From a virus, in IMG/VR virus record IMGVR_UViG_3300008107_000003, positions 1 through 64,000 of that record: a stretch of 64,000 nt of DNA; one strand, 5' to 3'. Position numbers and translations under genes: made by a program. Position 1 is the stretch's first letter; each line of letters starts with the position of its first letter. The notes under the pieces were generated by a model. The model was not told where the DNA came from and did not search any database. It was given only the letters and a program-made list of their open reading frames with translations. Positions 1 to 64,000 of the stretch are shown one piece after another.

Positions 1-110
1 AACTCACCACCAGTATCCTGCTCTACAATACAAACAGGATTTCCTTCCATGATGTTAGCAAAACGGTTCTTTGCCTTGCTAGATTTAGGTTTTACAATAA
101 CCTTTCTCAT
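1..110 (-). CDS. Conserved small protein, C-terminus beyond window
   Basis: An ATG at 110 opens a frame that runs off the left edge, so only the first 36 residues are seen. They are basic (MRKVIVKPKS) and then become less charged (VCIVEQDTGG). The start overlaps the stop of the preceding membrane ORF in an ATGA arrangement, and a sigma70-like promoter lies about 50 bp upstream. I recognise no family. The truncation is due to the window edge. Confidence 0.6.
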   Translation of the reverse strand, partial: MRKVIVKPKSSKAKNRFANIMEGNPVCIVEQDTGGE

Positions 111-247
111 GCTTTTAGATGCTTGATCAGTTCAGGGAAGTTTGCTTTACCATGTAATAATACCCCGCCTACCACGCACATGTCAAGTAGGAAGAGTATT
201 AGTAAAAATAATGTCAGGTATAACTTATCCTTATCAGACGGGTTCAT
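107..247 (-). CDS. Small membrane protein, 46 aa
   Basis: After a short charged N-terminus (MNPSDKDK) comes one very hydrophobic stretch (LYLTLFLLILFLLDMCVVGG) that should span the membrane, then a basic tail ending KHLKA. The start overlaps the stop of the upstream gene (ATGA) and the stop overlaps the next ATG in the same way. This coupling supports a real gene although it is tiny. Function unknown. It contains an internal promoter for the next gene. Confidence 0.6.
   Translation of the reverse strand: MNPSDKDKLYLTLFLLILFLLDMCVVGGVLLHGKANFPELIKHLKA
157..186 (-). promoter_or_regulatory. Sigma70-type early promoter (TTGACA-N18-TATTAT)
   Basis: On the minus strand TTGACA (186..181) is followed after 18 bp by TATTAT (162..157). 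The predicted start near 150 is about 40 nt before the ATG at 110. The site lies inside the 46-aa membrane gene. Confidence 0.6.
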
Positions 248-531
248 GATGTAGTTCTATAATCACCAGATTTGTAACGACGATATGATGCTAGATTGCG
301 TGGTTCAAAATCAAAGAAATCACAACGAATTTCAAACCATTTCCATCTAAATGAGAACCCAACATCACGGGGTCCAATACCAACAATTAGAAATGGAATC
401 CAACTAGGATCAGGATATTGATCCCATTGAACTACTAAATCAACGAGAGCAAATCTAGGATAACATGAGAGGACTTGGAAGTACCATTCATGTCCATAAT
501 CTTCATAGTGACAGTAATCAAGGAGTTTCAC
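244..531 (-). CDS. Hypothetical protein, 95 aa, GTG start
   Basis: The protein is rich in aromatic residues (YHWYF, many Trp and Tyr) and has no obvious membrane segment or motif that I recognise. It starts at GTG, overlapping the upstream TGA by 4 bp, with a purine-rich AAAGAGAT stretch in front. A strong promoter ends about 20 nt upstream. It belongs to the run of small early-type genes at the left of the window. Confidence 0.7.
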   Translation of the reverse strand: MKLLDYCHYEDYGHEWYFQVLSCYPRFALVDLVVQWDQYPDPSWIPFLIVGIGPRDVGFSFRWKWFEIRCDFFDFEPRNLASYRRYKSGDYRTTS

Positions 532-731
532 AGGTTTTCTATCTCTTTGGATAACGTCATCATATCACCCTTGTCCAGCACTGTCAAGTTATTCATCTTC
601 TGTGCTGTCATGGTTCTCACATGTTCCATAGTTTTACGAATGATAGCAGCAACAAGTTTGTTCTCAGTATCTGCCCAAGTATTACGTTCATTCCATATTT
701 CAGTCATTAACTGTTGCGCTCTGTCACTCAC
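528..731 (-). CDS. Hypothetical helical protein, 67 aa, GTG start
   Basis: A mostly alpha-helical, charged protein (MSDRAQQLMTEIWNERN start, KEIENL end). The start codon is GTG with GAGGT about 9 nt upstream, and it overlaps the stop of the preceding gene by 8 bp. A promoter for the next gene lies within its last third. No family recognised. Confidence 0.65.
   Translation of the reverse strand: MSDRAQQLMTEIWNERNTWADTENKLVAAIIRKTMEHVRTMTAQKMNNLTVLDKGDMMTLSKEIENL
559..587 (-). promoter_or_regulatory. Sigma70-type early promoter (TTGACA-N17-TATGAT)
   Basis: A perfect -35 box (587..582), 17-bp spacer and TATGAT (564..559). Expected start is near 552, about 20 nt upstream of the GTG at 531. It is intragenic, inside the 67-aa gene. 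Confidence 0.75.
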
Positions 732-939
732 GATTTACTACCTCAAAACATACTGAATTAAATTTTCCTTTGATCCCTCTAAGTTCTATCTTAGTATGTT
801 GAGAATGTACATACACATGCTCAACATAATATCGATCACCTATGAATAATAAACCGTTAGGGTCATCATTATTACCCCATCGTATCTGTTCTATAGAACA
901 TCCTAGAAACTTTACTGTATCTCCTACTTTAATATTCAT
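724..939 (-). CDS. Hypothetical protein, 71 aa
   Basis: The beta-rich sequence begins MNIKVGDTVKFLG, resembling small SH3-like or KOW-like barrel proteins ('VGDTVKF'), but this is only a resemblance. There is no signal peptide or membrane segment. The ATG at 939 overlaps the stop of the preceding 54-aa gene. Function unknown. Confidence 0.7.
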   Translation of the reverse strand: MNIKVGDTVKFLGCSIEQIRWGNNDDPNGLLFIGDRYYVEHVYVHSQHTKIELRGIKGKFNSVCFEVVNRE

Positions 940-1100
940 ATGATCCCCATATACTTAAGATAGCGTCTGTATGCAGCATATCGTCCTAAACTAGGTTGAT
1001 CTTTAACTCCTAATTGATGACATATTTCACAATACATTAACCATTCATACCATGGAGTAGTGGGATCTAATACATGATAAGGATAATCAGAGTTTTCCAC
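936..1100 (-). CDS. Small protein, 54 aa, GTG start
   Basis: Frame from GTG at 1100 to TGA at 936, with GAGGG about 8 nt before the GTG. The product contains PWYEWLMYCEICHQLG, with a CxxC pair, and a basic aromatic tail (RYAAYRRYLKYMG). It overlaps the upstream gene by 14 bp and the downstream ATG by 3 bp. I infer a coding gene from the RBS, the overlaps and protein-like composition. No family recognised. Confidence 0.6.
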   Translation of the reverse strand: MENSDYPYHVLDPTTPWYEWLMYCEICHQLGVKDQPSLGRYAAYRRYLKYMGII

Positions 1101-1296
1101 CTACAATTCCCTCATGTTTGATAGTATTAGTATCATCCCAACCATCTTGCAATCCTTTCAGATAAAATCGTGTACCAGAGATACATTGATCTTCTGTCAT
1201 TGCAGTGATCAATGGTTTCCCATCTTTATCAAATGAATGCCAGAGACCATATTTAGTTTCTTCACAGTAGAAAGCATTATCAATTAAATCTTTCAT
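1087..1296 (-). CDS. Hypothetical protein, 69 aa
   Basis: An acidic to neutral protein beginning MKDLIDNAFYCEETKYGLW. It has no membrane segment. Its ATG overlaps the TGA of the 22-codon ORF upstream. It looks like one of the small conserved cyanophage proteins, but I cannot name a family. Confidence 0.7.
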   Translation of the reverse strand: MKDLIDNAFYCEETKYGLWHSFDKDGKPLITAMTEDQCISGTRFYLKGLQDGWDDTNTIKHEGIVGGKL

Positions 1297-1361
1297 TTTT
1301 TAAATGGTTTCTTTACAGTGTATGTATGGTAATTACCAAAGATTTTAACAGTTTTTGTCAT
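1293..1361 (-). CDS. Possible micro-ORF, 22 aa
   Basis: ATG at 1361 to TGA at 1293 encodes a basic peptide (MTKTVKIFGNYHTYTVKKPF, then KK). It fills the gap between two genes exactly and couples to the next ATG by an ATGA overlap. There is no convincing RBS, so it may be chance. Confidence 0.4.
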   Translation of the reverse strand: MTKTVKIFGNYHTYTVKKPFKK

Positions 1362-1366
1362 AATTT

Positions 1367-1894
1367 TTAAATCCATTCAGGTTTTCGTTCTGGCATACGA
1401 AGATAATTAGATGCAGCCCAAGGTTTGCTGCTAACGTACATCTTGTAAGCAGTAAAAGTGTCAATGCTTGTGTCAAGTTTAAACTCATCTGGCATTGCTC
1501 GTACAAAATTGTCTGCCATACCATAGCATGTTACTGCTTTTCCTGTTTTTCTATGAAACAGTTTCTTTGCCTCAAACAAAGACTTTCTACAGGCATGTTG
1601 TTTACCATATCGATGAGTGTATTCTGTGCAAAGTGCAAGACCATGCACAATTAACCAGGCAGTATTATAGATATTCTTTGCTGCCCATTGTGTACAGGGA
1701 TGATTACGAAATGCACCTTTCTCAGTGCTATAATCACATCCATCTTGTTTAGGTACAGTTCCCCAATCATAATACCATTTAGAATATACAATCGAAAGCA
1801 TTTGACAACTTTCTAGAGGCATTTTAACTACATGTTTGTCAGGTAGACAACGTGCTGAGGCATGAGGATTGGGATCTGTAACAAAGATGTTCAT
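1367..1894 (-). CDS. Conserved phage protein, T4 NrdC.11-like
   Basis: 175 aa. The N-terminal pattern DPNPHASARCLPDKHVVKM followed by LESCQMLS matches a family common in T4-like phages, which I recall as related to T4 NrdC.11 and resembling the start of pyrimidine-dimer glycosylase-type proteins. Conserved-looking Cys, His and Trp residues run through the middle (HPCTQWAAKN, HGLALCTEY). There is no signal peptide. Function is not established. The family link is from memory of the pattern, not a search. Confidence 0.75.
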   Translation of the reverse strand: MNIFVTDPNPHASARCLPDKHVVKMPLESCQMLSIVYSKWYYDWGTVPKQDGCDYSTEKGAFRNHPCTQWAAKNIYNTAWLIVHGLALCTEYTHRYGKQHACRKSLFEAKKLFHRKTGKAVTCYGMADNFVRAMPDEFKLDTSIDTFTAYKMYVSSKPWAASNYLRMPERKPEWI

Positions 1895-1897
1895 TGT

Positions 1898-2221
1898 TTA
1901 TTCAAACTCTCCTGTTGAGTTGTTAACTGTTGCTGTGTGATATACGCCCTCAATTCTGGCGTCTCCTCCCACTCCCATACTGTACCGTCCTTTTGAGTGT
2001 AGGACTTCTGAATAAGTTGAATTTTCATAAATCTCAATGTTAATAGTTTGTTCGTCGTTCCAATGTCTAATCACGCCTGCCACAATAAAACAGTTAGTGA
2101 CAAGATATGTAGTAAAGATGAAAGTACGGATGATGGCAACTTTATCTGCTTCATGATCTTTGTTGCTTGCTTTTTGCCCTAGTGCTTTTGCCCACCAGCG
2201 CCAGATCATTCGTTTTTTCAT
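1898..2221 (-). CDS. Hypothetical membrane protein, 107 aa
   Basis: A basic Trp-rich N-terminus (MKKRMIWRWWAK) precedes one predicted transmembrane helix at about residues 30-52 (AIIRTFIFTTYLVTNCFIVA), then a polar beta-like domain. The positive-inside rule suggests a cytoplasmic N-terminus. Its ATG overlaps the TGA of the upstream 50-aa gene. Function unknown. Confidence 0.7.
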   Translation of the reverse strand: MKKRMIWRWWAKALGQKASNKDHEADKVAIIRTFIFTTYLVTNCFIVAGVIRHWNDEQTINIEIYENSTYSEVLHSKGRYSMGVGGDARIEGVYHTATVNNSTGEFE

Positions 2222-2370
2222 AGTTGTTTTAAGTATTCGTGATATAGTTTGATATATTTTTGATATAGTAATTCTAGATACTGTGCATCTTCAGTTTGAT
2301 TGAGTTCTAACATACGATCTCTAGCATCCTGCAGAAGATCACAAATTCGCATAACTCTTAGGTGTTTCAT
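2218..2370 (-). CDS. Small helical protein, 50 aa
   Basis: Frame from ATG 2370 to TGA 2218. The product is a highly charged helix (MKHLRVMRICDLLQDARDRM start, YHEYLKQL end). It is linked by ATG/stop overlaps on both sides (TAATG-type upstream, ATGA downstream). No family recognised. Confidence 0.6.
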   Translation of the reverse strand: MKHLRVMRICDLLQDARDRMLELNQTEDAQYLELLYQKYIKLYHEYLKQL

Positions 2371-2546
2371 TAAGTAGGTTGTTCTCTTGTCTGAGTATAG
2401 GCAAGGTCGAACAACTCGTCAAGAATATGTGAGCATTCCCAATAATCTTGACTATCAAGCAATGTTTTCTCAAATTGATACCGACGTACAGCAGAATAAA
2501 CAGTCTGCCACTGACGATCAGTTAGATTCGGAATAGTCTGGTTCAT
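2370..2546 (-). CDS. Small protein, 58 aa
   Basis: ATG 2546 to TAA 2370. The sequence is helical and polar (MNQTIPNLTDRQWQTVYSAV), with an acidic middle (ECSHILDELFDLAY). It overlaps the preceding 57-aa gene by 29 bp. This is long for such overlaps, but both frames look protein-like. Unknown function. Confidence 0.6.
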   Translation of the reverse strand: MNQTIPNLTDRQWQTVYSAVRRYQFEKTLLDSQDYWECSHILDELFDLAYTQTREQPT

Positions 2547-2691
2547 GATACTTTAGATACTCACGGAAGGTCATTTTGATTTCTTTGATTGTCATGCCAC
2601 AGTGTTTTGCTGCAGCAGGAAGATTCATAGTAGCACGAAAAAGTGCCTCATGTGCTTCTCTCACATTTTCGGGTGTGGTCTTATTTGTCAT
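2518..2691 (-). CDS. Small HTH-like protein, 57 aa
   Basis: ATG 2691 to TGA 2518. The stretch LPAAAKHCGMTIKEIKMTFR looks like a helix-turn-helix: helix, glycine turn, then a basic recognition helix. A small DNA-binding regulator is therefore possible, but this rests on pattern only. It overlaps both neighbours (11 bp upstream, 29 bp downstream). Confidence 0.65.
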   Translation of the reverse strand: MTNKTTPENVREAHEALFRATMNLPAAAKHCGMTIKEIKMTFREYLKYHEPDYSESN

Positions 2692-2875
2692 AATTCATAC
2701 TTTCAAACTTATCCATCAGACCATCAAACGTTTGAATTTGTTCAATGCGACAGATAGATTCAGAGATTGCATTGCAAACTACAGGACGTTCGTTTCGTGC
2801 TGCAAATGCAAGTGCATTACGCAAAGATGCTTGTGCTTCTTTCAGACTGTCTTCAACTTGTTGAGATAGTGCCAT
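2681..2875 (-). CDS. Hypothetical helical protein, 64 aa
   Basis: Mostly alpha-helical (MALSQQVEDSLKEAQASLRN), with two cysteines later in the chain. The ATG shares one base with the TAA/TGA region of the next upstream gene at 2875. A sigma70-like promoter lies about 60 bp upstream. No family recognised. Confidence 0.7.
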   Translation of the reverse strand: MALSQQVEDSLKEAQASLRNALAFAARNERPVVCNAISESICRIEQIQTFDGLMDKFESMNYDK

Positions 2876-3060
2876 TAGTCAGATGCTCTCCATTGTCTAA
2901 GTTTGCATTGTTGTGATTGATATTCTTCCACCATCTCCAGAATACGATGAGCAGTGCATTTTGTCAACTGATCATCCCAACTCTCACCGTTACATCCGTC
3001 TACCCACACATTATATAATTCTGTGCAGATACTATCAATTAGTACATCATACTTCGTCAT
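2875..3060 (-). CDS. Hypothetical protein, 61 aa
   Basis: Begins MTKYDVLIDSICTELYNVWV and ends in a basic tail (QCKLRQWRASD). Four cysteines are spread through it without a clear zinc-binding spacing. It overlaps the upstream gene by 14 bp and contains an intragenic promoter. Function unknown. Confidence 0.7.
   Translation of the reverse strand: MTKYDVLIDSICTELYNVWVDGCNGESWDDQLTKCTAHRILEMVEEYQSQQCKLRQWRASD
2939..2967 (-). promoter_or_regulatory. Sigma70-type promoter (TTGACA-N17-TATTCT)
   Basis: TTGACA at 2967..2962 and TATTCT at 2944..2939, spacer 17 bp, inside the 61-aa gene. It would feed the gene starting at 2875 with a leader of roughly 55 nt. Confidence 0.55.
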
Positions 3061-3295
3061 CAGTCAACACCTTTTTAAGTAGTTCTGTTACAGGTTTATT
3101 ACGATCATATCCACGAATACTTCCTCGTTTAATAACAGGAGATCCTGCAATAGGTTCTGGTTCATAGATCTCATAATCGTAGTTATGTTTTGCTGCAAAT
3201 CCCTTACCAGTAGTATTCCAGATACGAATTTCAGCAAGTTGTTTACCACCAATCGTCATACCGAATGGTTCAAGTTCAATTTTTACACGAAGCAT
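3047..3295 (-). CDS. Hypothetical protein, 82 aa
   Basis: The ATG at 3295 (MLRVKIELEPFGMTIGG) is preferred over an in-frame TTG three codons upstream, because a promoter predicts a transcript start near 3310. The product is basic and beta-rich with the segment NYDYEIYEPEPIAGSPVIKR. No membrane helix or known motif. It lies directly downstream of the Dam-like gene but has its own promoter. Confidence 0.7.
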   Translation of the reverse strand: MLRVKIELEPFGMTIGGKQLAEIRIWNTTGKGFAAKHNYDYEIYEPEPIAGSPVIKRGSIRGYDRNKPVTELLKKVLTDDEV

Positions 3296-3316
3296 AGGTC
3301 TCAAGCGGTGAAGGAT

Positions 3317-3345
3317 AGTGTAGGATAATTAAAGCAGGGTGTCAA
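3317..3345 (-). promoter_or_regulatory. Sigma70-type promoter overlapping dam stop
   Basis: TTGACA (3345..3340), 17-bp spacer, TACACT (3322..3317). The -35 lies inside the last codons of the Dam-like gene and the stop codon falls in the spacer. The start near 3310 precedes the ATG at 3295. Confidence 0.7.
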
Positions 3346-4150
3346 GAGGTGACACATCATAATTAGTAATGTATAGATGACTTACCTTGTTGCCAGAATT
3401 ATCTCTACCAACAAAGTTCTGAGAATATTTGAAGTCCTTCGTAATCACGTTGTAATCGGCGTAAGCATCACGGTAGAACTCATTATCGCAATGGACTACC
3501 ATCCACTTCGCAGAAGTTGTCTGAAGGCATCCTAGAAGGTCCTGGTGAAGATTTAATCCACCATCTCCCTCAGTATAACCCAAACGATCTAGATATGGTG
3601 GATCAACGAATACAAAATCATTCTCTGTCAATCCATCAAATACTTTCTCAAAACTACCATGATCAATGTCACACTTGTGCAGAAACTTATGATGCTGTAG
3701 TGATAGATTGCAACTGAGTTTTTTATAATGTCCAAATGGCACATTAAACTCACCTTTAGAGTTATATCTCTCCATACCAGAAAAACACAGTTGCCTTACA
3801 ATAATATAAGCAATTGCTCGACTATCAAGATCAGTTGTATGTGACCATGGTTGATTAATGATCTCTCTAGATTTGTAATACAATTTCTCTAGATCATCAT
3901 GTTCTAGCAGTTTATACTGATCGATCCATGCTTGTACATCAGGATATAGAACTGGACTACCAATAACACGATACAAATTAATGACATCACGGTTAATATC
4001 ATTAAGATGTGCCATAGTTTCTAGACCAAAACTAACTGCAGCACCACCACAGAAAGGTTCAATAATCTTAGAATAAGTCTTTGGCAGAATAGTTTGAATG
4101 AAGGGCAGTTCTTTGCTTTTGCCACCCTGATATTTAATAATTGGTTTCAT
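3329..4150 (-). CDS. dam: DNA adenine methyltransferase (Dam, D12 class)
   Basis: 273 aa, normal size for a Dam-type N6-adenine methyltransferase acting on phage DNA. The N-terminal KYQGGK segment and IEPFCGG (residues 30-36) form the S-adenosylmethionine pocket, and the catalytic DPPY motif is at 183-186. The motif order (FxG first, DPPY second) fits the alpha/D12 class. No restriction partner is visible, so it is an orphan enzyme, probably protecting phage DNA or marking it. The ATG overlaps the stop of the next upstream gene by 4 bp. The recognition site cannot be told from sequence. Confidence 0.92.
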   Translation of the reverse strand: MKPIIKYQGGKSKELPFIQTILPKTYSKIIEPFCGGAAVSFGLETMAHLNDINRDVINLYRVIGSPVLYPDVQAWIDQYKLLEHDDLEKLYYKSREIINQPWSHTTDLDSRAIAYIIVRQLCFSGMERYNSKGEFNVPFGHYKKLSCNLSLQHHKFLHKCDIDHGSFEKVFDGLTENDFVFVDPPYLDRLGYTEGDGGLNLHQDLLGCLQTTSAKWMVVHCDNEFYRDAYADYNVITKDFKYSQNFVGRDNSGNKVSHLYITNYDVSPLDTLL

Positions 4151-4482
4151 ACTGTGAGAAGTCTAAATGCGAGATAAATTGCACCACATGCTAGAAGAAT
4201 AGGCCAAGCAGTGATAGCGATGTAGATGACAAATAATACCACACAAAAGGCAAGAAATCCCATGATGGCATCACCATCTCCATCGCGTACTAGACCAGTA
4301 TTAGAAGAAGATTTAGCATACATATCTCCTTCATAACGAGAACCTTTAGGGAAACAATTAATTACATCTCCAGGATTAAGTTGCTGAGCAAGAGCAAGAG
4401 CATCCTGATGATTAATTGCTTCTACTTCAGTCCATCGCAACTGTCCTGAAGGTGTTTTGATTAAGCAGCGCCAAGTGGTCAT
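4147..4482 (-). CDS. Hypothetical membrane protein, 111 aa
   Basis: A soluble N-terminal region of about 70 residues (MTTWRCLIKTPSGQLRWTEV) is followed by a C-terminal hydrophobic segment long enough for two helices (AIMGFLAFCVVLFVIYIAIT, then WPILLACGAIYLAFRLL). AAGGAA lies about 8 nt before the ATG. A perfect sigma70 promoter precedes it, so it probably heads a transcript that also carries dam. Function unknown. Confidence 0.75.
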   Translation of the reverse strand: MTTWRCLIKTPSGQLRWTEVEAINHQDALALAQQLNPGDVINCFPKGSRYEGDMYAKSSSNTGLVRDGDGDAIMGFLAFCVVLFVIYIAITAWPILLACGAIYLAFRLLTV

Positions 4483-4504
4483 TTGTTTTTTCCTTACATG
4501 AAAA

Positions 4505-4533
4505 ATTGTACATCAAAAAAGGGGGCGTGTCAA
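4505..4533 (-). promoter_or_regulatory. Perfect sigma70 promoter, -35 in terminator loop
   Basis: TTGACA (4533..4528), spacer 17, TACAAT (4510..4505). The -35 hexamer is the loop of a GC-rich hairpin at 4521-4538. Transcript start is expected near 4498, ahead of the ATG at 4482. Confidence 0.8.
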
Positions 4534-4538
4534 CCCCC
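4515..4538 (-). terminator. Rho-independent terminator
   Basis: In the minus-strand RNA, GGGGG, an 8-nt loop TTGACACG, CCCCC, then six U. It would end transcripts from the gene at 4566-5006. The loop doubles as the -35 of the next promoter. Confidence 0.75.
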
Positions 4539-4565
4539 TGATCAATAAGTAATACTTATAGGTTA

Positions 4566-5006
4566 TTAGCAGTCATATTCTTTTACCTCATCGAGTTGAT
4601 GTTCTAACTCCATGCGTTCTTCGGTTACTTGTTTAAGAGAAGAAACTACACTACGATAATTTGATTGACATTGATCGTAAAGATCTTGGAGTTTATTATA
4701 CTCATCAATAGCAGCACGATAATTCTTGTAGATCTGCTCTTTATCATTCTCAGTGTAAGCAGGATCATCAGAATAGAGAGCATCATGCTTCATATCTTGA
4801 ATGTTTTCTTTACTGGATCGTACTATCTCATTCCATGCCTCTGTAAATGTTCGATCTTGAACATCAACATAATGCTCTAGCAGTGTCAATGCTGCATCAA
4901 TCAATTTAGGTTCATAGTTACTATCTCGCAAAATATCACGAACAGTGAGATAACTGGTGATAGTTTCACTCAAATCATTCATTACTTTCCAATAAGGACT
5001 GGTCAT
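4566..5006 (-). CDS. Hypothetical coiled-coil protein, 146 aa
   Basis: The C-terminal half (about residues 75-146) is rich in Glu, Lys, Gln and Leu in heptad-like spacing (IDEYNKLQDLYDQCQSNYRS), which predicts a coiled coil. It starts at 5006 or, with a smaller overlap on the upstream gene, at the in-frame ATG at 4982. A terminator follows 25 bp after the stop. No family recognised. Confidence 0.7.
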   Translation of the reverse strand: MTSPYWKVMNDLSETITSYLTVRDILRDSNYEPKLIDAALTLLEHYVDVQDRTFTEAWNEIVRSSKENIQDMKHDALYSDDPAYTENDKEQIYKNYRAAIDEYNKLQDLYDQCQSNYRSVVSSLKQVTEERMELEHQLDEVKEYDC

Positions 5007-5166
5007 AATCTTTTAAGAAGTTTTCTAATGCCATTTCAACCATAGCACCAATTTCCTCCTCTGTCAAGCCATTTAAATGACTATACTTAACATCATTTGG
5101 ATCCCAAGATAGTGTAAATGTTCCATCTGTATTTTCAGTTACTTCTAAACTATCATCAGAGTTCAT
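4975..5166 (-). CDS. Conserved small cyanophage-type protein, 63 aa
   Basis: An acidic protein with the segment TLSWDPNDVKYSHLNGLTEE followed by an amphipathic helix. I have seen this LSWDPND-then-LTEEEI pattern in many cyanophage genomes as a protein of unknown function. It contains an internal promoter for the next gene. Its ATG overlaps the upstream stop. Confidence 0.7.
   Translation of the reverse strand: MNSDDSLEVTENTDGTFTLSWDPNDVKYSHLNGLTEEEIGAMVEMALENFLKDYDQSLLESNE
5039..5067 (-). promoter_or_regulatory. Sigma70-type promoter (TTGACA-N17-TATGGT)
   Basis: TTGACA at 5067..5062, TATGGT at 5044..5039, spacer 17, inside the 63-aa gene. The expected start near 5032 lies about 26 nt before the ATG at 5006. 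Confidence 0.6.
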
Positions 5167-5353
5167 CAGAAATTACCTCCCCTTCATCTTTAATATCGTA
5201 GAGTTTTACAAATAATTTTTGAACTTCATTATTCATTTGTTCCATAGTTTCACTTTTAGAAGTCTTGAGAATTTCCTCAAATGACTGTTGTGCTCCGTTT
5301 AAACAAATTAAAAGAACTGTAAGTTCTTCATTGCTGAGATTTACTGTTTTCAT
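5156..5353 (-). CDS. Hypothetical helical protein, 65 aa
   Basis: Begins MKTVNLSNEELTVLLICLNG and is acidic and helical throughout. It overlaps the genes on both sides (11 and 26 bp). There is no membrane segment or metal site. Function unknown. Confidence 0.65.
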   Translation of the reverse strand: MKTVNLSNEELTVLLICLNGAQQSFEEILKTSKSETMEQMNNEVQKLFVKLYDIKDEGEVISDEL

Positions 5354-5516
5354 TTTTACTTCCCGAATTTATAATAATTTGATCATCCAATCCATCATTA
5401 AATGATTTAACTAGATAATCTTTGATTAATCCCTCATCCATGCCCTCTAGCATGTTATTAATTTGTGTTTTAACATCTTTAAATGTTTTAACTACTAAAT
5501 TGTCCCCATCTTTCAT
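5328..5516 (-). CDS. Hypothetical acidic protein, 62 aa
   Basis: The start is placed at the ATG at 5516, because GGAGG sits 8 nt upstream of it; an earlier in-frame ATG at 5537 lacks such a site. Sequence MKDGDNLVVKTFKDVKTQIN, with an acidic middle and a Ser/Asn/Lys tail. It overlaps the end of the oxygenase-like gene by 29 bp. Confidence 0.65.
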   Translation of the reverse strand: MKDGDNLVVKTFKDVKTQINNMLEGMDEGLIKDYLVKSFNDGLDDQIIINSGSKNENSKSQQ

Positions 5517-6144
5517 GATAAGTTCCTCCAAGATCAAAATTAACTGTGGTTCTTATTCCTTCCCCTTGAGGAAGAGTACCATGAATTAACCAACTCGGAA
5601 AAATTATAATCATGCCTTTTTCTGGGAGAACATGTAATAGTCTTTTCTGAGGGTGATATAAATGACTGTAATTATCAGAGTGCATTACAAAGTATATTGG
5701 TCCTCGATTATCACTCGCACCTACAGTGTCCATTAGTGGAGATGGACCATCTGGCACCTCTGTATATATTACACAAGAAACATAATCTCTGCCATGTTCA
5801 TGAGGGGTATGATAAGAACCTTTATTTCCTGTCACCGTCCATCCAGAAATTATATTTAGTTTACTCCATTCAAATGGCAATAAACCATGATAAACTAATC
5901 GTCTTTGTATAATATCTTCATATGTTTCTTTTACAGTATTCCAATTTTTAGGTAGTTTAGGAATATAATCAGGACTCCATCCAGCAGGTGTAAAATATCT
6001 TTGAAATGATCCTCCACTTGCTGTAGTATAATCACTGTAATCTCTTGGATCTGCTTCTGAAACTATTTCTTCTAAATCTGAAACATTATCTAACTTGTCA
6101 ATAATAATCCAATTATTACCACAAGTAATCAATTCACCACTCAT
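5488..6144 (-). CDS. Putative 2OG-Fe(II) oxygenase
   Basis: 218 aa resembling the phage and marine-bacterial 2-oxoglutarate-dependent oxygenase family with a cupin fold (TIGR02466-like). Candidate iron ligands are H115 and H117 in HTPHEHGRD and H188 in WLIHGT. R198 in GIRTTVNFD is the likely 2-oxoglutarate anchor. The substrate is unknown. Its ATG overlaps the stop of the halogenase-like gene by 4 bp, so the two are translationally coupled and may act on the same molecule. Such oxygenases are frequent in cyanophages. Confidence 0.8.
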   Translation of the reverse strand: MSGELITCGNNWIIIDKLDNVSDLEEIVSEADPRDYSDYTTASGGSFQRYFTPAGWSPDYIPKLPKNWNTVKETYEDIIQRRLVYHGLLPFEWSKLNIISGWTVTGNKGSYHTPHEHGRDYVSCVIYTEVPDGPSPLMDTVGASDNRGPIYFVMHSDNYSHLYHPQKRLLHVLPEKGMIIIFPSWLIHGTLPQGEGIRTTVNFDLGGTYHERWGQFSS

Positions 6145-7604
6145 ACAGCATACTCCTGCTTATTATCAATAATTGCTTGCAATGCTTCTCTATGCGAAAC
6201 ATGTTCTGCTGCATTCATTTCTCTTTTCATAGCATTAAAATTAATTTGTATACTACTTAGAATATGATCAGGTTCATAATGTAATCTTCGTTGAGCAATT
6301 GTTGGTGGTATTAATCCTAATCCATGCATTACTTGGATCCAATTTGCTTCTCTAAACATATTATAATGATTTAAGAAATCACCCTTATCAGGATATCTAT
6401 ATTGATACATTTCTAATCGTTGTTCCAATCCTGGTGGAAGAGGTAAACTAGTAGCATACTTCCAAAATGCAGTATCGTTTCTCTTACAACGATAGTGTAA
6501 TGCAACAAAATCTAAAATGTTATCTAATAATTCTGCAAAATGATGATTGTAATAATCTTCTGCATATGTATTTCGTTTATCATAAGAATGAATAATATTT
6601 GTCAACATAAATGCTTGCTGAATACTACATCCAATAGATGTTGCTTCTAATGGTTCAATAAAACTAGCAGATAATCCGATTGCAACACAATTTTTAGACC
6701 ATGCTTTATCTAATCTACCAGGATCAAATTTAACATGTTTTGCAATTTCTAATTCTTTACCATAAAGTTCTTCAACTTCTCTGTGTGCTTCTTCTGCTGT
6801 AATAAATCTATCACAAAATACATATCCATTTCCAAATCTATTCTGTGTTGGTATTCTCCATAACCATCCGCAATCCATTGATCTTGATAGAGTAGTTGAG
6901 GGAATATCTTCTAATCTTTCTGTAGGAAATGCGATTGCTGAATTAAGAGGAAGATATTTAGAATAACTAATCCATTGAGCACCAAGAGATTTTTGATTAA
7001 TAATTCTACCAAATCCTGTACTATCAACATAGAAATCATAATAATGATGATATTTACCTAACAAATAATCTACACATCCATCTTCATCAAGTTGGACGTG
7101 TGCAATATCATCCTCAATAATTCCAATACCTCTCTTCTCGCAGAGTTTATGCAAATATTCATTTAATTTGAATGTATTAAAATGAAATTGATTTACACCA
7201 TGATAAGGTTTAATATGCAGATTATTGACTACATGATCTGGAACCAAATTATCAGATGGTTCTCCTCTTGCAATCATATCAGCAAATAAAAACTTTAATC
7301 CCGTCTGACTTTCTACTGTCAATTCTCCAGATAAAGAGTGAATATATCGTTGATTGTCACCATTCCAATTTACAAAATCAATTCCATATTTGAAAGTTGC
7401 ATCAGTTTCTTCAATTAATTCTGCAAGATTAATATTACAATGATGCATAAAGGTAGACCAATGTTCAGTAGATCCTTCACCTACACCAATAATACCAATT
7501 TTTTTAGATTCAATTAAATCGATATGAAATTTTGGATTATCTTGCTTTAAAATTAATGCTGTAACTAATCCACTTGTACCACCGCCGACAATCGCAATTT
7601 TCAT
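6141..7604 (-). CDS. Tryptophan halogenase-like flavoprotein
   Basis: 487 aa, close to the usual 500-540 of flavin-dependent tryptophan halogenases. GGGTSG (7-12) is the FAD-binding Rossmann motif. GWLWRIP (247-253) is the family signature WxWxIP, and K72 in TFKYGI fits the catalytic lysine position. E321 in IEPLEATS fits the conserved acidic residue. Such enzymes chlorinate or brominate indoles using FADH2 from a partner reductase, which is not encoded here. It overlaps both neighbours by 4 bp. The substrate in phage infection is unknown, and another flavin monooxygenase activity is possible. Confidence 0.88.
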   Translation of the reverse strand: MKIAIVGGGTSGLVTALILKQDNPKFHIDLIESKKIGIIGVGEGSTEHWSTFMHHCNINLAELIEETDATFKYGIDFVNWNGDNQRYIHSLSGELTVESQTGLKFLFADMIARGEPSDNLVPDHVVNNLHIKPYHGVNQFHFNTFKLNEYLHKLCEKRGIGIIEDDIAHVQLDEDGCVDYLLGKYHHYYDFYVDSTGFGRIINQKSLGAQWISYSKYLPLNSAIAFPTERLEDIPSTTLSRSMDCGWLWRIPTQNRFGNGYVFCDRFITAEEAHREVEELYGKELEIAKHVKFDPGRLDKAWSKNCVAIGLSASFIEPLEATSIGCSIQQAFMLTNIIHSYDKRNTYAEDYYNHHFAELLDNILDFVALHYRCKRNDTAFWKYATSLPLPPGLEQRLEMYQYRYPDKGDFLNHYNMFREANWIQVMHGLGLIPPTIAQRRLHYEPDHILSSIQINFNAMKREMNAAEHVSHREALQAIIDNKQEYAV

Positions 7605-8116
7605 TCAACTCCTCCATTTGGTAATCTTTCAATAATAAAGTTTGGATGTGTAGCTTTTTGGCATGTATGGACTGCTAATTGTGGTGAATATTGTTCATCC
7701 AATTCGTCAAAGAAATAAAGATTATTTACATGATCCCACAACCAAGAAAGTTCCCATTCACAACCTGTTTTAATCCATGCTTTTTTCCATTCCTCTTTAA
7801 AGTTTTCACAATAATCATACTTATATTCTAAGATAATAGTTGTATTTGCAATATACCTAACTTTACTTAAAAATTCTGCAGGATTATCAAGATATTCTAC
7901 CACTCCAGCAACCAGAGCAATATCAAACTTCTTGTCTCCAAAATCAGGAAACTCTACATTGAGATCACATTTTACATCACAACCATCCATAATGTCAACC
8001 CCCACATATTCTGTAGGTTGAATTAATTCTTTTAATGATTGATCTCCTGATCCAAAATGAACAACAGAAGCACCCTTTTCAACATAACGTTGAAAAAATA
8101 AATTTGATAATGACAT
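7601..8116 (-). CDS. SAM-dependent methyltransferase-like protein
   Basis: 171 aa from the ATG at 8116 (MSLSNLFFQRYVEKG); an upstream in-frame start would run into the previous gene. VVHFGSGDQ is the glycine-rich SAM motif, YVGVDIMDG the acidic motif II and FDIALVAGVVEYLDNP the motif IV/post-motif region, as in MetW/Methyltransf_11 class I enzymes. The substrate is unknown. The stop overlaps the halogenase start, so methylation may belong to the same modification pathway. Confidence 0.8.
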   Translation of the reverse strand: MSLSNLFFQRYVEKGASVVHFGSGDQSLKELIQPTEYVGVDIMDGCDVKCDLNVEFPDFGDKKFDIALVAGVVEYLDNPAEFLSKVRYIANTTIILEYKYDYCENFKEEWKKAWIKTGCEWELSWLWDHVNNLYFFDELDEQYSPQLAVHTCQKATHPNFIIERLPNGGVE

Positions 8117-8130
8117 AATAATTTTAATAA

Positions 8131-8664
8131 TTAAACGTTTTGTGAAGATTGACCGTATCCAAGTATAACTTCTTCTACCATACACATAGAAGGAGTATCA
8201 ATATTTCTTCCCCCTCCATCCCAATAACCAGTATGATTTATATGAATATTGTGATTTCCTTCAGCATATGATCTAATTCTATATCCAATTTGTGATCTTT
8301 TTCCTGCACCCCAAGAAGGAACCATGTATTCTCTTTGTCCTTGTCCCTCTTGATGATGATTTGATTGTGAATGTCTACCATATTCAACATCATCAACATA
8401 AAAAATCCAATGACTAATAGAGTGAGCACTGCCATACCATCTCATATGAGCATTCATACTAAATCTAATGTGACTATCTGATCTTGAAGGTTGAAACCAT
8501 AACCAACATCCAGGAGCCCAATAATATGTATTTACAGGTCTATACCATCCATCTCTGTAGTTAACTGTCTGCCTTTGTACAACTCTAGACACAAGATATG
8601 TACCTGTTACAGTACTGCTACCAGATGCATTACCTACGCTATTTACTCTTAAAGTTGCTGACAT
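8131..8664 (-). CDS. Paralogous structural (tail/fibre) protein, copy 1
   Basis: 177 aa. First of six related proteins sharing this order: N-terminal V-D/N-x-I patch, a WxPGxxxxFxP segment, then HSISHWIFYVDDVEYGRHS, PSWG, IGYRIRSY, a YWDGGG motif and a C-terminal EE. The Trp/Tyr/Gly-rich beta composition suggests a jelly-roll receptor-binding or fibre-tip domain. There is no signal peptide. The gene order beside large structural genes supports a virion role. Not matched to a named family. Confidence 0.8.
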   Translation of the reverse strand: MSATLRVNSVGNASGSSTVTGTYLVSRVVQRQTVNYRDGWYRPVNTYYWAPGCWLWFQPSRSDSHIRFSMNAHMRWYGSAHSISHWIFYVDDVEYGRHSQSNHHQEGQGQREYMVPSWGAGKRSQIGYRIRSYAEGNHNIHINHTGYWDGGGRNIDTPSMCMVEEVILGYGQSSQNV

Positions 8665-8670
8665 AATATT

Positions 8671-9198
8671 TTATAATGGTGATGGTAAATATTCTTCTGC
8701 TCTAGCTAATACTGGGACATAAAAAGTATTTCCTCCTCCATCCCAATAATGTCTAGCATTAAAATGTACGCAATGTGGACCGTCACTGTATTGTCTTACC
8801 CAATATCCCATCGTAATTGGTTGAAGTTGATTACCAAAATCTGATACAGGTATTTGCCATTTTAGATTGTGACCATGTTCTTGGTGATCATTGCTCTCAG
8901 AATGTCTATGATATTCAACATTATTAACGTAAAATCTCCAGTGACTAATTGAGTGAGCATTTCCACCTCTCCATCCTAAAGCACAATCAAACATATAATC
9001 AATTACACTGTTAATTCTTTTTGGTGTAATTGTAATATAACTACCTGGCAAAGGTCTCCATTCATTCTGTGGATTATAGGCACCCCATTGAGTTCTCTGC
9101 TGTATTCTTTGCAAAGTCCTTCTCTGTAGTTGATTGATCGTAAGAGATGTACTACTACTGTTAGTTCTAATAGTATCAACAAATAATTGGGATGCCAT
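8671..9198 (-). CDS. Paralogous structural protein, copy 2
   Basis: 175 aa and collinear with copy 1: LFVDTIRTN at the N-terminus, AHSISHWRFYVNNVEYHRHS in the centre, MGYWVRQY and HYWDGGG near the end. The inter-gene gap is 6 bp. It differs most in the N-terminal third, where Gln/Arg repeats occur (QLQRRTLQRIQQRTQ). Likely a variant tail protein; the ligand is unknown. Confidence 0.8.
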   Translation of the reverse strand: MASQLFVDTIRTNSSSTSLTINQLQRRTLQRIQQRTQWGAYNPQNEWRPLPGSYITITPKRINSVIDYMFDCALGWRGGNAHSISHWRFYVNNVEYHRHSESNDHQEHGHNLKWQIPVSDFGNQLQPITMGYWVRQYSDGPHCVHFNARHYWDGGGNTFYVPVLARAEEYLPSPL

Positions 9199-9204
9199 TG
9201 ATTA

Positions 9205-9567
9205 TTACTCTGGTTTTGGAAACTGCTCTTTAATTTCTAATCTTTTTGCTTGAAGTTCATCAGCATATCCAGGGTTATCTTCCATAATCTTATCCCAGAG
9301 AGCAATGATTAGTTCCTCTTTAGATGGATAACGACCTGGGAGTGCTCTTTGCATTCTAACTCTTTCAAGTGCAACTTCATCTTTAATTTCTTCCCACTTT
9401 GCAGCAAGTTCTTCTTTTGATGGTTGAGGACTATCTGCTAACCATGTAATATCCTCATAGTTTGGTCCTCTAACCCCATAAGGTTGTCCTGCATAAAATC
9501 TATGCATGACCTCACCATAATCTACACCATCATCTGCAAGTGGAAAATCCATCATGTTCTCTTCCAT
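9205..9567 (-). CDS. Putative tail-fibre assembly chaperone-like protein
   Basis: 120 aa, acidic, helical. The segment DITWLADSPQPSKEELAAKW resembles the W-x-D-x-x-x-x-P-S/T-K-E-E start of phage tail assembly chaperone-like proteins, and the 11715-12215 gene has the same TWNDDPSLKPTKEEVEAEA pattern. AAGGAGG lies upstream and a late box GATAAATA precedes it. It sits between paralogous tail genes, which supports a folding helper. Name is tentative. Confidence 0.65.
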   Translation of the reverse strand: MEENMMDFPLADDGVDYGEVMHRFYAGQPYGVRGPNYEDITWLADSPQPSKEELAAKWEEIKDEVALERVRMQRALPGRYPSKEELIIALWDKIMEDNPGYADELQAKRLEIKEQFPKPE

Positions 9568-9592
9568 TTTAATCTTAACCTCCTTTTTTTAT

Positions 9593-9600
9593 TATTTATC
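9593..9600 (-). promoter_or_regulatory. T4-type late promoter box (GATAAATA)
   Basis: Minus-strand GATAAATA, 26 bp upstream of the ATG at 9567, matching the late consensus NATAAATA. Confidence 0.5.
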
Positions 9601-10168
9601 GAATATTAATAGTTCTACCTACTCCACCACGCTCTTCATTGCCAGCAGTTCCCAACCATTCTTCAACTAAAAGATAACCAAAAGCATTTTGTCTGCTACC
9701 TGTTCCATTCCAATAGTTTGTACTATATGCGCGAACTGTATGGTTATTTTGAGAATATGATCTCATTTGATAACCAATTCTACCATTTGAAGTTCCCCAG
9801 GAAGGAACCGTCCACTTAAAAGTATTCCCTTCTTCTAAATGATTTCCAGATTCACTATGCATAAATGTAAGAATACCATTAACATAAAATTTCCAATGAC
9901 TAATTGCATGACTGGCGTTTACCCATGCACGAGGTATTCTTGCCCAGAAAAATAATCTACTATCAGCTCTTTGTGGTGTAAAATCAACAAAAGCACCAGG
10001 TAACCAAGCATAAGAATTACTTGGATTCCAATCTCCACCAGTATAATCTGCACTATATCTTTGAATACATCTTGCATTCAATTCTGAAACAGGAATAGTA
10101 TAATTCTGTAAAGATAATGGAGATTGATTAACAGTACCTAAATTTTTAAGTGTAACTCTAGATGGCAT
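9596..10168 (-). CDS. Paralogous structural protein, copy 3
   Basis: 190 aa. Shares with copies 4 and 5 the blocks YTGGDWNPSNSYAWLPGAF, HAISHWKFYVNG, PSWGTSNGRIGYQMRSYSQN and YWNGTGSRQNA. It has a C-terminal extension of about 15 residues (GNEERGGVGRTINIR) that the others lack. Long stretches of its DNA are nearly identical to copies 4 and 5, pointing to recent duplication or recombination. Probable tail-tip protein. Confidence 0.82.
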   Translation of the reverse strand: MPSRVTLKNLGTVNQSPLSLQNYTIPVSELNARCIQRYSADYTGGDWNPSNSYAWLPGAFVDFTPQRADSRLFFWARIPRAWVNASHAISHWKFYVNGILTFMHSESGNHLEEGNTFKWTVPSWGTSNGRIGYQMRSYSQNNHTVRAYSTNYWNGTGSRQNAFGYLLVEEWLGTAGNEERGGVGRTINIR

Positions 10169-10680
10169 TATGCTACCTCCCCTGAACCAAGAACTTCATC
10201 AACCATTAGTTGACCATATGCGTTTTGTCTGCTACCTGTTCCATTCCAATAGTTAGTATCATACCATCTTAAAGTATGATTATTTGTAGCATATGCTCTA
10301 ATTTGGCATCCTATTCTAGCATTAAATGTTCCCCATGAAGGAACTTCCCACATATATGTATCTCCATCTTCCAGATGAGTTCCAGCTGCAGAATGATACT
10401 TGAATAATCTACCATTAGCATAAAATTGCAAATGACAAATCGCATTACTAGCATTTACCCAGGCACGAGGAGCTCTCCAAGCATATTGAATTAAACTATC
10501 AGATCTTTGAGGTGTGAAATCTACAAAAGATCCTGGCACCCAAGCATATGATGTACTAGGATTCCAAGAACCTCCAGTATAAACAGATTGATATCTTTGC
10601 AAATATCGATTATTATACAATTCTTTTACAGGAATTGTAATATTACTAGCAAGATTTGTAATTCTATCTACAGAAATCAT
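10168..10680 (-). CDS. Paralogous structural protein, copy 4
   Basis: 170 aa from the ATG at 10680 (MISVDRITNLASNITIPVKE); earlier in-frame codons overlap copy 5. It has YTGGSWNPSTSYAWVPGSF, NARIGCQIRAYATNNHTLRW and YWNGTGSRQNAYG. The stop shares a base with the start of copy 3. It differs from the other copies by a Cys in the IGCQ block. Confidence 0.82.
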   Translation of the reverse strand: MISVDRITNLASNITIPVKELYNNRYLQRYQSVYTGGSWNPSTSYAWVPGSFVDFTPQRSDSLIQYAWRAPRAWVNASNAICHLQFYANGRLFKYHSAAGTHLEDGDTYMWEVPSWGTFNARIGCQIRAYATNNHTLRWYDTNYWNGTGSRQNAYGQLMVDEVLGSGEVA

Positions 10681-10688
10681 GATTACAC

Positions 10689-11198
10689 CTACGATGCTAA
10701 GTATTCTTGAATATAAGTTTGACCATAACAATTTTGGTTGCTGCCGCCGCCTTCCCAATACTGAGTAGAATAAACTCCTACTTCATGGTTATTTTGAGAA
10801 TACATTCTCATTTGATAACCAATTCTACCATTTGAAGTTCCCCATGATGCAAAGTCCCACACATATGTAGCACGATGCTCTTTATGATGTCCACTAATCG
10901 AATGCCTGCCTTGTTCTGTGCTTCCATTTGAATAAAATATCCAATGACTAATTGAATGAGCATTTCCTGCCCATCTTGCAACAGGAAGTGTCCAGTAACA
11001 TCTTATTCTAGATGATGCTGATAATGGAGTATAATCAACAAATGCTCCAGGAACCCAAGCATAGTTATTATTATTTCTCCATCCACCACCAGTATAGGTA
11101 CTTCTAGTTTCACGAAGAATTCTTCTCCTCAACTGATCCAAAGAAAGAGGATCAAGATTAGGATCTGGACTAATAGTATCGGTAACAAGTGTACTCAT
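10689..11198 (-). CDS. Paralogous structural protein, copy 5
   Basis: 169 aa with YTGGGWRNNNNYAWVPGAF, AHSISHWIFYSNG, HSISGHHKEH, SWGTSNGRIGYQMRMYSQN and YWEGGGSNQNCYG. The centre is closest to copy 3 and the His-rich loop is closest to copies 1 and 2, so the copies are mosaic. The ATG overlaps the stop of copy 6 by 4 bp. Confidence 0.82.
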   Translation of the reverse strand: MSTLVTDTISPDPNLDPLSLDQLRRRILRETRSTYTGGGWRNNNNYAWVPGAFVDYTPLSASSRIRCYWTLPVARWAGNAHSISHWIFYSNGSTEQGRHSISGHHKEHRATYVWDFASWGTSNGRIGYQMRMYSQNNHEVGVYSTQYWEGGGSNQNCYGQTYIQEYLAS

Positions 11199-11704
11199 GT
11201 TGGTAAATACTCCTCGATTGTCATTAAAGCTCTACAAAATTGAACAGATCCACCACCATCCCAATATCCAGTAGAGTGTAGTCGATTACGATTACTATTT
11301 CCATACCATCTCATTTGATATCCAATTCTTTGTGTTCCACTGTGCCAAGGAACATCCCACATATAACAATGTCTAGTTTCATAGTTTTGAGAAGATATAC
11401 AATGTCTACCTCTTTCTACAGAACCACCTTGAGTATAGAAAATACAATGCATAATATTATGACCATCAATATAACCTACAGAAAAATTACAAGTAACTCT
11501 AGCTCTTACGTTCTCAGAAGATGCTCCAAAAAATGCGTAGTCCCACCATAATCCAGGAGCCCATCCGTAGTTTGTACCAGGATCCCAAGTACCACCAGTA
11601 TATTCTTGATATACTGTTCTAATAATCCTACCTCGTAATTGTGCTGTAGGAATTGCAACTGTAAGATCTGAAGTTGCTATTGTATCAACCCTAAGGTTAC
11701 TCAT
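11195..11704 (-). CDS. Paralogous structural protein, copy 6
   Basis: 169 aa, the most diverged of the first subfamily: YTGGTWDPGTNYGWAPGLW, IMHCIFYTQGG, RHCISSQNYE, QRIGYQMRWYGNSN and STGYWDGGGSVQ. It has extra cysteines in place of Ser or Trp positions. It sits next to the tail-assembly-chaperone-like gene and starts 11 bp after that gene's stop. Confidence 0.8.
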   Translation of the reverse strand: MSNLRVDTIATSDLTVAIPTAQLRGRIIRTVYQEYTGGTWDPGTNYGWAPGLWWDYAFFGASSENVRARVTCNFSVGYIDGHNIMHCIFYTQGGSVERGRHCISSQNYETRHCYMWDVPWHSGTQRIGYQMRWYGNSNRNRLHSTGYWDGGGSVQFCRALMTIEEYLPT

Positions 11705-11714
11705 ATTTAACCTC

Positions 11715-12215
11715 CTAACCTAAATCAGGTCCAGTAAGATCTTGCCTTTCTCCAGGTTGAGGTGAAGCTTCAGGTTTTGTTGGCCATGGAACATTTTTTA
11801 AAACCCCATCTTGAAGAACAGGATTGATATCCAAATCAGTAATATCTCTAAGAGCCTGCATATAATCTACCCATTCTTGAGGAACTGGTTCATTTCTACT
11901 CATAGAGCGAATAATAATCCAATCACATTCCTTAAGTTTTGCATTACGAACTCTTCTAACTGCTTGCATTGGTGCTAGTTTTTGAAGTCTAACAGCCTCT
12001 GCTTCTACTTCTTCTTTTGTTGGTTTTAAAGATGGATCATCATTCCAAGTCAGTCCTTCCCAATCTTCTCCAACTAAACTCCACGCACAACTTGGACGAA
12101 GAGAAATAATAGCTGCAGCAAGATCAGGTTTTGAATATGCGTATTTTGTTTCTTCTAATGTATAATTTGGAGCAGATGATTTTTCTGCATCTCTTACATC
12201 AATTTCTTCCGCCAT
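11715..12215 (-). CDS. Phage tail assembly chaperone-like protein
   Basis: 166 aa from the ATG at 12215, which has GGAG 6 nt upstream. The C-terminal region carries the pattern of the Phage_tail_APC family: RVRNAKLKECDWIIIRSMSR, then PQEWVDYMQALRDI. The N-terminal part has LTWNDDPSLKPTKEEVEAEA and the end is Pro/Gly-rich (QPGERQDLTGPDLG). It presumably assists folding of the flanking fibre proteins. A late box CATAAATA lies about 22 bp upstream. Confidence 0.8.
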   Translation of the reverse strand: MAEEIDVRDAEKSSAPNYTLEETKYAYSKPDLAAAIISLRPSCAWSLVGEDWEGLTWNDDPSLKPTKEEVEAEAVRLQKLAPMQAVRRVRNAKLKECDWIIIRSMSRNEPVPQEWVDYMQALRDITDLDINPVLQDGVLKNVPWPTKPEASPQPGERQDLTGPDLG

Positions 12216-12236
12216 ATACAACTCCAGTTTTATCTT

Positions 12237-12244
12237 TATTTATG
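12237..12244 (-). promoter_or_regulatory. T4-type late promoter box (CATAAATA)
   Basis: Minus-strand CATAAATA about 22 bp before the ATG at 12215; it overlaps the end of the next upstream gene. Confidence 0.5.
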
Positions 12245-12887
12245 CCTGAGGATATGCCCATTCTTCAACTAATCCGAAACTGACACCTTGTTCATAACTA
12301 TCTCCTCCATTTTGATAGTTTGACCAAGTTGCATTTAAAACAAATCCATCATCTCTGTTATTTGCGTTCTTAACCCAAGGTGTATAAGTAACAGGATTTA
12401 AAGTTTGTGGACGATCCCACCAACCAAAAACTACATTAATTGGTGTACTGTCTGTATTATTATCATAGTGCAGAACAGCAACACCATTAGAATTCAACCA
12501 TGTATCATATAATCCTGCTTCTGGAATTTGTTGTAATGCTTGACCTCCAGAAATTGAGTTATTGTTTCTAGCAACTCCCATAGTATTATCCCAGGATGCT
12601 TCGCAAAAAATATTGTATTCAATATAAAACCAACTGTTGATTGATTTTGGCTGCACTACAATTTCTAATGGTTCTAGTAATGTAGCTTGTGTTTGTGTGG
12701 GTCTAATAATGTTATTTTCTGGTCCTGGTCTTCTATCGTTGTTTTGTACACGATAATATACTCTATCCATAGAAACTTTATAACGTACCTGTACAACAGA
12801 CCCAGGCATGTATAGTGATGATGGAGAATTAATGAATACTGTAGAACTAGTATTCCCTTGAATTGTATTTACTTTTAATTGGCTCAT
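12240..12887 (-). CDS. Second-subfamily structural paralogue A
   Basis: 215 aa from the ATG at 12887 (MSQLKVNTIQGNTSSTVFIN); earlier frame overlaps the next gene. It shares with the two following genes an N-terminal PGSVVQV/YxVxxR patch, a VQPKSINSWFYIEY block (others: ITPKYSNSTI), a YDNNTDSTPINVVFGWWDRP block and a C-terminal YEQGVSFGLVEEW. Beta-rich. Inferred virion protein. Confidence 0.78.
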   Translation of the reverse strand: MSQLKVNTIQGNTSSTVFINSPSSLYMPGSVVQVRYKVSMDRVYYRVQNNDRRPGPENNIIRPTQTQATLLEPLEIVVQPKSINSWFYIEYNIFCEASWDNTMGVARNNNSISGGQALQQIPEAGLYDTWLNSNGVAVLHYDNNTDSTPINVVFGWWDRPQTLNPVTYTPWVKNANNRDDGFVLNATWSNYQNGGDSYEQGVSFGLVEEWAYPQA

Positions 12888-12889
12888 GA

Positions 12890-13456
12890 TTAGTAATCTG
12901 CAGAAATTTCCCAAGCAAATCCATAACTAATTCCTATTTCATGGTTTCCAGTACCAGTGCTACCAGATGTTCTATTAAAGAAATAAGTATAGTTGCTACC
13001 ATTAGATGATCTAACAGCAACATCATAAGTTTGTGCGGATGTTGCTCCAGGACGATCATACCAATCAACAGTATGAAGATGAGGTGTGCTATCTACGTTT
13101 TGATCATACAAACAAGTTGTAATACAACTATGTCTAGCATTTCCTCTTTGTGTATTATATCCTATAAGACCATTATTTCTACGAACAAGAAATACGACAT
13201 TCTCATTCCCTTCTCCATGAAGCATCCATCTCAATCTAATGGTGCTATTTGAATATTTTGGAGTAATTACTAATCTTACATCAGTGAGTGGATTACCATC
13301 TCCACTATTACTAGCAGAATATGTAGTTCTATTATCACTTCTAACATACCAATGATTAATATATGTATTTGGAGCTCTTAATGTGTGCCCTGACTGCATC
13401 GAAAGAGTGTTTCCTGTTGCAGGAGCAATAGATCCAACAGTTATTGTTCTTGGCAT
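12890..13456 (-). CDS. Second-subfamily structural paralogue B
   Basis: 188 aa: PRTITVGSIAPATGNT, ITPKYSNSTIRLRW, IGYNTQRGNARHS, YDQNVDSTPHLHTVDWYDRP and a C-terminal NHEIGISYGFAWE. It has the same domain layout as paralogues A and C. It starts at the base that ends paralogue C (TAATG-type overlap). Probable tail or fibre protein. Confidence 0.78.
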   Translation of the reverse strand: MPRTITVGSIAPATGNTLSMQSGHTLRAPNTYINHWYVRSDNRTTYSASNSGDGNPLTDVRLVITPKYSNSTIRLRWMLHGEGNENVVFLVRRNNGLIGYNTQRGNARHSCITTCLYDQNVDSTPHLHTVDWYDRPGATSAQTYDVAVRSSNGSNYTYFFNRTSGSTGTGNHEIGISYGFAWEISADY

Positions 13457-14034
13457 TATCTTGCAATCTCCCTTAATACAAACATACTGACACCTTTTTC
13501 ATAATCCCCCCAATAGTTATTCCATGATTTATTTACACGAATACTATCATTACTATTACTTGCATATCTAGCACCAATACCGTATGTATAAGTAGAAGTT
13601 CCACCAGGACGATCTACAAATTTAATATGCAACCAATCTGGTGTACTACTCCTATCTTGATCATAACGTGCTCCAGTAACTCCACTATATTGAACGTTAC
13701 CAACGGCCGTATTATATCCTATATATCCAGCTGTATTGGTGATAGATCCATTTCTTAAAATTTGAAATGTAATATCATTGGAAGATTCATAAAATAAAAA
13801 TATGTCCATCCATATTTCACTATCACTATATTTTGGTGTGATAGCAGTATTTAATATTGATATTTCTCTACTTACGTTGTCAGCATTAGTTGCATATGTA
13901 GCAATAACATCCGTCATGTTCCAAACACATTGAATAACTGTGCCTGGAACTTTCATTAGAGTTCCAGCAGCAACTCCAATAACATAATCGTTTTCTGCTC
14001 TTCCGATTAATTCATCAACAATTACTGTACTCAT
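13456..14034 (-). CDS. Second-subfamily structural paralogue C
   Basis: 192 aa: STVIVDELIGRAENDYVIG, PGTVIQCVW, ITPKYSDSEIWMDIF, IGYNTAVGNVQYSG, YDQDRSSTPDWLHIKFVDRP and YEKGVSMFVLRE. Paralogous to A and B. Its ATG overlaps the stop of the following fibre-like gene by 4 bp. Confidence 0.78.
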   Translation of the reverse strand: MSTVIVDELIGRAENDYVIGVAAGTLMKVPGTVIQCVWNMTDVIATYATNADNVSREISILNTAITPKYSDSEIWMDIFLFYESSNDITFQILRNGSITNTAGYIGYNTAVGNVQYSGVTGARYDQDRSSTPDWLHIKFVDRPGGTSTYTYGIGARYASNSNDSIRVNKSWNNYWGDYEKGVSMFVLREIAR

Positions 14035-14627
14035 ACAATACTCCAGTCTCCATTGACCGTAACAGTTTGTCCACTTGCTATAGTAATTGGTCCAGCTGTC
14101 ATACCATTGGTTCCAGATGGAATGGTAAGTGAAGTAGAAATTGTAGCACTATTAGTTCTAATAATCGATGCTGATCCAAGATAAGGAACTTCATCAATTG
14201 TTACTGCCCTGTTTCCAGCAATTGTCAGTTGCGAACCATTAAATGTCAAGTTGGAAGATGAATTCAAAGCACTAGTACCATTACCATACAACAAATATCC
14301 AGAAGTAAAAGATGTTTGCCCTGTTCCACCTTTATTAACAGCAACTGCTGAACTTAAGTTAGCAGGGTTCAAATAATATGAACCTGCTTGTCCGCCAAGA
14401 GTTCCAGCATTTAACAAACTCCAAGCAGTTCCATTATGAAAGTAAATATCATTTACACCAGTGTCATAAATCAAATAACCTGCACTAACACCTGTCAATC
14501 CAGTTCTAGATGCAGTTGCAAGTGCAGGAAGTCTGAAAAAGCTAGTTGATACGTTATTGAAATTCAACGTCTGCAACGTTGCCGTTGTAGTCGTATTAAT
14601 CTGAGTTTCTGTAATCTGCTGGCCCAT
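14031..14627 (-). CDS. Tail fibre-like structural protein
   Basis: 198 aa, low in charge and rich in Thr, Ser, Gly and Asn. It contains VNKGGTGQTSFTSGYLLYGN, a repeat type common in phage tail-fibre and short-tail-fibre shafts. A short N-terminal helix (TETQINTTTTATLQTL) may mediate trimerisation. Preceded by a late box about 25 bp upstream. Virion role inferred from composition and place. Confidence 0.8.
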   Translation of the reverse strand: MGQQITETQINTTTTATLQTLNFNNVSTSFFRLPALATASRTGLTGVSAGYLIYDTGVNDIYFHNGTAWSLLNAGTLGGQAGSYYLNPANLSSAVAVNKGGTGQTSFTSGYLLYGNGTSALNSSSNLTFNGSQLTIAGNRAVTIDEVPYLGSASIIRTNSATISTSLTIPSGTNGMTAGPITIASGQTVTVNGDWSIV

Positions 14628-14651
14628 AAGACTATTACTCCGTTATATTAA

Positions 14652-14659
14652 TATTTATT
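14652..14659 (-). promoter_or_regulatory. T4-type late promoter box (AATAAATA)
   Basis: Minus-strand AATAAATA 25 bp before the ATG at 14627, in the short gap after the 1306-aa structural gene. Confidence 0.55.
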
Positions 14660-17600
14660 ATAATGGTAGTTCTCTAATGTGAATTGTATCCCTAGCAGAA
14701 GGAATATGAGTACCAGTGAATACAACGTTTGTGCCCGAAACATTATAATGAGTAGCAGGTATTTGAAGAACACCATTTAAGAATACAAGAACACTGCTGG
14801 AAGTATGTGCTGTTAATGCTGTTAAAGCAAATGTTGTTGTAGTACCATTACCAGTATAGTTACGAGAAACATATTTACCACTTAATCCATAAGTACCAGT
14901 TACACTTAAATTACCTGTAGCATTTAAGTTACCACCAACATTTAATTTAGCCGTTGATATTGGAGCGGCGCCAATGCCAACGTTTGTGGTCGTTGATAAA
15001 GCATCAGCAGTAATGGCAAAGTTACGAAGATCAAATACTTTAGTATTAGTTAAACCAAACTGATACCATGTGGTTCCATAATATAACCAACCCAAGTTTC
15101 TGCCATATCCAGTTGTAGTACTAGTTGGATCCCAGCTGGTATTCCAAATAATATCTCCGTTACTTGGAGTTGTATAATATGTTGGCAATACAGGGTTTCC
15201 AGAAGTGTTGGTTGGAGCAATTAAGGTTCCTTTAAGAACTGTACCATCGTTATTAGAATAAGTAATCTTCTTAGCTTGGAATTCTTGATCTGAAGTAACT
15301 TTTGATTGGAAAGTAACAGGACCAGAGAATAATGATTCTAAGGAGTTACTATCACCACCAATAACAGTTAGTTTATCAGTAAGAACAAGTTCAGAGAATG
15401 TCTGAATGGTAGTTCCTTCTTCACCTACAACATTTAACTGTGCAATGTCACTAGAAGTAATTTGACCTGTAACTGGGTTAATAACTTGGTTACCAATGAA
15501 TAGGTCACCATTTGAGTTTAGACCAGAATAGAATGAAACTCCAGCTGCCTCCTTCAAACACTGAGCATATTTAACTTGATCAAAGGTAAGAACTTCAATC
15601 TGTGTTTGTGGGAATGCAGTTGAGTAGTTACCAGGACCAAATCCAACATATTCAAAGGTATGGTTACCAGAACGTTGAATAGAGTGACGACGAAGTTCAA
15701 TTAGTAGATCGACTACTGTACTTCCTTGTAATTTAAGTGGAATTTTTCTTGTCTCTGCATCGCCTGCATATGCAGTAACTGTAGTTGTTCCAAGTTTATT
15801 TAACGTTGACGTATATCCTAAGGCATTACTTGTCTCTGCAAGGAAAAATTCTACTGCTTCTTTAGTAATACTACGCTTAGAATCAACGGTTGTTCCATCA
15901 GATGTAGCACTTACTGCTCCAATAGTTACATTATCAGCAATTGAAATTGCTGCTAATGGATCTGCTTGAGGATTATCTCTATCAAATGCAGGATAAACTT
16001 CATTCACATTTTGTGAAAACTTGTAATCACTATAATTTGATGTTGTTGGAGAAATTGACGCACATAATACTGTTAGATAGAAAATACCATCTTGTACATC
16101 AGAAATAAAAGGTTGAATTTTTTCAGACTCATAAACGTAAAATACTTTATTATAATCTGAAGCTGTTCCCTGTCTAGGTTGAATAACATATCCAGTCAAA
16201 GGATCTCTAGGCAGTGGTTTAGCACCTTTAGGAATAACATATCTAAATCTATAAATTCTGTCCTTCAGTGTTCTTGCGTCAGAAATTCTCTTAATGAATG
16301 CTGAAGGCGTAAAGTTCAAGTTATTATAAATTGTACTTGTATTCAGTTCAGTATAAATTGTATTTGTAGCACCTTGAACACACTGAATATACCATCCACC
16401 AACAACGTTACCTAGTCCAGAAATATTATAAACTGTACTATCATATTTGATTGGACTATTTGTTTGTCCTGCTGTAGTTCCTGTTACTAGTCCAGTATTA
16501 TTGGATGGAGAAATTCTTGCTTCTCGAATAATATTACCTGTCGTTGTCTGAAGATTACAGAATAATCTATCAGGTAAAGACTGCGTTGTATCATATCTAG
16601 CACCAATTTGATAACCTTGTGCTTTAACAGGAGGAGCAGTTGAAGCATTAGTATATCCATATAGATATAATCTTGCACCAGTTCCAGATGCTCCACCTAA
16701 AGCACCAACATGTTTTGTTCTCTTAACATCAATATTTACCCAGTTAATAGAAATCTCAGTACCAAATGTAATATAACCACTTACTGTTGAAGCATTAGCA
16801 ACTGAAAGAGTAATTACTGTACCATTAATTGCAGATACTGTAGCATTTGTTCCTATTCCATTACCACTAACTGCTTGTCCTTGAACAATACCATTATTAT
16901 TAGCAACAGTAATTGTAAATTGTCCTGATGTACCAGTTGCAGTAGTACTTACAACATCTAATTGTTTTGGAGGAATGACATGTGTAAATGTTCCTGCTTT
17001 ATCTTTAGTAAAGGCAGCTGCTTTAAATCCTCTACATCTCAATGCTGTACTACCAAAGTTAGAGTTACTGTTAGTGATCGACATGTCAGCACCACTATCA
17101 GCAAAGAAGTGATCACCATATGCAACAGCGAACACCGAAACGACCTGAATAAAAGCATCATTAGCAGCTTTAATGTGGCAATGTCGCCACCCCTGTTTAT
17201 ATCGACATGCACCATCTAAGTGAGAACCTGATCCACCGTCATCATATGTTTTAGTAACTGAATTATATCTTACAAAAGCTCTATCATCTTTCTGCAGAGA
17301 TAGTCCCGTAAACTGTGCAACAACCATAGATTTAAAACCAGTTGTTCTAAATCCATCAGCATTCATACCATTCAATCCCCAAACAGATCGCAATGAACAG
17401 TTGAAGATATATGGTGAAGCACTGTCTACAGTATCAATTTCAACCTTTGCAAGAATATTTGTACCAATAGCATTACCAGACGGTTCAGATGCCATCTGAT
17501 AAGTGAATAATGAACCTTGTGCCGAAGTAACTTGGAATGATCCATTATACAATGCAGCATCAAGATCTGATTGCGGTCCTGTAGATCCAATAACACCACT

Positions 17601-18578
17601 GACATTAATTGAAATGCCCACAGAGAAACCATGGTTTACTGGAGTATCATCCTCGTCTACAGTAATAGCAGTTGCTGTTTGACCGTTCCTGTTAATTGAT
17701 AGGACACGAAATTCGTCAGAAATTGGACCAACAATTCTGTTTTCTTCAACTCTTGCTTGTAACTGATCTTGTCCAGGTGCTCCAGAAGTATCAGGAATAG
17801 AAGCGTATGCTCTTGAAATCTTTTGATAATAAAGTTCTAGATCAGTTCTATCTGATAAGTTTGGATCTCCAACTCCACTTGGAATTGTAAGTCTAGATCC
17901 ACCATCTGCACTTGAAAGGTAACCAAGAGTATTTCTACCATCAGCAAATTCAAATGCTGTCAACTTATGGTGAGAGAAGCTTGGTTGAATAGTTCTGGGA
18001 TCACCAGGAAGATAATATACTCCTGTTTCATCACCATCAAAAATGGTGAACTGCCACATATAGCATCCACCAGTAACTCTGAATATTGCTGAACTCTTTG
18101 GTTCGTTTTCTGAACTAACGCCAATCGAAGATTTTGTTGTTGGATATGGAACATACTTAGGAACAATTTTTGTTCTTCTGAGGTCAGATCCAATAATTGA
18201 ACAACCTCTAGGAACAATTACACCACCTTCAACAGAATTAAACTTATATAATACGTTTGATGGATTAGTAATATCAAAGTTACTGTTACTATCTAATGGT
18301 GCAATCTGTGTATAATCAAATTCTCCTGGTCTATTATCAATAATATATTCGGAAGGATACAGATAGATACTAAAAGCATCAAATTCGTCGTTTGAAAGTC
18401 CTACTCTATACGAAAATCTAGCAACTTCTAAAAATGCTCTTTGTAAAGTTTTAAACGGTCTTAGAGCAGAGTTGCCCCTATTATCAATCGAATCTGTAGC
18501 ATCAAAATCGTCTGGGTTGACGTAAATAATACGCCCAGTACGAGAAGTGACAATATTCTTTAATCTTGTTAATGACAT
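14658..18578 (-). CDS. Large virion structural protein, 1306 aa
   Basis: The start SLTRLKNIVTSRTGRIIYVN followed by a pectate-lyase-like opening (NRGNSALRPFKTLQRAFLEV) is typical of large cyanophage structural proteins. The middle is rich in Ser/Thr/Gly/Asn and probably forms a right-handed beta-helix. The C-terminal 60 residues contain GTTTTFALTALTAHTSSSVL and FLNGVLQIPATHYNVSGTNV, a repeat unit seen in fibre proteins. Likely a tail-fibre or baseplate-associated spike. Exact T4 counterpart unclear. Confidence 0.85.
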   Translation of the reverse strand: MSLTRLKNIVTSRTGRIIYVNPDDFDATDSIDNRGNSALRPFKTLQRAFLEVARFSYRVGLSNDEFDAFSIYLYPSEYIIDNRPGEFDYTQIAPLDSNSNFDITNPSNVLYKFNSVEGGVIVPRGCSIIGSDLRRTKIVPKYVPYPTTKSSIGVSSENEPKSSAIFRVTGGCYMWQFTIFDGDETGVYYLPGDPRTIQPSFSHHKLTAFEFADGRNTLGYLSSADGGSRLTIPSGVGDPNLSDRTDLELYYQKISRAYASIPDTSGAPGQDQLQARVEENRIVGPISDEFRVLSINRNGQTATAITVDEDDTPVNHGFSVGISINVSGVIGSTGPQSDLDAALYNGSFQVTSAQGSLFTYQMASEPSGNAIGTNILAKVEIDTVDSASPYIFNCSLRSVWGLNGMNADGFRTTGFKSMVVAQFTGLSLQKDDRAFVRYNSVTKTYDDGGSGSHLDGACRYKQGWRHCHIKAANDAFIQVVSVFAVAYGDHFFADSGADMSITNSNSNFGSTALRCRGFKAAAFTKDKAGTFTHVIPPKQLDVVSTTATGTSGQFTITVANNNGIVQGQAVSGNGIGTNATVSAINGTVITLSVANASTVSGYITFGTEISINWVNIDVKRTKHVGALGGASGTGARLYLYGYTNASTAPPVKAQGYQIGARYDTTQSLPDRLFCNLQTTTGNIIREARISPSNNTGLVTGTTAGQTNSPIKYDSTVYNISGLGNVVGGWYIQCVQGATNTIYTELNTSTIYNNLNFTPSAFIKRISDARTLKDRIYRFRYVIPKGAKPLPRDPLTGYVIQPRQGTASDYNKVFYVYESEKIQPFISDVQDGIFYLTVLCASISPTTSNYSDYKFSQNVNEVYPAFDRDNPQADPLAAISIADNVTIGAVSATSDGTTVDSKRSITKEAVEFFLAETSNALGYTSTLNKLGTTTVTAYAGDAETRKIPLKLQGSTVVDLLIELRRHSIQRSGNHTFEYVGFGPGNYSTAFPQTQIEVLTFDQVKYAQCLKEAAGVSFYSGLNSNGDLFIGNQVINPVTGQITSSDIAQLNVVGEEGTTIQTFSELVLTDKLTVIGGDSNSLESLFSGPVTFQSKVTSDQEFQAKKITYSNNDGTVLKGTLIAPTNTSGNPVLPTYYTTPSNGDIIWNTSWDPTSTTTGYGRNLGWLYYGTTWYQFGLTNTKVFDLRNFAITADALSTTTNVGIGAAPISTAKLNVGGNLNATGNLSVTGTYGLSGKYVSRNYTGNGTTTTFALTALTAHTSSSVLVFLNGVLQIPATHYNVSGTNVVFTGTHIPSARDTIHIRELPL

Positions 18579-18605
18579 TTCTTATTTCCGTATAGAGGTT
18601 AAGAA

Positions 18606-20408
18606 TTATAGCGATTGAGTATACTGAACAACTGCAAAGTCACTAGTGACATCCTCAAATCCATCCAAAACATAACTAAGAGTATTAGCAGTTGAATATA
18701 TAACAATATTTTGTCCAGGTCCAACTACAATTCCAGAATTTTTATCAGTGACATTTCCAGAAATTGCTTTATCATAAAAAATGTAATCTGCAGTATCATC
18801 AACATCAGTATTTGTCGTTACAGCAGAAGGTGTAATTAAAGTTCTAGCAGACCCTGATAACTTAGGAGTATCATAAAATGCATTACTTGTAGTAAATACT
18901 GCTGATCCCACACCCAGAGAGACTTTCAAACTAGTAGAACTATAACTTTGTACATATCCATAAGGACCAGTTGTTACTGTTCCTACAGTCTGTGTAGTAT
19001 TGCCAATAACAATTACGTCAGTCGATATCCAAGTACCTGTAGGATCATATACATAAACCTCACTATAACGAGGATCTGGATCTACTGTAACTGCTCCACC
19101 AAATCCACTATTAGCATCTTCATAATAGAATAATGAATAAACACCACTAATATTAGAATTGGTAACTACAAACTGAGTATATGCACCAGAACTACCTGGT
19201 GTACCACTTGTTGTTACACCTTCTGTTGCACCAAAATTTCCATTACCACCTTCTGAAATATCTGCAAAACTAAGTACATATCCAGTATTACTGGTATCAT
19301 TTGTCAAAAATCTATATGTTCTTCCAAGATCTAAAGTTAGAGTTGCATATCTACCATATGTACCCGATCCCAAATCAAATACATATTGGTTTGAAGAACT
19401 ATAAGTAGTAGATGTATTAGTTGCTGTAGCCCCACTTGGAGAAGCAGTGAGTGCATCTTGATCTGCAAAAAATCTAAGAACGAGAGATCCCGAGTTTACA
19501 TAACGTGTAATCGTTGCTCCGTTTGCCGCAGTAGCAGCAGTTGTACTGAATGATGCCCTAGTAACTGTAAAATCACTAGCATTTACTGCAGTAATCGTCA
19601 ATAATTCATTACCAATTTTAATATAATCACCTTGAGAGAAACCTGCAGTACTAGCAACTGGAATAGTGGTATCACTAGCAGTAATACCTCCTACTTGGTT
19701 AATTGTAGTAGTTATTGGACTTGCACTAGCACTCAAAATACTTGCTGTAGTTCCTGCAGTGTGTGCAGCTGCAGTAGTAGCAAGAGACCCTCTAGTGACA
19801 TTTAGAGTTCTATTAGTAATACCTGTAACAGTAATCAATTCTGAATCTGCATAAAGATAATCTGTTGCAATAACTGTAGATACATCATTAACAATAATTG
19901 AAGTTACCCCACTAGTAACAGGAGAAATATTTAAAGTAAGACCATTTGTTGAAGTTGCATACACAGTAGCAGATAATCCAAATGTATTGCTAACAGAATC
20001 ACCTACAGCAAAAGTTCCAGAAGGACTGGAAATATTAATATCACCTAAAGAAGCAACTTTAACTCCAATACTGATATTTGATGTTGGAATTACAGCATCG
20101 AGTAACTTTGCAGTTTTCTTACCATCAGCACTAGTAATATTAGCACCTGGACTAAATTCACTTAGTTTAACTCCAGGAGAAAGTGCTAATTTGTAAGATG
20201 ATACTGGATTTCCTCTATAGAAATTTTGAGCAGCAGGAACTGTCAAAATTTGATCATAATCTTTTAAGGCAACTCTATATGAAGTTGCACTAGAACTCTG
20301 ATTGCAAACATTTAATACAGCACTAGCTGATCCTGTGATTGGACACCTATACAATATCGTATTGGTTGTTGCTGCTGGTTTTGATGAAGCTAATTTACCT
20401 GCGGTCAT
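18606..20408 (-). CDS. Virion structural protein, 600 aa
   Basis: Starts MTAGKLASSKPAATTNTILY, a beginning I associate with a conserved cyanophage structural protein. It contains repeated beta units: a block VNDVSTVIATDYLYADSELI with TVTGITNRTLNVTRGSLATT recurs as IPVASTAGFSQGDYIKIGNE with ITAVNASDFTVTRASFSTT. This suggests tandem immunoglobulin-like or SH3-like repeats near residues 165-300. Lies in a string of late genes. Function within the particle unknown. Confidence 0.82.
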   Translation of the reverse strand: MTAGKLASSKPAATTNTILYRCPITGSASAVLNVCNQSSSATSYRVALKDYDQILTVPAAQNFYRGNPVSSYKLALSPGVKLSEFSPGANITSADGKKTAKLLDAVIPTSNISIGVKVASLGDINISSPSGTFAVGDSVSNTFGLSATVYATSTNGLTLNISPVTSGVTSIIVNDVSTVIATDYLYADSELITVTGITNRTLNVTRGSLATTAAAHTAGTTASILSASASPITTTINQVGGITASDTTIPVASTAGFSQGDYIKIGNELLTITAVNASDFTVTRASFSTTAATAANGATITRYVNSGSLVLRFFADQDALTASPSGATATNTSTTYSSSNQYVFDLGSGTYGRYATLTLDLGRTYRFLTNDTSNTGYVLSFADISEGGNGNFGATEGVTTSGTPGSSGAYTQFVVTNSNISGVYSLFYYEDANSGFGGAVTVDPDPRYSEVYVYDPTGTWISTDVIVIGNTTQTVGTVTTGPYGYVQSYSSTSLKVSLGVGSAVFTTSNAFYDTPKLSGSARTLITPSAVTTNTDVDDTADYIFYDKAISGNVTDKNSGIVVGPGQNIVIYSTANTLSYVLDGFEDVTSDFAVVQYTQSL

Positions 20409-20415
20409 TTTCTAA

Positions 20416-21738
20416 TTACCATCCTGCTAAAAAGTGTGATTGAAGTCTTAGTCTGCCTCCGAAACTTGCTGCTGATAGAGCACCCCCAAATGCAATTCCT
20501 TCAACTGCAGTATTATCAGTTGAAAGTAGAGTAGCATTTCCATCAGGAAATTTAATTGTTCTATTAGTAGTAATATTTGATAAATCAAAATTAATTACTC
20601 TAGAACTATCTACACTATCAACAAACTTTGCTTTATCTATACTCTTATTATATAGGATTTGTGTAGCTCTTTCAGTAACTACAATACTTGGAGTTCCAGT
20701 TACATTTAAAGATGCTGCAGGAAATCCAAAATTATAGTTATTTCCTGAAGTTTGATTAGTTAAACTAAAAGTAATTTTTTTGGTAGGATCAACTGTATCA
20801 GCAAATGTAGGTGAAAGATAATTTTTATTGCTAATATTTTGAGCATTTGCTTCACCAACCACAGTAATATTTGAGTTTGGAAATGTTACTGTTCTTGGAG
20901 AAGATACTCCCTCACAACTAATAATAATTTTACCAGTAGAGGTAGTAGTATCTGCAAATGAAGTAGCGATTAAACTTTTATTTGATAAATTTTGAGTTGC
21001 TAAAGTATCTGCAAGTTCTACCGAAGTGAATGCATTACCTGGATCTGGAAGAAAATAAGTTCTGGTAGAAAGAGGAGTACCAGACCAATTAATTCCAAAA
21101 GAAGCTCTCTTATTTGTATCATCACCATCTAAAATAACAAGATCACTTTCTGAAATATTAATCTGCTTATTACTTAGAGTTTGAATTGTGTCAGTTCCAA
21201 CCAAAGTCAAAGTTGAACCTTGAATTAATGGAAATGCAACTGTTCTTCCGCTTGTCGGACCAGTTACTCCAGAAACGATAGAATTTAAATCAAATTTGAT
21301 CTTTTTGTTACTATCAAGTGCATTGGTAACAACTAAATTAGTATCAGTAACTCTAAATTCTCCACCAACTGAAATAAATCCACCAGCTTTTGGAACAAGA
21401 CGCAAACTAGCATTAGGAGCAGTATCATCTAAAAGAGAACAAGTAATAGTTGCATCAGTACCAGAAACTGATCTTTGATATAACAGTCCAGCTGGACCAA
21501 ATGCTACACCTAATTCATTTGCAGCAGACTGATAAAATCCAGTTGATCTATTAAGACTAAACGCAATTCCTGGAGCTGCCTTACTTCCTGAAGAAGCACA
21601 ACGAAGTACTTGACTTGTTTTTGCTTGCCTATTAGGAGAAAGTGGGTCAGAAACAACTACTGGTAGAATTGCCTCTGAAGTTAGCTCAGCATCAGTAATT
21701 GGTTGTAGTTGTGTAATCTTTTTGGTTACTGTTGCCAC
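20416..21738 (-). CDS. Virion structural protein, 440 aa
   Basis: Begins MATVTKKITQLQPITDAELT. Repeats of the type TFADTVDPTKKITFSLTNQT / KFVDSVDSSRVINFDLSNIT occur four to five times between residues 110 and 400, alternating with RTVTFPNSNITVVG-type strands, so it is a repetitive fibre-like protein. A perfect TATAAATA late box lies 30 bp upstream. Typical of cyanophage fibre-associated proteins. Confidence 0.82.
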   Translation of the reverse strand: MATVTKKITQLQPITDAELTSEAILPVVVSDPLSPNRQAKTSQVLRCASSGSKAAPGIAFSLNRSTGFYQSAANELGVAFGPAGLLYQRSVSGTDATITCSLLDDTAPNASLRLVPKAGGFISVGGEFRVTDTNLVVTNALDSNKKIKFDLNSIVSGVTGPTSGRTVAFPLIQGSTLTLVGTDTIQTLSNKQINISESDLVILDGDDTNKRASFGINWSGTPLSTRTYFLPDPGNAFTSVELADTLATQNLSNKSLIATSFADTTTSTGKIIISCEGVSSPRTVTFPNSNITVVGEANAQNISNKNYLSPTFADTVDPTKKITFSLTNQTSGNNYNFGFPAASLNVTGTPSIVVTERATQILYNKSIDKAKFVDSVDSSRVINFDLSNITTNRTIKFPDGNATLLSTDNTAVEGIAFGGALSAASFGGRLRLQSHFLAGW

Positions 21739-21767
21739 TTAATTATCTCACCTATTATCTACAGTTT

Positions 21768-21775
21768 TATTTATA
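21768..21775 (-). promoter_or_regulatory. T4-type late promoter box (TATAAATA)
   Basis: Exact T4 late consensus on the minus strand, 30 bp before the ATG at 21738 and just after the tRNA-Thr gene. Confidence 0.65.
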
Positions 21776-21783
21776 ACGTTTAA

Positions 21784-21855
21784 AGCCCCCGACAAGATTC
21801 GAACTTGCGACCAGCGGTTTACAAAACCGCTGCTCTACCACTGAGCTACAGAGGC
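21784..21855 (-). tRNA. tRNA-Thr (UGU)
   Basis: 72-nt cloverleaf on the minus strand. Acceptor GCCTCTG pairs with CGGGGGC, with G-U pairs. Anticodon loop TTTGTAA between GCGGT and ACCGC gives UGU. T-loop GTTCGAA. CCA is not encoded. Confidence 0.93.
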
Positions 21856-21859
21856 ATAA

Positions 21860-22141
21860 TTATTGATCTATCATTAGATCTTGAATTGAAACACTATCTT
21901 CAGTGTATTCTAACTCAAATAACAATGGGTGTACACATTCAGCAATAAGATAACTAGATCCTCTTCCAATATCTTCGATAGAGATTGGATCTGAATTTCC
22001 AACTTCTAAGTAGACTTCAGGATTTATTTTTTCTTCCTGGGTAACATCATCCCAGGAAAAAGGAACACCATTTGCATAATATACTTTAACAATACCTCTA
22101 CTGAATAGAAATTGATACTTAAGATGTATCGTTATTTTCAT
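21860..22141 (-). CDS. Hypothetical protein, 93 aa
   Basis: Begins MKITIHLKYQFLFSRGIVKV, beta-rich then acidic. The ATG overlaps the stop of the SpeD-like gene by 4 bp, so it is co-transcribed with it. It may relate to polyamine metabolism only by position; no motif recognised. Confidence 0.7.
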   Translation of the reverse strand: MKITIHLKYQFLFSRGIVKVYYANGVPFSWDDVTQEEKINPEVYLEVGNSDPISIEDIGRGSSYLIAECVHPLLFELEYTEDSVSIQDLMIDQ

Positions 22142-22473
22142 CTATCGAAACAATTTGTTTTATGGTTAGAAGATTGTAGCTCCATAACCAAATGTAGAAT
22201 TGCAGGTCTTGGATCGCAATCCCCACAAGTAAAAGCATCTATTGCAGCACACTGACGTTCTGGCCAAGTATGAATACTTAAATGACTTTCAGAAAGTAAA
22301 GCAACCATAGTAATACCATGAGGATCAAATTGATGATATGAAATATTCAGAAGAGTTGCTTTTGATTTATTTATTGCCTCAACAAAGGCACTTTTAAGGA
22401 ATTCTACATCATTAAGTAATAGTGCAGAACAACCATAGACTTCAGTTACACAATGTTTTCCTAGTTTTTCCAA
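22138..22473 (-). CDS. speD: S-adenosylmethionine decarboxylase proenzyme
   Basis: 111 aa, the size of the short bacterial class (SpeH type, 110-130 aa). SESHLSIHTWPE (61-72) carries the self-cleavage site between E62 and S63, which makes the pyruvoyl cofactor. H68 and C84 (in FTCG) are the expected processing and catalytic residues. It supplies decarboxylated SAM for spermidine synthesis, perhaps to condense DNA or support host physiology. SpeD is known from T4-like cyanophages. Lies after a tRNA-Leu under one promoter. Confidence 0.93.
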   Translation of the reverse strand: MEKLGKHCVTEVYGCSALLLNDVEFLKSAFVEAINKSKATLLNISYHQFDPHGITMVALLSESHLSIHTWPERQCAAIDAFTCGDCDPRPAILHLVMELQSSNHKTNCFDR

Positions 22474-22508
22474 TTACATAAATTCTCCAATTTACTTATG
22501 TATACAAG

Positions 22509-22592
22509 TAGGAGCAGGGAGACTTGAACTCCCACGGGCATAAGCCCAACAGATTTTAAGTCTGGTGTGTCTACCGATTCCACCATGCTCCC
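22509..22592 (-). tRNA. tRNA-Leu (UAA)
   Basis: 84 nt with the long variable arm of class II tRNAs. Acceptor GGGAGCA/TGCTCCT, anticodon loop CTTAAAA (UAA), T-stem GGGAG/CTCCC. The first anticodon-stem pair is mismatched. Confidence 0.93.
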
Positions 22593-22642
22593 AAGAGGGG
22601 AAAGTTTCCTTCCCCCAACACTTCCCTCACACGGACAAGAGT

Positions 22643-22671
22643 AATATAGCAGGGTTCGGGCAGGTTGTCAA
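22643..22671 (-). promoter_or_regulatory. Sigma70-type promoter for tRNA-Leu and speD
   Basis: TTGACA (22671..22666), spacer 17, TATATT (22648..22643). The start near 22636 gives a leader with a GGGGAA/TTTCCCC hairpin before the tRNA. Confidence 0.75.
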
Positions 22672-22675
22672 GGGG

Positions 22676-22936
22676 TCAGACAATTTCAGTCGGTTTTAAG
22701 AATTCTTGTTCTAGTTCTTTAAGATCTTCCGCAATCGACATTTGATCTACGTCTGGAGTTTCCAATGGAATGTTATTAGTTATAAGGTCTTTTAACTCAT
22801 CATTAATTGGTACGCATAAGACTGCCTTTCCTTGGTTCGTAACGATCTTAATTGTAGTACCTCTTTGTACAAGTGTCAAGCAGAAATCAAAGTTTTGTGA
22901 GAATTCATCTTCTGCAATTTCTAAAAAATTATTCAT
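22676..22936 (-). CDS. Hypothetical acidic protein, 86 aa
   Basis: Start at the ATG 22936 (MNNFLEIAEDEFSQNFDFCL), with GGAG 6 nt upstream. An ATG at 22948 also overlaps the gp5 stop (TAATG) but lacks spacing to an RBS. The protein has a beta-like centre and an acidic helical C-terminus. It directly follows gp5; a tail-hub-associated role is possible but unproven. Confidence 0.7.
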   Translation of the reverse strand: MNNFLEIAEDEFSQNFDFCLTLVQRGTTIKIVTNQGKAVLCVPINDELKDLITNNIPLETPDVDQMSIAEDLKELEQEFLKPTEIV

Positions 22937-22947
22937 AAAAGTCTCCA

Positions 22948-25467
22948 TTAATTTAACATAATTACTGTTCCCATAATCACAACAGTACCTGCCGCAGCAG
23001 TGATTGTGATTGCTCCAGCAGCACATGTAGTGGTAAATGGACCTGCAGCAATACTATTTACCATACCACCAGCAGCAACATTATTTACAATACCACCAGC
23101 AGCAACATTATTTACAATACCACCAGCAGCAACACTATTTACCATAGGTCCACAACTTGTAGTTGTAATAGTTGGGACTGCAGATCCTGGAGCAAGACCA
23201 GGAATAGTTGTAGTTAAAATACTACCACTAACAGTTGTTGTAATTCCAGTAATCACCTTTGGTAAAGGTGAAGGTGGAATATTAATGTTCTGCATTAAAT
23301 GTGGTGTATTAATTGTTGTTGAACTACCACCAGATAAATTTAAATCATTTGAAGCATTTAAGTTAATTGATCCTGCATTAATATTATATGTGTCCGAGAT
23401 AAGTTTAATGTCTGTTCCACGATGAGCGGCAACAGTAGTAGAAGCAGATGTCATTTGAATTCTACCACTTCCTCCAATATCAGCTTCTCCCGCAAAATGA
23501 ATTACACTTTTAACTTGCTTTTTAGCAGTTGAATTCTTTTTACCAGTTTTAATATTTCTAGGTTTGGGAGCACTAGCAACATTGACAAACATGCCGCCAC
23601 CTATTTCTAAATGAAAATCACCATTAACTTTTAATCGAAGATCCCCATCAATATTCATAAAGTGATCTCCACCAACTTTATGCATATGATCTAACGGAAT
23701 ATTTTCTGTTAAAGTACCAGCATAACCCCAATAGTCACCAACAAGACATTTTTTGGGGTCTAAAAGACTTTTTGCTTTTTCTTCTGGAGTTTGCCCTGCT
23801 TGTTTTTGCTTCTCTCCTTTTAAGTATTCTGCATGTGTCTTTGTATCAACCTTAGATTGAGTATGAGTAGTTCCATTACCTCCACGAGTAATTGTACTTT
23901 CTATTCCTGGAGTGGAATTTTGGAGAATATATGCACCGTTAGCAAAAGTTTGAATAGTTGAAAGTAATGGATTGATATTTTGAAACATAATATCAAAGAT
24001 ACTTTGTTTATCTCCATTACCAACTTCAAAATTAATTAATTCATTGATGTTTTGTTCATCACAAGCAGTTCCACCTAGAAATGGAACCCATCCATCAGTC
24101 TGAGGTTGTGAAGGTTTTTGATTACATCCAGTTTCAAAAAGACTAACTAAATTAACAATAAAATCAACAATTTGCTGTACACTTAGTTTTTCAAAGTCTA
24201 TTTTGAAAATATTTGTTCCTAATGAACCAGTGACTTCATCAACACCTTTAAATGCTTTAGCAATGCCTTCAATCTGTTTCATTACACTTAAAACTTGCTT
24301 TACCATACTTAGAATTTGTCTAAGTTGATTGAAGATATATTCTTTAATACTTTCAACGGTCGTTAAAATACCAGAAGCCAAATCAAATGCTTTATTAACT
24401 AATCCTGTAACAAAACTTTCAACAAAACCCATTGGATCACTCAAAAGAGCAAAAATTGTGGCATCTAATCCACAAAGAAGTTGCTGTAACACTTGAGCAA
24501 TCCCTTTCATAACGATAGTAGCTACAAGGGGAACTCCTGTAGATAATGATTTTTTAATAGGATCTAATACATCAGCAATTAAATTCATTACTGCCTGCTT
24601 AATTGTACCTAAAAATCCAGATAAAATTGTAGTAATTAAATTTTCTACTTTAGCAATAATTCTATCAACCTTTTCAACTGCTCCTGTAAGCATATTAACA
24701 AATCCACCCTTACCATCAGGAACACTTTCTGAAAGAGTTGCTGCTAATTCTTCTAAAGCAACACAAATAGAATATTCATATGTTTGCCAAACACCTTTAA
24801 TACCATCAGCTGCAGGTTGCTTACAACTCGAAAGTTTTGGTTTTGCTGTATTTGCATCACTACCCTGAGAAAAAGTAGGTGCTTGCTGAGGAATATCTGG
24901 TCTAGGAGTTCCACCTTTAGAAGGATCTGTTCCACCAGTAGCAGAAGGATTTGGAGATGGAGATGTATTTCCTCCACTAATAGTTTGATCACCTCCAGGT
25001 GTTTCAATAAAACTATTAGGAGTTCCCTTATGAAGAGCTGTTCCATCTTCAGCAACATCATTTCCTGCTGCCCATTGAGCAGCAATTCCACCATCTTTAC
25101 TAATAAATCCTTTATTAATAGTTCTTAAGACACCCATCACAACAGGTAATTGGGCTTCTTCACCATCCATGAAAAATCCCATAACAATTGCACCTGGATC
25201 CAATTGACCTGCAGAATATCCTAATCCATCAGTTCCTGATTGATTAGTTGGTTGTAATACCAATGCCCAAGGCAAATTTTTGTTAGGTAAAGCAGTTTTA
25301 TACTCTTTAGTTGGTCCAGTATACCAACCAAGAACTCTAACTTTAACTCTACCTAGATGTAGTGGATCATCCTTATCTTCTACTTCTCCAATCCACCACA
25401 CATAAGATCCACGACCCATAAAATCGGTCTTATTCTCACCTATAATATTTTCAATACTAGCTGCCAT
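22948..25467 (-). CDS. gp5: Baseplate hub protein gp5 (spike)
   Basis: 839 aa. The N-terminal region (about 1-150: GRGSYVWWIGEVEDKDDPLH, GRVKVRVLGWYTG) fits the OB-fold of T4 gp5. It is followed by a long helical region (about 220-430) and then a repetitive beta region (GDLRLKVNGDFHLEIGGGMF) as in the triple-stranded needle. A 9-residue VNNVAAGGI repeat lies near the C-terminus. I see no gp5-type lysozyme motif in it. A neighbouring gene supplies one instead. A late box precedes the gene. Confidence 0.88.
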   Translation of the reverse strand: MAASIENIIGENKTDFMGRGSYVWWIGEVEDKDDPLHLGRVKVRVLGWYTGPTKEYKTALPNKNLPWALVLQPTNQSGTDGLGYSAGQLDPGAIVMGFFMDGEEAQLPVVMGVLRTINKGFISKDGGIAAQWAAGNDVAEDGTALHKGTPNSFIETPGGDQTISGGNTSPSPNPSATGGTDPSKGGTPRPDIPQQAPTFSQGSDANTAKPKLSSCKQPAADGIKGVWQTYEYSICVALEELAATLSESVPDGKGGFVNMLTGAVEKVDRIIAKVENLITTILSGFLGTIKQAVMNLIADVLDPIKKSLSTGVPLVATIVMKGIAQVLQQLLCGLDATIFALLSDPMGFVESFVTGLVNKAFDLASGILTTVESIKEYIFNQLRQILSMVKQVLSVMKQIEGIAKAFKGVDEVTGSLGTNIFKIDFEKLSVQQIVDFIVNLVSLFETGCNQKPSQPQTDGWVPFLGGTACDEQNINELINFEVGNGDKQSIFDIMFQNINPLLSTIQTFANGAYILQNSTPGIESTITRGGNGTTHTQSKVDTKTHAEYLKGEKQKQAGQTPEEKAKSLLDPKKCLVGDYWGYAGTLTENIPLDHMHKVGGDHFMNIDGDLRLKVNGDFHLEIGGGMFVNVASAPKPRNIKTGKKNSTAKKQVKSVIHFAGEADIGGSGRIQMTSASTTVAAHRGTDIKLISDTYNINAGSINLNASNDLNLSGGSSTTINTPHLMQNINIPPSPLPKVITGITTTVSGSILTTTIPGLAPGSAVPTITTTSCGPMVNSVAAGGIVNNVAAGGIVNNVAAGGMVNSIAAGPFTTTCAAGAITITAAAGTVVIMGTVIMLN
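23043..23150. repeat. 27-bp tandem repeat in gp5
   Basis: About four copies of a 27-bp unit, two of them identical, encode the 9-residue repeat VNNVAAGGI and variants (MVNSVAAGG, MVNSIAAG). The unit length keeps the frame, so copy number can change without a frameshift. Confidence 0.8.
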
Positions 25468-25491
25468 GAATTTATTGTGGGAATTACTTGA

Positions 25492-25911
25492 TTATTTATT
25501 CTCTGTTGGACAATCATTTGCCCAGACTGCACATATTCTCATTTCTCCTCCAAGCAGTTTTGATTCACCTGTTTGAAGATTTGGATCAATATCTTTTTCT
25601 GAATATCTTGGTTTATATTTTTTATCTGCTTCCTCAATAATGCGATTATACTCTGGAGTTACTTGATCGATTGCTCTATCTACATCTCGTTTAATTCTAC
25701 GATCTATAGCATTAGGATCTCTCAATATTAATTCATTAAGAATACCACCTGGAAAAAATTTTCTTTGGGCTTCATCTAATAAATCCCACAATCCACTTTC
25801 AGAAATCCCTGTACATTGTGAAAGTGTTGCTATAATTACTGATAATACAGTTCCAACTATGATTAGTTGTTTATTATCAGGTTTTTTGTGACCAAAATTA
25901 AAATTAAACAT
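25492..25911 (-). CDS. Hypothetical membrane-anchored protein, 139 aa
   Basis: Start at ATG 25911 (MFNFNFGHKKPDNK). One hydrophobic helix (LIIVGTVLSVIIATLSQCTG, about 18-37) is followed by a charged helical region (DPNAIDRRIKRDVDRAIDQV) and a C-terminal pair of cysteines. It could be an anchored lysis accessory or spanin-like protein, but the sequence does not decide. It begins just after a hairpin terminator. Confidence 0.65.
   Translation of the reverse strand: MFNFNFGHKKPDNKQLIIVGTVLSVIIATLSQCTGISESGLWDLLDEAQRKFFPGGILNELILRDPNAIDRRIKRDVDRAIDQVTPEYNRIIEEADKKYKPRYSEKDIDPNLQTGESKLLGGEMRICAVWANDCPTENK
25493..25500 (-). promoter_or_regulatory. T4-type late promoter box (AATAAATA)
   Basis: Minus-strand AATAAATA 26 bp before the gp5 ATG at 25467, inside the last codons of the preceding gene. 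Confidence 0.55.
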
Positions 25912-25915
25912 AAGA

Positions 25916-25941
25916 AAGGGGAGGTCTGCAGCTCTCCCCTT
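25916..25941 (-). terminator. Hairpin terminator (weak U-tract)
   Basis: RNA stem AAGGGGAG / CTCCCCTT, 8 bp, loop of 10 nt, followed by UCUU only. It sits 5 bp after the stop of the tail lysozyme gene. Confidence 0.55.
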
Positions 25942-25946
25942 ATATA

Positions 25947-26579
25947 TCAAACTTCTACCGTAATCAGTCGAGAAGCATAATCATGTGCATAAGATGTACG
26001 AGCACCATGATGCCCCCAACCAATCCAACTATACGCATAGTCCATGTAACGATTGATAGATTTACCAGGAACTTTCATCTTATCTTCAATCTCTTTCCAT
26101 TGGACTTCATTTGTAAGATAACGAAGTTGCGTATGAATATTTGATGGTGAACCACCAAACTTCTTAGCAAAATCACCCAATCCATAATAACGGTTGGCAG
26201 ATGTCCATTGGATCAGTCCATAACCGCCGTAGCAGTTATTCCAACTGGTCCTTGCACCACCTTCACAGATATTAGGCACGAACATAGATTCTTGCTTAAT
26301 GTTACCCATGATGGTAGCTAGGGCGTTTCTGTCTTTAATTCCTTGATCTTGGAAAAATTCCAAAGCAAGGCTTTCATGTTCTGAACACCCTTTACAAATT
26401 AACCTTTTCTCCTTAGGCTTTTCAGGTGCAACCTCCTTGGTCGCTGTCGTTTCAAACTCCTTTATAATAGAAAACGGCACTGGAGGTGTCGTTAAAGGAG
26501 GAAATATCGGCATCGTTGCCATATTGGTTGTAACCGTTGCCAAAAGAGGCATGGTTACAGTTGTAAAGTAATTAAACAT
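25947..26579 (-). CDS. Tail-associated lysozyme (Phage_lysozyme2-like)
   Basis: 210 aa from ATG 26579 (MFNYFTTVTMPLLATVTTNM), with GGAG close upstream. A Pro/Lys-rich linker is followed by a domain of about 130 residues: ALATIMGNIKQESMFVPNIC, with the likely catalytic Glu in KQES, then GGYGLIQWTSANRYYGL, the goose-lysozyme/transglycosylase-like GLIQWT block. It cleaves peptidoglycan, probably at infection. Placement beside gp5, which lacks a visible lysozyme domain, suggests that hub and lysozyme are split here. Confidence 0.82.
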   Translation of the reverse strand: MFNYFTTVTMPLLATVTTNMATMPIFPPLTTPPVPFSIIKEFETTATKEVAPEKPKEKRLICKGCSEHESLALEFFQDQGIKDRNALATIMGNIKQESMFVPNICEGGARTSWNNCYGGYGLIQWTSANRYYGLGDFAKKFGGSPSNIHTQLRYLTNEVQWKEIEDKMKVPGKSINRYMDYAYSWIGWGHHGARTSYAHDYASRLITVEV

Positions 26580-26697
26580 TAACTCCGATTGAACTCTACA
26601 TCCGTATAGAAAGGGGGTACACCCTTTTCTCAAAGGGCACTTTCCACGGCTCTAAAGGCAATACTCAAACTCTCATAATAAAAATTGGTACTACCTA

Positions 26698-26769
26698 TGG
26701 GAACAGATAGATTTGAACTATCGACCTCTGCGTTATCAGCACATTGCTCTACCACTGAGCTATGCTCCC
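26698..26769 (-). tRNA. tRNA-Ile (GAU)
   Basis: 72 nt. Acceptor GGGAGCA / TGTTCCC, anticodon loop CTGATAA (GAU), T-loop TTCAAAT. Closely spaced after tRNA-Val, so probably processed from one precursor. Confidence 0.92.
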
Positions 26770-26772
26770 ATA

Positions 26773-26844
26773 TGGGCGATGAGGGATTCGAACCCCCGAC
26801 CAATTGCGTGTAAAGCAACTGCGCTACCGCTGCGCTAATCGCCC
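26773..26844 (-). tRNA. tRNA-Val (UAC)
   Basis: 72 nt. Acceptor GGGCGAT/ATCGCCC, anticodon loop TTTACAC (UAC), T-loop TTCGAAT. A sigma70 promoter lies just upstream. Confidence 0.93.
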
Positions 26845-26856
26845 GATTTGAAATTA

Positions 26857-26885
26857 ATAGTAGCACGATACTACTATTCTGTCAA
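26857..26885 (-). promoter_or_regulatory. Sigma70-type promoter for tRNA pair
   Basis: TTGACA (26885..26880), spacer 17, TACTAT (26862..26857). Start expected near 26850, immediately ahead of tRNA-Val. Confidence 0.75.
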
Positions 26886-26894
26886 CCCCCCCTA

Positions 26895-27107
26895 CTAATC
26901 TTCGTAAACTCTACATTCAAGAGCGTCTGGATTGCTGTCACAGAACAATTCCAATGGTGTTGGGTCATGATCTTCACCAGGATGATTTTCTTTATATGCT
27001 TCTAATGCAGAAAGTTCTTCTTGAGTGTGTCTACGAGCCTGTGGAGATGTCTGCGGATCATCAAGAATTTTTTTATCCTGATCAATATGCTGTTGGATGT
27101 TTTCCAT
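26895..27107 (-). CDS. cp12: CP12-like Calvin cycle inhibitor
   Basis: 70 aa, the normal length of CP12. The C-terminus LELFCDSNPDALECRVYED has the CP12 signature, with C56 and C65 eight residues apart, able to form the redox disulfide that binds GAPDH and phosphoribulokinase. The N-terminal cysteine pair of many host CP12 proteins is missing; the N-terminal half is an acidic helix. In phage infection CP12 shuts the Calvin cycle and redirects carbon to the pentose phosphate pathway. It lies between tRNA genes and hub genes. Confidence 0.92.
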   Translation of the reverse strand: MENIQQHIDQDKKILDDPQTSPQARRHTQEELSALEAYKENHPGEDHDPTPLELFCDSNPDALECRVYED

Positions 27108-27119
27108 GTTACCTCTTTG

Positions 27120-28457
27120 TCATTTTTTAATGCTATCTTTTAATAAGTATAGTTCTGTTGTTGAAGTATTTACCGAATAACGATGGCGTACAGAAGCAAT
27201 CAGATATAAACCACTATACATTAAATCTGGTTCAATTCTACCCGATCCTTTTGCAACCATACTAGGTATATTTATTCTAATTCCACTTCCTGCATATAAA
27301 CTAGTATTTCCTGGGACAACTATACTTAATTTAATTGCTTCCATACTATTTTTTCTCAAATATGTATATGCTGCTCTAGAAACATCTGACTGCAAGGCAT
27401 TTCCATAGTTAGGATTATTTTCTCCAGAAAAAACATTCTGGGGTAAAACTTTAAACCTAGTTCTTTTACTCTTAGTTAAAAGTTGTTTTGTTGCTGGATC
27501 ATTAATATTAATAGGTATAGATCCATTATCCAAATGTTCCATTTTAGGAAACATATCAATAATATTATATCTTTGATTTGCTACATTAATTTGCTTATTA
27601 ACTGTTGTAAGATTAGACTTATTCATAAACACTGGATTAATACCAGCAACAAATCCAGACCAAGTACCATTTCTAACATTTTGTAGACTATTAAACATAT
27701 CAGGAAAAGTTACAGAAATGATAGAATATTCATCCTTATCCTTTGCTTTCACTGAAATATTTTTTGGTGAATAACTATATGAAGGATTTTCAGAACTTTT
27801 ATTAATATCTGAGATCATTTTATCGATTGATGTGAAATGATATCCACTTATACTCTGATAAAAAATAAATCCTGATTGATACATTGATCCTTTTTCAACA
27901 GATCTAATTGATTTATCCGCAATAAAATTAATTGCATCATATGGTCTCCAGTTTGGTATTACAAAATTCTTAGGATCTTTTGTTGTTTCAACTTTAATCA
28001 TAGACTTTTTAAGTCCAAGATATTTGCTGCTAGTCAATATTTCATCAACATAATCAGAACATTTCTTATCGGAAAATGCACCAAAAACATTGATAGTTTC
28101 ATTCTTCAAAAATGTTGGATCAATTAACTGAACAACATATAATTCAGTCTTTTCACTTCTAATTCTAGAAGAAATAGCATAGGTTTGAAGTTGATATGTA
28201 TGGATAACTCCCTTCCCAGTTTTAAATTTAAATACCCATACTTCATTACCCATGAGATTTCTATAAAAATCTGCAGAATCGTTAATTGTAACTGTACCAC
28301 GAATTGCAGGAAAATCTATACTTTCTTCTATAACAAGCTCTGAAACCAAAGAAAATAAATTACTACCAGTACTAACTGAGTTTTTAAAAACTTTTGGTTG
28401 ACTAGTTTGCGTATCAAGTATATAAACTTGTTCTAATTTTGGAGTTCCTACTTGCAT
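27120..28457 (-). CDS. Baseplate hub protein, gp27-like candidate
   Basis: 445 aa. The N-terminal part MQVGTPKLEQVYILDTQTSQ and IEESIDFPAIRGTVTINDSA resembles hub proteins that bind the tail-tube end. It has no signal peptide or enzymatic motif. Its place between gp5/lysozyme and the large hub-associated proteins suits T4 gp27, but similarity is not decisive. Confidence 0.65.
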   Translation of the reverse strand: MQVGTPKLEQVYILDTQTSQPKVFKNSVSTGSNLFSLVSELVIEESIDFPAIRGTVTINDSADFYRNLMGNEVWVFKFKTGKGVIHTYQLQTYAISSRIRSEKTELYVVQLIDPTFLKNETINVFGAFSDKKCSDYVDEILTSSKYLGLKKSMIKVETTKDPKNFVIPNWRPYDAINFIADKSIRSVEKGSMYQSGFIFYQSISGYHFTSIDKMISDINKSSENPSYSYSPKNISVKAKDKDEYSIISVTFPDMFNSLQNVRNGTWSGFVAGINPVFMNKSNLTTVNKQINVANQRYNIIDMFPKMEHLDNGSIPININDPATKQLLTKSKRTRFKVLPQNVFSGENNPNYGNALQSDVSRAAYTYLRKNSMEAIKLSIVVPGNTSLYAGSGIRINIPSMVAKGSGRIEPDLMYSGLYLIASVRHRYSVNTSTTELYLLKDSIKK

Positions 28458-28463
28458 ATTATT

Positions 28464-31331
28464 TTACCAATTAACTTGAAATAAAGAAAGTGTTGGGGCA
28501 TAATTGAATATATCACTTGCTTTTGCTACTTCTGCTGTGGGAGGGATTGCAGCTGCAGGAGCAGAAGCTTGCGATACTGCAGATTTACCAACAACAGGTA
28601 CTGGATTTAATTTTGCTCTATCAGTTCGAGCTTTATCTTTAGCATCACGTTTTGCCTTATCTCTATTATCAGTAGCAGCAGTTGGAGTTGTTGGAGCAAC
28701 TGGTGCTTTCATTCCATATGTATCAAATACTGCGGATTGTCCTTGACGGATCATATTTAATGCCGCTTCCAACGACATTTCTTCATCTTGTCCACCCTCA
28801 CCATCTCCACCAATAATTCCAGATCCACCTAATCTAATTCCAGCAGCAAAATTAAATATTCCACCTTTCTTTGGAGCACCGCCACTAGTAGATTGATGAT
28901 AAATTTGTCCATCTCCAGAAGCAATTGAAACATGGGTAATTGCTCCTGCTGGATAATTTCCATAAGTATTTTTGTGTAATACAATATCACCACCTTCTAG
29001 AGAACTTTGACTTTTAACGACTGTGCCCATATCAGATCCAGCAAAAGATGCTGCCATATTTCTACCCCAAGTTTTCTTTTCTGGATCCAAATCTCCTGTT
29101 GAAGTTACTTTATCTGCTGCTGGATGACCTGCCATACCAAGAACCATTCTTACCCAAGATGCACATGGAGGAGTTGCTGGTCCTTGTTTTCCTTCAGAAA
29201 CTGCTTTTTTAGCAGCAGAAACAATTCCACCATCTGCTCTTCCTGGAGCAGTATTTTTAACTATACTACCTTTGTGAGTAATTCTATCATTATCTGGAAG
29301 ACGAGCTCCTAATCGTTTTGCTTGTGAATATCTTTTTGAAGTTAAGGATGGATCTTTACGAGTTGCAGGAGTATCATATGGTATAACAAAAGCATTTCCT
29401 GTTGATCCACCTTTTGCAAATCCTCCTACCCATTCTTTTCCATGACCAATGAATGAAACAGAATTACCACCATCTAATGATACTGGGTATCCTGTCATAG
29501 GTCCAGTAATCCATCCGCCAACAGATCTATTAGGTTTATCTGTTCCAGTTGAAGATCCTGTATTTGCTTTTAATTTTGCTGCTGTTAATTCATTATATTT
29601 GTCTGCATCTGCTTGATCTGCTGCACTAAGGGTAAATAAATCTGTTCTTCCCATACCGAAGAACCCTTGAGTTTGCCCATCTTGTTTAGCACGATAAAAT
29701 CTTCCCTGTTTGTCTCTAAAGAATTGATTATTTGTTCCACCAACATAAGTATAACCTTTATTTTCTAGATCTTGTGTTGTTCCTTTTAATGCCTGAACTT
29801 TACTATCACCTGCTTTGAAGTTTTTAATTTGAGTACTTCCAGCTTTTGGTGCCGCTGGTTTGGGAGTTGGAGTAGGAGTAGGAGTAGGAGTTGTAGATGA
29901 ACTACTACTACCTTTGCCATTAATAAACATCAATGCTGCAAGAATATCACTCAATAATCCTAAGACTGTAGTATCTCCACTAGGTTTAAATTGTCCTGTT
30001 GCTTTTCCTTTTCCCTTGGATCCTTTTCCCTTTCCAAATAAACTTGCAAGATTATCTCCAAATCCTTTCCCACCAAATATTTTTCCTCCTTTAGCTGCAA
30101 TCGTCTTCACAAGTGCCGCAGGTAAACCAAAATATCCTGCAATTGGACCCATCAAAGAAGTTATCATCGGTAAAAGCATTACCCCAAATGGACCCATCAT
30201 AGACAATGATCCTGCCATGGCAGCAAGTAATCCAGCACCTACAACTTTAAAAGGTAAAAACATTGCTTTACTGACCTTATTGGTCATATCAGCTGCAGAA
30301 GTTGCTTTAGATGCAGTTTTTCCTGCTACTGGAGAAGATGTAGGGCCACCCTTACCCTTCATTACTGAAGGTAAAGAACTCAATGGTTTCATTGGAGATC
30401 CTTGCTGCTTAATTCCTCCTTCAGCAGCGCCTTCCAACATGGGGCTAGCAGGTACATCACCTACGCCACCTACACCTGGAACAGGCAAAGATTTTCCTTG
30501 TTGTGCTCTTGCAGCATTTTCAGTTTGCACTTTAGCAGCATCTTGCTGCCCTGTAACTTTATTTGCAAGATATGCTGTTGCTCCAACCGCTGCAACACCA
30601 AGTACTACAGGATTTCTAAGAACATTTAATCCCGCACGAGCAATTAATCTAGCTTTAGCACTTGTCAATCCTTTCCACAAAGTAGTTAGAACAAACTTAA
30701 AATCCTTAACTAAATTCAGAGGATTTTTTAACCATCTAACTCCAAGGAATAATGTTGCTAATCCAGCAATGAATTGACCAAAACCAACTAATTTTTCAAT
30801 CCAATTTCCATTGCCAAACATTTTTGATAGTCCATCAAGAGTATTGAATACTCCTGACTTTGCCCAGTTCCATAAAAAACCTAATATTTTACCTATTCCT
30901 TCTACAAGTTTAACTATCTTTTCTCTATTTGAAGGATTTGCCAACCAATTTAATACATTTTTTATAACAAATGCACGAAGAAAGAATGTAGCAAGATTAG
31001 CAATTCCTCGAAAAAAATTAGGAGTTGATTCTGAAAAGAAATTCTTTACTGCACTCGCTGCACCTTTTTTACCTGTCCCTTCTTGTTTTGCTTCAGATGC
31101 AGCATCTCTAGATTTTCCTAATCTTCTTTCATCTCTTTGCTGTTGTTTAATTCTATCCTGAGTTTGTTTTAAAACTGCCTCATATAATTGTTTTGTAATA
31201 ATAACTGAAGAATTTAACGTCGCTCCAATATTATTAAAAGCTTTTACTAAGGATGTGCCACTTTGCAATTTCTTTCCTGCCGAAGGAACAGAAACAAATT
31301 TATATAGATTTAATTTTGGTTGCCCTGCCAT
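28464..31331 (-). CDS. Large virion protein with NlpC/P60-like domain
   Basis: 955 aa. The N-terminal region (RDAASEAKQEG, then FFLRAFVIKNVLNWLANPSN) is shared with the next gene, so the two are paralogues. The middle is Gly/Ser/Pro-rich with a (PT)n linker near residue 485. The C-terminal domain (about 700-850) has PPCASWVRMVLG, with candidate catalytic Cys, and ITHVSIASGDGQIYH with a candidate His, as in NlpC/P60 or CHAP cell-wall peptidases. Probably a tail or hub component used during DNA entry. A tape-measure role is also possible. Confidence 0.75.
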   Translation of the reverse strand: MAGQPKLNLYKFVSVPSAGKKLQSGTSLVKAFNNIGATLNSSVIITKQLYEAVLKQTQDRIKQQQRDERRLGKSRDAASEAKQEGTGKKGAASAVKNFFSESTPNFFRGIANLATFFLRAFVIKNVLNWLANPSNREKIVKLVEGIGKILGFLWNWAKSGVFNTLDGLSKMFGNGNWIEKLVGFGQFIAGLATLFLGVRWLKNPLNLVKDFKFVLTTLWKGLTSAKARLIARAGLNVLRNPVVLGVAAVGATAYLANKVTGQQDAAKVQTENAARAQQGKSLPVPGVGGVGDVPASPMLEGAAEGGIKQQGSPMKPLSSLPSVMKGKGGPTSSPVAGKTASKATSAADMTNKVSKAMFLPFKVVGAGLLAAMAGSLSMMGPFGVMLLPMITSLMGPIAGYFGLPAALVKTIAAKGGKIFGGKGFGDNLASLFGKGKGSKGKGKATGQFKPSGDTTVLGLLSDILAALMFINGKGSSSSSTTPTPTPTPTPKPAAPKAGSTQIKNFKAGDSKVQALKGTTQDLENKGYTYVGGTNNQFFRDKQGRFYRAKQDGQTQGFFGMGRTDLFTLSAADQADADKYNELTAAKLKANTGSSTGTDKPNRSVGGWITGPMTGYPVSLDGGNSVSFIGHGKEWVGGFAKGGSTGNAFVIPYDTPATRKDPSLTSKRYSQAKRLGARLPDNDRITHKGSIVKNTAPGRADGGIVSAAKKAVSEGKQGPATPPCASWVRMVLGMAGHPAADKVTSTGDLDPEKKTWGRNMAASFAGSDMGTVVKSQSSLEGGDIVLHKNTYGNYPAGAITHVSIASGDGQIYHQSTSGGAPKKGGIFNFAAGIRLGGSGIIGGDGEGGQDEEMSLEAALNMIRQGQSAVFDTYGMKAPVAPTTPTAATDNRDKAKRDAKDKARTDRAKLNPVPVVGKSAVSQASAPAAAIPPTAEVAKASDIFNYAPTLSLFQVNW
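29866..29896. repeat. Hexanucleotide repeat encoding (Pro-Thr)n linker
   Basis: Tandem 6-bp units (ggagta and variants on the plus strand) encode alternating Pro-Thr in the 955-aa virion protein; a flexible inter-domain linker. Confidence 0.8.
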
Positions 31332-31335
31332 TTAA

Positions 31336-34314
31336 TTAACCTCTATATAATGGTTTTTTGCGAAGGACAGCGCCAGGTGCAGCACTCTGACTATTTATTT
31401 GCGTTTCTACAGGGAAAGGAACAATAATAGGTACAGGTATGCTATCTTCCATTTGCTGATTAACCATCATGTTAACAGATGGAGTACAACTAGATGCTGA
31501 ATTTTGCTTTGGTACTGACTGCATTTTTGGTGTTACCACCTTGCCGCCTGCTGCCCTGCCCATCAACTTATCTATTAGGTTAGTAAAAATACTACCTTTT
31601 TGTTTTTGTTGTGGTTTAGCAACCTTTGGTGATCTAAAATATAAAAGATCTTTTGTGTTTGGCCATCCCTTTCTTGCCTCAGTAGGTGTCATTCTGTTTA
31701 CAAATGCTCTTTTACCTGTAGAATTATTAGCAATTCTTAGATCTGGCATTACAATACCAATGTGTCCATATGGATCCTTTCCACTACCAGCAGGATAACC
31801 AGTATCTTTCCAAACTGTAATATCAGCAGGTTTTCTTGCCTTTTCTGGAACTTTAATAAAATTTGATAATAACCACTTAGCAATATCAGGAACCCAATTT
31901 TTTCTATTTAAATTATCCCAAGGTAATGGAATTCCTGCCGATTTGTAGACATTTACAATAGCAGGAGCACATCCATTTGCAGGATCATCTTTATAACTCC
32001 ATCTTTCTTTCTGCATCTTAGCAGCTGCATTAACTAATGCGTTTTCTCTAGATCCTCCTGCTGCCATTTCTGGGAGAATTAATCCACCTGCAGCAGCAGT
32101 TTGTGTTCCTTGGAACTTTTTAACATTTGCTTGAAATCTTGATAGGAAAGTTTTACTATGTGTATTTGCTTGAGATCCCCCAGGAAGAGATGGCCAAGTT
32201 CCTCTAAGTTTGGAAGCAGCGTATAAAGGATCTCGATCAGCATCTTTAACTAATTGTGCTTCTCCGCCAGGATACACACTTGCCATCAGCATTCTGGCAA
32301 TTTTAGTTTGATTTTCCTTATTAAATTTATCTTTATTTGGATCTAATCCTGCAGATTTTGCTCTGCCAATAATATATTCTGGCATCTGTTGCCATTTACC
32401 CATAGCACCAGATCCACCCATTGAATATCCTTTTTGCATTGCAGCTCGACGAGCAGCTGCAATCGTCATATCACTGAGACCAGAAACAGTCGTTCCTGGA
32501 TTTACAGAATCCCAACTACCTTCACCACCTGCAATTGCTTCAAGCATTGCCTTAACAACAGCTGGTGCATCGCCTGGAACTTCTCCATCACCACCTGATT
32601 TACTGCCAGACCCCGAAGATCCAAATCTTTTAGTTGAAAGAGTAACTAATCCATCTAATACTCCCTTCAATAGTCCTCTCATACTGTTAGTATCACTTGT
32701 GCTATCACCAATTATTTTACTAAGTCCACCATCTAATCCTGTAGCTTTGAAATCTTTTGGTCTTCTTCTAGTAATTCTACCTCCACTAACACCTGAAGGT
32801 TTTTCTTCCCCAAACTCTGCACCTAACGCCCTAAGATCACCACCAATAAAAGGCATAATAAAATTACCAAGTGATCCCATCCTATCTAAGGTAAGAGAGG
32901 TAGCACCAAGAATTGAAGGAATGGTTGTCATATTAGAAATCATTCCCAATTTACTCATAGGAATGATTACCTCAGGTTCCCCACCCTCACCAACTAATGT
33001 TAACTGTGGACCAGTAACAATACCACCTGCAGCTGCACCAGGTTGCAATCCTTCTGTAGCATCAGCTGCTTTACCTTTGTTCTTGGTTAACCAATCGTAG
33101 ATGCTACCTGCAACCCAATCGCCTGCAATGCCGCCGAGCAACCCTCCTACCCATGTCCCAGGAGGTCCAAGAACAGTCCCTACAATCGCTCCCAGACCTG
33201 TTCCTAGAGTAGATCCAACTGCTTTAGCAGCTGCTTTTCCTAGAGGTTCTCCCATTAAGAGATTAAAAGCAAAATCAATAAGTCCACCAACAAAAGGTAT
33301 TCTTCCTAGTACTCTACCAATTGCCTTTGTTGCTGTTCTACCAAGTAGTTTTCTAGATCCTTTTATTGCAGATGCTTGTGTATTTCTTACTGCTGTTTTA
33401 ACAGCACTTTGAGGTTTTGCTTGAGTAACTCTTTTAGCAGCATCTTTACCATATCTCTGCTCAAGTCTTTTTAATGTTTCTTCTTTAACAACTTTTCCAC
33501 TTTTTGTATCTACATAATCACCAGGTTTAACCCTTCTACCTTTAGTATCAACATCCCCAACTCTAGGTTTATTATTAGTCGATCCTTGAGGTTTATTTGG
33601 TTCATTCGGTTTTTTAGCATCCAGTTTATCTAATATCTTTAAAATATCATCAATCAAACTAAATGGATTTAATAGGTAACTAGCTGCTTTAAGAGCACCT
33701 ATGCCTAGCATAAGTTGCCCAATACCTAATAATCCATCCTTAAGACCACCAAAATCTCCTCTTTTAATTTTATCAATACCACCAAATACCTTTACAATTC
33801 CATCAAAAGTATTCCCAATACCAAAACTTACAACATTAAATACAATCTTAAGAAACTTCCCTAAAGTTTCTATACCATTTTTAATCTTATTTAAATTTGC
33901 AGGATTTGCTGCCCAATTTAATATATTTTTAATGACAAAAGCTCTAACAAAAAATGCTATTATATTTTGAAATGGTTTGAAAAATTCTACTATCTTTTCA
34001 ATCCATGTTTTAGACTTTTTCTGATCCTCTGGCTTTACATCCGTCTTAGCATCTACTTTTCCTAATCCTTCTTGTTTTGCTTCAGATGCAGCGTCTCTAG
34101 CTTTCTGTGCTTCTCTTTCTTTATCTTTATCTAAATCTGAGAGGAATTTATTTTGAAATTCAAAAAGATCACGCAGTTTCTCAAGGTATTTTCCCTGTGT
34201 ATGTACAGTCATACCAATTCTATTCACCGCTAATATTGCTGACGGTGAAGTTCCATCCTTTTTAGCAAAGGATGGATTTAGAAACTTATATGGCTTTATT
34301 TTTGCAGAATTCAT
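31336..34314 (-). CDS. Large virion protein with two hydrolase-like domains
   Basis: 992 aa, paralogous in its N-terminal 250 residues to the preceding gene (RDAASEAKQEG, FFVRAFVIKNILNWAANPAN). A lysozyme-like block follows at about 575-720: MLEAIAGGEGSWDSVNPGTT, GAMGKWQQMP and ENQTKIARML. A CHAP-like block is at about 770-900: NGCAPAIVNVYKSAGIPLPW with Cys, and DPYGHIGIVMPDLRIAN with His. This pairs a glycan and a peptide hydrolase in one virion protein. Likely tail tip or tape-measure-like. Activity is inferred from motifs only. Confidence 0.75.
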   Translation of the reverse strand: MNSAKIKPYKFLNPSFAKKDGTSPSAILAVNRIGMTVHTQGKYLEKLRDLFEFQNKFLSDLDKDKEREAQKARDAASEAKQEGLGKVDAKTDVKPEDQKKSKTWIEKIVEFFKPFQNIIAFFVRAFVIKNILNWAANPANLNKIKNGIETLGKFLKIVFNVVSFGIGNTFDGIVKVFGGIDKIKRGDFGGLKDGLLGIGQLMLGIGALKAASYLLNPFSLIDDILKILDKLDAKKPNEPNKPQGSTNNKPRVGDVDTKGRRVKPGDYVDTKSGKVVKEETLKRLEQRYGKDAAKRVTQAKPQSAVKTAVRNTQASAIKGSRKLLGRTATKAIGRVLGRIPFVGGLIDFAFNLLMGEPLGKAAAKAVGSTLGTGLGAIVGTVLGPPGTWVGGLLGGIAGDWVAGSIYDWLTKNKGKAADATEGLQPGAAAGGIVTGPQLTLVGEGGEPEVIIPMSKLGMISNMTTIPSILGATSLTLDRMGSLGNFIMPFIGGDLRALGAEFGEEKPSGVSGGRITRRRPKDFKATGLDGGLSKIIGDSTSDTNSMRGLLKGVLDGLVTLSTKRFGSSGSGSKSGGDGEVPGDAPAVVKAMLEAIAGGEGSWDSVNPGTTVSGLSDMTIAAARRAAMQKGYSMGGSGAMGKWQQMPEYIIGRAKSAGLDPNKDKFNKENQTKIARMLMASVYPGGEAQLVKDADRDPLYAASKLRGTWPSLPGGSQANTHSKTFLSRFQANVKKFQGTQTAAAGGLILPEMAAGGSRENALVNAAAKMQKERWSYKDDPANGCAPAIVNVYKSAGIPLPWDNLNRKNWVPDIAKWLLSNFIKVPEKARKPADITVWKDTGYPAGSGKDPYGHIGIVMPDLRIANNSTGKRAFVNRMTPTEARKGWPNTKDLLYFRSPKVAKPQQKQKGSIFTNLIDKLMGRAAGGKVVTPKMQSVPKQNSASSCTPSVNMMVNQQMEDSIPVPIIVPFPVETQINSQSAAPGAVLRKKPLYRG
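31392..31399 (-). promoter_or_regulatory. Possible late promoter box (AATAAATA)
   Basis: Minus-strand AATAAATA inside the end of the 992-aa gene, about 61 bp before the next ATG at 31331. Confidence 0.4.
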
Positions 34315-34496
34315 TATCCCTTCGATTGCTGTTCTTTATAACGACGTTCTTCATCTTGCATTAACTTAATTAATAGGGTCAAGTAAATTTCCTTTTCCCA
34401 TGGTATTAAGTTCTCAACCTCAGTTAATGACCATTTATGATGATGCATGAGAGCGAAGTTCGTTTGAAACACATTCGATAGTGATTCATGCATCAT
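34314..34496 (-). CDS. gp51: Baseplate hub assembly protein, gp51-like
   Basis: 60 aa. The core HKWSLTEVENLIPWEKEIYL is the conserved piece of short hub-assembly proteins, followed by a charged helix (EERRYKEQQ). It directly follows gp26, as gp51 does in T4. Expected to act catalytically in hub formation and not remain in the virion. Function follows T4 order. Confidence 0.7.
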   Translation of the reverse strand: MMHESLSNVFQTNFALMHHHKWSLTEVENLIPWEKEIYLTLLIKLMQDEERRYKEQQSKG

Positions 34497-34498
34497 CG

Positions 34499-35215
34499 CT
34501 ACGCGAAAAAAGCTCCCAACCCCTCAAGAACCATGGATGATTCAACTTCTGTATTTGGATTTACAATTTTAACTTCATGAGAAAGTTTTGGCATAGTCTC
34601 AAAAAAGTTTTGAACTTTTTGAAACTGCTCTGCAGTCATACTTTCCAGAAATTCTAAGAGTTCTTTCTTAGATTGCTCTTTTGCTTCCCAAACTTCATCT
34701 CCAGAAAAAATCTGATAGATTGAACCAGATGCAATTTCAAATACATTATCAATTTCATTTTGATCCGCAAAATTATTCTTGATAAAACTATCAAGACTGG
34801 GATACTTCATGATAACACCAACATTTTTATCTTCATCTAAGATAATTTTATTTGTATGACCTTTTGGATATTGAACTTCAATATCATCAATAGGAATTTC
34901 AATGTCAACTGTTGTTTCTTCATCATCTGGACAAGTCACCTGAAGTTTTACAGATTCCCCTACAGATTTTGCACGAATTTTTAAAAATAAGTATTCAATA
35001 TCAAATGTAGGAAGGTCTTCAACTTTTGCCTTTAGATTTGTACAATTCTTAATGATAGTCTTAACTGCATTAATCATTGACTTTTCATCACCAGTTTCCA
35101 TGGCAATTAGAAGAATTTTTTCTTCCTTAACTAAAAATGGCCTATAGACAACTTTACTTTTATTTGAAGGTAGCGTCAGTTCATATTCAGGCGCAACTAA
35201 TCTAGGTAATGGCAT
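34499..35215 (-). CDS. gp26: Baseplate hub subunit gp26
   Basis: 238 aa, similar to T4 gp26 (208 aa; T4_baseplate family). Start MPLPRLVAPEYELTLPSNKS then YRPFLVKEEKILLIAMETGD is characteristic of cyanophage gp26. Alpha/beta in the middle, with an acidic helical C-terminus. Preceded by a CATAAATA late box 33 bp upstream and followed by gp51. Confidence 0.88.
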   Translation of the reverse strand: MPLPRLVAPEYELTLPSNKSKVVYRPFLVKEEKILLIAMETGDEKSMINAVKTIIKNCTNLKAKVEDLPTFDIEYLFLKIRAKSVGESVKLQVTCPDDEETTVDIEIPIDDIEVQYPKGHTNKIILDEDKNVGVIMKYPSLDSFIKNNFADQNEIDNVFEIASGSIYQIFSGDEVWEAKEQSKKELLEFLESMTAEQFQKVQNFFETMPKLSHEVKIVNPNTEVESSMVLEGLGAFFA

Positions 35216-35247
35216 GATATCTCCGTGATATAAAAATCATATAAAAT

Positions 35248-35255
35248 TATTTATG
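35248..35255 (-). promoter_or_regulatory. T4-type late promoter box (CATAAATA)
   Basis: Minus-strand CATAAATA 33 bp before the gp26 ATG at 35215, in the gap after gp54. Confidence 0.55.
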
Positions 35256-35260
35256 CATGG

Positions 35261-36112
35261 TTATGCAAGATCATTTCCATATTGTTGGTTATCTGCAAAA
35301 TCACCCCATGCACCATTAAGGTTATTGAAACCTCCTTGATTTCCCAATAACGCTGTTCCTGTAAGACCTGCAAACTGAGCATTTGCTGCTGCTATAGCTT
35401 CATTAGTAGCAGTGCTAAATGTTGGTGGTGCTGGAGGAGTAACACCATCGAGATCAAATGCTCCTGCACCAGGTATATTTCCTTGCTTATAAAATCTATA
35501 CCTTTCATAATAAAATGAAACTTCCATATTAATTATATTAGACTGTGCATTACTCAAACTAAAACTACTAATATTAAATGGAAATACATTATATAATCTC
35601 CATACTGCAGTTACTTGATTATATTGTGCGCCTGGTCTTAATCCTGGTTTAGATACTGGTGCGCCGCCACCTCTTTCCAATTTCCATATATTTACTTCTG
35701 GAACAACACAATCAAAATAAGGAGAAACATATTGATTTGCATCATTACTAATATAATTCATCCATCTTTCAAAGAAAGTCCTAGTTAGCATATTTCTAGG
35801 TAACGTGAATTGCATACTAATTTCACTAAAAGTAGTTGATGTTGGATAACGATACATTGATCCAACTGCTTTTTGTTCCCCTGTTGTTATCTGTCTACTG
35901 GGAATACTAACTTCATTTGCATAATAACTTAAATTTCTAGCTAAAGAACCAGTATCATCTAAAGTAAAATCAGACGAAATTGGAGCACCGCCAGGAGATA
36001 AAACTTTTGGAAGTGTGTTAAATTGAACATGATAAAGACTACTATATGCAGGAGGATTCTTCTGCATATGAGACATAAATTCTTGGATACTATTTTCTCC
36101 GAAAGTAGGCAT
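35261..36112 (-). CDS. gp54: Baseplate-tail tube initiator gp54
   Basis: 283 aa (T4 gp54 is 320). It has the tube-like fold signatures of the gp19/gp48/gp54 group: an N-terminal SSLYHVQFNTLP strand, ARNLSYYANEVSIPSRQITT and ITMQFT-type strands, then ERWMNYISNDANQYVSPYFD and the C-terminal NIINMEVSFYYERYRFYKQ. A Gly/Ala-rich tail follows. It connects the baseplate to the tail tube and caps polymerisation start. Located next to gp26, as expected. Confidence 0.85.
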   Translation of the reverse strand: MPTFGENSIQEFMSHMQKNPPAYSSLYHVQFNTLPKVLSPGGAPISSDFTLDDTGSLARNLSYYANEVSIPSRQITTGEQKAVGSMYRYPTSTTFSEISMQFTLPRNMLTRTFFERWMNYISNDANQYVSPYFDCVVPEVNIWKLERGGGAPVSKPGLRPGAQYNQVTAVWRLYNVFPFNISSFSLSNAQSNIINMEVSFYYERYRFYKQGNIPGAGAFDLDGVTPPAPPTFSTATNEAIAAANAQFAGLTGTALLGNQGGFNNLNGAWGDFADNQQYGNDLA

Positions 36113-36577
36113 TTATAAATTCCAGATAGTTTCTTTCTTTGTTGGTCTGATTGTTTTATTCACTGTCTTATAAAATTTTTCAATAGGTAAGATAGACACT
36201 CCATCAATTTCATTAACTGGAACTTGTCTTATCGAACCTCTAACATGTGCGTACAAATATTTATGCAGACATTTAGGAGGAACTTGTGAAATAGTACCTT
36301 TTAAAATTCCCGATCTAATTTGAGGATTAACATAATGGCAATTTATGCCAAAAAATCCATCTCCTTGCCTTTCCAATACTCTAACTAATGGATATTTGTC
36401 CCAATATGGTAAAACAAATTGTCCTTTTGGACTATAGGTAAAAAATAAAACATCACCTTCTTCTATATCATTTGGTGGTTTTAGATACTTTCTAACTTGT
36501 GCTCTATACCAGTCTTCAGACTTTGTAAATCCAAATCCTCTGTTGCTTTCTTTAAGAATATCAGAAAGAATTGTCAT
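36113..36577 (-). CDS. Conserved phage protein (LPYxDxxPLV motif)
   Basis: 154 aa. The centre has GDVLFFTYSPKGQFVLPYWD followed by PLVRVLERQGDGFFGINCHY, a pattern (F-x-Y-x-P-K, LPYxDxxPLV, GFxGxNxHY) that I know from many T4-like and jumbo phages as a conserved structural or assembly protein without assigned function. It lies between gp54 and gp4, with a 4-bp overlap on gp4's stop. Confidence 0.75.
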   Translation of the reverse strand: MTILSDILKESNRGFGFTKSEDWYRAQVRKYLKPPNDIEEGDVLFFTYSPKGQFVLPYWDKYPLVRVLERQGDGFFGINCHYVNPQIRSGILKGTISQVPPKCLHKYLYAHVRGSIRQVPVNEIDGVSILPIEKFYKTVNKTIRPTKKETIWNL

Positions 36578-37008
36578 AGTTTAAGCTCTTTTTCTGTAAG
36601 GACTATAAATTGCCAATTTTTATCATCACAGAATTTTCTAGCAGCTTCCCATTTTGCTTGATTTTTAACATAATCATTTGCTTCTCTAATAAACTGCTTT
36701 GTTATTCTTTTCTTCTTCACTGGTGGTCTAGTATATCGATCAGGTTTTATTTCAACAACATAGTGTGTAATTTGTCCAGAAGTTTGTCTAACTTTCATAT
36801 AAAAATCAGGGAAATATCTATGCACTCTACCATCTAAAGGTGACCTGTACGGAACGAAAAATTCTTCACTTGCCCATTCAACAATACTAGAATTCATATC
36901 ACAGTATTTCATAAATTTGAGTTCCCAAGAAGAACGGTAAATAATATCACTGACATCTCCCTTGTATTTTGTTGGATTTTTGGGATAAAATTTACCCTTA
37001 TAGATCAT
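36574..37008 (-). CDS. gp4: Head completion nuclease-like protein gp4
   Basis: 144 aa from ATG 37008 (MIYKGKFYPKNPTKYKGDVS). The TnsA-N/gp4 family pattern is visible: IIYRSSWELKFMKYCD, SSIVEWASEEFFVPYRSP, RVHRYFPDFYMKV (the PDF Asp) and HYVVEIKPDRYTRPP (ExK), the PD-(D/E)xK core. In T4 gp4 (gp50/65) completes heads before tail joining. Only 32 bp separate its start from the divergent gp48. Confidence 0.88.
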   Translation of the reverse strand: MIYKGKFYPKNPTKYKGDVSDIIYRSSWELKFMKYCDMNSSIVEWASEEFFVPYRSPLDGRVHRYFPDFYMKVRQTSGQITHYVVEIKPDRYTRPPVKKKRITKQFIREANDYVKNQAKWEAARKFCDDKNWQFIVLTEKELKL

Positions 37009-37013
37009 AAATA
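37006..37013 (+). promoter_or_regulatory. Late promoter box for gp48-gp53 (CATAAATA)
   Basis: Plus-strand CATAAATA 27 bp before the gp48 ATG at 37041. It overlaps the first codon of the divergent gp4 gene. Confidence 0.6.
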
Positions 37014-37040
37014 GTTTCTGGGATATATTTAAATATTTAG

Positions 37041-38075
37041 ATGGCAGGTTCTTTAAGATACCCAAACAAAGTCTTCTCTGGTGGAGGTGATTCTACTGGA
37101 GCAGATTTTCCAGCTGGAGCTGTGGATTATGTTTGCTTTAAAGTAATTTCAACTTATAACTCTCAAGATCCTTCACAATCTGGTCAAACACAACAACCTG
37201 TTGATACTTGCTATCTGTATATTCCTTCATCCTTACAAGTAAATTATTCTGCATCATATAATAGTGTTCCTCTTGGAGCAGCAGGAAGGGCAGCTGCTGA
37301 AGCTTTAAAATCTTCAAGTAGTTTAGATTTAGCATCTGCAATTCAAGGTTATGCCCAATCTGCTGGTCCAGAATTTGCCTTTAGTACTGTAGCTACAGGA
37401 TTAGCAGGAATTAAAGATCTTACAGGGACTGCTGGTGCCAATCTAAATGCTAGTCAATTATCTGCTTTAGCACAAGGAAAAATATTTAATCCATACATGG
37501 AGCAAATATTTGAAGCTCCTGGTTTTAGAGATCACAATTTCTCATTCAAACTAATAGCTCGTGATAAAAAAGAAGCAACCGATATCTACAATATAATTAG
37601 ATTTTTCAAAATTAATATGCTTCCTAATTTATCAGGATATACCGCCGCTGAGCAAAAATCAGCTCAACAAACACAAGCGGAAGCACAAGATCAGGCAAAA
37701 AATAAAGATTCTTCAGGTGCAGCAAAACCTGCAGCAGCTGGAACAAATAATACTTTCGCTGACACACTGATGAATACTCCAGGAGTATCAGAAAATCGAT
37801 GGTTAACTGTACCTAACAAATTTGACATCTCCTTTCAAAGATTTGTAGGAGCAGTTGAAGGAGCAATTAGTTCAAATAATAATCAATTAAGTCTATATAA
37901 ATTCAAACGTTGTGTTCTAAAAAGTTGTCAGGTAAACTATACTCCTGATGGTCAATATACTGCATTTGCTCCTGGAAAAGGTATCAATGATATGGTAGTT
38001 CCAGCAGTCCAAATAGATTTATCATTCTCAGAGACAGAAATTATTACTTCAGCCGACGCAGCAAAGGGTTTCTAA
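37041..38075 (+). CDS. gp48: Baseplate tail tube cap gp48
   Basis: 344 aa (T4 gp48 is 364). Strong markers are NPYMEQIFEAPGFRDHNFSF, LIARDKKEATDIYNIIRFFK and a C-terminal KFKRCVLKSCQVNYTPDGQY, conserved in tube-like proteins. A Gly/Ala/Gln linker (QTQAEAQDQAKNKDSSGAAK) lies near residue 220. It forms the platform on which gp54 and gp19 assemble. On the plus strand, opposite to almost all other genes here, one base before gp53. Confidence 0.92.
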   Translation: MAGSLRYPNKVFSGGGDSTGADFPAGAVDYVCFKVISTYNSQDPSQSGQTQQPVDTCYLYIPSSLQVNYSASYNSVPLGAAGRAAAEALKSSSSLDLASAIQGYAQSAGPEFAFSTVATGLAGIKDLTGTAGANLNASQLSALAQGKIFNPYMEQIFEAPGFRDHNFSFKLIARDKKEATDIYNIIRFFKINMLPNLSGYTAAEQKSAQQTQAEAQDQAKNKDSSGAAKPAAAGTNNTFADTLMNTPGVSENRWLTVPNKFDISFQRFVGAVEGAISSNNNQLSLYKFKRCVLKSCQVNYTPDGQYTAFAPGKGINDMVVPAVQIDLSFSETEIITSADAAKGF

Positions 38076-38076
38076 T

Positions 38077-38745
38077 ATGGCAGGATATTTTTCTTACATT
38101 CCAAATATTTACGTTACAAGACTAGAAGATGATAATACTACAAAATCATCAATTCTTGTAAAAAATTTATTTCGTAAATCAAAAACAAGAACAGATTTAT
38201 CTAAGTATTATACATTATTCAATCCATACTATGTACCTGATGGAGAACTACCATGGCAAACCGCTACCAGATTATATGGAGATCCAACTTTAGAATGGAT
38301 TATATTATTACTTAATAATGTTCAAAATGTATATAATGATTGGCCAAAATCAAATGATGAATTAGTAAATTATATTAATCAAAAATACTCATATTTAAAT
38401 GTCACTGCACCTGGAGATGAAATTCATCATTATGAAACTCAACAAGTTTATGAGGATGATATTTTAGTATTAGAAGGTGGTTTAGAAGTAAATGAAGATT
38501 ATCAATTCAGAACTCCTAAAGGTATTCTATTAGTGGGATCATCTGTAGTATCAGCAGTAACAAATTATGAATATGAAGTTCAACAAAATGAAAAGAAACG
38601 TTTAATCTATATCCTAAATTCTTCTAATATTGATGCATTTATTGATGAATTCCAAAAAGTTATTTCGTATGAAGATAGTGATGAATTAGATATTGAAGGC
38701 AATAAGTTTACACCAGTATCTTCTGTAGAAGACTATCTAAACTGA
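38077..38745 (+). CDS. gp53: Baseplate wedge subunit gp53
   Basis: 222 aa (T4 gp53 is 196). GYFSYIPNIYV at the N-terminus, LVKNLFRKSKTRTDLSKYYT, then LPWQTATRLYGDPTLEWIIL and LLNNVQNVYNDWPKS are family hallmarks. The C-terminus has an additional LysM-like or beta stretch ending with an acidic tail. Closes the baseplate wedge. The gene begins one base after gp48's stop and ends at a strong terminator. Confidence 0.93.
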   Translation: MAGYFSYIPNIYVTRLEDDNTTKSSILVKNLFRKSKTRTDLSKYYTLFNPYYVPDGELPWQTATRLYGDPTLEWIILLLNNVQNVYNDWPKSNDELVNYINQKYSYLNVTAPGDEIHHYETQQVYEDDILVLEGGLEVNEDYQFRTPKGILLVGSSVVSAVTNYEYEVQQNEKKRLIYILNSSNIDAFIDEFQKVISYEDSDELDIEGNKFTPVSSVEDYLN

Positions 38746-38766
38746 GGGGCATCTGCCCCTTTTTTA
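38745..38766 (+). terminator. Rho-independent terminator after gp53
   Basis: AGGGGC / GCCCCT stem with ATCT loop and U-tract, starting at the last base of gp53. Confidence 0.85.
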
Positions 38767-38768
38767 AT

Positions 38769-38785
38769 GTTACATAAATTGTAAC
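38769..38785. repeat. Inverted repeat between converging terminators
   Basis: GTTACA-TAAAT-TGTAAC, a perfect 6-bp inverted repeat between the terminators of gp53 and gp32. Confidence 0.6.
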
Positions 38786-38807
38786 AAAACTTAACATTCT
38801 TTTTAAA

Positions 38808-38838
38808 CAAAAAAATTGGGGCGCTTTTGAAGTGCCCC
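38808..38838 (-). terminator. Rho-independent terminator after gp32
   Basis: On the minus strand GGGGC-A-CTT, loop, AAG-C-GCCCC, then AATTTTTTT. Placed 27 bp beyond the gp32 stop. Confidence 0.8.
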
Positions 38839-38865
38839 AGAGGTTTTCAATATGCGATTTTGGTT

Positions 38866-39813
38866 TCAGTCTTCTTCAGCAAGGCGAGCGAAGTAACTAA
38901 GAGTGCTTTCATCATCATCTTCATTGAAGGAAGGTTTAGTAACCTTAGATTGATGAGATTGCTGAGCAGATTTGAAAGTACTGATTTCCTCTTTCCAAGA
39001 TGCTGCAGGACCACGATCCTCTTCATCTGCAACCTCTTCATCGAAAGTAGAACGAGAAGGACGAGATTGAGTTTTATTCCCAAGAACAAGTTGAAGACGA
39101 TTTTCAAGTTCTTCAAAGGTCTTGAAGTTTTTCTCATCGGTGAACTCAGTTAGAGAATATTCACGCTTCCAGATCCCTTCCAGTTCATCATCATCAAGGT
39201 TAGCAAGAGTACCAGAACGAGAGAACTCAGACTTATCGTAGTTCCAGTAACCATCAACCTTACGGATCTTCAGTTTGAAGTTTGCTCCTTCCCAAAAGTC
39301 AAAAGGATTGATAGGAGTTTCATCTTTGAACTCAGGTTGCATTGCTGCCATGATTTTGTCAAAGATTTTCTTGCCAAACTTATAGAGGAAGACTCGTCCT
39401 TCATTCTCTGGATGTGCTGGATCTTCCACAACATAGATGTTAGCATAGTAGCTCAGTTTGCGCTTTTGTTTACGAGCGATTTCCTTATCAGCATCACTAC
39501 CACTGTTCCAGAGCTCTCGGTTCATTTCACCGACAGGATCCTTCTTATTAAGAGTGGTCAAACTATTTTCAATATACCATCCACCAGGACCTTGGAATGC
39601 ATGTGACCACACTTTTGCCCAAGGCAAATCCTCACCCTCAGGAGCAGGGAGGAAACGAATAACTGCATAACCATTACCCGACTTGTCCATTTCGGGCTTC
39701 CAGAAACGCTCATCGGCACCGCTACTAGTTTCTGGATTAGAGATCTTTTCGATCTCGCGGGTAAGTTTATCAAAAACAGACCCAGATTGCTTTTTCAAAG
39801 AAGCAAAAGACAT
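38866..39813 (-). CDS. gp32: Single-stranded DNA-binding protein gp32
   Basis: 315 aa from ATG 39813 (MSFASLKKQSGSVFDKLTRE), which has the basic N-terminal cooperative-binding region. The OB-fold core includes RFWKPEMDKSGNGYAVIRFL, WAKVWSHAFQGPGGWYIENS and KLSYYANIYVVEDPAHPENE, and KVDGYWNYDKSEF follows. The C-terminus is very acidic, as needed for partner binding. The zinc-binding HxxC/CxxC site of T4 gp32 is not apparent, as in other cyanophage versions. Coats ssDNA in replication and recombination. Single-gene unit with its own promoter and terminator. Confidence 0.93.
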   Translation of the reverse strand: MSFASLKKQSGSVFDKLTREIEKISNPETSSGADERFWKPEMDKSGNGYAVIRFLPAPEGEDLPWAKVWSHAFQGPGGWYIENSLTTLNKKDPVGEMNRELWNSGSDADKEIARKQKRKLSYYANIYVVEDPAHPENEGRVFLYKFGKKIFDKIMAAMQPEFKDETPINPFDFWEGANFKLKIRKVDGYWNYDKSEFSRSGTLANLDDDELEGIWKREYSLTEFTDEKNFKTFEELENRLQLVLGNKTQSRPSRSTFDEEVADEEDRGPAASWKEEISTFKSAQQSHQSKVTKPSFNEDDDESTLSYFARLAEED

Positions 39814-39858
39814 AATTGTATTCTCCGTATTAGTTGTATTTGTTGGATTGTCCGTGTG

Positions 39859-39878
39859 CCATACCAACAAAGGTATGG
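39859..39878. promoter_or_regulatory. Palindrome over gp32 promoter -10/+1
   Basis: CCATACC-AACAAA-GGTATGG, perfect 7-bp arms. It overlaps the -10 box of the gp32 promoter, so it may be an operator or a 5' hairpin for autoregulation. Confidence 0.55.
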
Positions 39879-39903
39879 TAGCACTATTTAGGTGGGTTGT
39901 CAA
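39875..39903 (-). promoter_or_regulatory. Sigma70-type promoter for gp32
   Basis: TTGACA (39903..39898), spacer 17, TACCAT (39880..39875). Start near 39868, about 55 nt ahead of the gp32 ATG. Confidence 0.75.
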
Positions 39904-40213
39904 GCATGTCATCCATCCTCTTTGCTAGGTGGTCAAGACCATCTTTAATAGAACTAAATCCATAAATTCCTATTAAAGTATCCACTCTTTCCTTAAAATC
40001 TGAAAGTTCAGGATAATCAGGAGCAGATAAAGATATCCTAGCGTAAAACAATTGTTGTTTTTCAATCAACTGTTTAACTTTTAACATATATTCTCTCCTT
40101 TCTAAAGGAGATAGTTCAGGTAATTTATTTGATTTTTTGAGACAGTCTTCGTAAAGTTCCTGCATCTCAATCATTTCCTTTCTAACAATACCTGATTTAA
40201 AGAACTCGTTCAT
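39884..40213 (-). CDS. DUF1825-like protein
   Basis: 109 aa, helical and basic/acidic. The layout FFKSGIVRKEMIEMQELYED, LSPLERREYMLKVKQLIEKQ, LFYARISLS and IYGFSSIKDGLDHLAKRMDD resembles the DUF1825 family of cyanobacteria and cyanophages. Function unknown. It overlaps gp59 by 17 bp and is likely co-expressed with gp59 and gp33, suggesting a replication or host-takeover role. Confidence 0.7.
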   Translation of the reverse strand: MNEFFKSGIVRKEMIEMQELYEDCLKKSNKLPELSPLERREYMLKVKQLIEKQQLFYARISLSAPDYPELSDFKERVDTLIGIYGFSSIKDGLDHLAKRMDDMLDNPPK

Positions 40214-40796
40214 TAACCTTTTCCAAAACTATTTTTTTATATTTTTTTATGTCAAGTTTTAAAAAGGGGCTATATTTTAAGATTTTATTTTTCAATTCTT
40301 GCCATACTGGATCAGATAATACTTTATCAAAGGTTGGCAAATATTTAACACAAAAATTTAGGATTACTAAAGTTTCAATACTAATTTGATTTGCAAAATA
40401 TTTTTTCAATATGTGTGGATGTTTTCCTCTTTCACATTTAAATAATTCTTCAAAAGATAATTCATCATTCAGAAGAATATCTATTTCATTTGCAAAATTA
40501 TATGCCAAACTTTGATTATACTTTTTCCAATTTAAATAATTTTTCTCAGCATTTGAGGATAAAAGATCTTTAATATAAAAACATTGTTCTTTGACAAAAT
40601 TTGAAATCAAATAAGTTAATGCTGTATCATGATCATATTTTGTAGAAAATTTTTTAAAGAAGTAAGCATCTTTTCTTTTATCAAAAGATTTTTCTGATGC
40701 TTTTACCTTCCCATTAAATTCAAAATAGTCATATCTCTCTGTAGTAAAATGAAGTTTTAATGCAAGATACATTCTATAAACTTCAAATCCAGTCAT
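40197..40796 (-). CDS. gp59: Helicase loader gp59
   Basis: 199 aa (T4 gp59 is 217). The N-terminus TGFEVYRMYLALKLHFTTER plus DYFEFNGKVKASEKSFDKRK is the family start. The centre has YLISNFVKEQCFYIKDLLSS and the C-terminus is strongly basic. It loads the gp41 helicase onto gp32-covered forked DNA. Overlaps gp33 by 4 bp (ATGA). Confidence 0.9.
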   Translation of the reverse strand: MTGFEVYRMYLALKLHFTTERYDYFEFNGKVKASEKSFDKRKDAYFFKKFSTKYDHDTALTYLISNFVKEQCFYIKDLLSSNAEKNYLNWKKYNQSLAYNFANEIDILLNDELSFEELFKCERGKHPHILKKYFANQISIETLVILNFCVKYLPTFDKVLSDPVWQELKNKILKYSPFLKLDIKKYKKIVLEKVNERVL

Positions 40797-41047
40797 AATG
40801 GCAAGATGCCCCTTGTAGTCTTTTTCATAAAATTAAGATTTTGAGCCTGATATTTCAACTTTTCTTTCAATGGTTTAGATATAAGTTTAGGCACATTTTC
40901 CAACTCAATGTCATTGTCATCACAATAACATATAATAGCATCAATGTAATTAACTAATCCATTACCATCTTTCACAATTTCTTCAATATCTGAAGAGAAC
41001 TTTGCTGCTGTCATAAATTTACTCTCTAATTTTTCACTATTGTTCAT
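40793..41047 (-). CDS. gp33: Late transcription co-activator gp33
   Basis: 84 aa. ESKFMTAAKFSSDIEEIVKD, NYIDAIICYCDDNDIELENV, LISKPLKEKLKYQAQNLNFM and KKTTRGILPL match gp33 of cyanophages. It links the sliding clamp to RNA polymerase to activate late promoters such as the NATAAATA boxes in this window. Overlaps its neighbours by 4 bp at both ends. Confidence 0.88.
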   Translation of the reverse strand: MNNSEKLESKFMTAAKFSSDIEEIVKDGNGLVNYIDAIICYCDDNDIELENVPKLISKPLKEKLKYQAQNLNFMKKTTRGILPL

Positions 41048-41709
41048 TTATTAATCCTCTCAAACTCATTGATGTATTCTTTAAGTAATACAAAGTAATG
41101 ATTGAGATCATATTTTTGAAAGATCTGGCAGTGACCCTCTTCCGTTGCAATTATAGTAACAATTTTTACAGGTTGTATTCCTGTTCTTTCATAAAACATA
41201 ACTGCATATGCAGTTTCTTGCACGAAATAATTCTCAATCCAGTCTTCTCTCTTTTCTTTATCAGAAGTTTTAAAGTCAATTACAGCAAGTTCACCATCAA
41301 ACTCTGCAATACAATCAACACGACCAGCAACTCCCAAATAATCAGAATATAAAGAAGTTTCTAGTGCGTGAATATTAGAAATTCTATCAAGAATTGGTTT
41401 AGAAGCTTGAAACAAATTGAATGCTAAAATTTTATTCTTGTGTTGATCAACTGGTTCGTTTTTTAAATAAGTTTCAACAATACTATGATATGAAGTTCCT
41501 CTACTAGTTGCTCTAGCAGTTTTCTTATTTGCTGCTTCTTCCCCTACCCGCTTACGCCACTCCATAATCTGAGAAGATTTCTTAAAAGAAGTCACTGTAG
41601 TAATAGAAGGATAAAATTTCCCATTTGGAACAGGATAATATCGTTTACCATTTTTATCTACAGACTCTAATTCTGGTAGTTGTAGGGGAAGATCAACAAA
41701 TTTAAACAT
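41044..41709 (-). CDS. PD-(D/E)xK exonuclease (Cas4/RecB-like)
   Basis: 221 aa. SRGTSYHSIVETYLK has the early His/Glu of the RecB nuclease family. GVAGRVDCIAEFDGELAVID followed by FKTSDKEK forms motifs II and III (D in RVD, D-x-K in VIDFK), and QETAYAVMFYERTG gives the QxxxY motif. It would process DNA ends in recombination or degrade host DNA. Overlaps gp33 and the PhoH-like gene. Common in cyanophages without an assigned partner. Confidence 0.87.
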   Translation of the reverse strand: MFKFVDLPLQLPELESVDKNGKRYYPVPNGKFYPSITTVTSFKKSSQIMEWRKRVGEEAANKKTARATSRGTSYHSIVETYLKNEPVDQHKNKILAFNLFQASKPILDRISNIHALETSLYSDYLGVAGRVDCIAEFDGELAVIDFKTSDKEKREDWIENYFVQETAYAVMFYERTGIQPVKIVTIIATEEGHCQIFQKYDLNHYFVLLKEYINEFERINK

Positions 41710-42464
41710 CAGAAACCAAGATTAATTTTACTAATAAGATAAGACTTAACTAAACCAGAACGGACAATATCTTCAATACCAAATTCAATACAACAGAATT
41801 CTTCCATAGTTTGAATGATGCTCATGAAATCTAGCACACCATTCTTTTCATTTGACTTGATAAGATCAGACTGAGTAACATCTCCAGAGAAAATAATTTT
41901 ACAGTCTTGACCTACACGAGTAATTATACTATCAAGTTCATGAAAATTCAAGTTGCTAAATTCATCAACAATAATAATGCAATTATCCATGGTAACTCCA
42001 CGAATAAAAGATGTACTCCAGAAACTAATAGTTCCCTGATTTCTAAGATTATCATACAACATTTCAAATGCATTGTCATCAGGCATTTCAAACATGTACT
42101 TTACCATATTCTTGTATGGTATTTGATACAAGTTTGATTTATCTTCATGGTCTCCAGGAAGGAAACCAATTTCTCTAGTAGGAACTAGAGATCTGACAAC
42201 ATAGATTTTTTCATATGGAGACTCTGCATTTAAAACCTCTCTGAGTGCCAGGAATAAACTAATAAAAGTCTTACCTGTTCCAGCAGCACCATGTAGAAGA
42301 AGATTTTTATCTTTTGCATAGCAATCAAATACTTCTTCTTGATGTGGTGTTAATGGTTTAATATCGACAAGGTGTTCTAAATTAATAGGCTTCTTGCGCC
42401 TCATTTGTTTTGTACTCATTCCCGCAGGTACGACTGAGTTGTTATTCCTTTTTTTGACTGGCAT
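41709..42464 (-). CDS. phoH: PhoH-like ATPase
   Basis: 251 aa. Basic start, then LTPHQEEVFDCYAKDKNLLL, Walker A GAAGTGKT (59-66), YVVRSLVPTREIGFLPGD and Walker B IIIVDEFSNLN, then a sensor-like IFSGDVTQSD and IVRSG. This is the PhoH fold, a RecA/helicase-like NTPase, often used as a phage marker gene. Role in infection is not settled (RNA or phosphate stress). Confidence 0.93.
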   Translation of the reverse strand: MPVKKRNNNSVVPAGMSTKQMRRKKPINLEHLVDIKPLTPHQEEVFDCYAKDKNLLLHGAAGTGKTFISLFLALREVLNAESPYEKIYVVRSLVPTREIGFLPGDHEDKSNLYQIPYKNMVKYMFEMPDDNAFEMLYDNLRNQGTISFWSTSFIRGVTMDNCIIIVDEFSNLNFHELDSIITRVGQDCKIIFSGDVTQSDLIKSNEKNGVLDFMSIIQTMEEFCCIEFGIEDIVRSGLVKSYLISKINLGF

Positions 42465-42465
42465 A

Positions 42466-42699
42466 TTAGGTAAATCTAGATAGGTTTGCTCTTGGATGTG
42501 CTTCTTGAATTCGTTTCATATTATCTCTAAATCCTCCTGGCAATTTTTCACCAGTACCAATACCACTTACGGCATTGAGAACAGTAGGGACTTGAGTAAT
42601 ATTTGGATTGGCTTCCAGATACGGTTCTCTTTCAGCCATATACATCCATTTATCAAACTCTTCTCCAGTTTCATTGTTTCTAAATCGATATGTTGGCAC
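42466..42699 (-). CDS. Conserved hypothetical protein, 77 aa
   Basis: Begins MPTYRFRNNETGEEFDKWMY, similar to the first strands of FmdB-like zinc-ribbon proteins but with no cysteines, so no zinc can bind. The C-terminus LPGGFRDNMKRIQEAHPRAN is basic. It sits next to phoH in a dense late/early junction. Function unknown. Confidence 0.75.
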   Translation of the reverse strand: MPTYRFRNNETGEEFDKWMYMAEREPYLEANPNITQVPTVLNAVSGIGTGEKLPGGFRDNMKRIQEAHPRANLSRFT

Positions 42700-42718
42700 T
42701 TATACCTCCTATTATCCT

Positions 42719-42862
42719 TTATTTAGATGCAACTTCTTCCTTAGAAGAAAATTCTTTTTTAACTTGAGATCTAATTTTTTGATAGAACTCAAGGATATCG
42801 TGGTTATTGTTATAGACAAGACCACATTCTTTAGCAATTTGTAAAACTTCTTGGTTGTTCAT
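42719..42862 (-). CDS. Small protein, 47 aa
   Basis: ATG 42862 to TAA 42719: MNNQEVLQIAKECGLVYNNN, then a helical, basic/acidic tail (KKEFSSKEEVASK). It fits between genes without long overlap. Unknown function. Confidence 0.6.
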   Translation of the reverse strand: MNNQEVLQIAKECGLVYNNNHDILEFYQKIRSQVKKEFSSKEEVASK

Positions 42863-42871
42863 ACAGACCTC

Positions 42872-43558
42872 TTAATCAATTCTAATAGATGGAGGAACTA
42901 ATTCTTTACAATCACACTCCTCACATTTCCAATCTAATGCTTCAGCCACATTTGGAAACACACAAATAAACACTTTCTTTGCTGCTTCAGCAATATCCAT
43001 GTGTTCTTTCTGTGTTCCATTAGCAGAACGAAGATTAATATAATGAATCCATGACCTGCATGATCCAGTCATGTAGATACGGGTTGGAGTTGCAAGAGGA
43101 AGTACAAAACGAGCACACTCCTTAGCAACACCAGCGTGAAGCATATCATCATAGAGATCCATGATGTCAGCAAACACATGCTTGATACGACGTTCAAAAC
43201 TACGCTTCAGTTCAGGATCAAAGTCATCAGTAGAGTTCTGACGGTTCTTAGTATCCTGACGACGTAGATCAGGAACAGGAAGTTCTTCACCAAGAAGAGT
43301 TGCATCAGCATAGCGTTGCGAAAATTCTTGATATGTAAAGCTCCTATGACGAAGTATCTGAGCAGCGATGCCACGAGTAGTTTCAATTTCTAGGGTCATA
43401 GTAGCCTGTTCAAACACAGACCAATGATTATGCTTAATACAATAAGCAAGTAACCCTGCAAACTTCTCGTTCTCCTGGTTAGCAGGATTAGAAACTCGCG
43501 CAATATATGCCATTGTCTTTTCGGCATCAGGTGTTACACTAATAAGTTTTACTGTCAT
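42872..43558 (-). CDS. thyX: Flavin-dependent thymidylate synthase ThyX
   Basis: 228 aa. The ThyX signature RHRX7S is present as R70-H71-R72 to S80 in RHRSFTYQEFSQRY. Also GIAAQILRHRS and CARFVLPLATPTRIYMTG, with WIHYINLRS. The enzyme makes dTMP from dUMP using FADH2 and methylenetetrahydrofolate for phage DNA synthesis. The C-terminus has four cysteines (CEECDCKE). Overlaps the next gene by 4 bp. Confidence 0.95.
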   Translation of the reverse strand: MTVKLISVTPDAEKTMAYIARVSNPANQENEKFAGLLAYCIKHNHWSVFEQATMTLEIETTRGIAAQILRHRSFTYQEFSQRYADATLLGEELPVPDLRRQDTKNRQNSTDDFDPELKRSFERRIKHVFADIMDLYDDMLHAGVAKECARFVLPLATPTRIYMTGSCRSWIHYINLRSANGTQKEHMDIAEAAKKVFICVFPNVAEALDWKCEECDCKELVPPSIRID

Positions 43559-43836
43559 TTAGTTCTCCTCAACATGGTTATCATAACAAAAACTCCAACA
43601 GATTGCAAGTAGTTGAAAGGTTTAACTGATGAATATACATTTGGAATAGTTAAGTTCCATATTAACATGAAGATTAAAGGTTTGAAAATCAAAAGACTGA
43701 TAGTAGACATTAAAAATGCAACTGCCTTTTCAATTTTTTCTAACTCTTCTTGGTCTTCAGTACTCTCTTCTAAAGGTTCTTCAATTAATGCTCTAGGATC
43801 TAGAAATACTGTAGTCTTTTTATTTTTAGTAGTCAT
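43555..43836 (-). CDS. Hypothetical membrane protein, 93 aa
   Basis: Charged N-terminal half (EEPLEESTEDQEELEKIEKA), then a hydrophobic segment (VAFLMSTISLLIFKPLIFML) and a second (SVGVFVMITML). One or two membrane helices. Overlaps its neighbours by 4 bp. Function unknown. Confidence 0.7.
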   Translation of the reverse strand: MTTKNKKTTVFLDPRALIEEPLEESTEDQEELEKIEKAVAFLMSTISLLIFKPLIFMLIWNLTIPNVYSSVKPFNYLQSVGVFVMITMLRRTK

Positions 43837-44132
43837 GAGTTTTTCTTATCTTTAGGTTTATTTTGATAATCCCAAGACTTTGGAGGAATAGTACCTTTTG
43901 TCCAAGAAAAAGATTTTATTACTCCTCCTAGTAAATCATAATATGCATCAAATATTGCAGATCTAGAATAACCTTTAACAATATCGAACCATATTGTATC
44001 ATCCATTTCACATTCTACTAAGATTGCATCTCTAGGTAATTGTCTATTTTCGGCATAACTAGGATCACAATTAATATAAATGAGATGAACTCCATATTTT
44101 TTAAAATGAGGTGTATCTCTTTCTGTTACCAT
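43833..44132 (-). CDS. Hypothetical protein, 99 aa
   Basis: VHLIYINCDPSYAENRQLPR, then DAILVECEMDDTIWFDIVKG and SAIFDAYYDLLGGVIKSFSW; a compact alpha/beta protein with a basic tail. No motif recognised. The stop overlaps the membrane protein's ATG and its own ATG touches the stop of the next gene. Confidence 0.7.
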   Translation of the reverse strand: MVTERDTPHFKKYGVHLIYINCDPSYAENRQLPRDAILVECEMDDTIWFDIVKGYSRSAIFDAYYDLLGGVIKSFSWTKGTIPPKSWDYQNKPKDKKNS

Positions 44133-44581
44133 TAACTTCTATTCCCCCACTGAATTTGAGGAAATGCTTCTTGTACACATGCTTTTGTAATCTTGTATTT
44201 TTTCTGCAAATCTTTATCCTTAACTAGACAAAGGAGTGCTGCTTCATCTTGATGTAATCCTTCAAGCATACGAATAAACATATTCTCTCTTTCGATCTGC
44301 TTGATCTCATTGTTCCCACCCTTAACAAAGTTATACAAACGTACATATTCTTGATTAAGAGTTGTATGTTCTGTACCAATCGGTGCTTCATTAGGGGTAT
44401 AAGGAACTTCTCCTTCTGGAATTAGACTTTCGACACTATCATCATAGTTCCAGATCAGAATGCTACGAAGAGCTTGACTACTATGCTTTTGCAAAAGTTC
44501 AATCTTTTCTTTTTTAGTTTTTGCATTAGATACTTTTTGCATTACCTCTGAAATAAGAGGTGTATAAGTTTCAACGGCCAT
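44132..44581 (-). CDS. Conserved phage protein (DUF6433-like)
   Basis: 149 aa, helical. SNAKTKKEKIELLQKHSSQA, LRSILIWNYDDSVESLIPEG, YVRLYNFVKGGN, NMFIRMLEGLHQDEAALLCL and KYKITKACVQEAFPQIQWG form a well-conserved pattern in T4-like phages that I recall as DUF6433. Function unknown. Located beside RNase H. Confidence 0.75.
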   Translation of the reverse strand: MAVETYTPLISEVMQKVSNAKTKKEKIELLQKHSSQALRSILIWNYDDSVESLIPEGEVPYTPNEAPIGTEHTTLNQEYVRLYNFVKGGNNEIKQIERENMFIRMLEGLHQDEAALLCLVKDKDLQKKYKITKACVQEAFPQIQWGNRS

Positions 44582-44582
44582 T

Positions 44583-45467
44583 TTAAAATTCTCCTATACT
44601 ATCAAGTAAAATAACAAGTTTGGATTTAATGAAGTAATCATACATCAAAGATCTTGATGCTGGTTGAATACTATCGAACTCTGCGATAATATTATTTTCT
44701 ACTTCTATAGGTATATATGTGAAATCAATAAGGTGTAGATTTCGTTCATAGTTCTGTTGCTGCTGAGTTGTAGAACAGAATTGTTCTGGTGACATAGTAA
44801 TCCACTTCTCAATATTCTTTTTAGTAAGTGGTTTTTGCCTTAGTCCTGCAATAAAAGTATCATCAGAAGAAAGAAAATTAGGAATACCGTCTGAACGATC
44901 TCCTTTAATCACATGTTCTTTGATATACATTTTAGGATCCATCCCACTCACATATTTCTTTTGAGTTGGATTATACTGTTTCACAAAAGGATACTTTTGT
45001 AGTTGTATGAAATCCTTATCTCCAGAAAGAACCAAAACCTTTTCAATTGGTTTATCATCTTTCTGCAATTTGATATTTAGAACTGCTTGTCTTTTACACA
45101 AGACTGAAATAATATCGTCTGCTTCTGCACCATTAACTTCAACAAGCTTATATGGAAGATAATCTTTAAATTCTAATTTAAGTTTGTTCAAAATATCAAA
45201 GATATTCGTCCAATCATAACTAGATTTTTCTCTATCTTTTTTCCTAGTTCCTTTATAGAAAGGAAACTTTTCACGTCTCCAGTAATTTTTGGAATCATAA
45301 CAAAGGACTAGATCGCCATATTCAGAAAACTTTGACTTATATCCCTTAAGAGAAGTCAAAATCATATGGCGAACTAGTCCTTCGTCAATAGGTTGTTTTT
45401 TACCAATAGAATTCAAGTGCATCATCAGGTTTGAAATACAAACCTGATTCATATCAATCAAAATCAT
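44583..45467 (-). CDS. rnh: RNase H / 5'-3' exonuclease (T4 Rnh-like)
   Basis: 294 aa (T4 RNase H is 305). Acidic metal-binding residues of the FEN family are visible: LIDMNQV, VLCYDSKNYWRREKFPFYKG, VNGAEADDIISVL and VLVLSGDKDFIQL. IKGDRSDGIPNFL forms the last site. It removes RNA primers and nicks or flap ends from lagging strands. Confidence 0.92.
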   Translation of the reverse strand: MILIDMNQVCISNLMMHLNSIGKKQPIDEGLVRHMILTSLKGYKSKFSEYGDLVLCYDSKNYWRREKFPFYKGTRKKDREKSSYDWTNIFDILNKLKLEFKDYLPYKLVEVNGAEADDIISVLCKRQAVLNIKLQKDDKPIEKVLVLSGDKDFIQLQKYPFVKQYNPTQKKYVSGMDPKMYIKEHVIKGDRSDGIPNFLSSDDTFIAGLRQKPLTKKNIEKWITMSPEQFCSTTQQQQNYERNLHLIDFTYIPIEVENNIIAEFDSIQPASRSLMYDYFIKSKLVILLDSIGEF

Positions 45468-45476
45468 CTTAGACCT

Positions 45477-45716
45477 TCATTCGTCTTCGTCATCTATCAT
45501 ATCATCTTCATCTCCAAAAGTCAAGTAGATCAGGTCATCTCTTAACACATGACCGTCTTCGTCTAGCATCTCTGGATGAGTAATGCTCTTGGCATAAGAA
45601 GCGTTCTCTGCCCAAACAGAGAATACATTATTAGCCATCCATCCTAAAACAAATCCTAACCCAAATCCACCGATGGTTAGGAATACTGACATGATAATAA
45701 ACTCTAAATGCTCCAT
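45477..45716 (-). CDS. Small membrane protein, 79 aa
   Basis: One transmembrane helix (IMSVFLTIGGFGLGFVLGWM), then a polar region and a very acidic C-terminus (FGDEDDMIDDEDE). AAGGAGG lies 4-5 nt before the ATG. Function unknown. Confidence 0.72.
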   Translation of the reverse strand: MEHLEFIIMSVFLTIGGFGLGFVLGWMANNVFSVWAENASYAKSITHPEMLDEDGHVLRDDLIYLTFGDEDDMIDDEDE

Positions 45717-45780
45717 GGGTCCTCCTTAAGTAAGTGAAATTATAAAGACCCAACCTCCCTGGTAACTATAGTTAAAAGTA

Positions 45781-45788
45781 TTTATTTC
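45781..45788 (-). promoter_or_regulatory. T4-type late promoter box (AATAAATA)
   Basis: Minus-strand AATAAATA 65 bp before the ATG at 45716; it touches the stop of the glutaredoxin gene. Confidence 0.4.
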
Positions 45789-46023
45789 AAATAATACCTT
45801 GTTCGTGGAGGTACTTGATACTATCTGTACATCCACCCAAATTCTTATCGTTCATTAGAACCTGAGGGAATGTAGATCCTTGTCCAAATTGTGTATAGAA
45901 TTGCTCTTTATTAAAATCACGGTTCAATACATACTCCTGAAAATTTAAACCTTTTACTGTTAGAACTTCTTTAATTCTATCACAGTATGGGCATCCAGGT
46001 CTTGTATAAACAGCAAAATTCAT
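45787..46023 (-). CDS. grx: Glutaredoxin
   Basis: 78 aa. The active-site CPYC is at 11-14 in YTRPGCPYCDRIKEV, followed by the cis-Pro loop STFPQVLMN and GGCTDSIKYL. It reduces disulfides, most likely regenerating the phage ribonucleotide reductase (NrdAB at 58-62 kb). It corresponds functionally to T4 NrdC. Confidence 0.92.
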   Translation of the reverse strand: MNFAVYTRPGCPYCDRIKEVLTVKGLNFQEYVLNRDFNKEQFYTQFGQGSTFPQVLMNDKNLGGCTDSIKYLHEQGII

Positions 46024-46045
46024 TTTAAACTCCTTATTAGTTTAA

Positions 46046-46119
46046 TCGGAGTGGAGGGATTCGAACCCCCGACCCACTGCTCCCAAAGCAGTTGCGCTAC
46101 CAAGCTGCGCTACACCCCG
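46046..46119 (-). tRNA. tRNA-Pro (UGG)
   Basis: 74 nt. Acceptor CGGGGTG/CACTCCG, anticodon loop TTTGGGA (UGG) between ACTGC and GCAGT, T-loop TTCGAAT. Confidence 0.93.
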
Positions 46120-46122
46120 AAA

Positions 46123-46206
46123 CGGAAGAGGTGGGATTCGAACCCACGGTGCTCATCACACGGCAGTTTTCAAGACTGCTGCCATCAACCACTCGGCCAC
46201 CCTTCC
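46123..46206 (-). tRNA. tRNA-Ser (UGA)
   Basis: 84 nt, class II. Acceptor GGAAGGG/CTCTTCC, anticodon loop CTTGAAA (UGA), discriminator G, T-stem GTGGG/CCCAC. Three bases before tRNA-Pro. Confidence 0.92.
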
Positions 46207-46246
46207 AAATTTGAGGGAGTTTCCTCCCCACTCGTATCTATCTATA

Positions 46247-46609
46247 TCAGAAAGAATAACGAACTTTTACTTCACCACCCATATCAAAGACTTCAGAGCG
46301 ACCACCATACTCACCAGTAAGCTTAGCTTTGAGGGAAATCTTATCAGCAAGAGGTGCCTGAACACCAATCTCACCAACGGTCACATACTCATTGGTGCCA
46401 CCGTTGTTCCACTCATAACCAGGACCAACTTCACCGTAGAGTTTCACACCGCTTCCAACTGCTTGCTCATAGCCAGCACGAAGTTCAGTTTGAGTTCCAC
46501 GATAATCACCGTCAGACATAGCACCAGTAGTTTTAGACTCTACATAAGGGGCTGCCATAGCAGGTGCTGCGAGCAAAGAAAGAGCAGTAATAGTAATAAT
46601 ATTTTTCAT
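46247..46609 (-). CDS. Exported small outer-membrane-type protein
   Basis: 120 aa from ATG 46609. A classical signal peptide (MKNIITITALSLLAAPAMA, cleavage after AMA) precedes about 100 residues of alternating polar/hydrophobic strands (LRAGYEQAVGSGVKLYGEVG, VTVGEIGVQAPLADKISLKA) ending in VKVRYSF. The terminal Phe and strand pattern are those of small porin-like or OmpA-like beta-barrels. A phage-encoded envelope protein; function unknown. Confidence 0.75.
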   Translation of the reverse strand: MKNIITITALSLLAAPAMAAPYVESKTTGAMSDGDYRGTQTELRAGYEQAVGSGVKLYGEVGPGYEWNNGGTNEYVTVGEIGVQAPLADKISLKAKLTGEYGGRSEVFDMGGEVKVRYSF

Positions 46610-46651
46610 AGATTTGTTCAACCCAATTTTACAATATGTCCATAAGGACAA

Positions 46652-46739
46652 CGGAAGAGAAGAGATTCGAACTCTTGGAAGGATTAACTCCTTCGACGGT
46701 TTAGCAAACCGCTGCCTTCAACCACTCAGCCACTCTTCC
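46652..46739 (-). tRNA. tRNA-Ser (GCU)
   Basis: 88 nt, class II. Acceptor GGAAGAG/CTCTTCC, anticodon loop TTGCTAA (GCU) between GCGGT and ACCGT, discriminator G. Confidence 0.93.
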
Positions 46740-46740
46740 A

Positions 46741-46757
46741 GTAAGATAGTATCTTAC
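46741..46757. promoter_or_regulatory. 17-bp palindrome at promoter -10/+1
   Basis: GTAAGATA-G-TATCTTAC, perfect 8-bp arms, covering the -10 box and predicted start of the tRNA-Ser promoter. Possible operator. Confidence 0.5.
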
Positions 46758-46779
46758 TATGCCTTTTCTCTTTTGTCAA
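46751..46779 (-). promoter_or_regulatory. Sigma70-type promoter for tRNA-Ser unit
   Basis: TTGACA (46779..46774), spacer 17, TAAGAT (46756..46751), overlapping the stop of the 131-aa gene. It would feed tRNA-Ser(GCU), the exported protein and the next two tRNAs. Confidence 0.7.
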
Positions 46780-47152
46780 GCATTTTGACCTGATGCCAAG
46801 CAGATTTATGTTTCCTCTCTACCTTTCTAACTTCTTTGAAAAATCTTTTATCATCCCACTGTTCGGTTGCTCGCTTCTCATGAAGTTTTGCAAGATCACG
46901 AATTTCGGCAAGTTGTCTTTCAATTAAGAAAGATTTATTATCAAATGCTTTATCAATAGCATCGATATTCTCACTATTAAATTCTTCAATAAATTCTTTT
47001 GGAACTTCTAATTCTTCCAAATTTTCTGGAAGTTCTGGTACAACTTCCTCTGCAACTATTTCTTGTGTTCCTTCATGAATAACAAGATCTTCTTCTGTCA
47101 GATTTAAATCTTCCAATGCTTCTTTAATAAATTGTTCTTTATCCATAATCAT
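46757..47152 (-). CDS. Hypothetical acidic protein, 131 aa
   Basis: Very acidic N-terminal half (LTEEDLVIHEGTQEIVAEEV) and a basic helical C-terminus (FFKEVRKVERKHKSAWHQVK). The second Met (MDKEQF) two codons on is an equal start. Stop codon lies in a promoter. Function unknown. Confidence 0.7.
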   Translation of the reverse strand: MIMDKEQFIKEALEDLNLTEEDLVIHEGTQEIVAEEVVPELPENLEELEVPKEFIEEFNSENIDAIDKAFDNKSFLIERQLAEIRDLAKLHEKRATEQWDDKRFFKEVRKVERKHKSAWHQVKMLDKREKA

Positions 47153-47559
47153 TGATTAAAAGTTCCTGATGGTACTGCTGTAATAACTGTTTCTCCTGGA
47201 ATAACAGGATCTGCATAATATCCAGACGCTAATTCATATGCGGGATATGATTTTATATAATTTGTAATGTCAGTTTTTAACCCTAAAATAAAAGGATCTT
47301 CTATGTAATCATTTGCATATACAAAAGTTAATTCTCCCTGAGTATTATACCCATACCCAACAATAGGATTATAATAAAGCATATCCAAAAATTGTTTTCT
47401 AGAATCTGCATCCTGAGGAAAGGTATCCAGATTAGTATAATCTGTAAGAGTTGTTTTGTCAACTAAATTTGGATCTGTAGTGACTTTTGGAACAACTACT
47501 ATATCTGGATCACATACAGGTCCTAAAGTTCCATATGCAGGAATAGCATTTGATGCCAT
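47149..47559 (-). CDS. Hypothetical protein, 136 aa
   Basis: Beta-rich, Pro/Tyr/Asp-rich protein (IPAYGTLGPVCDPDIVVVPK; DMLYYNPIVGYGYNTQGELT), without a signal peptide. Composition resembles structural tail proteins but no family is recognised. Overlaps the 131-aa gene at its stop. Confidence 0.65.
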   Translation of the reverse strand: MASNAIPAYGTLGPVCDPDIVVVPKVTTDPNLVDKTTLTDYTNLDTFPQDADSRKQFLDMLYYNPIVGYGYNTQGELTFVYANDYIEDPFILGLKTDITNYIKSYPAYELASGYYADPVIPGETVITAVPSGTFNQ

Positions 47560-47580
47560 AAAAATAAAACTATTGTTAAA

Positions 47581-47697
47581 TTATTTAGTTGTCTTTCTTT
47601 TAGCAGGAGGAACATAGTCTTTGGGAGGTCTATAGAGATTTGGCCATGTATCTCTAATAATTTCTGCAAGTTTGTATGGTGTTTCTTTGTCGATCAT
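47581..47697 (-). CDS. Small protein, 38 aa
   Basis: ATG 47697 (or 47703) to TAA 47581: MIDKETPYKLAEIIRDTWPN, then a Pro/Lys tail (PPKDYVPPAKRKTTK). It lies directly after the psbA terminator. Unknown function. Confidence 0.6.
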   Translation of the reverse strand: MIDKETPYKLAEIIRDTWPNLYRPPKDYVPPAKRKTTK

Positions 47698-47704
47698 AAG
47701 CATT

Positions 47705-47728
47705 AAAAAGGGGGTAAAATACCCCCTT
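47705..47728 (-). terminator. Rho-independent terminator after psbA
   Basis: RNA AAGGGGGTA / TACCCCC stem-loop followed by UUUUU, about 25 bp beyond the psbA stop. Confidence 0.85.
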
Positions 47729-47750
47729 AATTTAGTTATATTTTAAAATA

Positions 47751-48830
47751 TCAACCGATTGCAGGTGCAGTCAGAGCAACAGGAGTGCTAGAAGCAGCAG
47801 CAAGATCGAGAGGGAAGTTATGAGCATTACGCTCGTGCATCACTTCAAAACCGAGGTTAGCACGGTTGAGAATGTCTGCCCAAGTGTTGATAACACGTCC
47901 CTCCGACGAAAGGAGAGACTGGTTAAAGTTAAATCCGTTGAGGTTAAATGCCATCGTGGATACACCCAATGCCGCGAACCAAATTCCCACGACAGGCCAT
48001 GCTGCGAGGAAGAAGTGTAGCGAGCGAGAATTGTTGAATGATGCATATTGGAAGATAAGACGACCAAAGTAACCATGTGCAGCTACGATGTTGTATGTTT
48101 CTTCTTCTTGTCCGAACTTGTATCCATAGTTCTGCGATTCGGTTTCAGTTGTTTCACGGACGAGGGAACTAGTGACCAAAGATCCATGCATAGCAGAGAA
48201 AAGAGAACCACCAAATACACCAGCCACCCCAAGCATATGGAAGGGGTGCATGAGGATATTATGTTCCGCCTGGAAAACAAGCATGTAATTAAATGTTCCT
48301 GAAATGCCGAGAGGCATAGCATCAGAGAAGGAACCTTGTCCAAATGGATATACGAGGAACACTGCAGAAGCAGCAGCAACGGGTGCGCTGTAGGCAACAC
48401 AAATCCAAGGACGCATACCAAGTCGGTAAGAAAGTTCCCATTCACGACCCATGTAGGCATAGATACCAATCAGAAAGTGGAAGACGACCAGTTGAAATGG
48501 TCCACCATTATATAGCCACTCATCGAGAGAGGCAGCTTCCCAGATGGGATAGAAGTGAAGACCAATAGCGTTGCTTGAAGGAACAACAGCACCAGAAATG
48601 ATGTTGTTTCCCCACATCAATGAACCAGAAACAGGTTCACGGATGCCATCAATGTCCACTGGGGGAGCACCGATAAAGGCGATGATGAAACACGTCGCTG
48701 CAGCAAGCAGCGTTGGGATCATCAACACACCGAACCAGCCAACATATAGGCGATTGTTCGTTGAAGTAACCCACTGACAAAACTGTTCCCAGGAGTTAGT
48801 AGATTGTCTTTGAGCAATTGTAGCAGTCAT
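47751..48830 (-). CDS. psbA: Photosystem II D1 protein
   Basis: 359 aa, full length and uninterrupted (no intron). All landmark residues are in place: D170, E189, H190 (Tyr partner), H198, H215, H272, H332, E333, H337, D342 and A344, with a processed C-terminal tail of 15 residues. Position 130 is Glu, as in the high-light form of cyanobacterial D1. It replaces photodamaged host D1 to keep electron flow during infection. It is flanked by its own promoter region and terminator. Base composition appears less AT-rich than the structural genes. Confidence 0.98.
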
Positions 48831-48987
48831 AATCGTTAAAAGAATAGTAAGACCATCAGGGAAATGGTGGAGATACTATGCTCCCTGCACCCTCAGCAGG
48901 GATATGAGAGACGTGATTTATACACCCTAGAGGTCTCGGTTTTCGGGGTGTTCGGAACGTTAAGAAATGTTTCGTTTCCTTAACACT
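48831..48987 (-). promoter_or_regulatory. Structured psbA 5' leader
   Basis: About 155 nt of untranslated leader. Stem-loops visible on the minus strand include GTTAAGGAAA / TTTCTTAAC, CACCC / GGGTG and CCCTG / CAGGG. A second late-like box TATAAATC occurs within it (near 48917-48924). It could govern stability or translation. No gene is seen in it. Confidence 0.55.
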
Positions 48988-48995
48988 TATTTATA
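48988..48995 (-). promoter_or_regulatory. Late promoter box of psbA (TATAAATA)
   Basis: Exact T4 late consensus on the minus strand. It overlaps the -10 box of the early promoter by three bases. Confidence 0.65.
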
Positions 48996-49021
48996 ATACT
49001 ACGGTTCCCCGTCCCTGTCAA
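48993..49021 (-). promoter_or_regulatory. Sigma70-type early promoter of psbA
   Basis: TTGACA (49021..49016), spacer 17, TATTAT (48998..48993). It lies just beyond the stop of the autotransporter-like gene. Confidence 0.8.
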
Positions 49022-49026
49022 GCCCC

Positions 49027-51075
49027 CTAGAACCTGAATTTGACCTTTGCTGCCACTGAATTAGTTGTCACACCGTCCGATACCCCATGGGATCCTTCGA
49101 CAAATAAAACTTCATTATAGTCTAATGCTGCGGTAACCCCATAAGAATTATCAGTGCCATAAGCACCATCAACACTGACACCAAAAACATCGTTCTTCTT
49201 GCCTCCAAATCTAGTTTCTAGTTTGAGACCTGCTTCTCCAACATGTGTAGTCTGATTGAATGCTTCAACAGTTCTTGCTGACTGTGGATACCACTGTTCA
49301 GTATATCCTTCTCTTGTCATATTATGTGCTGTGTGACCTACAAATGGAGAAATCCATTTTGCAACATGCCAGTACAAACGATTAGATACCCACCACTCTT
49401 TACCTGTTGTTTGACCTCTATTGTAAAAAACATTCTCAACAGTTCTTTGAATATCATATGTGCTATTTGCCATAGCAGCATTAGTAATCAAAGAGAATGT
49501 ATTTCCATGGAAGCTATTGAAGATACCATAATGTTCTTTGTTTTGTTTAGAAATACTATCAACACCAACTAAATCAATTTGAATATTATTATATTGACCC
49601 CCAATAGTCCATCCTTTACTGAGATCCAATTCAAATCCACCACCATAAATTTGAGACTTTCCATCATATCCATCAGCATTATATGATTGAGCAAAGTAAT
49701 TTTTATTAAATACTCTAAACTTCTGTTTAGTTTGTGATGGTTCATGATTAAGAAGGCTATTAATTCCACCATTAATTCCATCAAGAACTTCTAGTTGATC
49801 AACACGACCATAAAGATCTCTGTAAGTATGATACTCATCATATCTTGTGGAAGCAACATAAGTATCAACTGGTGTTCCATTTGTTACAGTATCATTTCCA
49901 TTTGCATCAGTTGTTGTGATAACAGGAGTAGTTGTAACAGTTGTAAGTAATGGAGTTGTTACTCCAGTTGTAACATGAATATTCACTTTTTGGGTTCCAC
50001 TACTTTCAGTTGCTGTGAAAGTAGGAGTGTTAACAACTGTAGGCGCACCAGATACTACAGTATTATAAGCATACGATGGTCTAGTGACTGCTGTTGATTG
50101 TAAGGCAGAAGCAGTTACGGCAGATGTTCCAGTTCCATCAGAAGATGAAGTAGTAACGACTGCTGTTCCATTTGATGTGGTTGTGGAACCATCAGAATAT
50201 GTGGTGGTTGTAACTGGTGTTGTAGTTGTAATTGTTGTAGTAACTGGAATTGTAGTAACTACCGTGTCTGTGTAGGTTCTAACAACAGGATTACCGTCAG
50301 CGTCAGTAGAAGCGTCAGTTCTAGTAACATAAGATGTCTCCGTTCTTGTTGAGGATGACGAAGAAGTTGTAACCTGATTTGTAGTTGAAGTTCCAGTTAC
50401 AGTTGGAGTTGGATTGCCTGCGGCAGCACCCTGAGCTGGAGTTGCTAATGTAGTAAATCCATAACTAGATGGAATAGTACATTGTGCTGGAGCAAGTGTT
50501 GTGTCTTGGCAAAGTCCAGCATAAGTTCCTAACTGAATAGACGAGGTATTTGCTGTATTGTTACCAGATACATCAAACGAAACTGTGTATTGTGTTCCAG
50601 CATCAAGATTGACACCCTGATAGATACCATCAAAGGTTCCTACAGCACCGTCATACCACATTCCGTTAGTCCATGTTCCAGCAGCAGCAGGATAGGTTCC
50701 GTTCTGATACCAGACACCCCAGTTAGTTGGCGCTTGAATATTAGATGGTCCGTTGCTGGTTGTGATGCTGAATGCTCCACCAGTAGTGAAGTCACCATTC
50801 GTTAAAAGATTGACCGTAGATCCTGGAGCATACAATCTAACGTTATCAAACGACCAGAATGCTGGGTCTTGGCGGAAAGCAAAACCTACAAAGTTAGCAC
50901 CACTAGTAGAGGGAGTGTAATTGTAGGTATAAGTTTGCCATGTGTTTGGAGTGTTGCCAGTAACTGTTCCGATGTATCCTGGTGGCAATACTCCTGGTTG
51001 AGCGAATGCTGCTGTTGGCACTCCAAAAAAGAGCGCAGACGCTGCAGCGAGCGTCTTTTGCGTGTTAGTAGACAT
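49027..51075 (-). CDS. Autotransporter-like outer membrane protein
   Basis: 682 aa from ATG 51075. A signal peptide (about 1-25, TLAAASALFFGVPTAAFA) is followed by a beta-sandwich domain (about 30-200; NTPNTWQTYTYNYTPSTSGA, LLTNGDFTTGGAF), a 180-residue Thr/Ser-rich passenger linker, and about 230 residues ending in an amphipathic beta-barrel whose last residues are KVKFRF. The terminal Phe and strand alternation are typical of type V autotransporters. Such genes are rare in tailed phages. It may display or alter the surface of infected cells. Host origin is plausible. Confidence 0.72.
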   Translation of the reverse strand: MSTNTQKTLAAASALFFGVPTAAFAQPGVLPPGYIGTVTGNTPNTWQTYTYNYTPSTSGANFVGFAFRQDPAFWSFDNVRLYAPGSTVNLLTNGDFTTGGAFSITTSNGPSNIQAPTNWGVWYQNGTYPAAAGTWTNGMWYDGAVGTFDGIYQGVNLDAGTQYTVSFDVSGNNTANTSSIQLGTYAGLCQDTTLAPAQCTIPSSYGFTTLATPAQGAAAGNPTPTVTGTSTTNQVTTSSSSSTRTETSYVTRTDASTDADGNPVVRTYTDTVVTTIPVTTTITTTTPVTTTTYSDGSTTTSNGTAVVTTSSSDGTGTSAVTASALQSTAVTRPSYAYNTVVSGAPTVVNTPTFTATESSGTQKVNIHVTTGVTTPLLTTVTTTPVITTTDANGNDTVTNGTPVDTYVASTRYDEYHTYRDLYGRVDQLEVLDGINGGINSLLNHEPSQTKQKFRVFNKNYFAQSYNADGYDGKSQIYGGGFELDLSKGWTIGGQYNNIQIDLVGVDSISKQNKEHYGIFNSFHGNTFSLITNAAMANSTYDIQRTVENVFYNRGQTTGKEWWVSNRLYWHVAKWISPFVGHTAHNMTREGYTEQWYPQSARTVEAFNQTTHVGEAGLKLETRFGGKKNDVFGVSVDGAYGTDNSYGVTAALDYNEVLFVEGSHGVSDGVTTNSVAAKVKFRF

Positions 51076-51134
51076 AAAAATACTTCGATAATTTGACATT
51101 CACAAATCAAACCAAAGTTTAATAAGCAAGCACC

Positions 51135-51152
51135 AAATTACCGAAGTAATTT
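51135..51152 (-). promoter_or_regulatory. UUCG tetraloop hairpin in leader
   Basis: RNA AAAUUAC-UUCG-GUAAUUU, a perfect 7-bp stem with a stable UUCG loop, about 60 nt before the autotransporter ATG. Probably a 5' stabiliser or processing site. Confidence 0.55.
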
Positions 51153-51192
51153 GCTATTTAATTCAGACCAAGACCATTTTTTAATCCAAGCC

Positions 51193-51200
51193 TATTTATC
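51193..51200 (-). promoter_or_regulatory. Possible late promoter box (GATAAATA)
   Basis: Minus-strand GATAAATA in the gap downstream of hli, 118 bp before the autotransporter ATG. Confidence 0.45.
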
Positions 51201-51203
51201 TAA

Positions 51204-51323
51204 TCAAAGAATGCCAGGAATAATTTGACCAGTGATCAGATAAGAACCGACGCCAGCAACGAAACCAAGCATTGCCAGACGTGCGTTGAGGATCTCTGCC
51301 TCAGGGGTAAAACCGAATTTCAT
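51204..51323 (-). CDS. hli: High-light-inducible protein
   Basis: 39 aa from ATG 51323, with GGAG 6-7 nt upstream. EILNARLAMLGFVAGVGSYL and TGQIIPGIL form the chlorophyll-binding helix signature (E..N.R.AM.GF). One membrane helix. It protects photosystem components and may help D1 turnover with the phage PsbA. Confidence 0.93.
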   Translation of the reverse strand: MKFGFTPEAEILNARLAMLGFVAGVGSYLITGQIIPGIL

Positions 51324-51324
51324 T

Positions 51325-51849
51325 TTAGTTCTCCTTTGAATAGTTGTTTCTAAGATAATTAAGTACAGTTTCAGGATTGCTAACTTCGTAAGGATCAACA
51401 GGGCAGTTACCCACCTTGCCAGGCTCCTCGAACATCATTTCAATCTCGCCATCGTTCACCACCATAGCATAACGCCAGGAACGGAAACCGAAACCTAGGT
51501 TCGCCTTAGTGACAGACATACCCATAGCGTAAGTAAACTCACCGCTACCGTCAGGAATGGGTCGAACATTTTTTACCTCTTGTTGTTTGAACCAAGCGTT
51601 CATAACAAAACTGTCATTGACTGACAGACAATACACTTCATCAATATTATATGATTTGATTTCATCATACCTCAAATCATATCCAGGCAATTGAAATGAG
51701 CTACAAGTAGGAGTAAATGCTCCAGGAAGAGCAAACACAACCACACGCTTATCATCGAAGATTTCAGATGTGGTAAGGTCATACCAATCATAGTCACCGT
51801 TATAGCAAGGGCGACGGTCTTTAAAAGTTACTTCAGGTACTCGGGTCAT
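51325..51849 (-). CDS. Peroxiredoxin (Prx5/AhpC-TSA type)
   Basis: 174 aa. PGAFTPTCS holds the peroxidatic cysteine C49 with the Pro/Thr of the PxxxT/SxxC motif. The Arg partner is in GFRSWRYAMVVNDGEIEM. The fold and length match the Prx5/hybrid class. It detoxifies peroxides formed under photo-oxidative stress, fitting the neighbouring hli and ferredoxin genes. One base separates it from hli. Confidence 0.9.
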   Translation of the reverse strand: MTRVPEVTFKDRRPCYNGDYDWYDLTTSEIFDDKRVVVFALPGAFTPTCSSFQLPGYDLRYDEIKSYNIDEVYCLSVNDSFVMNAWFKQQEVKNVRPIPDGSGEFTYAMGMSVTKANLGFGFRSWRYAMVVNDGEIEMMFEEPGKVGNCPVDPYEVSNPETVLNYLRNNYSKEN

Positions 51850-52042
51850 GTTTTTGTTTCAGTTCAGGATTAAGGTTACAAATAAGTTTTTCTTTTACAG
51901 GTTTGATGACAATAAACTTGTCACTCTTGAGGGTGCCTGCGATCTTGACTTCTAGTTTTGCATCTCGATCCCAGGCGCCACTCTCAACTAGTTCTTGAAG
52001 GGCAAGATTAAATTGCCCTAACATATCACCTGTTGTGATCAC
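51833..52042 (-). CDS. Hypothetical protein, 69 aa
   Basis: [20 protein letters not shown] start, then a beta-like section ([20 protein letters not shown]). Overlaps peroxiredoxin by 17 bp and ferredoxin by 4 bp. Function unknown; it is kept between two redox genes. Confidence 0.7.
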
Positions 52043-52332
52043 AGGTTTTCTTCCTGTTCGGTAAGGATCACACAGTCGCTAGTTGGATATGCTACACAGG
52101 TTAGCACCCAACCTTCAGCAAGTTGATCATCATCAAGGAATGATTGTTCCTCGTTATCAACAGTGCCGCTGATTAGTTTACCAGCACATGCAGAGCAGGC
52201 ACCAGCTTTACATGAAGAGGGAAGGTCAACACCTGCCTCTTCAGCAGCTTCAAGAATATATTGATCGTCAGGACATTGAATAGTCGTTTCGGATCCATCG
52301 GGAGATTGAAGCGTAATGTTGTAAACAGTCAT
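52039..52332 (-). CDS. petF: Plant-type [2Fe-2S] ferredoxin
   Basis: 97 aa. Cluster ligands C41, C46, C49 and C79 in the CxxxxCxxC...C pattern ([27 protein letters not shown]). It is the photosynthetic electron carrier between photosystem I and reductases and may feed phage-redirected reduction reactions. Its ATG overlaps the stop of a tiny membrane ORF (TGATG). Confidence 0.95.
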
Positions 52333-52418
52333 CAGTAAGTCTCACAAAGTTTTTCTACAGAGATTGCCAGCAATACGAAGAAGGCAACGGAAGTCATTGT
52401 AAACAAAAGTGAAGTCAT
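52332..52418 (-). CDS. Possible micro membrane ORF, 28 aa
   Basis: ATG 52418 to TGA 52332 encodes [20 protein letters not shown] followed by VEKLCETY: one membrane helix. The stop overlaps the ferredoxin ATG and GAGGG lies ahead of the ATG. A promoter for ferredoxin overlaps its first codons, so the ORF can be translated only from upstream transcripts. May be chance. Confidence 0.35.
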
Positions 52419-52424
52419 TGTCAA
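52396..52424 (-). promoter_or_regulatory. Sigma70-type promoter for ferredoxin
   Basis: TTGACA (52424..52419), spacer 17, TACAAT (52401..52396). An 11-bp direct repeat (gaagtcattgt on the plus strand) occurs at both elements. Confidence 0.75.
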
Positions 52425-52432
52425 GCCCTCAG

Positions 52433-52636
52433 TCAGAAGATCCCGAAGAAGAGTTTACCAGTGCCAACATAAGAAACGAGCCCAGCAATAATGCCGACCA
52501 TAGCCCAACGTCCATTGTACATCTCCGTCATTTGCATAGGGGTCAGAAGACCTTTACGATTGTATTCTTGATAAACCATTTCAGGTTCTTTGGCCCACAT
52601 GTTTTGCTGGCCATACTCATTGGTTGTTACAGTCAT
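52433..52636 (-). CDS. hli: High-light-inducible protein with N-terminal extension
   Basis: 67 aa from ATG 52636. A polar N-terminal part (NMWAKEPEMVYQEYN, LLTPMQMT) precedes the Hlip helix EMYNGRWAMVGIIAGLVSYV and TGKLFFGIF. The extension is found in some cyanophage Hlips. Protects photosystem II. Promoter and terminator-like hairpin directly upstream. Confidence 0.92.
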   Translation of the reverse strand: MTVTTNEYGQQNMWAKEPEMVYQEYNRKGLLTPMQMTEMYNGRWAMVGIIAGLVSYVGTGKLFFGIF

Positions 52637-52663
52637 TGTACATTCATTAAGAATTGTTACAGT

Positions 52664-52692
52664 AGTATATATGAAAAAGGGGGGCATGTCAA
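52664..52692 (-). promoter_or_regulatory. Sigma70 promoter, -35 in terminator loop
   Basis: TTGACA (52692..52687), spacer 17, TATACT (52669..52664). The -35 is the loop of a 6-bp G/C hairpin. Start near 52657, ahead of hli at 52636. Confidence 0.8.
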
Positions 52693-52698
52693 CCCCCC
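52674..52698 (-). terminator. Rho-independent terminator
   Basis: Minus-strand GGGGGG, loop TTGACATG, CCCCCC, then five T. Would stop transcripts from the gene at 52741-52992. Confidence 0.75.
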
Positions 52699-52740
52699 AA
52701 ATGTTTTTGTATCCTGACAAACTAAGTATAAATGCTTACA

Positions 52741-52992
52741 TTAATCGTCTTTAACATAGCATGGAACTGTGTCTGGATCCAACCATTTAGTATATTCAAA
52801 ATCTTCTATTGCTGTCATAAGTTGCATTTCATTATCACATAGGTACATGTCACGATATCGACCAGTATACGAACACATTTTTTGAATGCGATAGTCTGGC
52901 ATACCATTGATTTCAAGGGTGCCTACTTGTACATAACGATAAGGAAAACGCTCAACGATTGTCTTCACGAGGTTTCGGTTTGTTACACTCAT
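52741..52992 (-). CDS. Hypothetical protein, 83 aa
   Basis: VTNRNLVKTIVERFPYRYVQ, MPDYRIQKMCSYTGRYRDMY and MTAIEDFEYTKWLDPDTVPC. Alpha/beta, aromatic, three cysteines. No family recognised. It has its own promoter just upstream and ends in front of a terminator. Confidence 0.7.
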   Translation of the reverse strand: MSVTNRNLVKTIVERFPYRYVQVGTLEINGMPDYRIQKMCSYTGRYRDMYLCDNEMQLMTAIEDFEYTKWLDPDTVPCYVKDD

Positions 52993-53167
52993 TACAATAA
53001 TAGGAGAACCCAGAACGAAAGTATTTTACCACCTGATAGTGGTCGCTGTCAAGGGGGTATTCAGTGTGACACTTAGAGCACTGTCTAGTCCCACCACCAG
53101 CAGAGGTTTGTGAGCGTGTTGAGGAACTGTTCATGATAGACTGTACGACTTGGATTAGGTTTGCCAT
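52952..53167 (-). CDS. Small zinc-finger protein, 71 aa
   Basis: CSKC and, 23 residues on, CNEC (SGFSYYCNECNKPKPRED) form a four-cysteine zinc site resembling HNH or treble-clef fingers. The N-terminal part is Ser/Thr-rich. Start at 53167, or at the second Met 53134, which overlaps the upstream gene less. Likely DNA- or RNA-binding. Confidence 0.65.
   Translation of the reverse strand: MANLIQVVQSIMNSSSTRSQTSAGGGTRQCSKCHTEYPLDSDHYQVVKYFRSGFSYYCNECNKPKPREDNR
53023..53052 (-). promoter_or_regulatory. Sigma70-type promoter (TTGACA-N18-TAAAAT)
   Basis: TTGACA (53052..53047), spacer 18, TAAAAT (53028..53023), inside the zinc-finger gene. The start near 53016 precedes the ATG at 52992. Confidence 0.6.
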
Positions 53168-53666
53168 CTTTCATGTCTTGGAGATACTGTATTATACCAC
53201 GAACTACTGGGGTGTCTTGGAAGTATTCGTGCATTCGATAACAATCAAACTTCTCAATGTATTCTACAAAACCATGCAAAGGATCCATGTTGCGACGATA
53301 CCCATAGATGAATACATCTCCATCTTTGATACCTTCTTTGTTGATGATGTCAAGCTTATAAAACTTTTCACCGTCTTCATTTACTTCTTCTTTTTCTCTA
53401 TCAAACTTAAAGTGAAGACCATCGTAATACTTATCATGTAACTCTTCGTCTGGTGCTACACGAACTCTCTCATTCTCTTTCAGAATGTATTCCATGCGAC
53501 CTTTCGCATCTTCGTCGGTCAAACGGAATACGATGTTGCCGATGTAGTAATCTACTGGACCACCACACATATTATTAGACCTTTTCTTTCTGAATGAGAG
53601 ATGAGTAATCTCAAATCCAGGGTCTTCATCTTCAGTTTCAACTAATCCTTGTGAAATCATAATCAA
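53085..53666 (-). CDS. Hypothetical protein, 193 aa
   Basis: Acidic alpha/beta protein: CGGPVDYYIGNIVFRLTDED, EEVNEDGEKFYKLDIINKEG, YIEKFDCYRMHEYF. Starts at 53666 or the Met two codons on. No membrane segment. It overlaps the upstream gene by 4 bp and the zinc-finger gene by 83 bp. Function unknown. Confidence 0.65.
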   Translation of the reverse strand: MIMISQGLVETEDEDPGFEITHLSFRKKRSNNMCGGPVDYYIGNIVFRLTDEDAKGRMEYILKENERVRVAPDEELHDKYYDGLHFKFDREKEEVNEDGEKFYKLDIINKEGIKDGDVFIYGYRRNMDPLHGFVEYIEKFDCYRMHEYFQDTPVVRGIIQYLQDMKDGKPNPSRTVYHEQFLNTLTNLCWWWD

Positions 53667-53875
53667 TAACGCTCAGGAATTTTATCGTAATCTAATGGAT
53701 GGTCTTGTTTCTTTTCTTGCTTACGAAACTTTTTGAGATCTTCAAACAATGCTTTGATTTTTTTGTATGCTTCGTTAGCATCTTCTTTACCTGCAAGTTC
53801 TGCAGCAAGAATATATTCTACCTTTTTACCAAACTCAAAGAGGTGCCATTCAAAATCAGTTTGATTTTCGTACAT
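53663..53875 (-). CDS. Hypothetical helical protein, 70 aa
   Basis: ATG 53875 with AAAGGAGG upstream: MYENQTDFEWHLFEFGKKVE, then a Lys/Glu coiled-coil-like helix (YKKIKALFEDLKKFRKQEKK). Located beside tRNA-Ile. Unknown function. Confidence 0.7.
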   Translation of the reverse strand: MYENQTDFEWHLFEFGKKVEYILAAELAGKEDANEAYKKIKALFEDLKKFRKQEKKQDHPLDYDKIPERY

Positions 53876-53899
53876 ATTACCTCCTTTATTTTTAGTATA

Positions 53900-53971
53900 T
53901 AGGACCGCAGAGAATTGAACTCCGTTCACACCGTTATAAGCAGTGGGCCTTAACCGATAGGCGACGGTCCC
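53900..53971 (-). tRNA. tRNA-Ile (UAU)
   Basis: 72 nt. Acceptor GGGACCG/CGGTCCT, D-stem GCCT/AGGC, anticodon stem CACTG/CGGTG with loop CTTATAA (UAU), T-loop TTCAATT. The UAU anticodon reads AUA directly, unusual in bacteria, which normally use CAU with lysidine. Confidence 0.88.
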
Positions 53972-54145
53972 TCATTCGTTCTGTTTTGTATCCATCATAT
54001 ATTCTACAGTATTTGCTACATCATTCATAGCATCTCGTAGAAAAGGTTGTTGACCAGATTCTTGCTTACATATAGGACGGGAATTATCAACTAAGGTCCA
54101 TCGCCATTGCTTCATATCTTTACAATACCAGAGATTAATTTTCAT
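53972..54145 (-). CDS. Conserved small protein, 57 aa
   Basis: ATG 54145: MKINLWYCKDMKQWRWTLVD, then a Ser/Gln loop (SRPICKQESGQQPFLRDAMN). A Trp-rich small beta sheet is likely; I recall similar proteins in cyanophages. The stop is adjacent to the 5' end of the tRNA. Function unknown. Confidence 0.65.
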   Translation of the reverse strand: MKINLWYCKDMKQWRWTLVDNSRPICKQESGQQPFLRDAMNDVANTVEYMMDTKQNE

Positions 54146-54296
54146 GTTTGAAATACTCCAGTTTGATCCAGTTGAGGAGGGTGTGATATTGAGCGAGTTT
54201 ATTTTCATCATGTTTAGGATAAGACTTCAATGAAAGAACATAATATTCTAATGCTTCAATAACCATTTGACGGTCTTGTTGTGAAATTAGTGACAT
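54135..54296 (-). CDS. Small helical protein, 53 aa
   Basis: ATG 54296 to TAA 54135: SLISQQDRQMVIEALEYYVL and YHTLLNWIKLEYFKHEN. Two amphipathic helices. Overlaps the next gene by 11 bp. Unknown function. Confidence 0.6.
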   Translation of the reverse strand: MSLISQQDRQMVIEALEYYVLSLKSYPKHDENKLAQYHTLLNWIKLEYFKHEN

Positions 54297-54297
54297 T

Positions 54298-54546
54298 TTA
54301 GAGTAGGAATAATTCGATTAATTTTGCAAATTCAATTGCTGCAAAGAAGCTTCTTACAGTTACCATATCCCACATTTTAATTTTAAAGAAATATGGGAAT
54401 GATAGTAAGTTACCTGCTAATCTTATATAGATGCCTAAAGTTACACTATTAAAAAGTACTACAGCATAACCTCCGATGAATAATACATTGCCAATAACTC
54501 TTAACCAAGAAAGAATAGGATACTTTACATCAATTACTGTTTTCAT
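54298..54546 (-). CDS. Hypothetical membrane protein, 82 aa
   Basis: Two or three hydrophobic stretches: LRVIGNVLFIGGYAVVLFNS, IYIRLAGNLLSFPYFF and FFAAIEFAKLIELFLL. Membrane-embedded, with a 4-bp overlap on the preceding gene's stop. Function unknown. Confidence 0.68.
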   Translation of the reverse strand: MKTVIDVKYPILSWLRVIGNVLFIGGYAVVLFNSVTLGIYIRLAGNLLSFPYFFKIKMWDMVTVRSFFAAIEFAKLIELFLL

Positions 54547-55025
54547 TTCTTAAGTGCTAAAGGATCATTTTCTGGATCCGTAATTCTATTAAATCTAAAA
54601 ATACCGTTTTCTCTACCCCAAATTAATTTATTAGTTTCAAGATTAAATCCTGCTTCTCTAGACAGAAGTAGGTCTTTGGAGAACCTGAGATCGCTTAGTA
54701 CCCTAACTCCATTAATTATAAGATCATCTTTGGCATTGGATACCCAGAATTCTCCGTCCCAATCAAATTCAAACGTACAAAGTTTATTCCAATCTAGATC
54801 ATAATTATCAAAAGTAACTTTAGTATCTGTTATCTGTTGGAATGTATGATTTGTAGTTCTATATGTAGGACCACCTATTTCATATTCATAGTAATAACTA
54901 CTACGAGATTGCATTTTATTTTCTTCTAACTGTTCAATTTCCACCACAATATGTGCCCAATGTGCAGGACTTTCAAATGCTTGCTTTGTGTTGATGTAAC
55001 TACCAACAATTTCAGTAAACTGCAT
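54543..55025 (-). CDS. Hypothetical protein, 160 aa
   Basis: Mixed alpha/beta, acidic: EIVGSYINTKQAFESPAHWA, YYYEYEIGGPTYRTTNHTFQ and FEFDWDGEFWVSNAKDDLII. No membrane segment. It begins just beyond the tRNA-Gly gene. No family recognised. Confidence 0.68.
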   Translation of the reverse strand: MQFTEIVGSYINTKQAFESPAHWAHIVVEIEQLEENKMQSRSSYYYEYEIGGPTYRTTNHTFQQITDTKVTFDNYDLDWNKLCTFEFDWDGEFWVSNAKDDLIINGVRVLSDLRFSKDLLLSREAGFNLETNKLIWGRENGIFRFNRITDPENDPLALKK

Positions 55026-55048
55026 ATCAGATCATGAATAGAAACTGA

Positions 55049-55119
55049 AGCGGACAACGGGGATCGAACCCGTGACTACAACTTGGAAGGATGGTATGTT
55101 ACCGCTACACCATGTCCGC
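55049..55119 (-). tRNA. tRNA-Gly (UCC)
   Basis: 71 nt. Acceptor GCGGACA/TGTCCGC, anticodon loop CTTCCAA (UCC), T-stem ACGGG/CCCGT. Layout as in T4 tRNA-Gly. The anticodon stem has two mismatches, so it is weak. Confidence 0.85.
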
Positions 55120-55122
55120 TGG

Positions 55123-55194
55123 CTCCCCCACCTCGATTCGAACGAGGAACCTTAGAGTTAACAGCTCTCTGCTCTGCCGTTGAGCTATAGGGGA
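55123..55194 (-). tRNA. tRNA-Asn (GUU)
   Basis: 72 nt. Acceptor TCCCCTA/TGGGGGA, anticodon loop CTGTTAA (GUU) between GAGAG and CTCTA, T-loop TTCGAAT. Confidence 0.92.
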
Positions 55195-55332
55195 ATGGTG
55201 GGGAGGAATTGCTCCCTCCCCGCTATCACGGCATTCTGGATTATCAGCTCCAGCGCAAATGATAGGGTGAAATGGCAGGTTCTATAGAACCCCCTCGATC
55301 TCCTTCTAGGCTATCTGCCTAGCGAGTATCGA
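55195..55332 (-). other. tRNA spacer with hairpins, no gene seen
   Basis: 138 bp between tRNA genes. It holds three inverted repeats: GGGGAGG/CCTCCCC (55200-55221), a perfect 14-bp palindrome GGTTCTATAGAACC (55278-55291) and CTAGGC-TATCT-GCCTAG (55306-55322). No open frame or tRNA fold found. Possibly processing signals or a small RNA. Confidence 0.5.
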
Positions 55333-55414
55333 TGTCGATGAGAGGACTTGAACCTCCACAGAATACTCTACTGGAACCTAAACCCAGCGCGTCTACCAAT
55401 TCCGCCACATCGAC
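55333..55414 (-). tRNA. tRNA-Leu (UAG)
   Basis: 82 nt, class II. Acceptor GTCGATG/CATCGAC, anticodon stem CTGGG/TCCAG with loop TTTAGGT (UAG), T-loop TTCAAGT. Confidence 0.9.
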
Positions 55415-55418
55415 TTGT

Positions 55419-55490
55419 ACTTCTGTCTGGGAATCGAACCCAGTTTCCATGTGTGTTGTCCACCCGTCCTTACCAATAGACTACCAGAAG
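55419..55490 (-). tRNA. tRNA-like gene, anticodon unclear
   Basis: 72 nt with good acceptor (CTTCTG/CAGAAG), D-arm (GTCT/GGAC) and T-arm (CTGGG TTCGATT CCCAG). The anticodon arm GGGTG-GACAACA-CACAT has one mismatch, and its loop has A instead of the universal U33, so the anticodon (formally CAA) is not credible. Possibly a decaying or non-translational tRNA. Confidence 0.6.
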
Positions 55491-55710
55491 AGAAGGGGAA
55501 GGTCAATCCCCCGTGAGCAGGCTCGCCACCTATTTAGTTATCGAGGAAATAGGAAACTCGGCGGGAGATAAATCCCCATCCGCACCACTTGCTTTTTAAG
55601 GAAGCAAGAAACCTAAAAGGGAACCGTCCCGACCAGGGCGCTTTTAGTGTCATCCCGAGACAAGTAGGGTCATTGACTCCACCAGTGCTGTTATAGTCCA
55701 TCCGTGACTA
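55491..55710 (-). other. 220-bp tRNA spacer with hairpins, no clear gene
   Basis: Contains a CTTGCTT/AAGCAAG hairpin (55588-55608) and several GC-rich inverted repeats. A 39-codon frame exists on the minus strand but has no RBS. No tRNA T-arm is found. It may hold a small RNA. Confidence 0.45.
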
Positions 55711-55783
55711 CGGGACAGGAGGGGATCGAACCCCCGACCAACTGCTTAGAAGGCAGATGCTCTATCCGCTGAGCTACTGTCCC
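55711..55783 (-). tRNA. tRNA-Arg (UCU)
   Basis: 73 nt. Acceptor GGGACAG/CTGTCCC, anticodon loop CTTCTAA (UCU) between TCTGC and GCAGT, T-loop TTCGATC. Confidence 0.93.
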
Positions 55784-55950
55784 TAGTTACGAAGTTTATT
55801 CAGTTGTTTAATCTTAGATGCAACTTCTTTTGCATCCGAATAAAAACCAGAACTTACTAGATCATGAAGTTTATCAACTAGAATACTAATAGTATCATTA
55901 AGATACTCTTCATCTGCAGAGAAGAGTTGAAAATCCACTTTTGAATTCAT
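55783..55950 (-). CDS. Small helical protein, 55 aa
   Basis: ATG 55950 with GGAGGAG upstream: MNSKVDFQLFSADEEYLNDT, then a helical C-terminus (AKEVASKIKQLNKLRN). The stop overlaps the first base of tRNA-Arg. Two sigma70-type promoters lie upstream. Function unknown. Confidence 0.72.
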   Translation of the reverse strand: MNSKVDFQLFSADEEYLNDTISILVDKLHDLVSSGFYSDAKEVASKIKQLNKLRN

Positions 55951-55975
55951 TTGCTCCTCCGTTGGTTACCTTGTA

Positions 55976-56004
55976 AGTATATAGGGTCTGATCTGAGTTG
56001 TCAA
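55976..56004 (-). promoter_or_regulatory. Sigma70-type promoter (TTGACA-N17-TATACT)
   Basis: TTGACA (56004..55999), spacer 17, TATACT (55981..55976). Starts near 55969 and would express the 55-aa gene and the tRNA cluster. Confidence 0.8.
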
Positions 56005-56432
56005 GCCCCGTGGAAGTAATCCTTACGCATGTATCTGCCTAGGATGTTGGAATTATAGTAGGCAGGGGTGCCGTCTGTCAAGGCTTCAGTCAAAACATTA
56101 TTCAAGAAGAGTTGTTTTGTTTCTTCAAAGTTGCATTGTCCCTTTGTTTTATGAAGGCTAAGTATTCTTCTGTCGCAGGATGTTTTTCCCCAAAGGTTAA
56201 TATCGGATTTGAGTTCGGGGCAGGATCCGTAATACTTTTTCCAATCAGATTCTGATTTAACTTTTCTAGATTTTCCCTTCGGTGTCTTGAAACTCCAGAA
56301 ATATTTTCTACCAATATAAGACCTGCCAGTTGAACGGCAGTGAATATGATAAACAAAACCAAAATAATCTTGAATGTGATCTGATTCAAAAACTTCTGAA
56401 TTATACATCCAAGGATTTTCATAACTGCCCAT
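56001..56432 (-). CDS. GIY-YIG-like endonuclease family protein
   Basis: 143 aa. DYFGFVYHIHCRSTGRSYIG has the GIY...YIG pattern (FVY and YIG). It is followed by RKYFWSFKTPKGKSRKVKSE, SDWKKYYGSCPEL and a C-terminal CNFEETKQLFLNN with YYNSNILGRY. This is a widespread phage family of nuclease-like proteins. The Arg and Glu of the GIY-YIG core are plausible (R-K; E in FEE). Adjacent to a tRNA cluster, but no intron or inserted target is seen. Confidence 0.75.
   Translation of the reverse strand: MGSYENPWMYNSEVFESDHIQDYFGFVYHIHCRSTGRSYIGRKYFWSFKTPKGKSRKVKSESDWKKYYGSCPELKSDINLWGKTSCDRRILSLHKTKGQCNFEETKQLFLNNVLTEALTDGTPAYYNSNILGRYMRKDYFHGA
56052..56081 (-). promoter_or_regulatory. Perfect sigma70 promoter (TTGACA-N18-TATAAT)
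   Basis: TTGACA (56081..56076), spacer 18, TATAAT (56057..56052), inside the nuclease-like gene, 48 bp beyond the second promoter. Confidence 0.75.
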
Positions 56433-56433
56433 T

Positions 56434-56454
56434 AAAAAACCTCCGTATGGAGGT
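56434..56454 (-). terminator. Terminator hairpin overlapping the RBS
   Basis: ACCTCC-ATAC-GGAGGT followed by UUUUUU. The GGAGG arm is also the Shine-Dalgarno of the nuclease-like gene at 56432, so folding would both stop transcription and hide the RBS. Confidence 0.75.
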
Positions 56455-56460
56455 ATTTAG

Positions 56461-56619
56461 TCAGTAACTTGCGTCCCTATAATTTGGCGGTTCTAAAGTC
56501 AGAATTTCTATATACTCGTCAATTTGATTAATTTTTTTGTGCATCTCCTCTGTAGTTAAATTATATGCGATAACATGGTTATCTTTATCATAGATGTGAT
56601 GGACTGGTTCTGTAAGCAT
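56461..56619 (-). CDS. Small protein, 52 aa
   Basis: ATG 56619 to TGA 56461: MLTEPVHHIYDKDNHVIAYN, then MHKKINQIDEYIEILTLEPP. Alpha/beta, no metal site. Downstream comes the terminator/RBS hairpin. Unknown function. Confidence 0.65.
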   Translation of the reverse strand: MLTEPVHHIYDKDNHVIAYNLTTEEMHKKINQIDEYIEILTLEPPNYRDASY

Positions 56620-56641
56620 ATACCTCCTTTTGAACCGAAAT

Positions 56642-56649
56642 TATTTATG
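56642..56649 (-). promoter_or_regulatory. T4-type late promoter box (CATAAATA)
   Basis: Minus-strand CATAAATA 23 bp before the ATG at 56619. Confidence 0.5.
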
Positions 56650-56815
56650 TGACAGTATCATTCCACGGATCAGGAATTTCCTCATAACGTTTAACGCCAT
56701 GATATCTTTTAGAACAAACACTTCTAGCAATAGCTCTCATGAAACTATTGACTTCTGCACACATACTTTTGTAACTGCCGCAATACGGGCATCTAGGAGA
56801 TTTCAGAGCGATCAT
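56645..56815 (-). CDS. Small Cys-rich protein, 56 aa
   Basis: ATG 56815 to TAA 56645. MIALKSPRCPYCGSYKSMCA contains CPYC and a third Cys; a fourth comes in SVCSKRY. The spacing suits a small zinc ribbon. Overlaps the upstream gene by 23 bp. Function unknown. Confidence 0.6.
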   Translation of the reverse strand: MIALKSPRCPYCGSYKSMCAEVNSFMRAIARSVCSKRYHGVKRYEEIPDPWNDTVT

Positions 56816-57050
56816 TGTTTTCATCCTGTAATTGTTTTTCTTTCAAAAATTTTTTCATATCTCGTTTCATCTTCCAAGTAGAAAATTCTAATCCAATTCT
56901 CATCTTGGTTCCCCAAAAGAATCTTATCACATTGATCCTAAGGATCTGTACCATAAGATACAGAAACTTAGGAACATTTTCATCAACTATACAAACATAT
57001 GCAATTATTGCAAATACAAATAACCACACATAATAAGTAGTATCAACCAT
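56793..57050 (-). CDS. Hypothetical membrane protein, 85 aa
   Basis: ATG 57050: MVDTTYYVWLFVFAIIAYVC forms one helix, VPKFLYLMVQILRINVIRFF a second amphipathic segment, then a basic tail (KMKRDMKKFLKEKQLQ). Begins directly after the endolysin stop, so it may be a holin-like partner, but the topology does not prove it. Confidence 0.65.
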   Translation of the reverse strand: MVDTTYYVWLFVFAIIAYVCIVDENVPKFLYLMVQILRINVIRFFWGTKMRIGLEFSTWKMKRDMKKFLKEKQLQDENNDRSEIS

Positions 57051-57051
57051 A

Positions 57052-58431
57052 TCAGTCGAAGATACGACCCCAGCCATCGTTGCCACCAGGACACCAACGT
57101 GCTTTGAGCATTGCCTTGCTATAGACAGTACCTTTACCGTTAGTTACAGGACCAGTGTAACCATCGTTGCATGAACCATATGGATCATTCACAACATATC
57201 CATCACCCTTCTTACCGATGACTACACACATGTGTCCACCAGTAGGAGCAGAAAGAGAACCCCTGTGGAGAATGCCAATAACCACGGGCTTGCCAGCAGC
57301 AAGGGACTTGTCCAGATCAGCAAAAGAAAGATTGTATGAGAAATGGGACTTGACACCATACGACGCAAGAACCTTCGTCTGAACCGCATGGTCAGTAGTG
57401 TCACCAATCGCAAATACTTTCGTAACGTATGCATCATCACCTTTATCACCTTTTAATGTTCCAGGCTTAAGGAACTCTAGACACATAGCACAAGAGGAAC
57501 TGTTGCATGTTCTATGTGCGTCTCTGTAGTTGTCAACCTGATTGAAGTATGGTACTGCAAGAATAGGTGGAATGGGTGGTTTGGCACGAAACTTTTCAAT
57601 CCAAGCAGCATCAGTTGCTCCACCAGCACCGTCATCGACTAGGCACTCTGGATCTGTTTTTGCCATAGCCTCTTCTAGTTGACCTACTGCCTTCACATGG
57701 CAAGCATTTCTCTCTGAGAAATGCTCAAAGAAAGCATGTAAATCTGGTTTACCACCATCGGCATTACCACCACGATAGGTGACGACCCAAGGTGAGTTTG
57801 GTTGTAGATGCTCAGGAATAGCTGCTTCTAGCAGTGCTACGCCTGCAACATGGTTCGCATTATTTTCATCATAAAATTTGAAGAAGTTAATTAGAACCTT
57901 AGACATTTTACTTACCTCTGTTATAGTTGACATTGTAGCGGGTGCTGAGGAACCCCCCATACCCTTCTTCCACATGTTCCCTTCAGCGGTCCTACGACGT
58001 GCCAGACCCGCCTCTACGGACGTTCCTGGGTTACGATACTTGTAGAGTGCTTCGGGAACCTTGGACCAGTTTGCTTTCGATTCTAGAGCGGTATTAATAG
58101 AGTTAAAGTTGGCACGATCACCAACAAATCCTGCTCCTAGATTATATGCAAACGACAAAATGGCACCCTGTTGTTCAGGTGACATCTCTGCCCAGTGTGG
58201 AATTTTTTTAAGTGCTGGAAGAAAATGCTTTTCACATTCTTCCACTAGAAGATCATCAGCATACTGTTGCGTGATCTTTTCTCCTAGTACGAAAGGAGAT
58301 CCATCCTTCTTACGAGTAGATCCCCAACCGCATGTATAAGGCTTACCTCCTGATAGTGGATCAGGATAAGCTGTAAGTCTGCATCCCTCAAATTCTTTAA
58401 TAAGGGAAAGTCCTGGTGCTGGTACGGTCAT
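57052..58431 (-). CDS. Two-domain endolysin (GH24 lysozyme + C39-like peptidase)
   Basis: 459 aa. The N-terminal muramidase domain (1-165) has E15, D24 and T33 in FEGCRLTAYPD...TCGWG, and SFAYNLGAGF, matching GH24 lysozymes. A middle region (170-280) contains two similar blocks (FFKFYDENNANHVAGVALLE and FFEHFSERNACHVKAVGQLE). The C-terminal domain (about 290-459) resembles C39-family cysteine peptidases: AVPYFNQVDNYRDAHRTCNS, with catalytic Cys in SSSCAMCLE, and His in GGHMCVVIGKKGDGYVVNDP. It would cut both glycan and peptide at lysis. Confidence 0.85.
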   Translation of the reverse strand: MTVPAPGLSLIKEFEGCRLTAYPDPLSGGKPYTCGWGSTRKKDGSPFVLGEKITQQYADDLLVEECEKHFLPALKKIPHWAEMSPEQQGAILSFAYNLGAGFVGDRANFNSINTALESKANWSKVPEALYKYRNPGTSVEAGLARRRTAEGNMWKKGMGGSSAPATMSTITEVSKMSKVLINFFKFYDENNANHVAGVALLEAAIPEHLQPNSPWVVTYRGGNADGGKPDLHAFFEHFSERNACHVKAVGQLEEAMAKTDPECLVDDGAGGATDAAWIEKFRAKPPIPPILAVPYFNQVDNYRDAHRTCNSSSCAMCLEFLKPGTLKGDKGDDAYVTKVFAIGDTTDHAVQTKVLASYGVKSHFSYNLSFADLDKSLAAGKPVVIGILHRGSLSAPTGGHMCVVIGKKGDGYVVNDPYGSCNDGYTGPVTNGKGTVYSKAMLKARWCPGGNDGWGRIFD

Positions 58432-59570
58432 AGTTTAAATCCTGCAAAAGTATCAGTTGTTACATCTTGTTTAATACCACCAATCACATATGATTCAATC
58501 TCAGTTTCTTGTGGTGCTGCCTGCATAGATTTAGAATTAATCCAATGCTCGGTCCATGGAAGAGGGTTATTATTGGCAGGAATATTATAAATTGCCTTCA
58601 ATCCAATGGATTTAAGACGGCGATTTGCAATCCATTCTACATATTGTCCGAGAAGTTTGTCATTCAAACCAATCATAGACCCTTTCTGAAATAGATAATC
58701 TGCCCAACGCTTCTCTTCATCAACAGTTCTTCTGAACATTTCATAAACATTCTCTTCTTCTTCCTGTGCAATTTGAAGCATGTCAGGATCATCACCTTCC
58801 TTCCATTTATTTAGAATATTTTGTGTTAGCACTAAATGCTGACTTTCATCTCTAGCAATCAAAGAAATTATTTTCGCAGATCCTTCCATAAGCTTGAGTT
58901 CACCAAATGCAAAAGAGCAAGCGAAGCTAACATAGAAACGAATCCCTTCCAGAATGTTAACGTTCGCAACTGCACGATAAAGTTTTCTTTTAAGTTCATA
59001 CAAAGTCTCCTGTGCATTAGGTACTCCTTCCTGGGCAAACTTCCAATCATTTGAAGTACCGTACATTTGAGCGGCATTAACAAATTCATCGTATGCTTCA
59101 GTAACAGTTTTTGCCCTTTCTAAAATATTATTATCTGATAGAATTGTATCAAATACTTCAGATGGATTTGAATATACATTCTTAATTATATAAGTATAAG
59201 ATCTTGAATGTATCATTTCCATAAATCCCCAGGCAGTCATCGCTGCTTCCAACTCAGGCAAAGAACAATATGGAATAAATGCCATCCCAGGACCACGACC
59301 TTGAACACTATCAAGCATAATCTGATACTTCAAGTTACTAGTAAAGATATGCTTTTGTTCCTCACTCAATTGTGCATAATCTGCACGATCCTTTTGGAGG
59401 GAGACCTCTTCAGGTCTCCAAAAATAACCTAACTGTTGTTGGGTCAATCTTTCAAAAATAGGATACTTAGATCCATCATAACGTTGTACTCCCAAAGGAG
59501 CACCAAAAAACATTGGTTGCTTCTTGGTGTTTACTTCTTTGGTATTAAAAACCGTCATTCCAGTTACCAT
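58428..59570 (-). CDS. nrdB: Ribonucleotide reductase small subunit (class Ia)
   Basis: 380 aa. Di-iron ligands are seen in EMIHSRSY (ExxH, with the Tyr of the stable radical) and IARDESQH (second ExxH). GYFWRPEEVSLQKDRADYAQ and the C-terminal tail DTFAGFKL complete the family pattern. Makes deoxynucleotides with NrdA. GGAG 7 nt before the ATG. The stop overlaps the endolysin ATG by 4 bp. Confidence 0.95.
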   Translation of the reverse strand: MVTGMTVFNTKEVNTKKQPMFFGAPLGVQRYDGSKYPIFERLTQQQLGYFWRPEEVSLQKDRADYAQLSEEQKHIFTSNLKYQIMLDSVQGRGPGMAFIPYCSLPELEAAMTAWGFMEMIHSRSYTYIIKNVYSNPSEVFDTILSDNNILERAKTVTEAYDEFVNAAQMYGTSNDWKFAQEGVPNAQETLYELKRKLYRAVANVNILEGIRFYVSFACSFAFGELKLMEGSAKIISLIARDESQHLVLTQNILNKWKEGDDPDMLQIAQEEEENVYEMFRRTVDEEKRWADYLFQKGSMIGLNDKLLGQYVEWIANRRLKSIGLKAIYNIPANNNPLPWTEHWINSKSMQAAPQETEIESYVIGGIKQDVTTDTFAGFKL

Positions 59571-59582
59571 TTAGTTTCTCCT

Positions 59583-61898
59583 TTATACTTTGCAGCTGTC
59601 ACAATCATCTTCAACTAATACATCATTTAGTACACTATTAATAAAATCTTGTACTGATTGTTTGTCTTCTACTGGATCATCTGCGTCTTTTTTATTGTCG
59701 TAAGTATTATGATAATAAGAGGTCTTCCAACCGTACTTATATGTAGTTAATAGGTCTTGAGCCATTACTGAAGTAGGAACTTCATTATCTTCATAATGTT
59801 CTGGATTATAGGACCAGTTTCCAGAAATCGCTTGATCAAAGAACTTCTGCATAACTGCAACAATATTAATATACCCACGATTGCTAGACATATCCCAAAG
59901 AAGCGTGTAATTGTTCTTAAGTGTTTGGTACTGGGGAACAATCTGCTTAAGCGGACCTTTCTTCGACTTCTTAACGGACAGATACCCTCTAGGAGGTTCA
60001 ATTCCGTTTGTTGCATTTGACACAACGGAACTGCTCTCCGATGGCATTTGTGCGGACAGTGTTGAGTTCCTGAGACCGTGAGCCAGGATGGATGTTCTAA
60101 GACTTTCCCAATCATAGTTCAAATTATTAGGTACGATTTCGTCCACATCTTTCTTGTATGTATCAATTGGAAGAATTCCATCAGCATACTTAGTACGATC
60201 AAAGTAACCACACTTACCTTTCTCAATAGCAAGTTGATTAGAAGACTTCAGTAGATAATACTGGAATGCTTCTGTAAGATCATGAACTAATTCCCATGCT
60301 CTCGGATCATCATAGTGCTCACCATGACGAGCAAGATAATGTGCTAGACCGATATAACCAATGCCAAGAGATCGACGGTTCTTTGTAGAATGCTCAGCGG
60401 CAGTTATAGGATATTGCTGATAATCGATCAATTCATCAAGACCCCGAACGGAAAGATCACAGAGTTCTTCTAGTTCATCAAGATTTTTAATTTTGCCAAC
60501 ATTAACTGCAGAGAGAATACAAAGGGCAATTTCACCTTCTGGATCATCAATATGATGTAGTGGTTTGGTGGGAAGGGTAATCTCTTGACAGAGGTTACTC
60601 ATCCAAACTTTATCTTTGAAGGAAGAATGCTCATTGCAGTGGTCGATGTTCATAATGTAGATACGACCAGTCTCTGCTCTCTCCTTTAAGAGTGAAAGAA
60701 ATAGTTCTTGAGCACTGACAGTTTTTCTTGGAATAGAAGTATCTCGTTCATAAACATTGTATAACTCGTCAAATCCAGCAAGACCAAAAGCATCAGACAG
60801 ACCTGGAACGTCATGTGGACTGAAGAGAGAAATGTCTTCGTTTCGGATGAATCGTTCATAGAAGAGTTTGCTGATCTGGATGCTATAGTCTAACTTACGA
60901 ACTCGGTTATCGTCGGTTCCTTTATTATTCTTTAATACTAGGATGTCCTCGATCTCTTGGTGCCAGATTGGGAAGTGGACAGTTGCTGATCCACCTCGGA
61001 TGCCATTTTGAGTGCAGCATCTGACAGTTGCCTCAAACTTTTTGAGGAAAGGGATAACACCTGTGTGACTAACTTCTCCCCCTCGGATCTTGCTGTTGAG
61101 ACCACGGATTCGACCTGCGTTGATACCGATACCCGCCCTTTGTGCAACGTATCTGCCAATAGCCATATCGCTAGTAAAGATACTATCGAGGGTGTCATCG
61201 CTGTCAACAAGCACACAGCTAGCAAATTGTCGAAGTGGAGTTCGCACTCCCGCCAAGATAGGTGTGGGTACGTTGATTTTGTGTTTGCTGATTGCGTCAT
61301 AATATTTCCTTACATAGGAGAGACGTGTTTCTTTTGGATACTCTGCAAAGATTGTGGCAGATGCCAACATATAAGCATATTGTGGCGTTTCAAATATTGT
61401 TCCGTTACTTCTATCCTGCACAAGGTATTTATCAACGACCTGACGTAGACCTGCATAAGTGAATAGGAAGTCACGATCATGATCAATAAAGGTATCAATC
61501 TTGTCCCACTCTTCCATAGAGTATTTACCGAGAAGTTCTCCATCATACACACGCAAAGAAACACCTCCAACAAGATGGTCATGAACATTTGGAAACTCTA
61601 CTTTCCAATTTGCCCCAAAGACATGCTTGCGTAGACCGAAAAGAAGGAGACGAGCAGCAACAAACTGATAGTTTGGATTATCAAGAGAAATAAGATCGTT
61701 AGCTGATCGGACCAGGATCTCTTGGATTTGGGAAGTTTTAATGCCATCATAAAATTGAATGTTTGCGTTCATTTCTACTTGTGAAGCAGACACACCACTC
61801 AATCCATCACAAGCATGTTCAACCATAATATGAATTTTATCAATATTAAGACGCTCTACAGAACCGTCTCTCTTTACAACTTTGATGCCATTACTCAT
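59583..61898 (-). CDS. nrdA: Ribonucleotide reductase large subunit (class Ia)
   Basis: 771 aa from ATG 61898, overlapping the primase stop by 4 bp (ATGA); an earlier in-frame ATG at 61910 is inside primase. NLCQEITLPTKPL and LGIGYIGLAHYLARHG carry the catalytic region. The C-terminus ends DDCDSCKV, with the redox CxxC pair reduced by glutaredoxin. An N-terminal ATP-cone segment (VVKRDGSVERLNIDKIHIMV) is present. Follows gp61 and precedes nrdB, a usual cyanophage order. Confidence 0.96.
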   Translation of the reverse strand: MSNGIKVVKRDGSVERLNIDKIHIMVEHACDGLSGVSASQVEMNANIQFYDGIKTSQIQEILVRSANDLISLDNPNYQFVAARLLLFGLRKHVFGANWKVEFPNVHDHLVGGVSLRVYDGELLGKYSMEEWDKIDTFIDHDRDFLFTYAGLRQVVDKYLVQDRSNGTIFETPQYAYMLASATIFAEYPKETRLSYVRKYYDAISKHKINVPTPILAGVRTPLRQFASCVLVDSDDTLDSIFTSDMAIGRYVAQRAGIGINAGRIRGLNSKIRGGEVSHTGVIPFLKKFEATVRCCTQNGIRGGSATVHFPIWHQEIEDILVLKNNKGTDDNRVRKLDYSIQISKLFYERFIRNEDISLFSPHDVPGLSDAFGLAGFDELYNVYERDTSIPRKTVSAQELFLSLLKERAETGRIYIMNIDHCNEHSSFKDKVWMSNLCQEITLPTKPLHHIDDPEGEIALCILSAVNVGKIKNLDELEELCDLSVRGLDELIDYQQYPITAAEHSTKNRRSLGIGYIGLAHYLARHGEHYDDPRAWELVHDLTEAFQYYLLKSSNQLAIEKGKCGYFDRTKYADGILPIDTYKKDVDEIVPNNLNYDWESLRTSILAHGLRNSTLSAQMPSESSSVVSNATNGIEPPRGYLSVKKSKKGPLKQIVPQYQTLKNNYTLLWDMSSNRGYINIVAVMQKFFDQAISGNWSYNPEHYEDNEVPTSVMAQDLLTTYKYGWKTSYYHNTYDNKKDADDPVEDKQSVQDFINSVLNDVLVEDDCDSCKV

Positions 61899-62899
61899 AC
61901 TTTTTTCCATTCGGTAAATTTAATTTTTGCTTCTAATCCTTTGTAAGTATTAGATTGAACTAATTGCTGTGGATTAAGACCAGCAATTACCATTTCATTA
62001 ATATCTTTTTTATTTAAAGACTTTGGCCAAATTACAATAGAATGTTTTCTATTGATGACTTTTTCCATTCTAGCAACGATCTGAGCGTTGCGGGGCTCGT
62101 TATCATACACGAAAACGAATTCTGTGTCAACACAAGAATTAACAAATGTCCAATCAATGTCTGCTCCAACCATTGCAATTGAATTGGTTAAGAACATGCT
62201 ATCGAAAGCACCTTCTGTTATATAAACTTGTTCTGTGTTATTAACATTATCTAAGTTATAAATTTTAGGTTTGCTTTCGTCAAGAATTGTAGTTAGATAC
62301 CGCATTGAATTTTTCGGATTAAGTGCTCTTGCTTGAAAACCAAACCATTCTTTATCTAGAATAAGGGGAATAATAATCCTTGAGTGATCAGGATAAGTAT
62401 CCTTGAATGTAGGTTTTTGTTTATTCACCCACTTTTTATATTGTGCAATATAATAAATCTCTTTGAATTTTGTTTCTGGTATTTGTCTACTTTCTACATA
62501 TTTTCTTGCTGCGTGTGTTTTATTTAGATCAGATATTCTAACAAGTCCATCAATCTTTGCAGCAAATTTTGGTGCTTCAAAATTATATTCTTGATCCGAT
62601 TTTTCAAATAGTTTATTACTTGAAAATCCATCCTTATAAGTTTCCAGAATATATTCATCATAAACATCTGGAGCATTTTGTTTTAGAAAATTTGAAAAGT
62701 TAGTTGTAACTCCACAGTTATGACACTTGTATACTGTTACATTTTTATTATCAAAGAAATATCCTCTTGCCTTACTCTTATTCCTACTACTGTCTCCACA
62801 ATAAGGACACCTAAAATTATAGATGCCTTCTTTTTTGCGAGCAAATTTATCTAACCTAATGGAAATTAGGTTGATATATTTAACATCAATATAATTCAT
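61895..62899 (-). CDS. gp61: DNA primase gp61
   Basis: 334 aa (T4 gp61 is 342) from ATG 62899; earlier in-frame codons belong to another frame. Zinc ribbon C31-x2-C34 and C59-x2-C62 (FRCPYCGDS, YKCHNCGVT), then the TOPRIM-type VYITEGAFDSMFLT and VFVYDNEPRN. Synthesises RNA primers for the lagging strand with gp41. The C-terminus is basic. Confidence 0.92.
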   Translation of the reverse strand: MNYIDVKYINLISIRLDKFARKKEGIYNFRCPYCGDSSRNKSKARGYFFDNKNVTVYKCHNCGVTTNFSNFLKQNAPDVYDEYILETYKDGFSSNKLFEKSDQEYNFEAPKFAAKIDGLVRISDLNKTHAARKYVESRQIPETKFKEIYYIAQYKKWVNKQKPTFKDTYPDHSRIIIPLILDKEWFGFQARALNPKNSMRYLTTILDESKPKIYNLDNVNNTEQVYITEGAFDSMFLTNSIAMVGADIDWTFVNSCVDTEFVFVYDNEPRNAQIVARMEKVINRKHSIVIWPKSLNKKDINEMVIAGLNPQQLVQSNTYKGLEAKIKFTEWKKV

Positions 62900-63294
62900 T
62901 TTGTGGATTGTATGGGTGCTCCTCCTATAGTAACACGACCAGAACCCACTGTCAATAGATTTCCAAAGAATGCCGCTGATCCAATGACCAATGTAGCAGC
63001 ACCAAGAACACCCATAGTAACCCAACGAAACTTAGAAAGGTCTTCTACCTTTCTTTCAAGTTGCTCTAACTTATTATTGATAGCTTTGATTAATTCTAAA
63101 ATAGCAGCCTCTGCTTTATCTACTTGGTCTAATCTATTTTCGTGGCGTTCTAAAATGAGGGCAACATTCTGGTTGCTCTCACTAATTTTGTCTACTGCAC
63201 GTTCAAGTTTGTCAAGCATCTCCTTAGAGAGATCTTCATATATCTGAAACTTCGCTTCTAATACTGAAAGGTCTTTTGGAATTCCAAAGGGCAT
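62896..63294 (-). CDS. Coiled-coil membrane-anchored protein, 132 aa
   Basis: A long coiled coil (about 15-85: VDKISESNQNVALILERHEN) is followed by one hydrophobic helix (WVTMGVLGAATLVIGSAAFF) and a Gly/Thr tail. Overlaps primase by 4 bp. I recall similar proteins in cyanophages, but function is unknown. Contains the primase promoter near its end. Confidence 0.7.
   Translation of the reverse strand: MPFGIPKDLSVLEAKFQIYEDLSKEMLDKLERAVDKISESNQNVALILERHENRLDQVDKAEAAILELIKAINNKLEQLERKVEDLSKFRWVTMGVLGAATLVIGSAAFFGNLLTVGSGRVTIGGAPIQSTK
62927..62955 (-). promoter_or_regulatory. Sigma70-type promoter for gp61-nrdAB
   Basis: TTGACA (62955..62950), spacer 17, TACTAT (62932..62927). Start near 62921, just before primase, so it may drive gp61, nrdA, nrdB and the endolysin. 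Confidence 0.75.
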
Positions 63295-63304
63295 TTCAGT
63301 ATCC

Positions 63305-63742
63305 TCAATTATTCAATCCTGGATTTTTTGCTGCCAATTTCTGTTGTTGAATTTGATTGGCCATTGCTTGCTTCTGCAATGCAATTTTCTTTTGAAGTGC
63401 TTGCTTTGCAACTTGTGCTGCCTTCTGTTGAAGTGGAGAAGGTTTAGCAGTTGCTTGTGTAGTAGAAGATGCTTTAGCAGGAGCAGCTGCTGGCGCTTGG
63501 GCTGCTTTAGCAGCTTCTTGCTTCTTTGCCATTACTTCTTGTGGTGATGGTTGGGGACTACCAGTTGCAGATTGAACAGGTTTCTTTTGATTATTTTGTT
63601 GTTGTAACATGGTAGCTTCCTTTATTCTTTTTCTTTTAATTAATTTTTTAACTAATTTAACTCCAGGTTGTACTGCAGGAGGTAAAGAAACTTCAGCACC
63701 TTGATTAGGTCCAATACTATTAGTTGGTGGATGACCTTCCAT
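63305..63742 (-). CDS. Low-complexity Gln/Ala/Lys-rich protein, 145 aa
   Basis: A Pro-rich start (HPPTNSIGPNQGAEVSLPPA), a basic stretch (KLVKKLIKRKRIKEA) and a long Ala/Gln/Lys-rich tail (QKAAQVAKQALQKKIALQKQ). Probably disordered or helical; may be a scaffold-like or nucleic-acid-binding protein. Composition only; no family. Confidence 0.6.
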   Translation of the reverse strand: MEGHPPTNSIGPNQGAEVSLPPAVQPGVKLVKKLIKRKRIKEATMLQQQNNQKKPVQSATGSPQPSPQEVMAKKQEAAKAAQAPAAAPAKASSTTQATAKPSPLQQKAAQVAKQALQKKIALQKQAMANQIQQQKLAAKNPGLNN

Positions 63743-63743
63743 A

Positions 63744-64000
63744 TTAAATACCTCTTAATGAATTCTCAATATCTTCATCAACTGGAATTCCTTCCATAGA
63801 TTCTGATGGAAGACGGTTCAAGAATACCATAAATGCTTTTAAACATCCCCAATATTCTTTATCCAATTTATAAAAAAGTAATGGTGTTGCCGCTTCACCA
63901 AAAACATTATATAAAATTATGATGTGATTTAGTAATAAATGACTTCGAAGGGGACCACCAGTTAGATACCTTTTCAATAATCTTTTAATATATTTAAATC
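63744..64000 (-). CDS. Conserved phage protein, N-terminus beyond window
   Basis: The frame is open to the right edge, so the start is missing. The visible 85 residues include KRYLTGGPLRSHLLLNHIII, YNVFGEAATPLLFYKLDKEY and FMVFLNRLPSES, a pattern I know from cyanophages as a conserved protein without function. A real gene by its length and composition. Confidence 0.7.
   Translation of the reverse strand, partial: FKYIKRLLKRYLTGGPLRSHLLLNHIIILYNVFGEAATPLLFYKLDKEYWGCLKAFMVFLNRLPSESMEGIPVDEDIENSLRGI

Follow-up and report, generated by a model that had tools for sequence, protein, structure and literature searches.

Overlapping sigma70-type and T4-type late promoter sequences upstream of psbA in a T4-like cyanophage

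The composite promoter described here belongs to a virus of marine cyanobacteria, a T4-like member of the Kyanoviridae, whose sequence is a 176,692-base IMG/VR virus record. The window, i.e., the whole stretch of DNA that was analyzed (64,000 nucleotides), is part of that record. The features that bear on psbA transcription, all on the minus strand, are as follows, in window coordinates.

49027..51099, minus strand: 690-aa open reading frame upstream of the element, with no Pfam or PHROG matches
49016..49021, minus strand: sigma70-type -35 hexamer TTGACA, from the sequence; TTGAC recurs in the N17 register at Kyanoviridae psbA loci
48993..48998, minus strand: -10 hexamer TATTAT, after a 17-nt spacer, from the sequence
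48988..48995, minus strand: T4-type late box TATAAATA, from sequence and conservation
48982..48986, minus strand: predicted transcription starts, sigma70 near 48986 and gp55 late near 48982, from the -10 and late-box positions
48959..48984, minus strand: 5'-terminal RNA hairpin GTTAAGGAA-loop-TTTCTTAAC, 9 bp with one G-U pair, from folding
48868..48962, minus strand: PhotoRC-II RNA (RF01717) in the psbA leader
47751..48830, minus strand: psbA, photosystem II D1 protein, 359 aa
40793..41047, minus strand: gp33 late co-activator (phrog_254, E 6.8e-30; 62% identity to S-PM2 gp33)

Upstream of psbA, the minus strand reads TTGACA-GGGACGGGGAACCGTAG-TATTATAAATA (49021-48988). Eleven of 12 bases agree with the sigma70 consensus TTGACA-N17-TATAAT, for which one mismatch was allowed, and the last 3 bases of the -10 hexamer are also the first 3 of the late box, which carries the T4-type sequence (either TATAAATA or NATAAATA was accepted) and lies 157 nt from the psbA ATG (48830). 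A preliminary description of this DNA had given TTGACA-N17-TATTAT overlapped by TATAAATA at exactly these coordinates, and both position and sequence were confirmed, on the minus strand. With the -10 hexamer set at -12 to -7 and the late box at -13 to -6, the positions that T4 late boxes occupy (PMC1524935), simple arithmetic places the two predicted starts 4 nt apart. A conserved -35 is not a feature of T4 late promoters, and gp55 requires none (PMC2988020). Here, TTGACA is kept at N17, and the element is therefore a composite, not a plain late promoter. The protein factors for late transcription are also present: gp33 is encoded within the window, as the same description had claimed, and genes for gp55 and gp45 lie outside the window in the same record, so that the phage encodes all three. 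The window further contains an outer-membrane beta-barrel protein of the cyanophage type (PF24653; 46247-46651, minus strand) and a wcaG RNA (RF01761, 81 bits) adjoining tRNA genes (55515-55616, minus strand).

Because the window holds only 2 exact copies of TATAAATA, fewer than the 7.9 expected from shuffling, the octamer alone is no evidence; its significance comes from combination and conservation. The 176.7-kb genome contains 10 sites of the form TAnn[AC]TAAATA, and TTGACA stands at the right spacing only at psbA. When the scan was relaxed, the -35 match was 6/6 at psbA and at most 3/6 at the other nine. Likewise, TTGACA is found at the correct distance from just one of 51 NATAAATA boxes, that of psbA, and among 50 strong sigma70-like sites only the psbA site runs into AAATA. 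A second phage genome gave 2/48 against this 1/50, and within these two genomes a general trait of strong phage promoters is ruled out. Ordinary late boxes in the source genome and before g23 have no -35; g23 loci are a weak census for a late-only control (18/78 carry NATAAATA inside 300 nt), and ACTAAATA shows no clear enrichment before g23. Across 17 phage records, picked for holding psbA or psbD with match positions left unconstrained, the exact pattern TTGACN18TANNNTAAATA matched 30 times, versus once for a reversed-pattern control. These pattern counts, the reversed control, the relaxed scan, and the host genomes considered below rule out a chance origin.

The preliminary description had called for an alignment of psbA upstream regions from other cyanophages, and that comparison bore out the overlap. 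The composite precedes psbA in 51 of 80 IMG/VR loci (49 in the exact register and 2 with an 18-nt spacer) and in 15 of 17 named or single-cell records of Kyanoviridae and their T4-like relatives. Nine of these 15 read NATAAATA, and six read ACTAAATA, the a/gC late-box form known from phage Aeh1 (PMC2988020, PMC1524935); the two records without a composite, S-SSM7 and ACG-2014f, read CATATATA and TATAATAAACA, respectively. The register is constant, with the late box beginning 3 nt within the -10 hexamer. Sixty unique composites retain TTGAC, the late box, and the TG of an extended -10, while their spacers have diverged to a mean pairwise identity of 39% and form 24 clusters when grouped at 70% identity. 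Since the search pattern itself imposed TTGAC and TAAATA, only the TG columns count here as independent evidence (T in 55/60 and G in 43/60, where the source phage reads TAG). Three contigs (L060, L064, and L076) and S-SSM7 keep the sigma70 half with the late box missing or degraded, and the three contigs retain PhotoRC-II in their psbA leaders, which makes these leaders natural variants for testing the late box. At four composite-less loci (L022, L059, L018, and L065), glutamine-type riboswitches (RF01704, RF01739) lie directly downstream of psbA.

Outside the Kyanoviridae, none of six cyanophages has the composite before psbA; five are T7-like (P-SSP7, S-RIP2, P-SSP10, S-B28, and DSL-LC07), and the sixth is S-CBWM1. 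The late box occurs in 0/38 host psbA upstream regions, and the exact pattern matched once in 81 Cyanobiaceae genomes, versus about 18 times for the reversed control. Puxty et al. (2018) likewise looked for an upstream motif shared with Synechococcus and found none (PMC5931967). Since box and pattern are essentially missing from host psbA genes and genomes, the promoter was, judging by these sequences, most likely built within the phage rather than imported with psbA; inheritance from the host along with psbA is ruled out by the 0/38 regions and the single match in 81 genomes.

The 30 exact matches in the 17 records fall before 14 psbA, 13 psbD, and 3 SLH/porin genes and nowhere else, although for one psbD match (L401), located at the end of its contig, only the gene start is visible. 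In the last three, the gene encodes SLH domains, alone or together with an OprB porin domain (L383:1501-1534, L402, and L387:1501-1534), and a hairpin-like repeat follows the composite there. At about 50 of 75 psbD loci, the composite stands about 31 nt ahead of psbD; many of the remaining psbD genes are directly behind psbA or small genes. The psbD version reads TTGACC/T-N17-TAA[GC]ATAAATA (e.g., L211:37766-37799, which is S-PM2 137766-137799, and psbD loci L214-L291). In P-HM2 (L405, near 178180-178213), a DUF680 gene that directly follows talC has an extra TTGACA-N17-TACACTAAATA about 100 nt ahead of it. We would give even chances to the idea that T4-like cyanophages possess a small dedicated promoter class, phage-built rather than host-inherited, in which sigma70 and gp55 sites are fused with a fixed 3-nt overlap and which is reserved for the host-derived genes psbA, psbD, SLH porins, and perhaps DUF680.

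The leader RNA is predicted to be structured. The hairpin lies directly at the predicted 5' end (folding z of -2.96 for 48957-48986), and PhotoRC-II scores 76.0 bits, above the Rfam gathering threshold of 39 (E 2.4e-11). The leaders of relatives differ in layout and were therefore folded one by one, with z-scores from single-base shuffles; the median z was -2.15, with 47/61 below -1, and the folding position is mostly the same where the sequence differs. According to Puxty et al. (2018), the S-PM2d psbA leader contains an inverted repeat of 36 bp (PMC5931967), and the folding of related leaders indicates that a similar hairpin is widespread among them.

Conservation, phage specificity, and the presence of gp55, gp33, and gp45 genes strongly support two recognition sequences on one DNA. 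We consider it likely that they form a composite sigma70/gp55 promoter of a T4-like cyanophage that is used by the host polymerase first and by the gp55 polymerase afterwards. Host RNA polymerase with the primary sigma factor would act on TTGACA-N17-TATTAT until phage late factors accumulate; later, the gp55-bearing polymerase, with gp33 and the gp45 clamp as its activators, would act on TATAAATA, which overlaps the -10 by 3 nt. Since the two starts are predicted within about 4 nt, the 5' hairpin would head the RNA from either one, with PhotoRC-II next. psbA would thereby be transcribed from the sigma70 phase, which is probably middle and not immediate-early, through to late infection, and the continuous D1 supply suggested in the preliminary description might follow from this. 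If true, this model would explain how photosystem genes stay transcribed through a change of polymerase specificity, and it predicts two psbA 5' ends that differ in timing and lie about 4 nt apart. The composite would also be a sequence signature by which phage-controlled photosystem genes could be simply recognized.

The preliminary description had called the two halves early and late promoters. The two overlapping recognition sequences stand, whereas "early" is doubtful for the sigma70 half. The auxiliary genes of P-HM2, psbA included, belong exclusively to the middle expression class (PMC5082946), and T4-like cyanophages have neither motA/asiA nor T4-like middle promoters (PMC2984593). Because P-HM2 psbA is found only in the middle class, "middle into late" fits better than "early then late," and it also agrees with the psbA RNA isoforms measured in S-PM2d from early into late infection (PMC5931967). 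Host-like promoters at middle genes, which Doron et al. 2016 reportedly found in the Syn9 transcriptome, would be consistent with a middle assignment. Three observations count against sequential use of the composite by both polymerases: P-HM2 carries the psbA composite although its psbA falls only in the middle cluster, the relatives L060, L064, L076, and S-SSM7 keep the sigma70 half without the late box, and ACTAAATA lacks the clear enrichment before g23 noted above.

The strongest competing explanation, to which we assign a somewhat less than even chance, is that the overlapping sites jointly yield one middle-class profile rather than continuous expression. This idea draws on the P-HM2 expression data and the missing motA/asiA, and it has a model in RB49 and S-PM2, where the middle class is proposed to arise from overlapping early and late promoters (PMC2984593). 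It is at odds with the distribution of the overlap, which in S-PM2 and the source genome occurs only at psbA/psbD, not at general middle genes. Also, the work on S-PM2d, in which psbA RNA isoforms were tracked from early into late infection, places the largest difference in spliced psbA RNA under high light in late infection (PMC5931967).

It is improbable that only the sigma70 promoter works, with the conserved AAATA serving a strong host-type promoter in melting or initial transcription. In its favor, the sigma70 half of every psbA composite is close to consensus, some relatives have no late box, and unrelated viral contigs also contain comparable sigma70-plus-AAATA sites, in which A is the usual shared base. 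Against this, strong sigma70 sites rarely reach AAATA in the two phage genomes, the box is missing from all 38 host psbA upstream regions, and variation at this position tracks the known late-box variant ACTAAATA. Some read-through into psbA is possible, as the 690-aa gene, which runs in the same direction, stops 5 nt ahead of the -35, and a terminator was looked for between that gene and the element and not found; that psbA RNA derives chiefly from such read-through, with the element contributing little, is very unlikely considering that the element is conserved beside quite different upstream genes. Least probable of all is a late box that works alone beside a leftover or accidental -35/-10 match, for even though late boxes are common in the source genome and gp55 needs no -35, other late boxes have no TTGAC at N17, and this one keeps TTGAC at exactly N17 plus TGn ahead of the -10 across the 24 spacer clusters.

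The core idea of an overlapping early/late psbA promoter is not new. Puxty et al. (2018, ISME J, PMC5931967) describe a sigma70/Gp55 motif overlap upstream of cyanomyovirus psbA and read it as early plus late expression; their motifs 3 and 6 likewise have a sigma70 -35/-10 with the Gp55 late site inside the -10, and the S-PM2d leader, like that of the source phage, is long and has a hairpin. The source phage, with its -35, -10, and Gp55 site before psbA, is an additional case, matched at the level of the motif description. None of the following turned up in the openly accessible literature searched: confinement to psbA, psbD, and SLH/porin genes within the records scanned, the fixed register, and absence from hosts and the six other cyanophages. 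The text of Puxty et al. (2018) covers psbA only; the register, the psbD and SLH/porin promoters, the hairpins of other phages, and absence from hosts were examined here. What is apparently added, then, is that the register is fixed, that the element is phage-specific, that it is also used by psbD and SLH/porin genes, and that its leader joins a 5' hairpin to the known PhotoRC-II. The latter is the RNA described by Weinberg et al. (2010, PMC2864571), and the source leader differs in having an additional hairpin upstream of it at the predicted 5' end. Compared with the T4 late promoter, the source phage has the exact consensus and all three protein factors, but its box is 157 nt from the start codon, where many late boxes in the genome are about 20 to 60 nt away, and is paired with a -35. 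Finally, the overlapping early/late promoters of RB49 and S-PM2 middle genes likewise place two classes of promoter within a single region, again in phages that lack motA, whereas the composite is found at psbA, psbD, and few other genes rather than at middle genes in general.

Follow-up and report, generated by a model that had tools for sequence, protein, structure and literature searches.

A putative terminator-promoter element of the PeSL type, with its -35 box in the hairpin loop, precedes hli in a Kyanoviridae cyanophage

A 35-bp site in front of the high-light-inducible (hli) gene of the virus record IMGVR_UViG_3300008107_000003 holds an intrinsic-terminator hairpin whose loop carries a consensus -35 box. 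Given its conservation and gene context, the site is very probably a composite terminator-promoter element of the promoter-early stem-loop (PeSL) type, from which hli would obtain a host-type, presumably early, transcript. The analysis was made on a window of 64,000 nucleotides (positions 1 to 64,000 of the record), and open reading frames were called naively throughout.

Anatomy and genomic setting of the site

Read 5' to 3' on the minus strand, positions 52698-52664 are GGGGGG-TTGACATG-CCCCCC-TTTTT-CATA-TATACT. The hairpin (52679-52698) consists of a GGGGGG 5' arm (52698-52693), the loop TTGACATG (52692-52685) and a CCCCCC 3' arm (52684-52679). The -35 box TTGACA (52687-52692) lies inside the loop, and the T-tract TTTTT (52674-52678) follows the stem within the 17-nt spacer that leads to the -10 box TATACT (52664-52669). 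The predicted RNA start is at about 52657. This reading bears out the preliminary description, which had reported a 6-bp all-G/C stem, a loop, a 5-T tract and then TATACT, and its observation of a terminator-promoter module is confirmed.

The hairpin was identified from the sequence, a terminator scan, RNA folding and covariation among orthologs. It folds with -15.7 kcal/mol (z = -2.5), its stem can be extended to 7 bp by one U-G pair, and in a consensus scan of 45-60 kb it ranks first among terminator-like sites. In the opposite direction the T-tract is interrupted. With a 6-bp stem and five T it is a modest terminator. The promoter, recognized in promoter scans, ranks 11/12 among the top promoter-like matches of the same region.

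As had been described, the site lies between an 83-aa gene and the 67-aa Hlip gene, both on the minus strand. The hli gene (52433-52636, ATG at 52636) matches PHROG 178 (E = 2e-27), and its protein has no Pfam match. The upstream gene (52741-52992, stop at 52741) belongs to PHROG 481, a family of unknown function. The region also encodes a ferredoxin and a peroxiredoxin. The closest isolate is Synechococcus phage DSL-LC03 (Kyanoviridae).

Copies in the same record

The site had been taken for the second copy of a module, and its twin was found on the minus strand at 4533. A strong promoter with its -35 box in a stable G/C hairpin followed by a T-tract occurs at only these two places in the window. 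The twin (4505-4539), detected by the promoter/hairpin scan and by folding, reads AGGGGG-TTGACACG-CCCCCT-TTTTT-TACAAT, and its flanking genes of 146 aa (4566-5006) and 111 aa (4147-4482) are all on its own strand. When wobble pairs are allowed, the full 176,692-bp record contains four nested sites, two of them outside the window; dinucleotide-shuffled genomes contain none (mean 0.0). A simple GGGGTTGACANGCCCC search overlooks the two additional copies, whose hairpins depend on wobble pairing or on a longer loop.

Three of the copies, at record positions 172,585 and 174,623 (both minus strand) and at 4533 of the window, have TGATCA directly before the G-run. If the record is circular, all three fall in a stretch of about 9 kb. 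The copy at 174,623 precedes a 415-aa helicase-like gene.

The promoter is kept and the hairpin varies among hli relatives

We compared 81 hli loci, comprising 80 retrieved relatives and the window. A TTGACA-16/18-TATAAT-like promoter is present 52-59 nt before the ATG in all 81, and in every one the -35 box has at most one change. The terminator hairpin surrounds the -35 box in 39 of the loci, the other 42 having the promoter without the hairpin. The latter arrangement is also found in DSL-LC03 (GGGGGGTTGACAATTCTTTATAATT...), and we therefore conclude that the terminator is not essential. In the model cyanophage S-PM2, hli03 (record position 124,303) is preceded by GGGGGGTTGACTAATCCCCCTTTTTCCTATATAAT, which is the same module.

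Where the hairpin is present, the stems differ between orthologs but stay paired (GGGGGG/CCCCCC, AAAGGGGTG/CACCCCTTT, AAGGGAGG/CCTCCCTT, GGGGAG/CTCCCC). In one register we counted 219 Watson-Crick cells, compared with 173 +/- 6.7 when rows were permuted. The pair (-3,+5), one member of which is base 6 of the -35 box, is T-A, G-C or A-T depending on the ortholog, so the last -35 base varies together with its partner. Because the stems covary even at this position, the fold appears to be kept by selection even when the consensus promoter base is lost.

Several hairpin-less hli promoters (L128, L179, L148 and similar loci) keep GGGGG before the -35 box and are G-rich after it (GGGGGCTTGACAGGGGCGCTGGGATG). 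This G-run could be functional in itself or could be a relic.

The hairpin accompanies a co-directional upstream gene

Among non-identical hli loci, the upstream gene is co-directional in 30 of the 31 with a terminator versus 14 of the 30 without one (Fisher P = 9e-6 with relatives treated as independent, a value that is optimistic because relatives share kinship). In the IMG/VR sample described below, the upstream gene is co-directional at all 78 sites where one could be called, these being drawn from the 79 sites not flagged as inside a naive open reading frame; the base rate is 308 of 409 ordinary intergenic gaps of at least 50 bp. Such tracking is expected of an insulator against readthrough, and judged from comparative data it is the strongest support for insulation.

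The preliminary description had proposed that the site would shield hli from upstream readthrough while starting it early. The first part is supported by the stem covariation together with the two gene-orientation counts, and a restart of hli from its own host-type promoter is supported by the presence of that promoter in every relative. A role in stopping readthrough and restarting hli is thus well supported comparatively. The transcript is presumed to be early from the host-type sigma-70 consensus; according to a review, host-type sigma-70 motifs precede early genes in S-PM2 and Syn9 (PMC2984593).

Distribution in viral and cellular genomes

The pattern GGGGTTGACANNCCCCNTTTT was found in at least 119 IMG/VR stretches, and a scrambled-loop control in 1. 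At all 120 IMG/VR sites that were inspected, the best hexamer located 15-19 nt after the -35 box differs from TATAAT at no more than two positions; at 92 of them it differs at no more than one, and at 111 its spacing is 17 or 18 nt. Cellular genomes (84,980 species) gave just nine matching stretches. From the shuffled genomes, the contrast with the loop control, the -10 spacing and the rarity of cellular matches, we conclude that the module is real and mostly viral.

On a contig with a match to an Enterococcus-phage-like DNA polymerase (L045), the same nested module occurs at 1305, where the -10 box is a perfect TATAAT and the ribosome-binding site is strong; the design therefore occurs outside T4-like phages too. 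Another stretch (L100, near 1877, minus strand) has the whole hairpin, together with its -35 box, doubled head to tail (GGGGGTTGACAAACCCCCGGGGGTTGACAAACCCCCTTTTTT). In two cellular sequences, the Oscillospiraceae MAGs L217 and L220, a nested terminator-promoter stands immediately before a tRNA-like sequence.

Proposed mechanism and alternatives

We propose that RNA polymerase arriving from the 83-aa gene would form the G6/C6 hairpin and U-tract and halt at about 52674. In its duplex form, the same DNA would present the consensus -35 box of the loop and the -10 box to the host housekeeping sigma factor, so that hli would gain its own host-type, presumably early, transcript from about 52657. Both functions would fit into 35 bp because the loop holds the -35 box and the spacer holds the U-tract.

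The element could instead be kept mainly as a recombination site, that is, as a mobile cassette whose common sequence lets genes shuffle. Homology ends between -85 and -50 from the ATG in 329 of 630 pairs of hairpin-bearing hli loci, the genes upstream of hli form about 30 clusters, and a shuffling role of PeSLs in T4-like phages has been published, as cited in PMC4503421. The conserved block, however, would also simply be the edge of a selected promoter-hli unit, and covariation preserves structure rather than sequence, which is of no help to homologous recombination. We regard recombination as unlikely to be the main reason for keeping the element; it is compatible with the terminator-promoter explanation, and the two are not exclusive.

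An extension of the terminator-promoter mechanism is that nesting would do more than save space: the terminated polymerase would remain bound to the DNA and pass directly into the promoter at which it has stopped, so that upstream transcription would feed hli initiation with no readthrough. Bacterial RNA polymerase has been documented to be retained on DNA after termination and to restart (PMC6978322), and the nested design was found again in unrelated phages. We give this extension only a slim chance of being correct.

It is also conceivable that the promoter alone matters and that the hairpin arises as a by-product where a G-run is favoured before the -35 box. The promoter is universal, the hairpin occurs in about half of the orthologs, and some orthologs have GGGGG before the -35 box without the C arm. 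Against this stand the compensatory changes in the stem (A-T/G-C swaps included), the T-tract after it and the association of the hairpin with a co-directional upstream gene, which make a by-product improbable. We consider it highly improbable that the hairpin is a DNA cruciform or RNA regulatory loop controlling the promoter rather than ending transcription: the palindrome does overlap the -35 box, which extrusion would take out of the duplex, but the arm is short for extrusion, the T-tract and strand bias (with the interrupted T-tract in reverse) suit a terminator, and the hairpin is linked to upstream gene direction.

For the terminator-promoter reading, the presence or absence of the hairpin according to upstream gene direction offers a natural comparative test of insulation, and S-PM2 hli03 provides a laboratory-phage counterpart of the module. 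The 35-bp part could serve as a compact insulated promoter for cyanobacteria.

Comparison with known systems

PeSL cassettes are known from T4-like phages, being tandem in RB49 and phi1 (Arbiol et al. 2010, cited in PMC4503421) and overlapping in KVP40 and nt-1, which infect Vibrio (Comeau et al. 2014, cited in PMC4503421 and PMC5348500). We took the features that define them from these citing papers and from the RB49, KVP40 and nt-1 sequences. The hli site shares a host sigma-70-type promoter (TTGACA-17-TATACT) joined to a stem-loop with terminator features, a location between co-directional genes, and a virus that is closest to records of Kyanoviridae cyanomyoviruses, DSL-LC03 and S-PM2 among them, and hence T4-like. 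Multiple copies are represented by the four sites of the record, with variability of the gene region seen at hli only. On this second-hand definition, we class the hli module with the known PeSLs, among which its geometry is compact.

The cassettes of RB49 and phi1 likewise combine a sigma-70-type promoter with an intrinsic-terminator stem-loop between co-directional genes, in several copies per genome. In RB49, however, the stem-loop mostly ends 16-19 nt (maximum 34) before the -35 box, whereas the cyanophage -35 box is in the loop; the RB49 genome has 12 tandem cassettes and no nested one. With the settings used for RB49, no comparable G/C-stem nested site was found in T4, Syn9, S-CRM01 or S-SZBM1, and the module is therefore not universal.

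In KVP40 and nt-1, promoter and terminator overlap within about 45 bp, again in several copies per genome (AAAAGGGTTGACAGATGTCAGCCCTTTTTTG-TATTAT). The scan settings were loosened for these two phages and shuffled genomes gave 5-8 overlaps, so only rows of the AAAAGGG-TTGAC-N-GTCAGCCC type were counted. Their -35 TTGAC pairs with GTCAG in the stem, whereas the cyanophage form leaves most or all of the -35 box in the loop and has a short G/C block as its stem.

Synechococcus phage ACG-2014f_Syn7803US26 (KJ019091) carries a dense family of PeSL-like promoter/stem-loop cassettes. About 25-30 dispersed cassettes of about 75 nt (TGTGACAGTT..AACTGGCACA..(G or C run)..TTGGCA/TAGGCA..CTATACTAAACACATACCAAA) occupy record positions 27,227-52,916 and a few more sites, nearly all of them on the same strand and directly upstream of an ATG.

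In the Staphylococcus kayvirus 515A1, RNA-seq places early promoter p98 after terminator t97 (PMC7698491). This arrangement resembles the hli site in that an early promoter immediately follows a terminator, with the backing of transcript data; it differs in that the two are, going by the text, adjacent rather than nested, and the phage is unrelated. S-PM2 has been described as being without a dense set of PeSLs (PMC4503421). The comparisons made here suggest that cyanophages, the model phage S-PM2 included, make wide use of composite punctuation of the PeSL type, with a tighter geometry.
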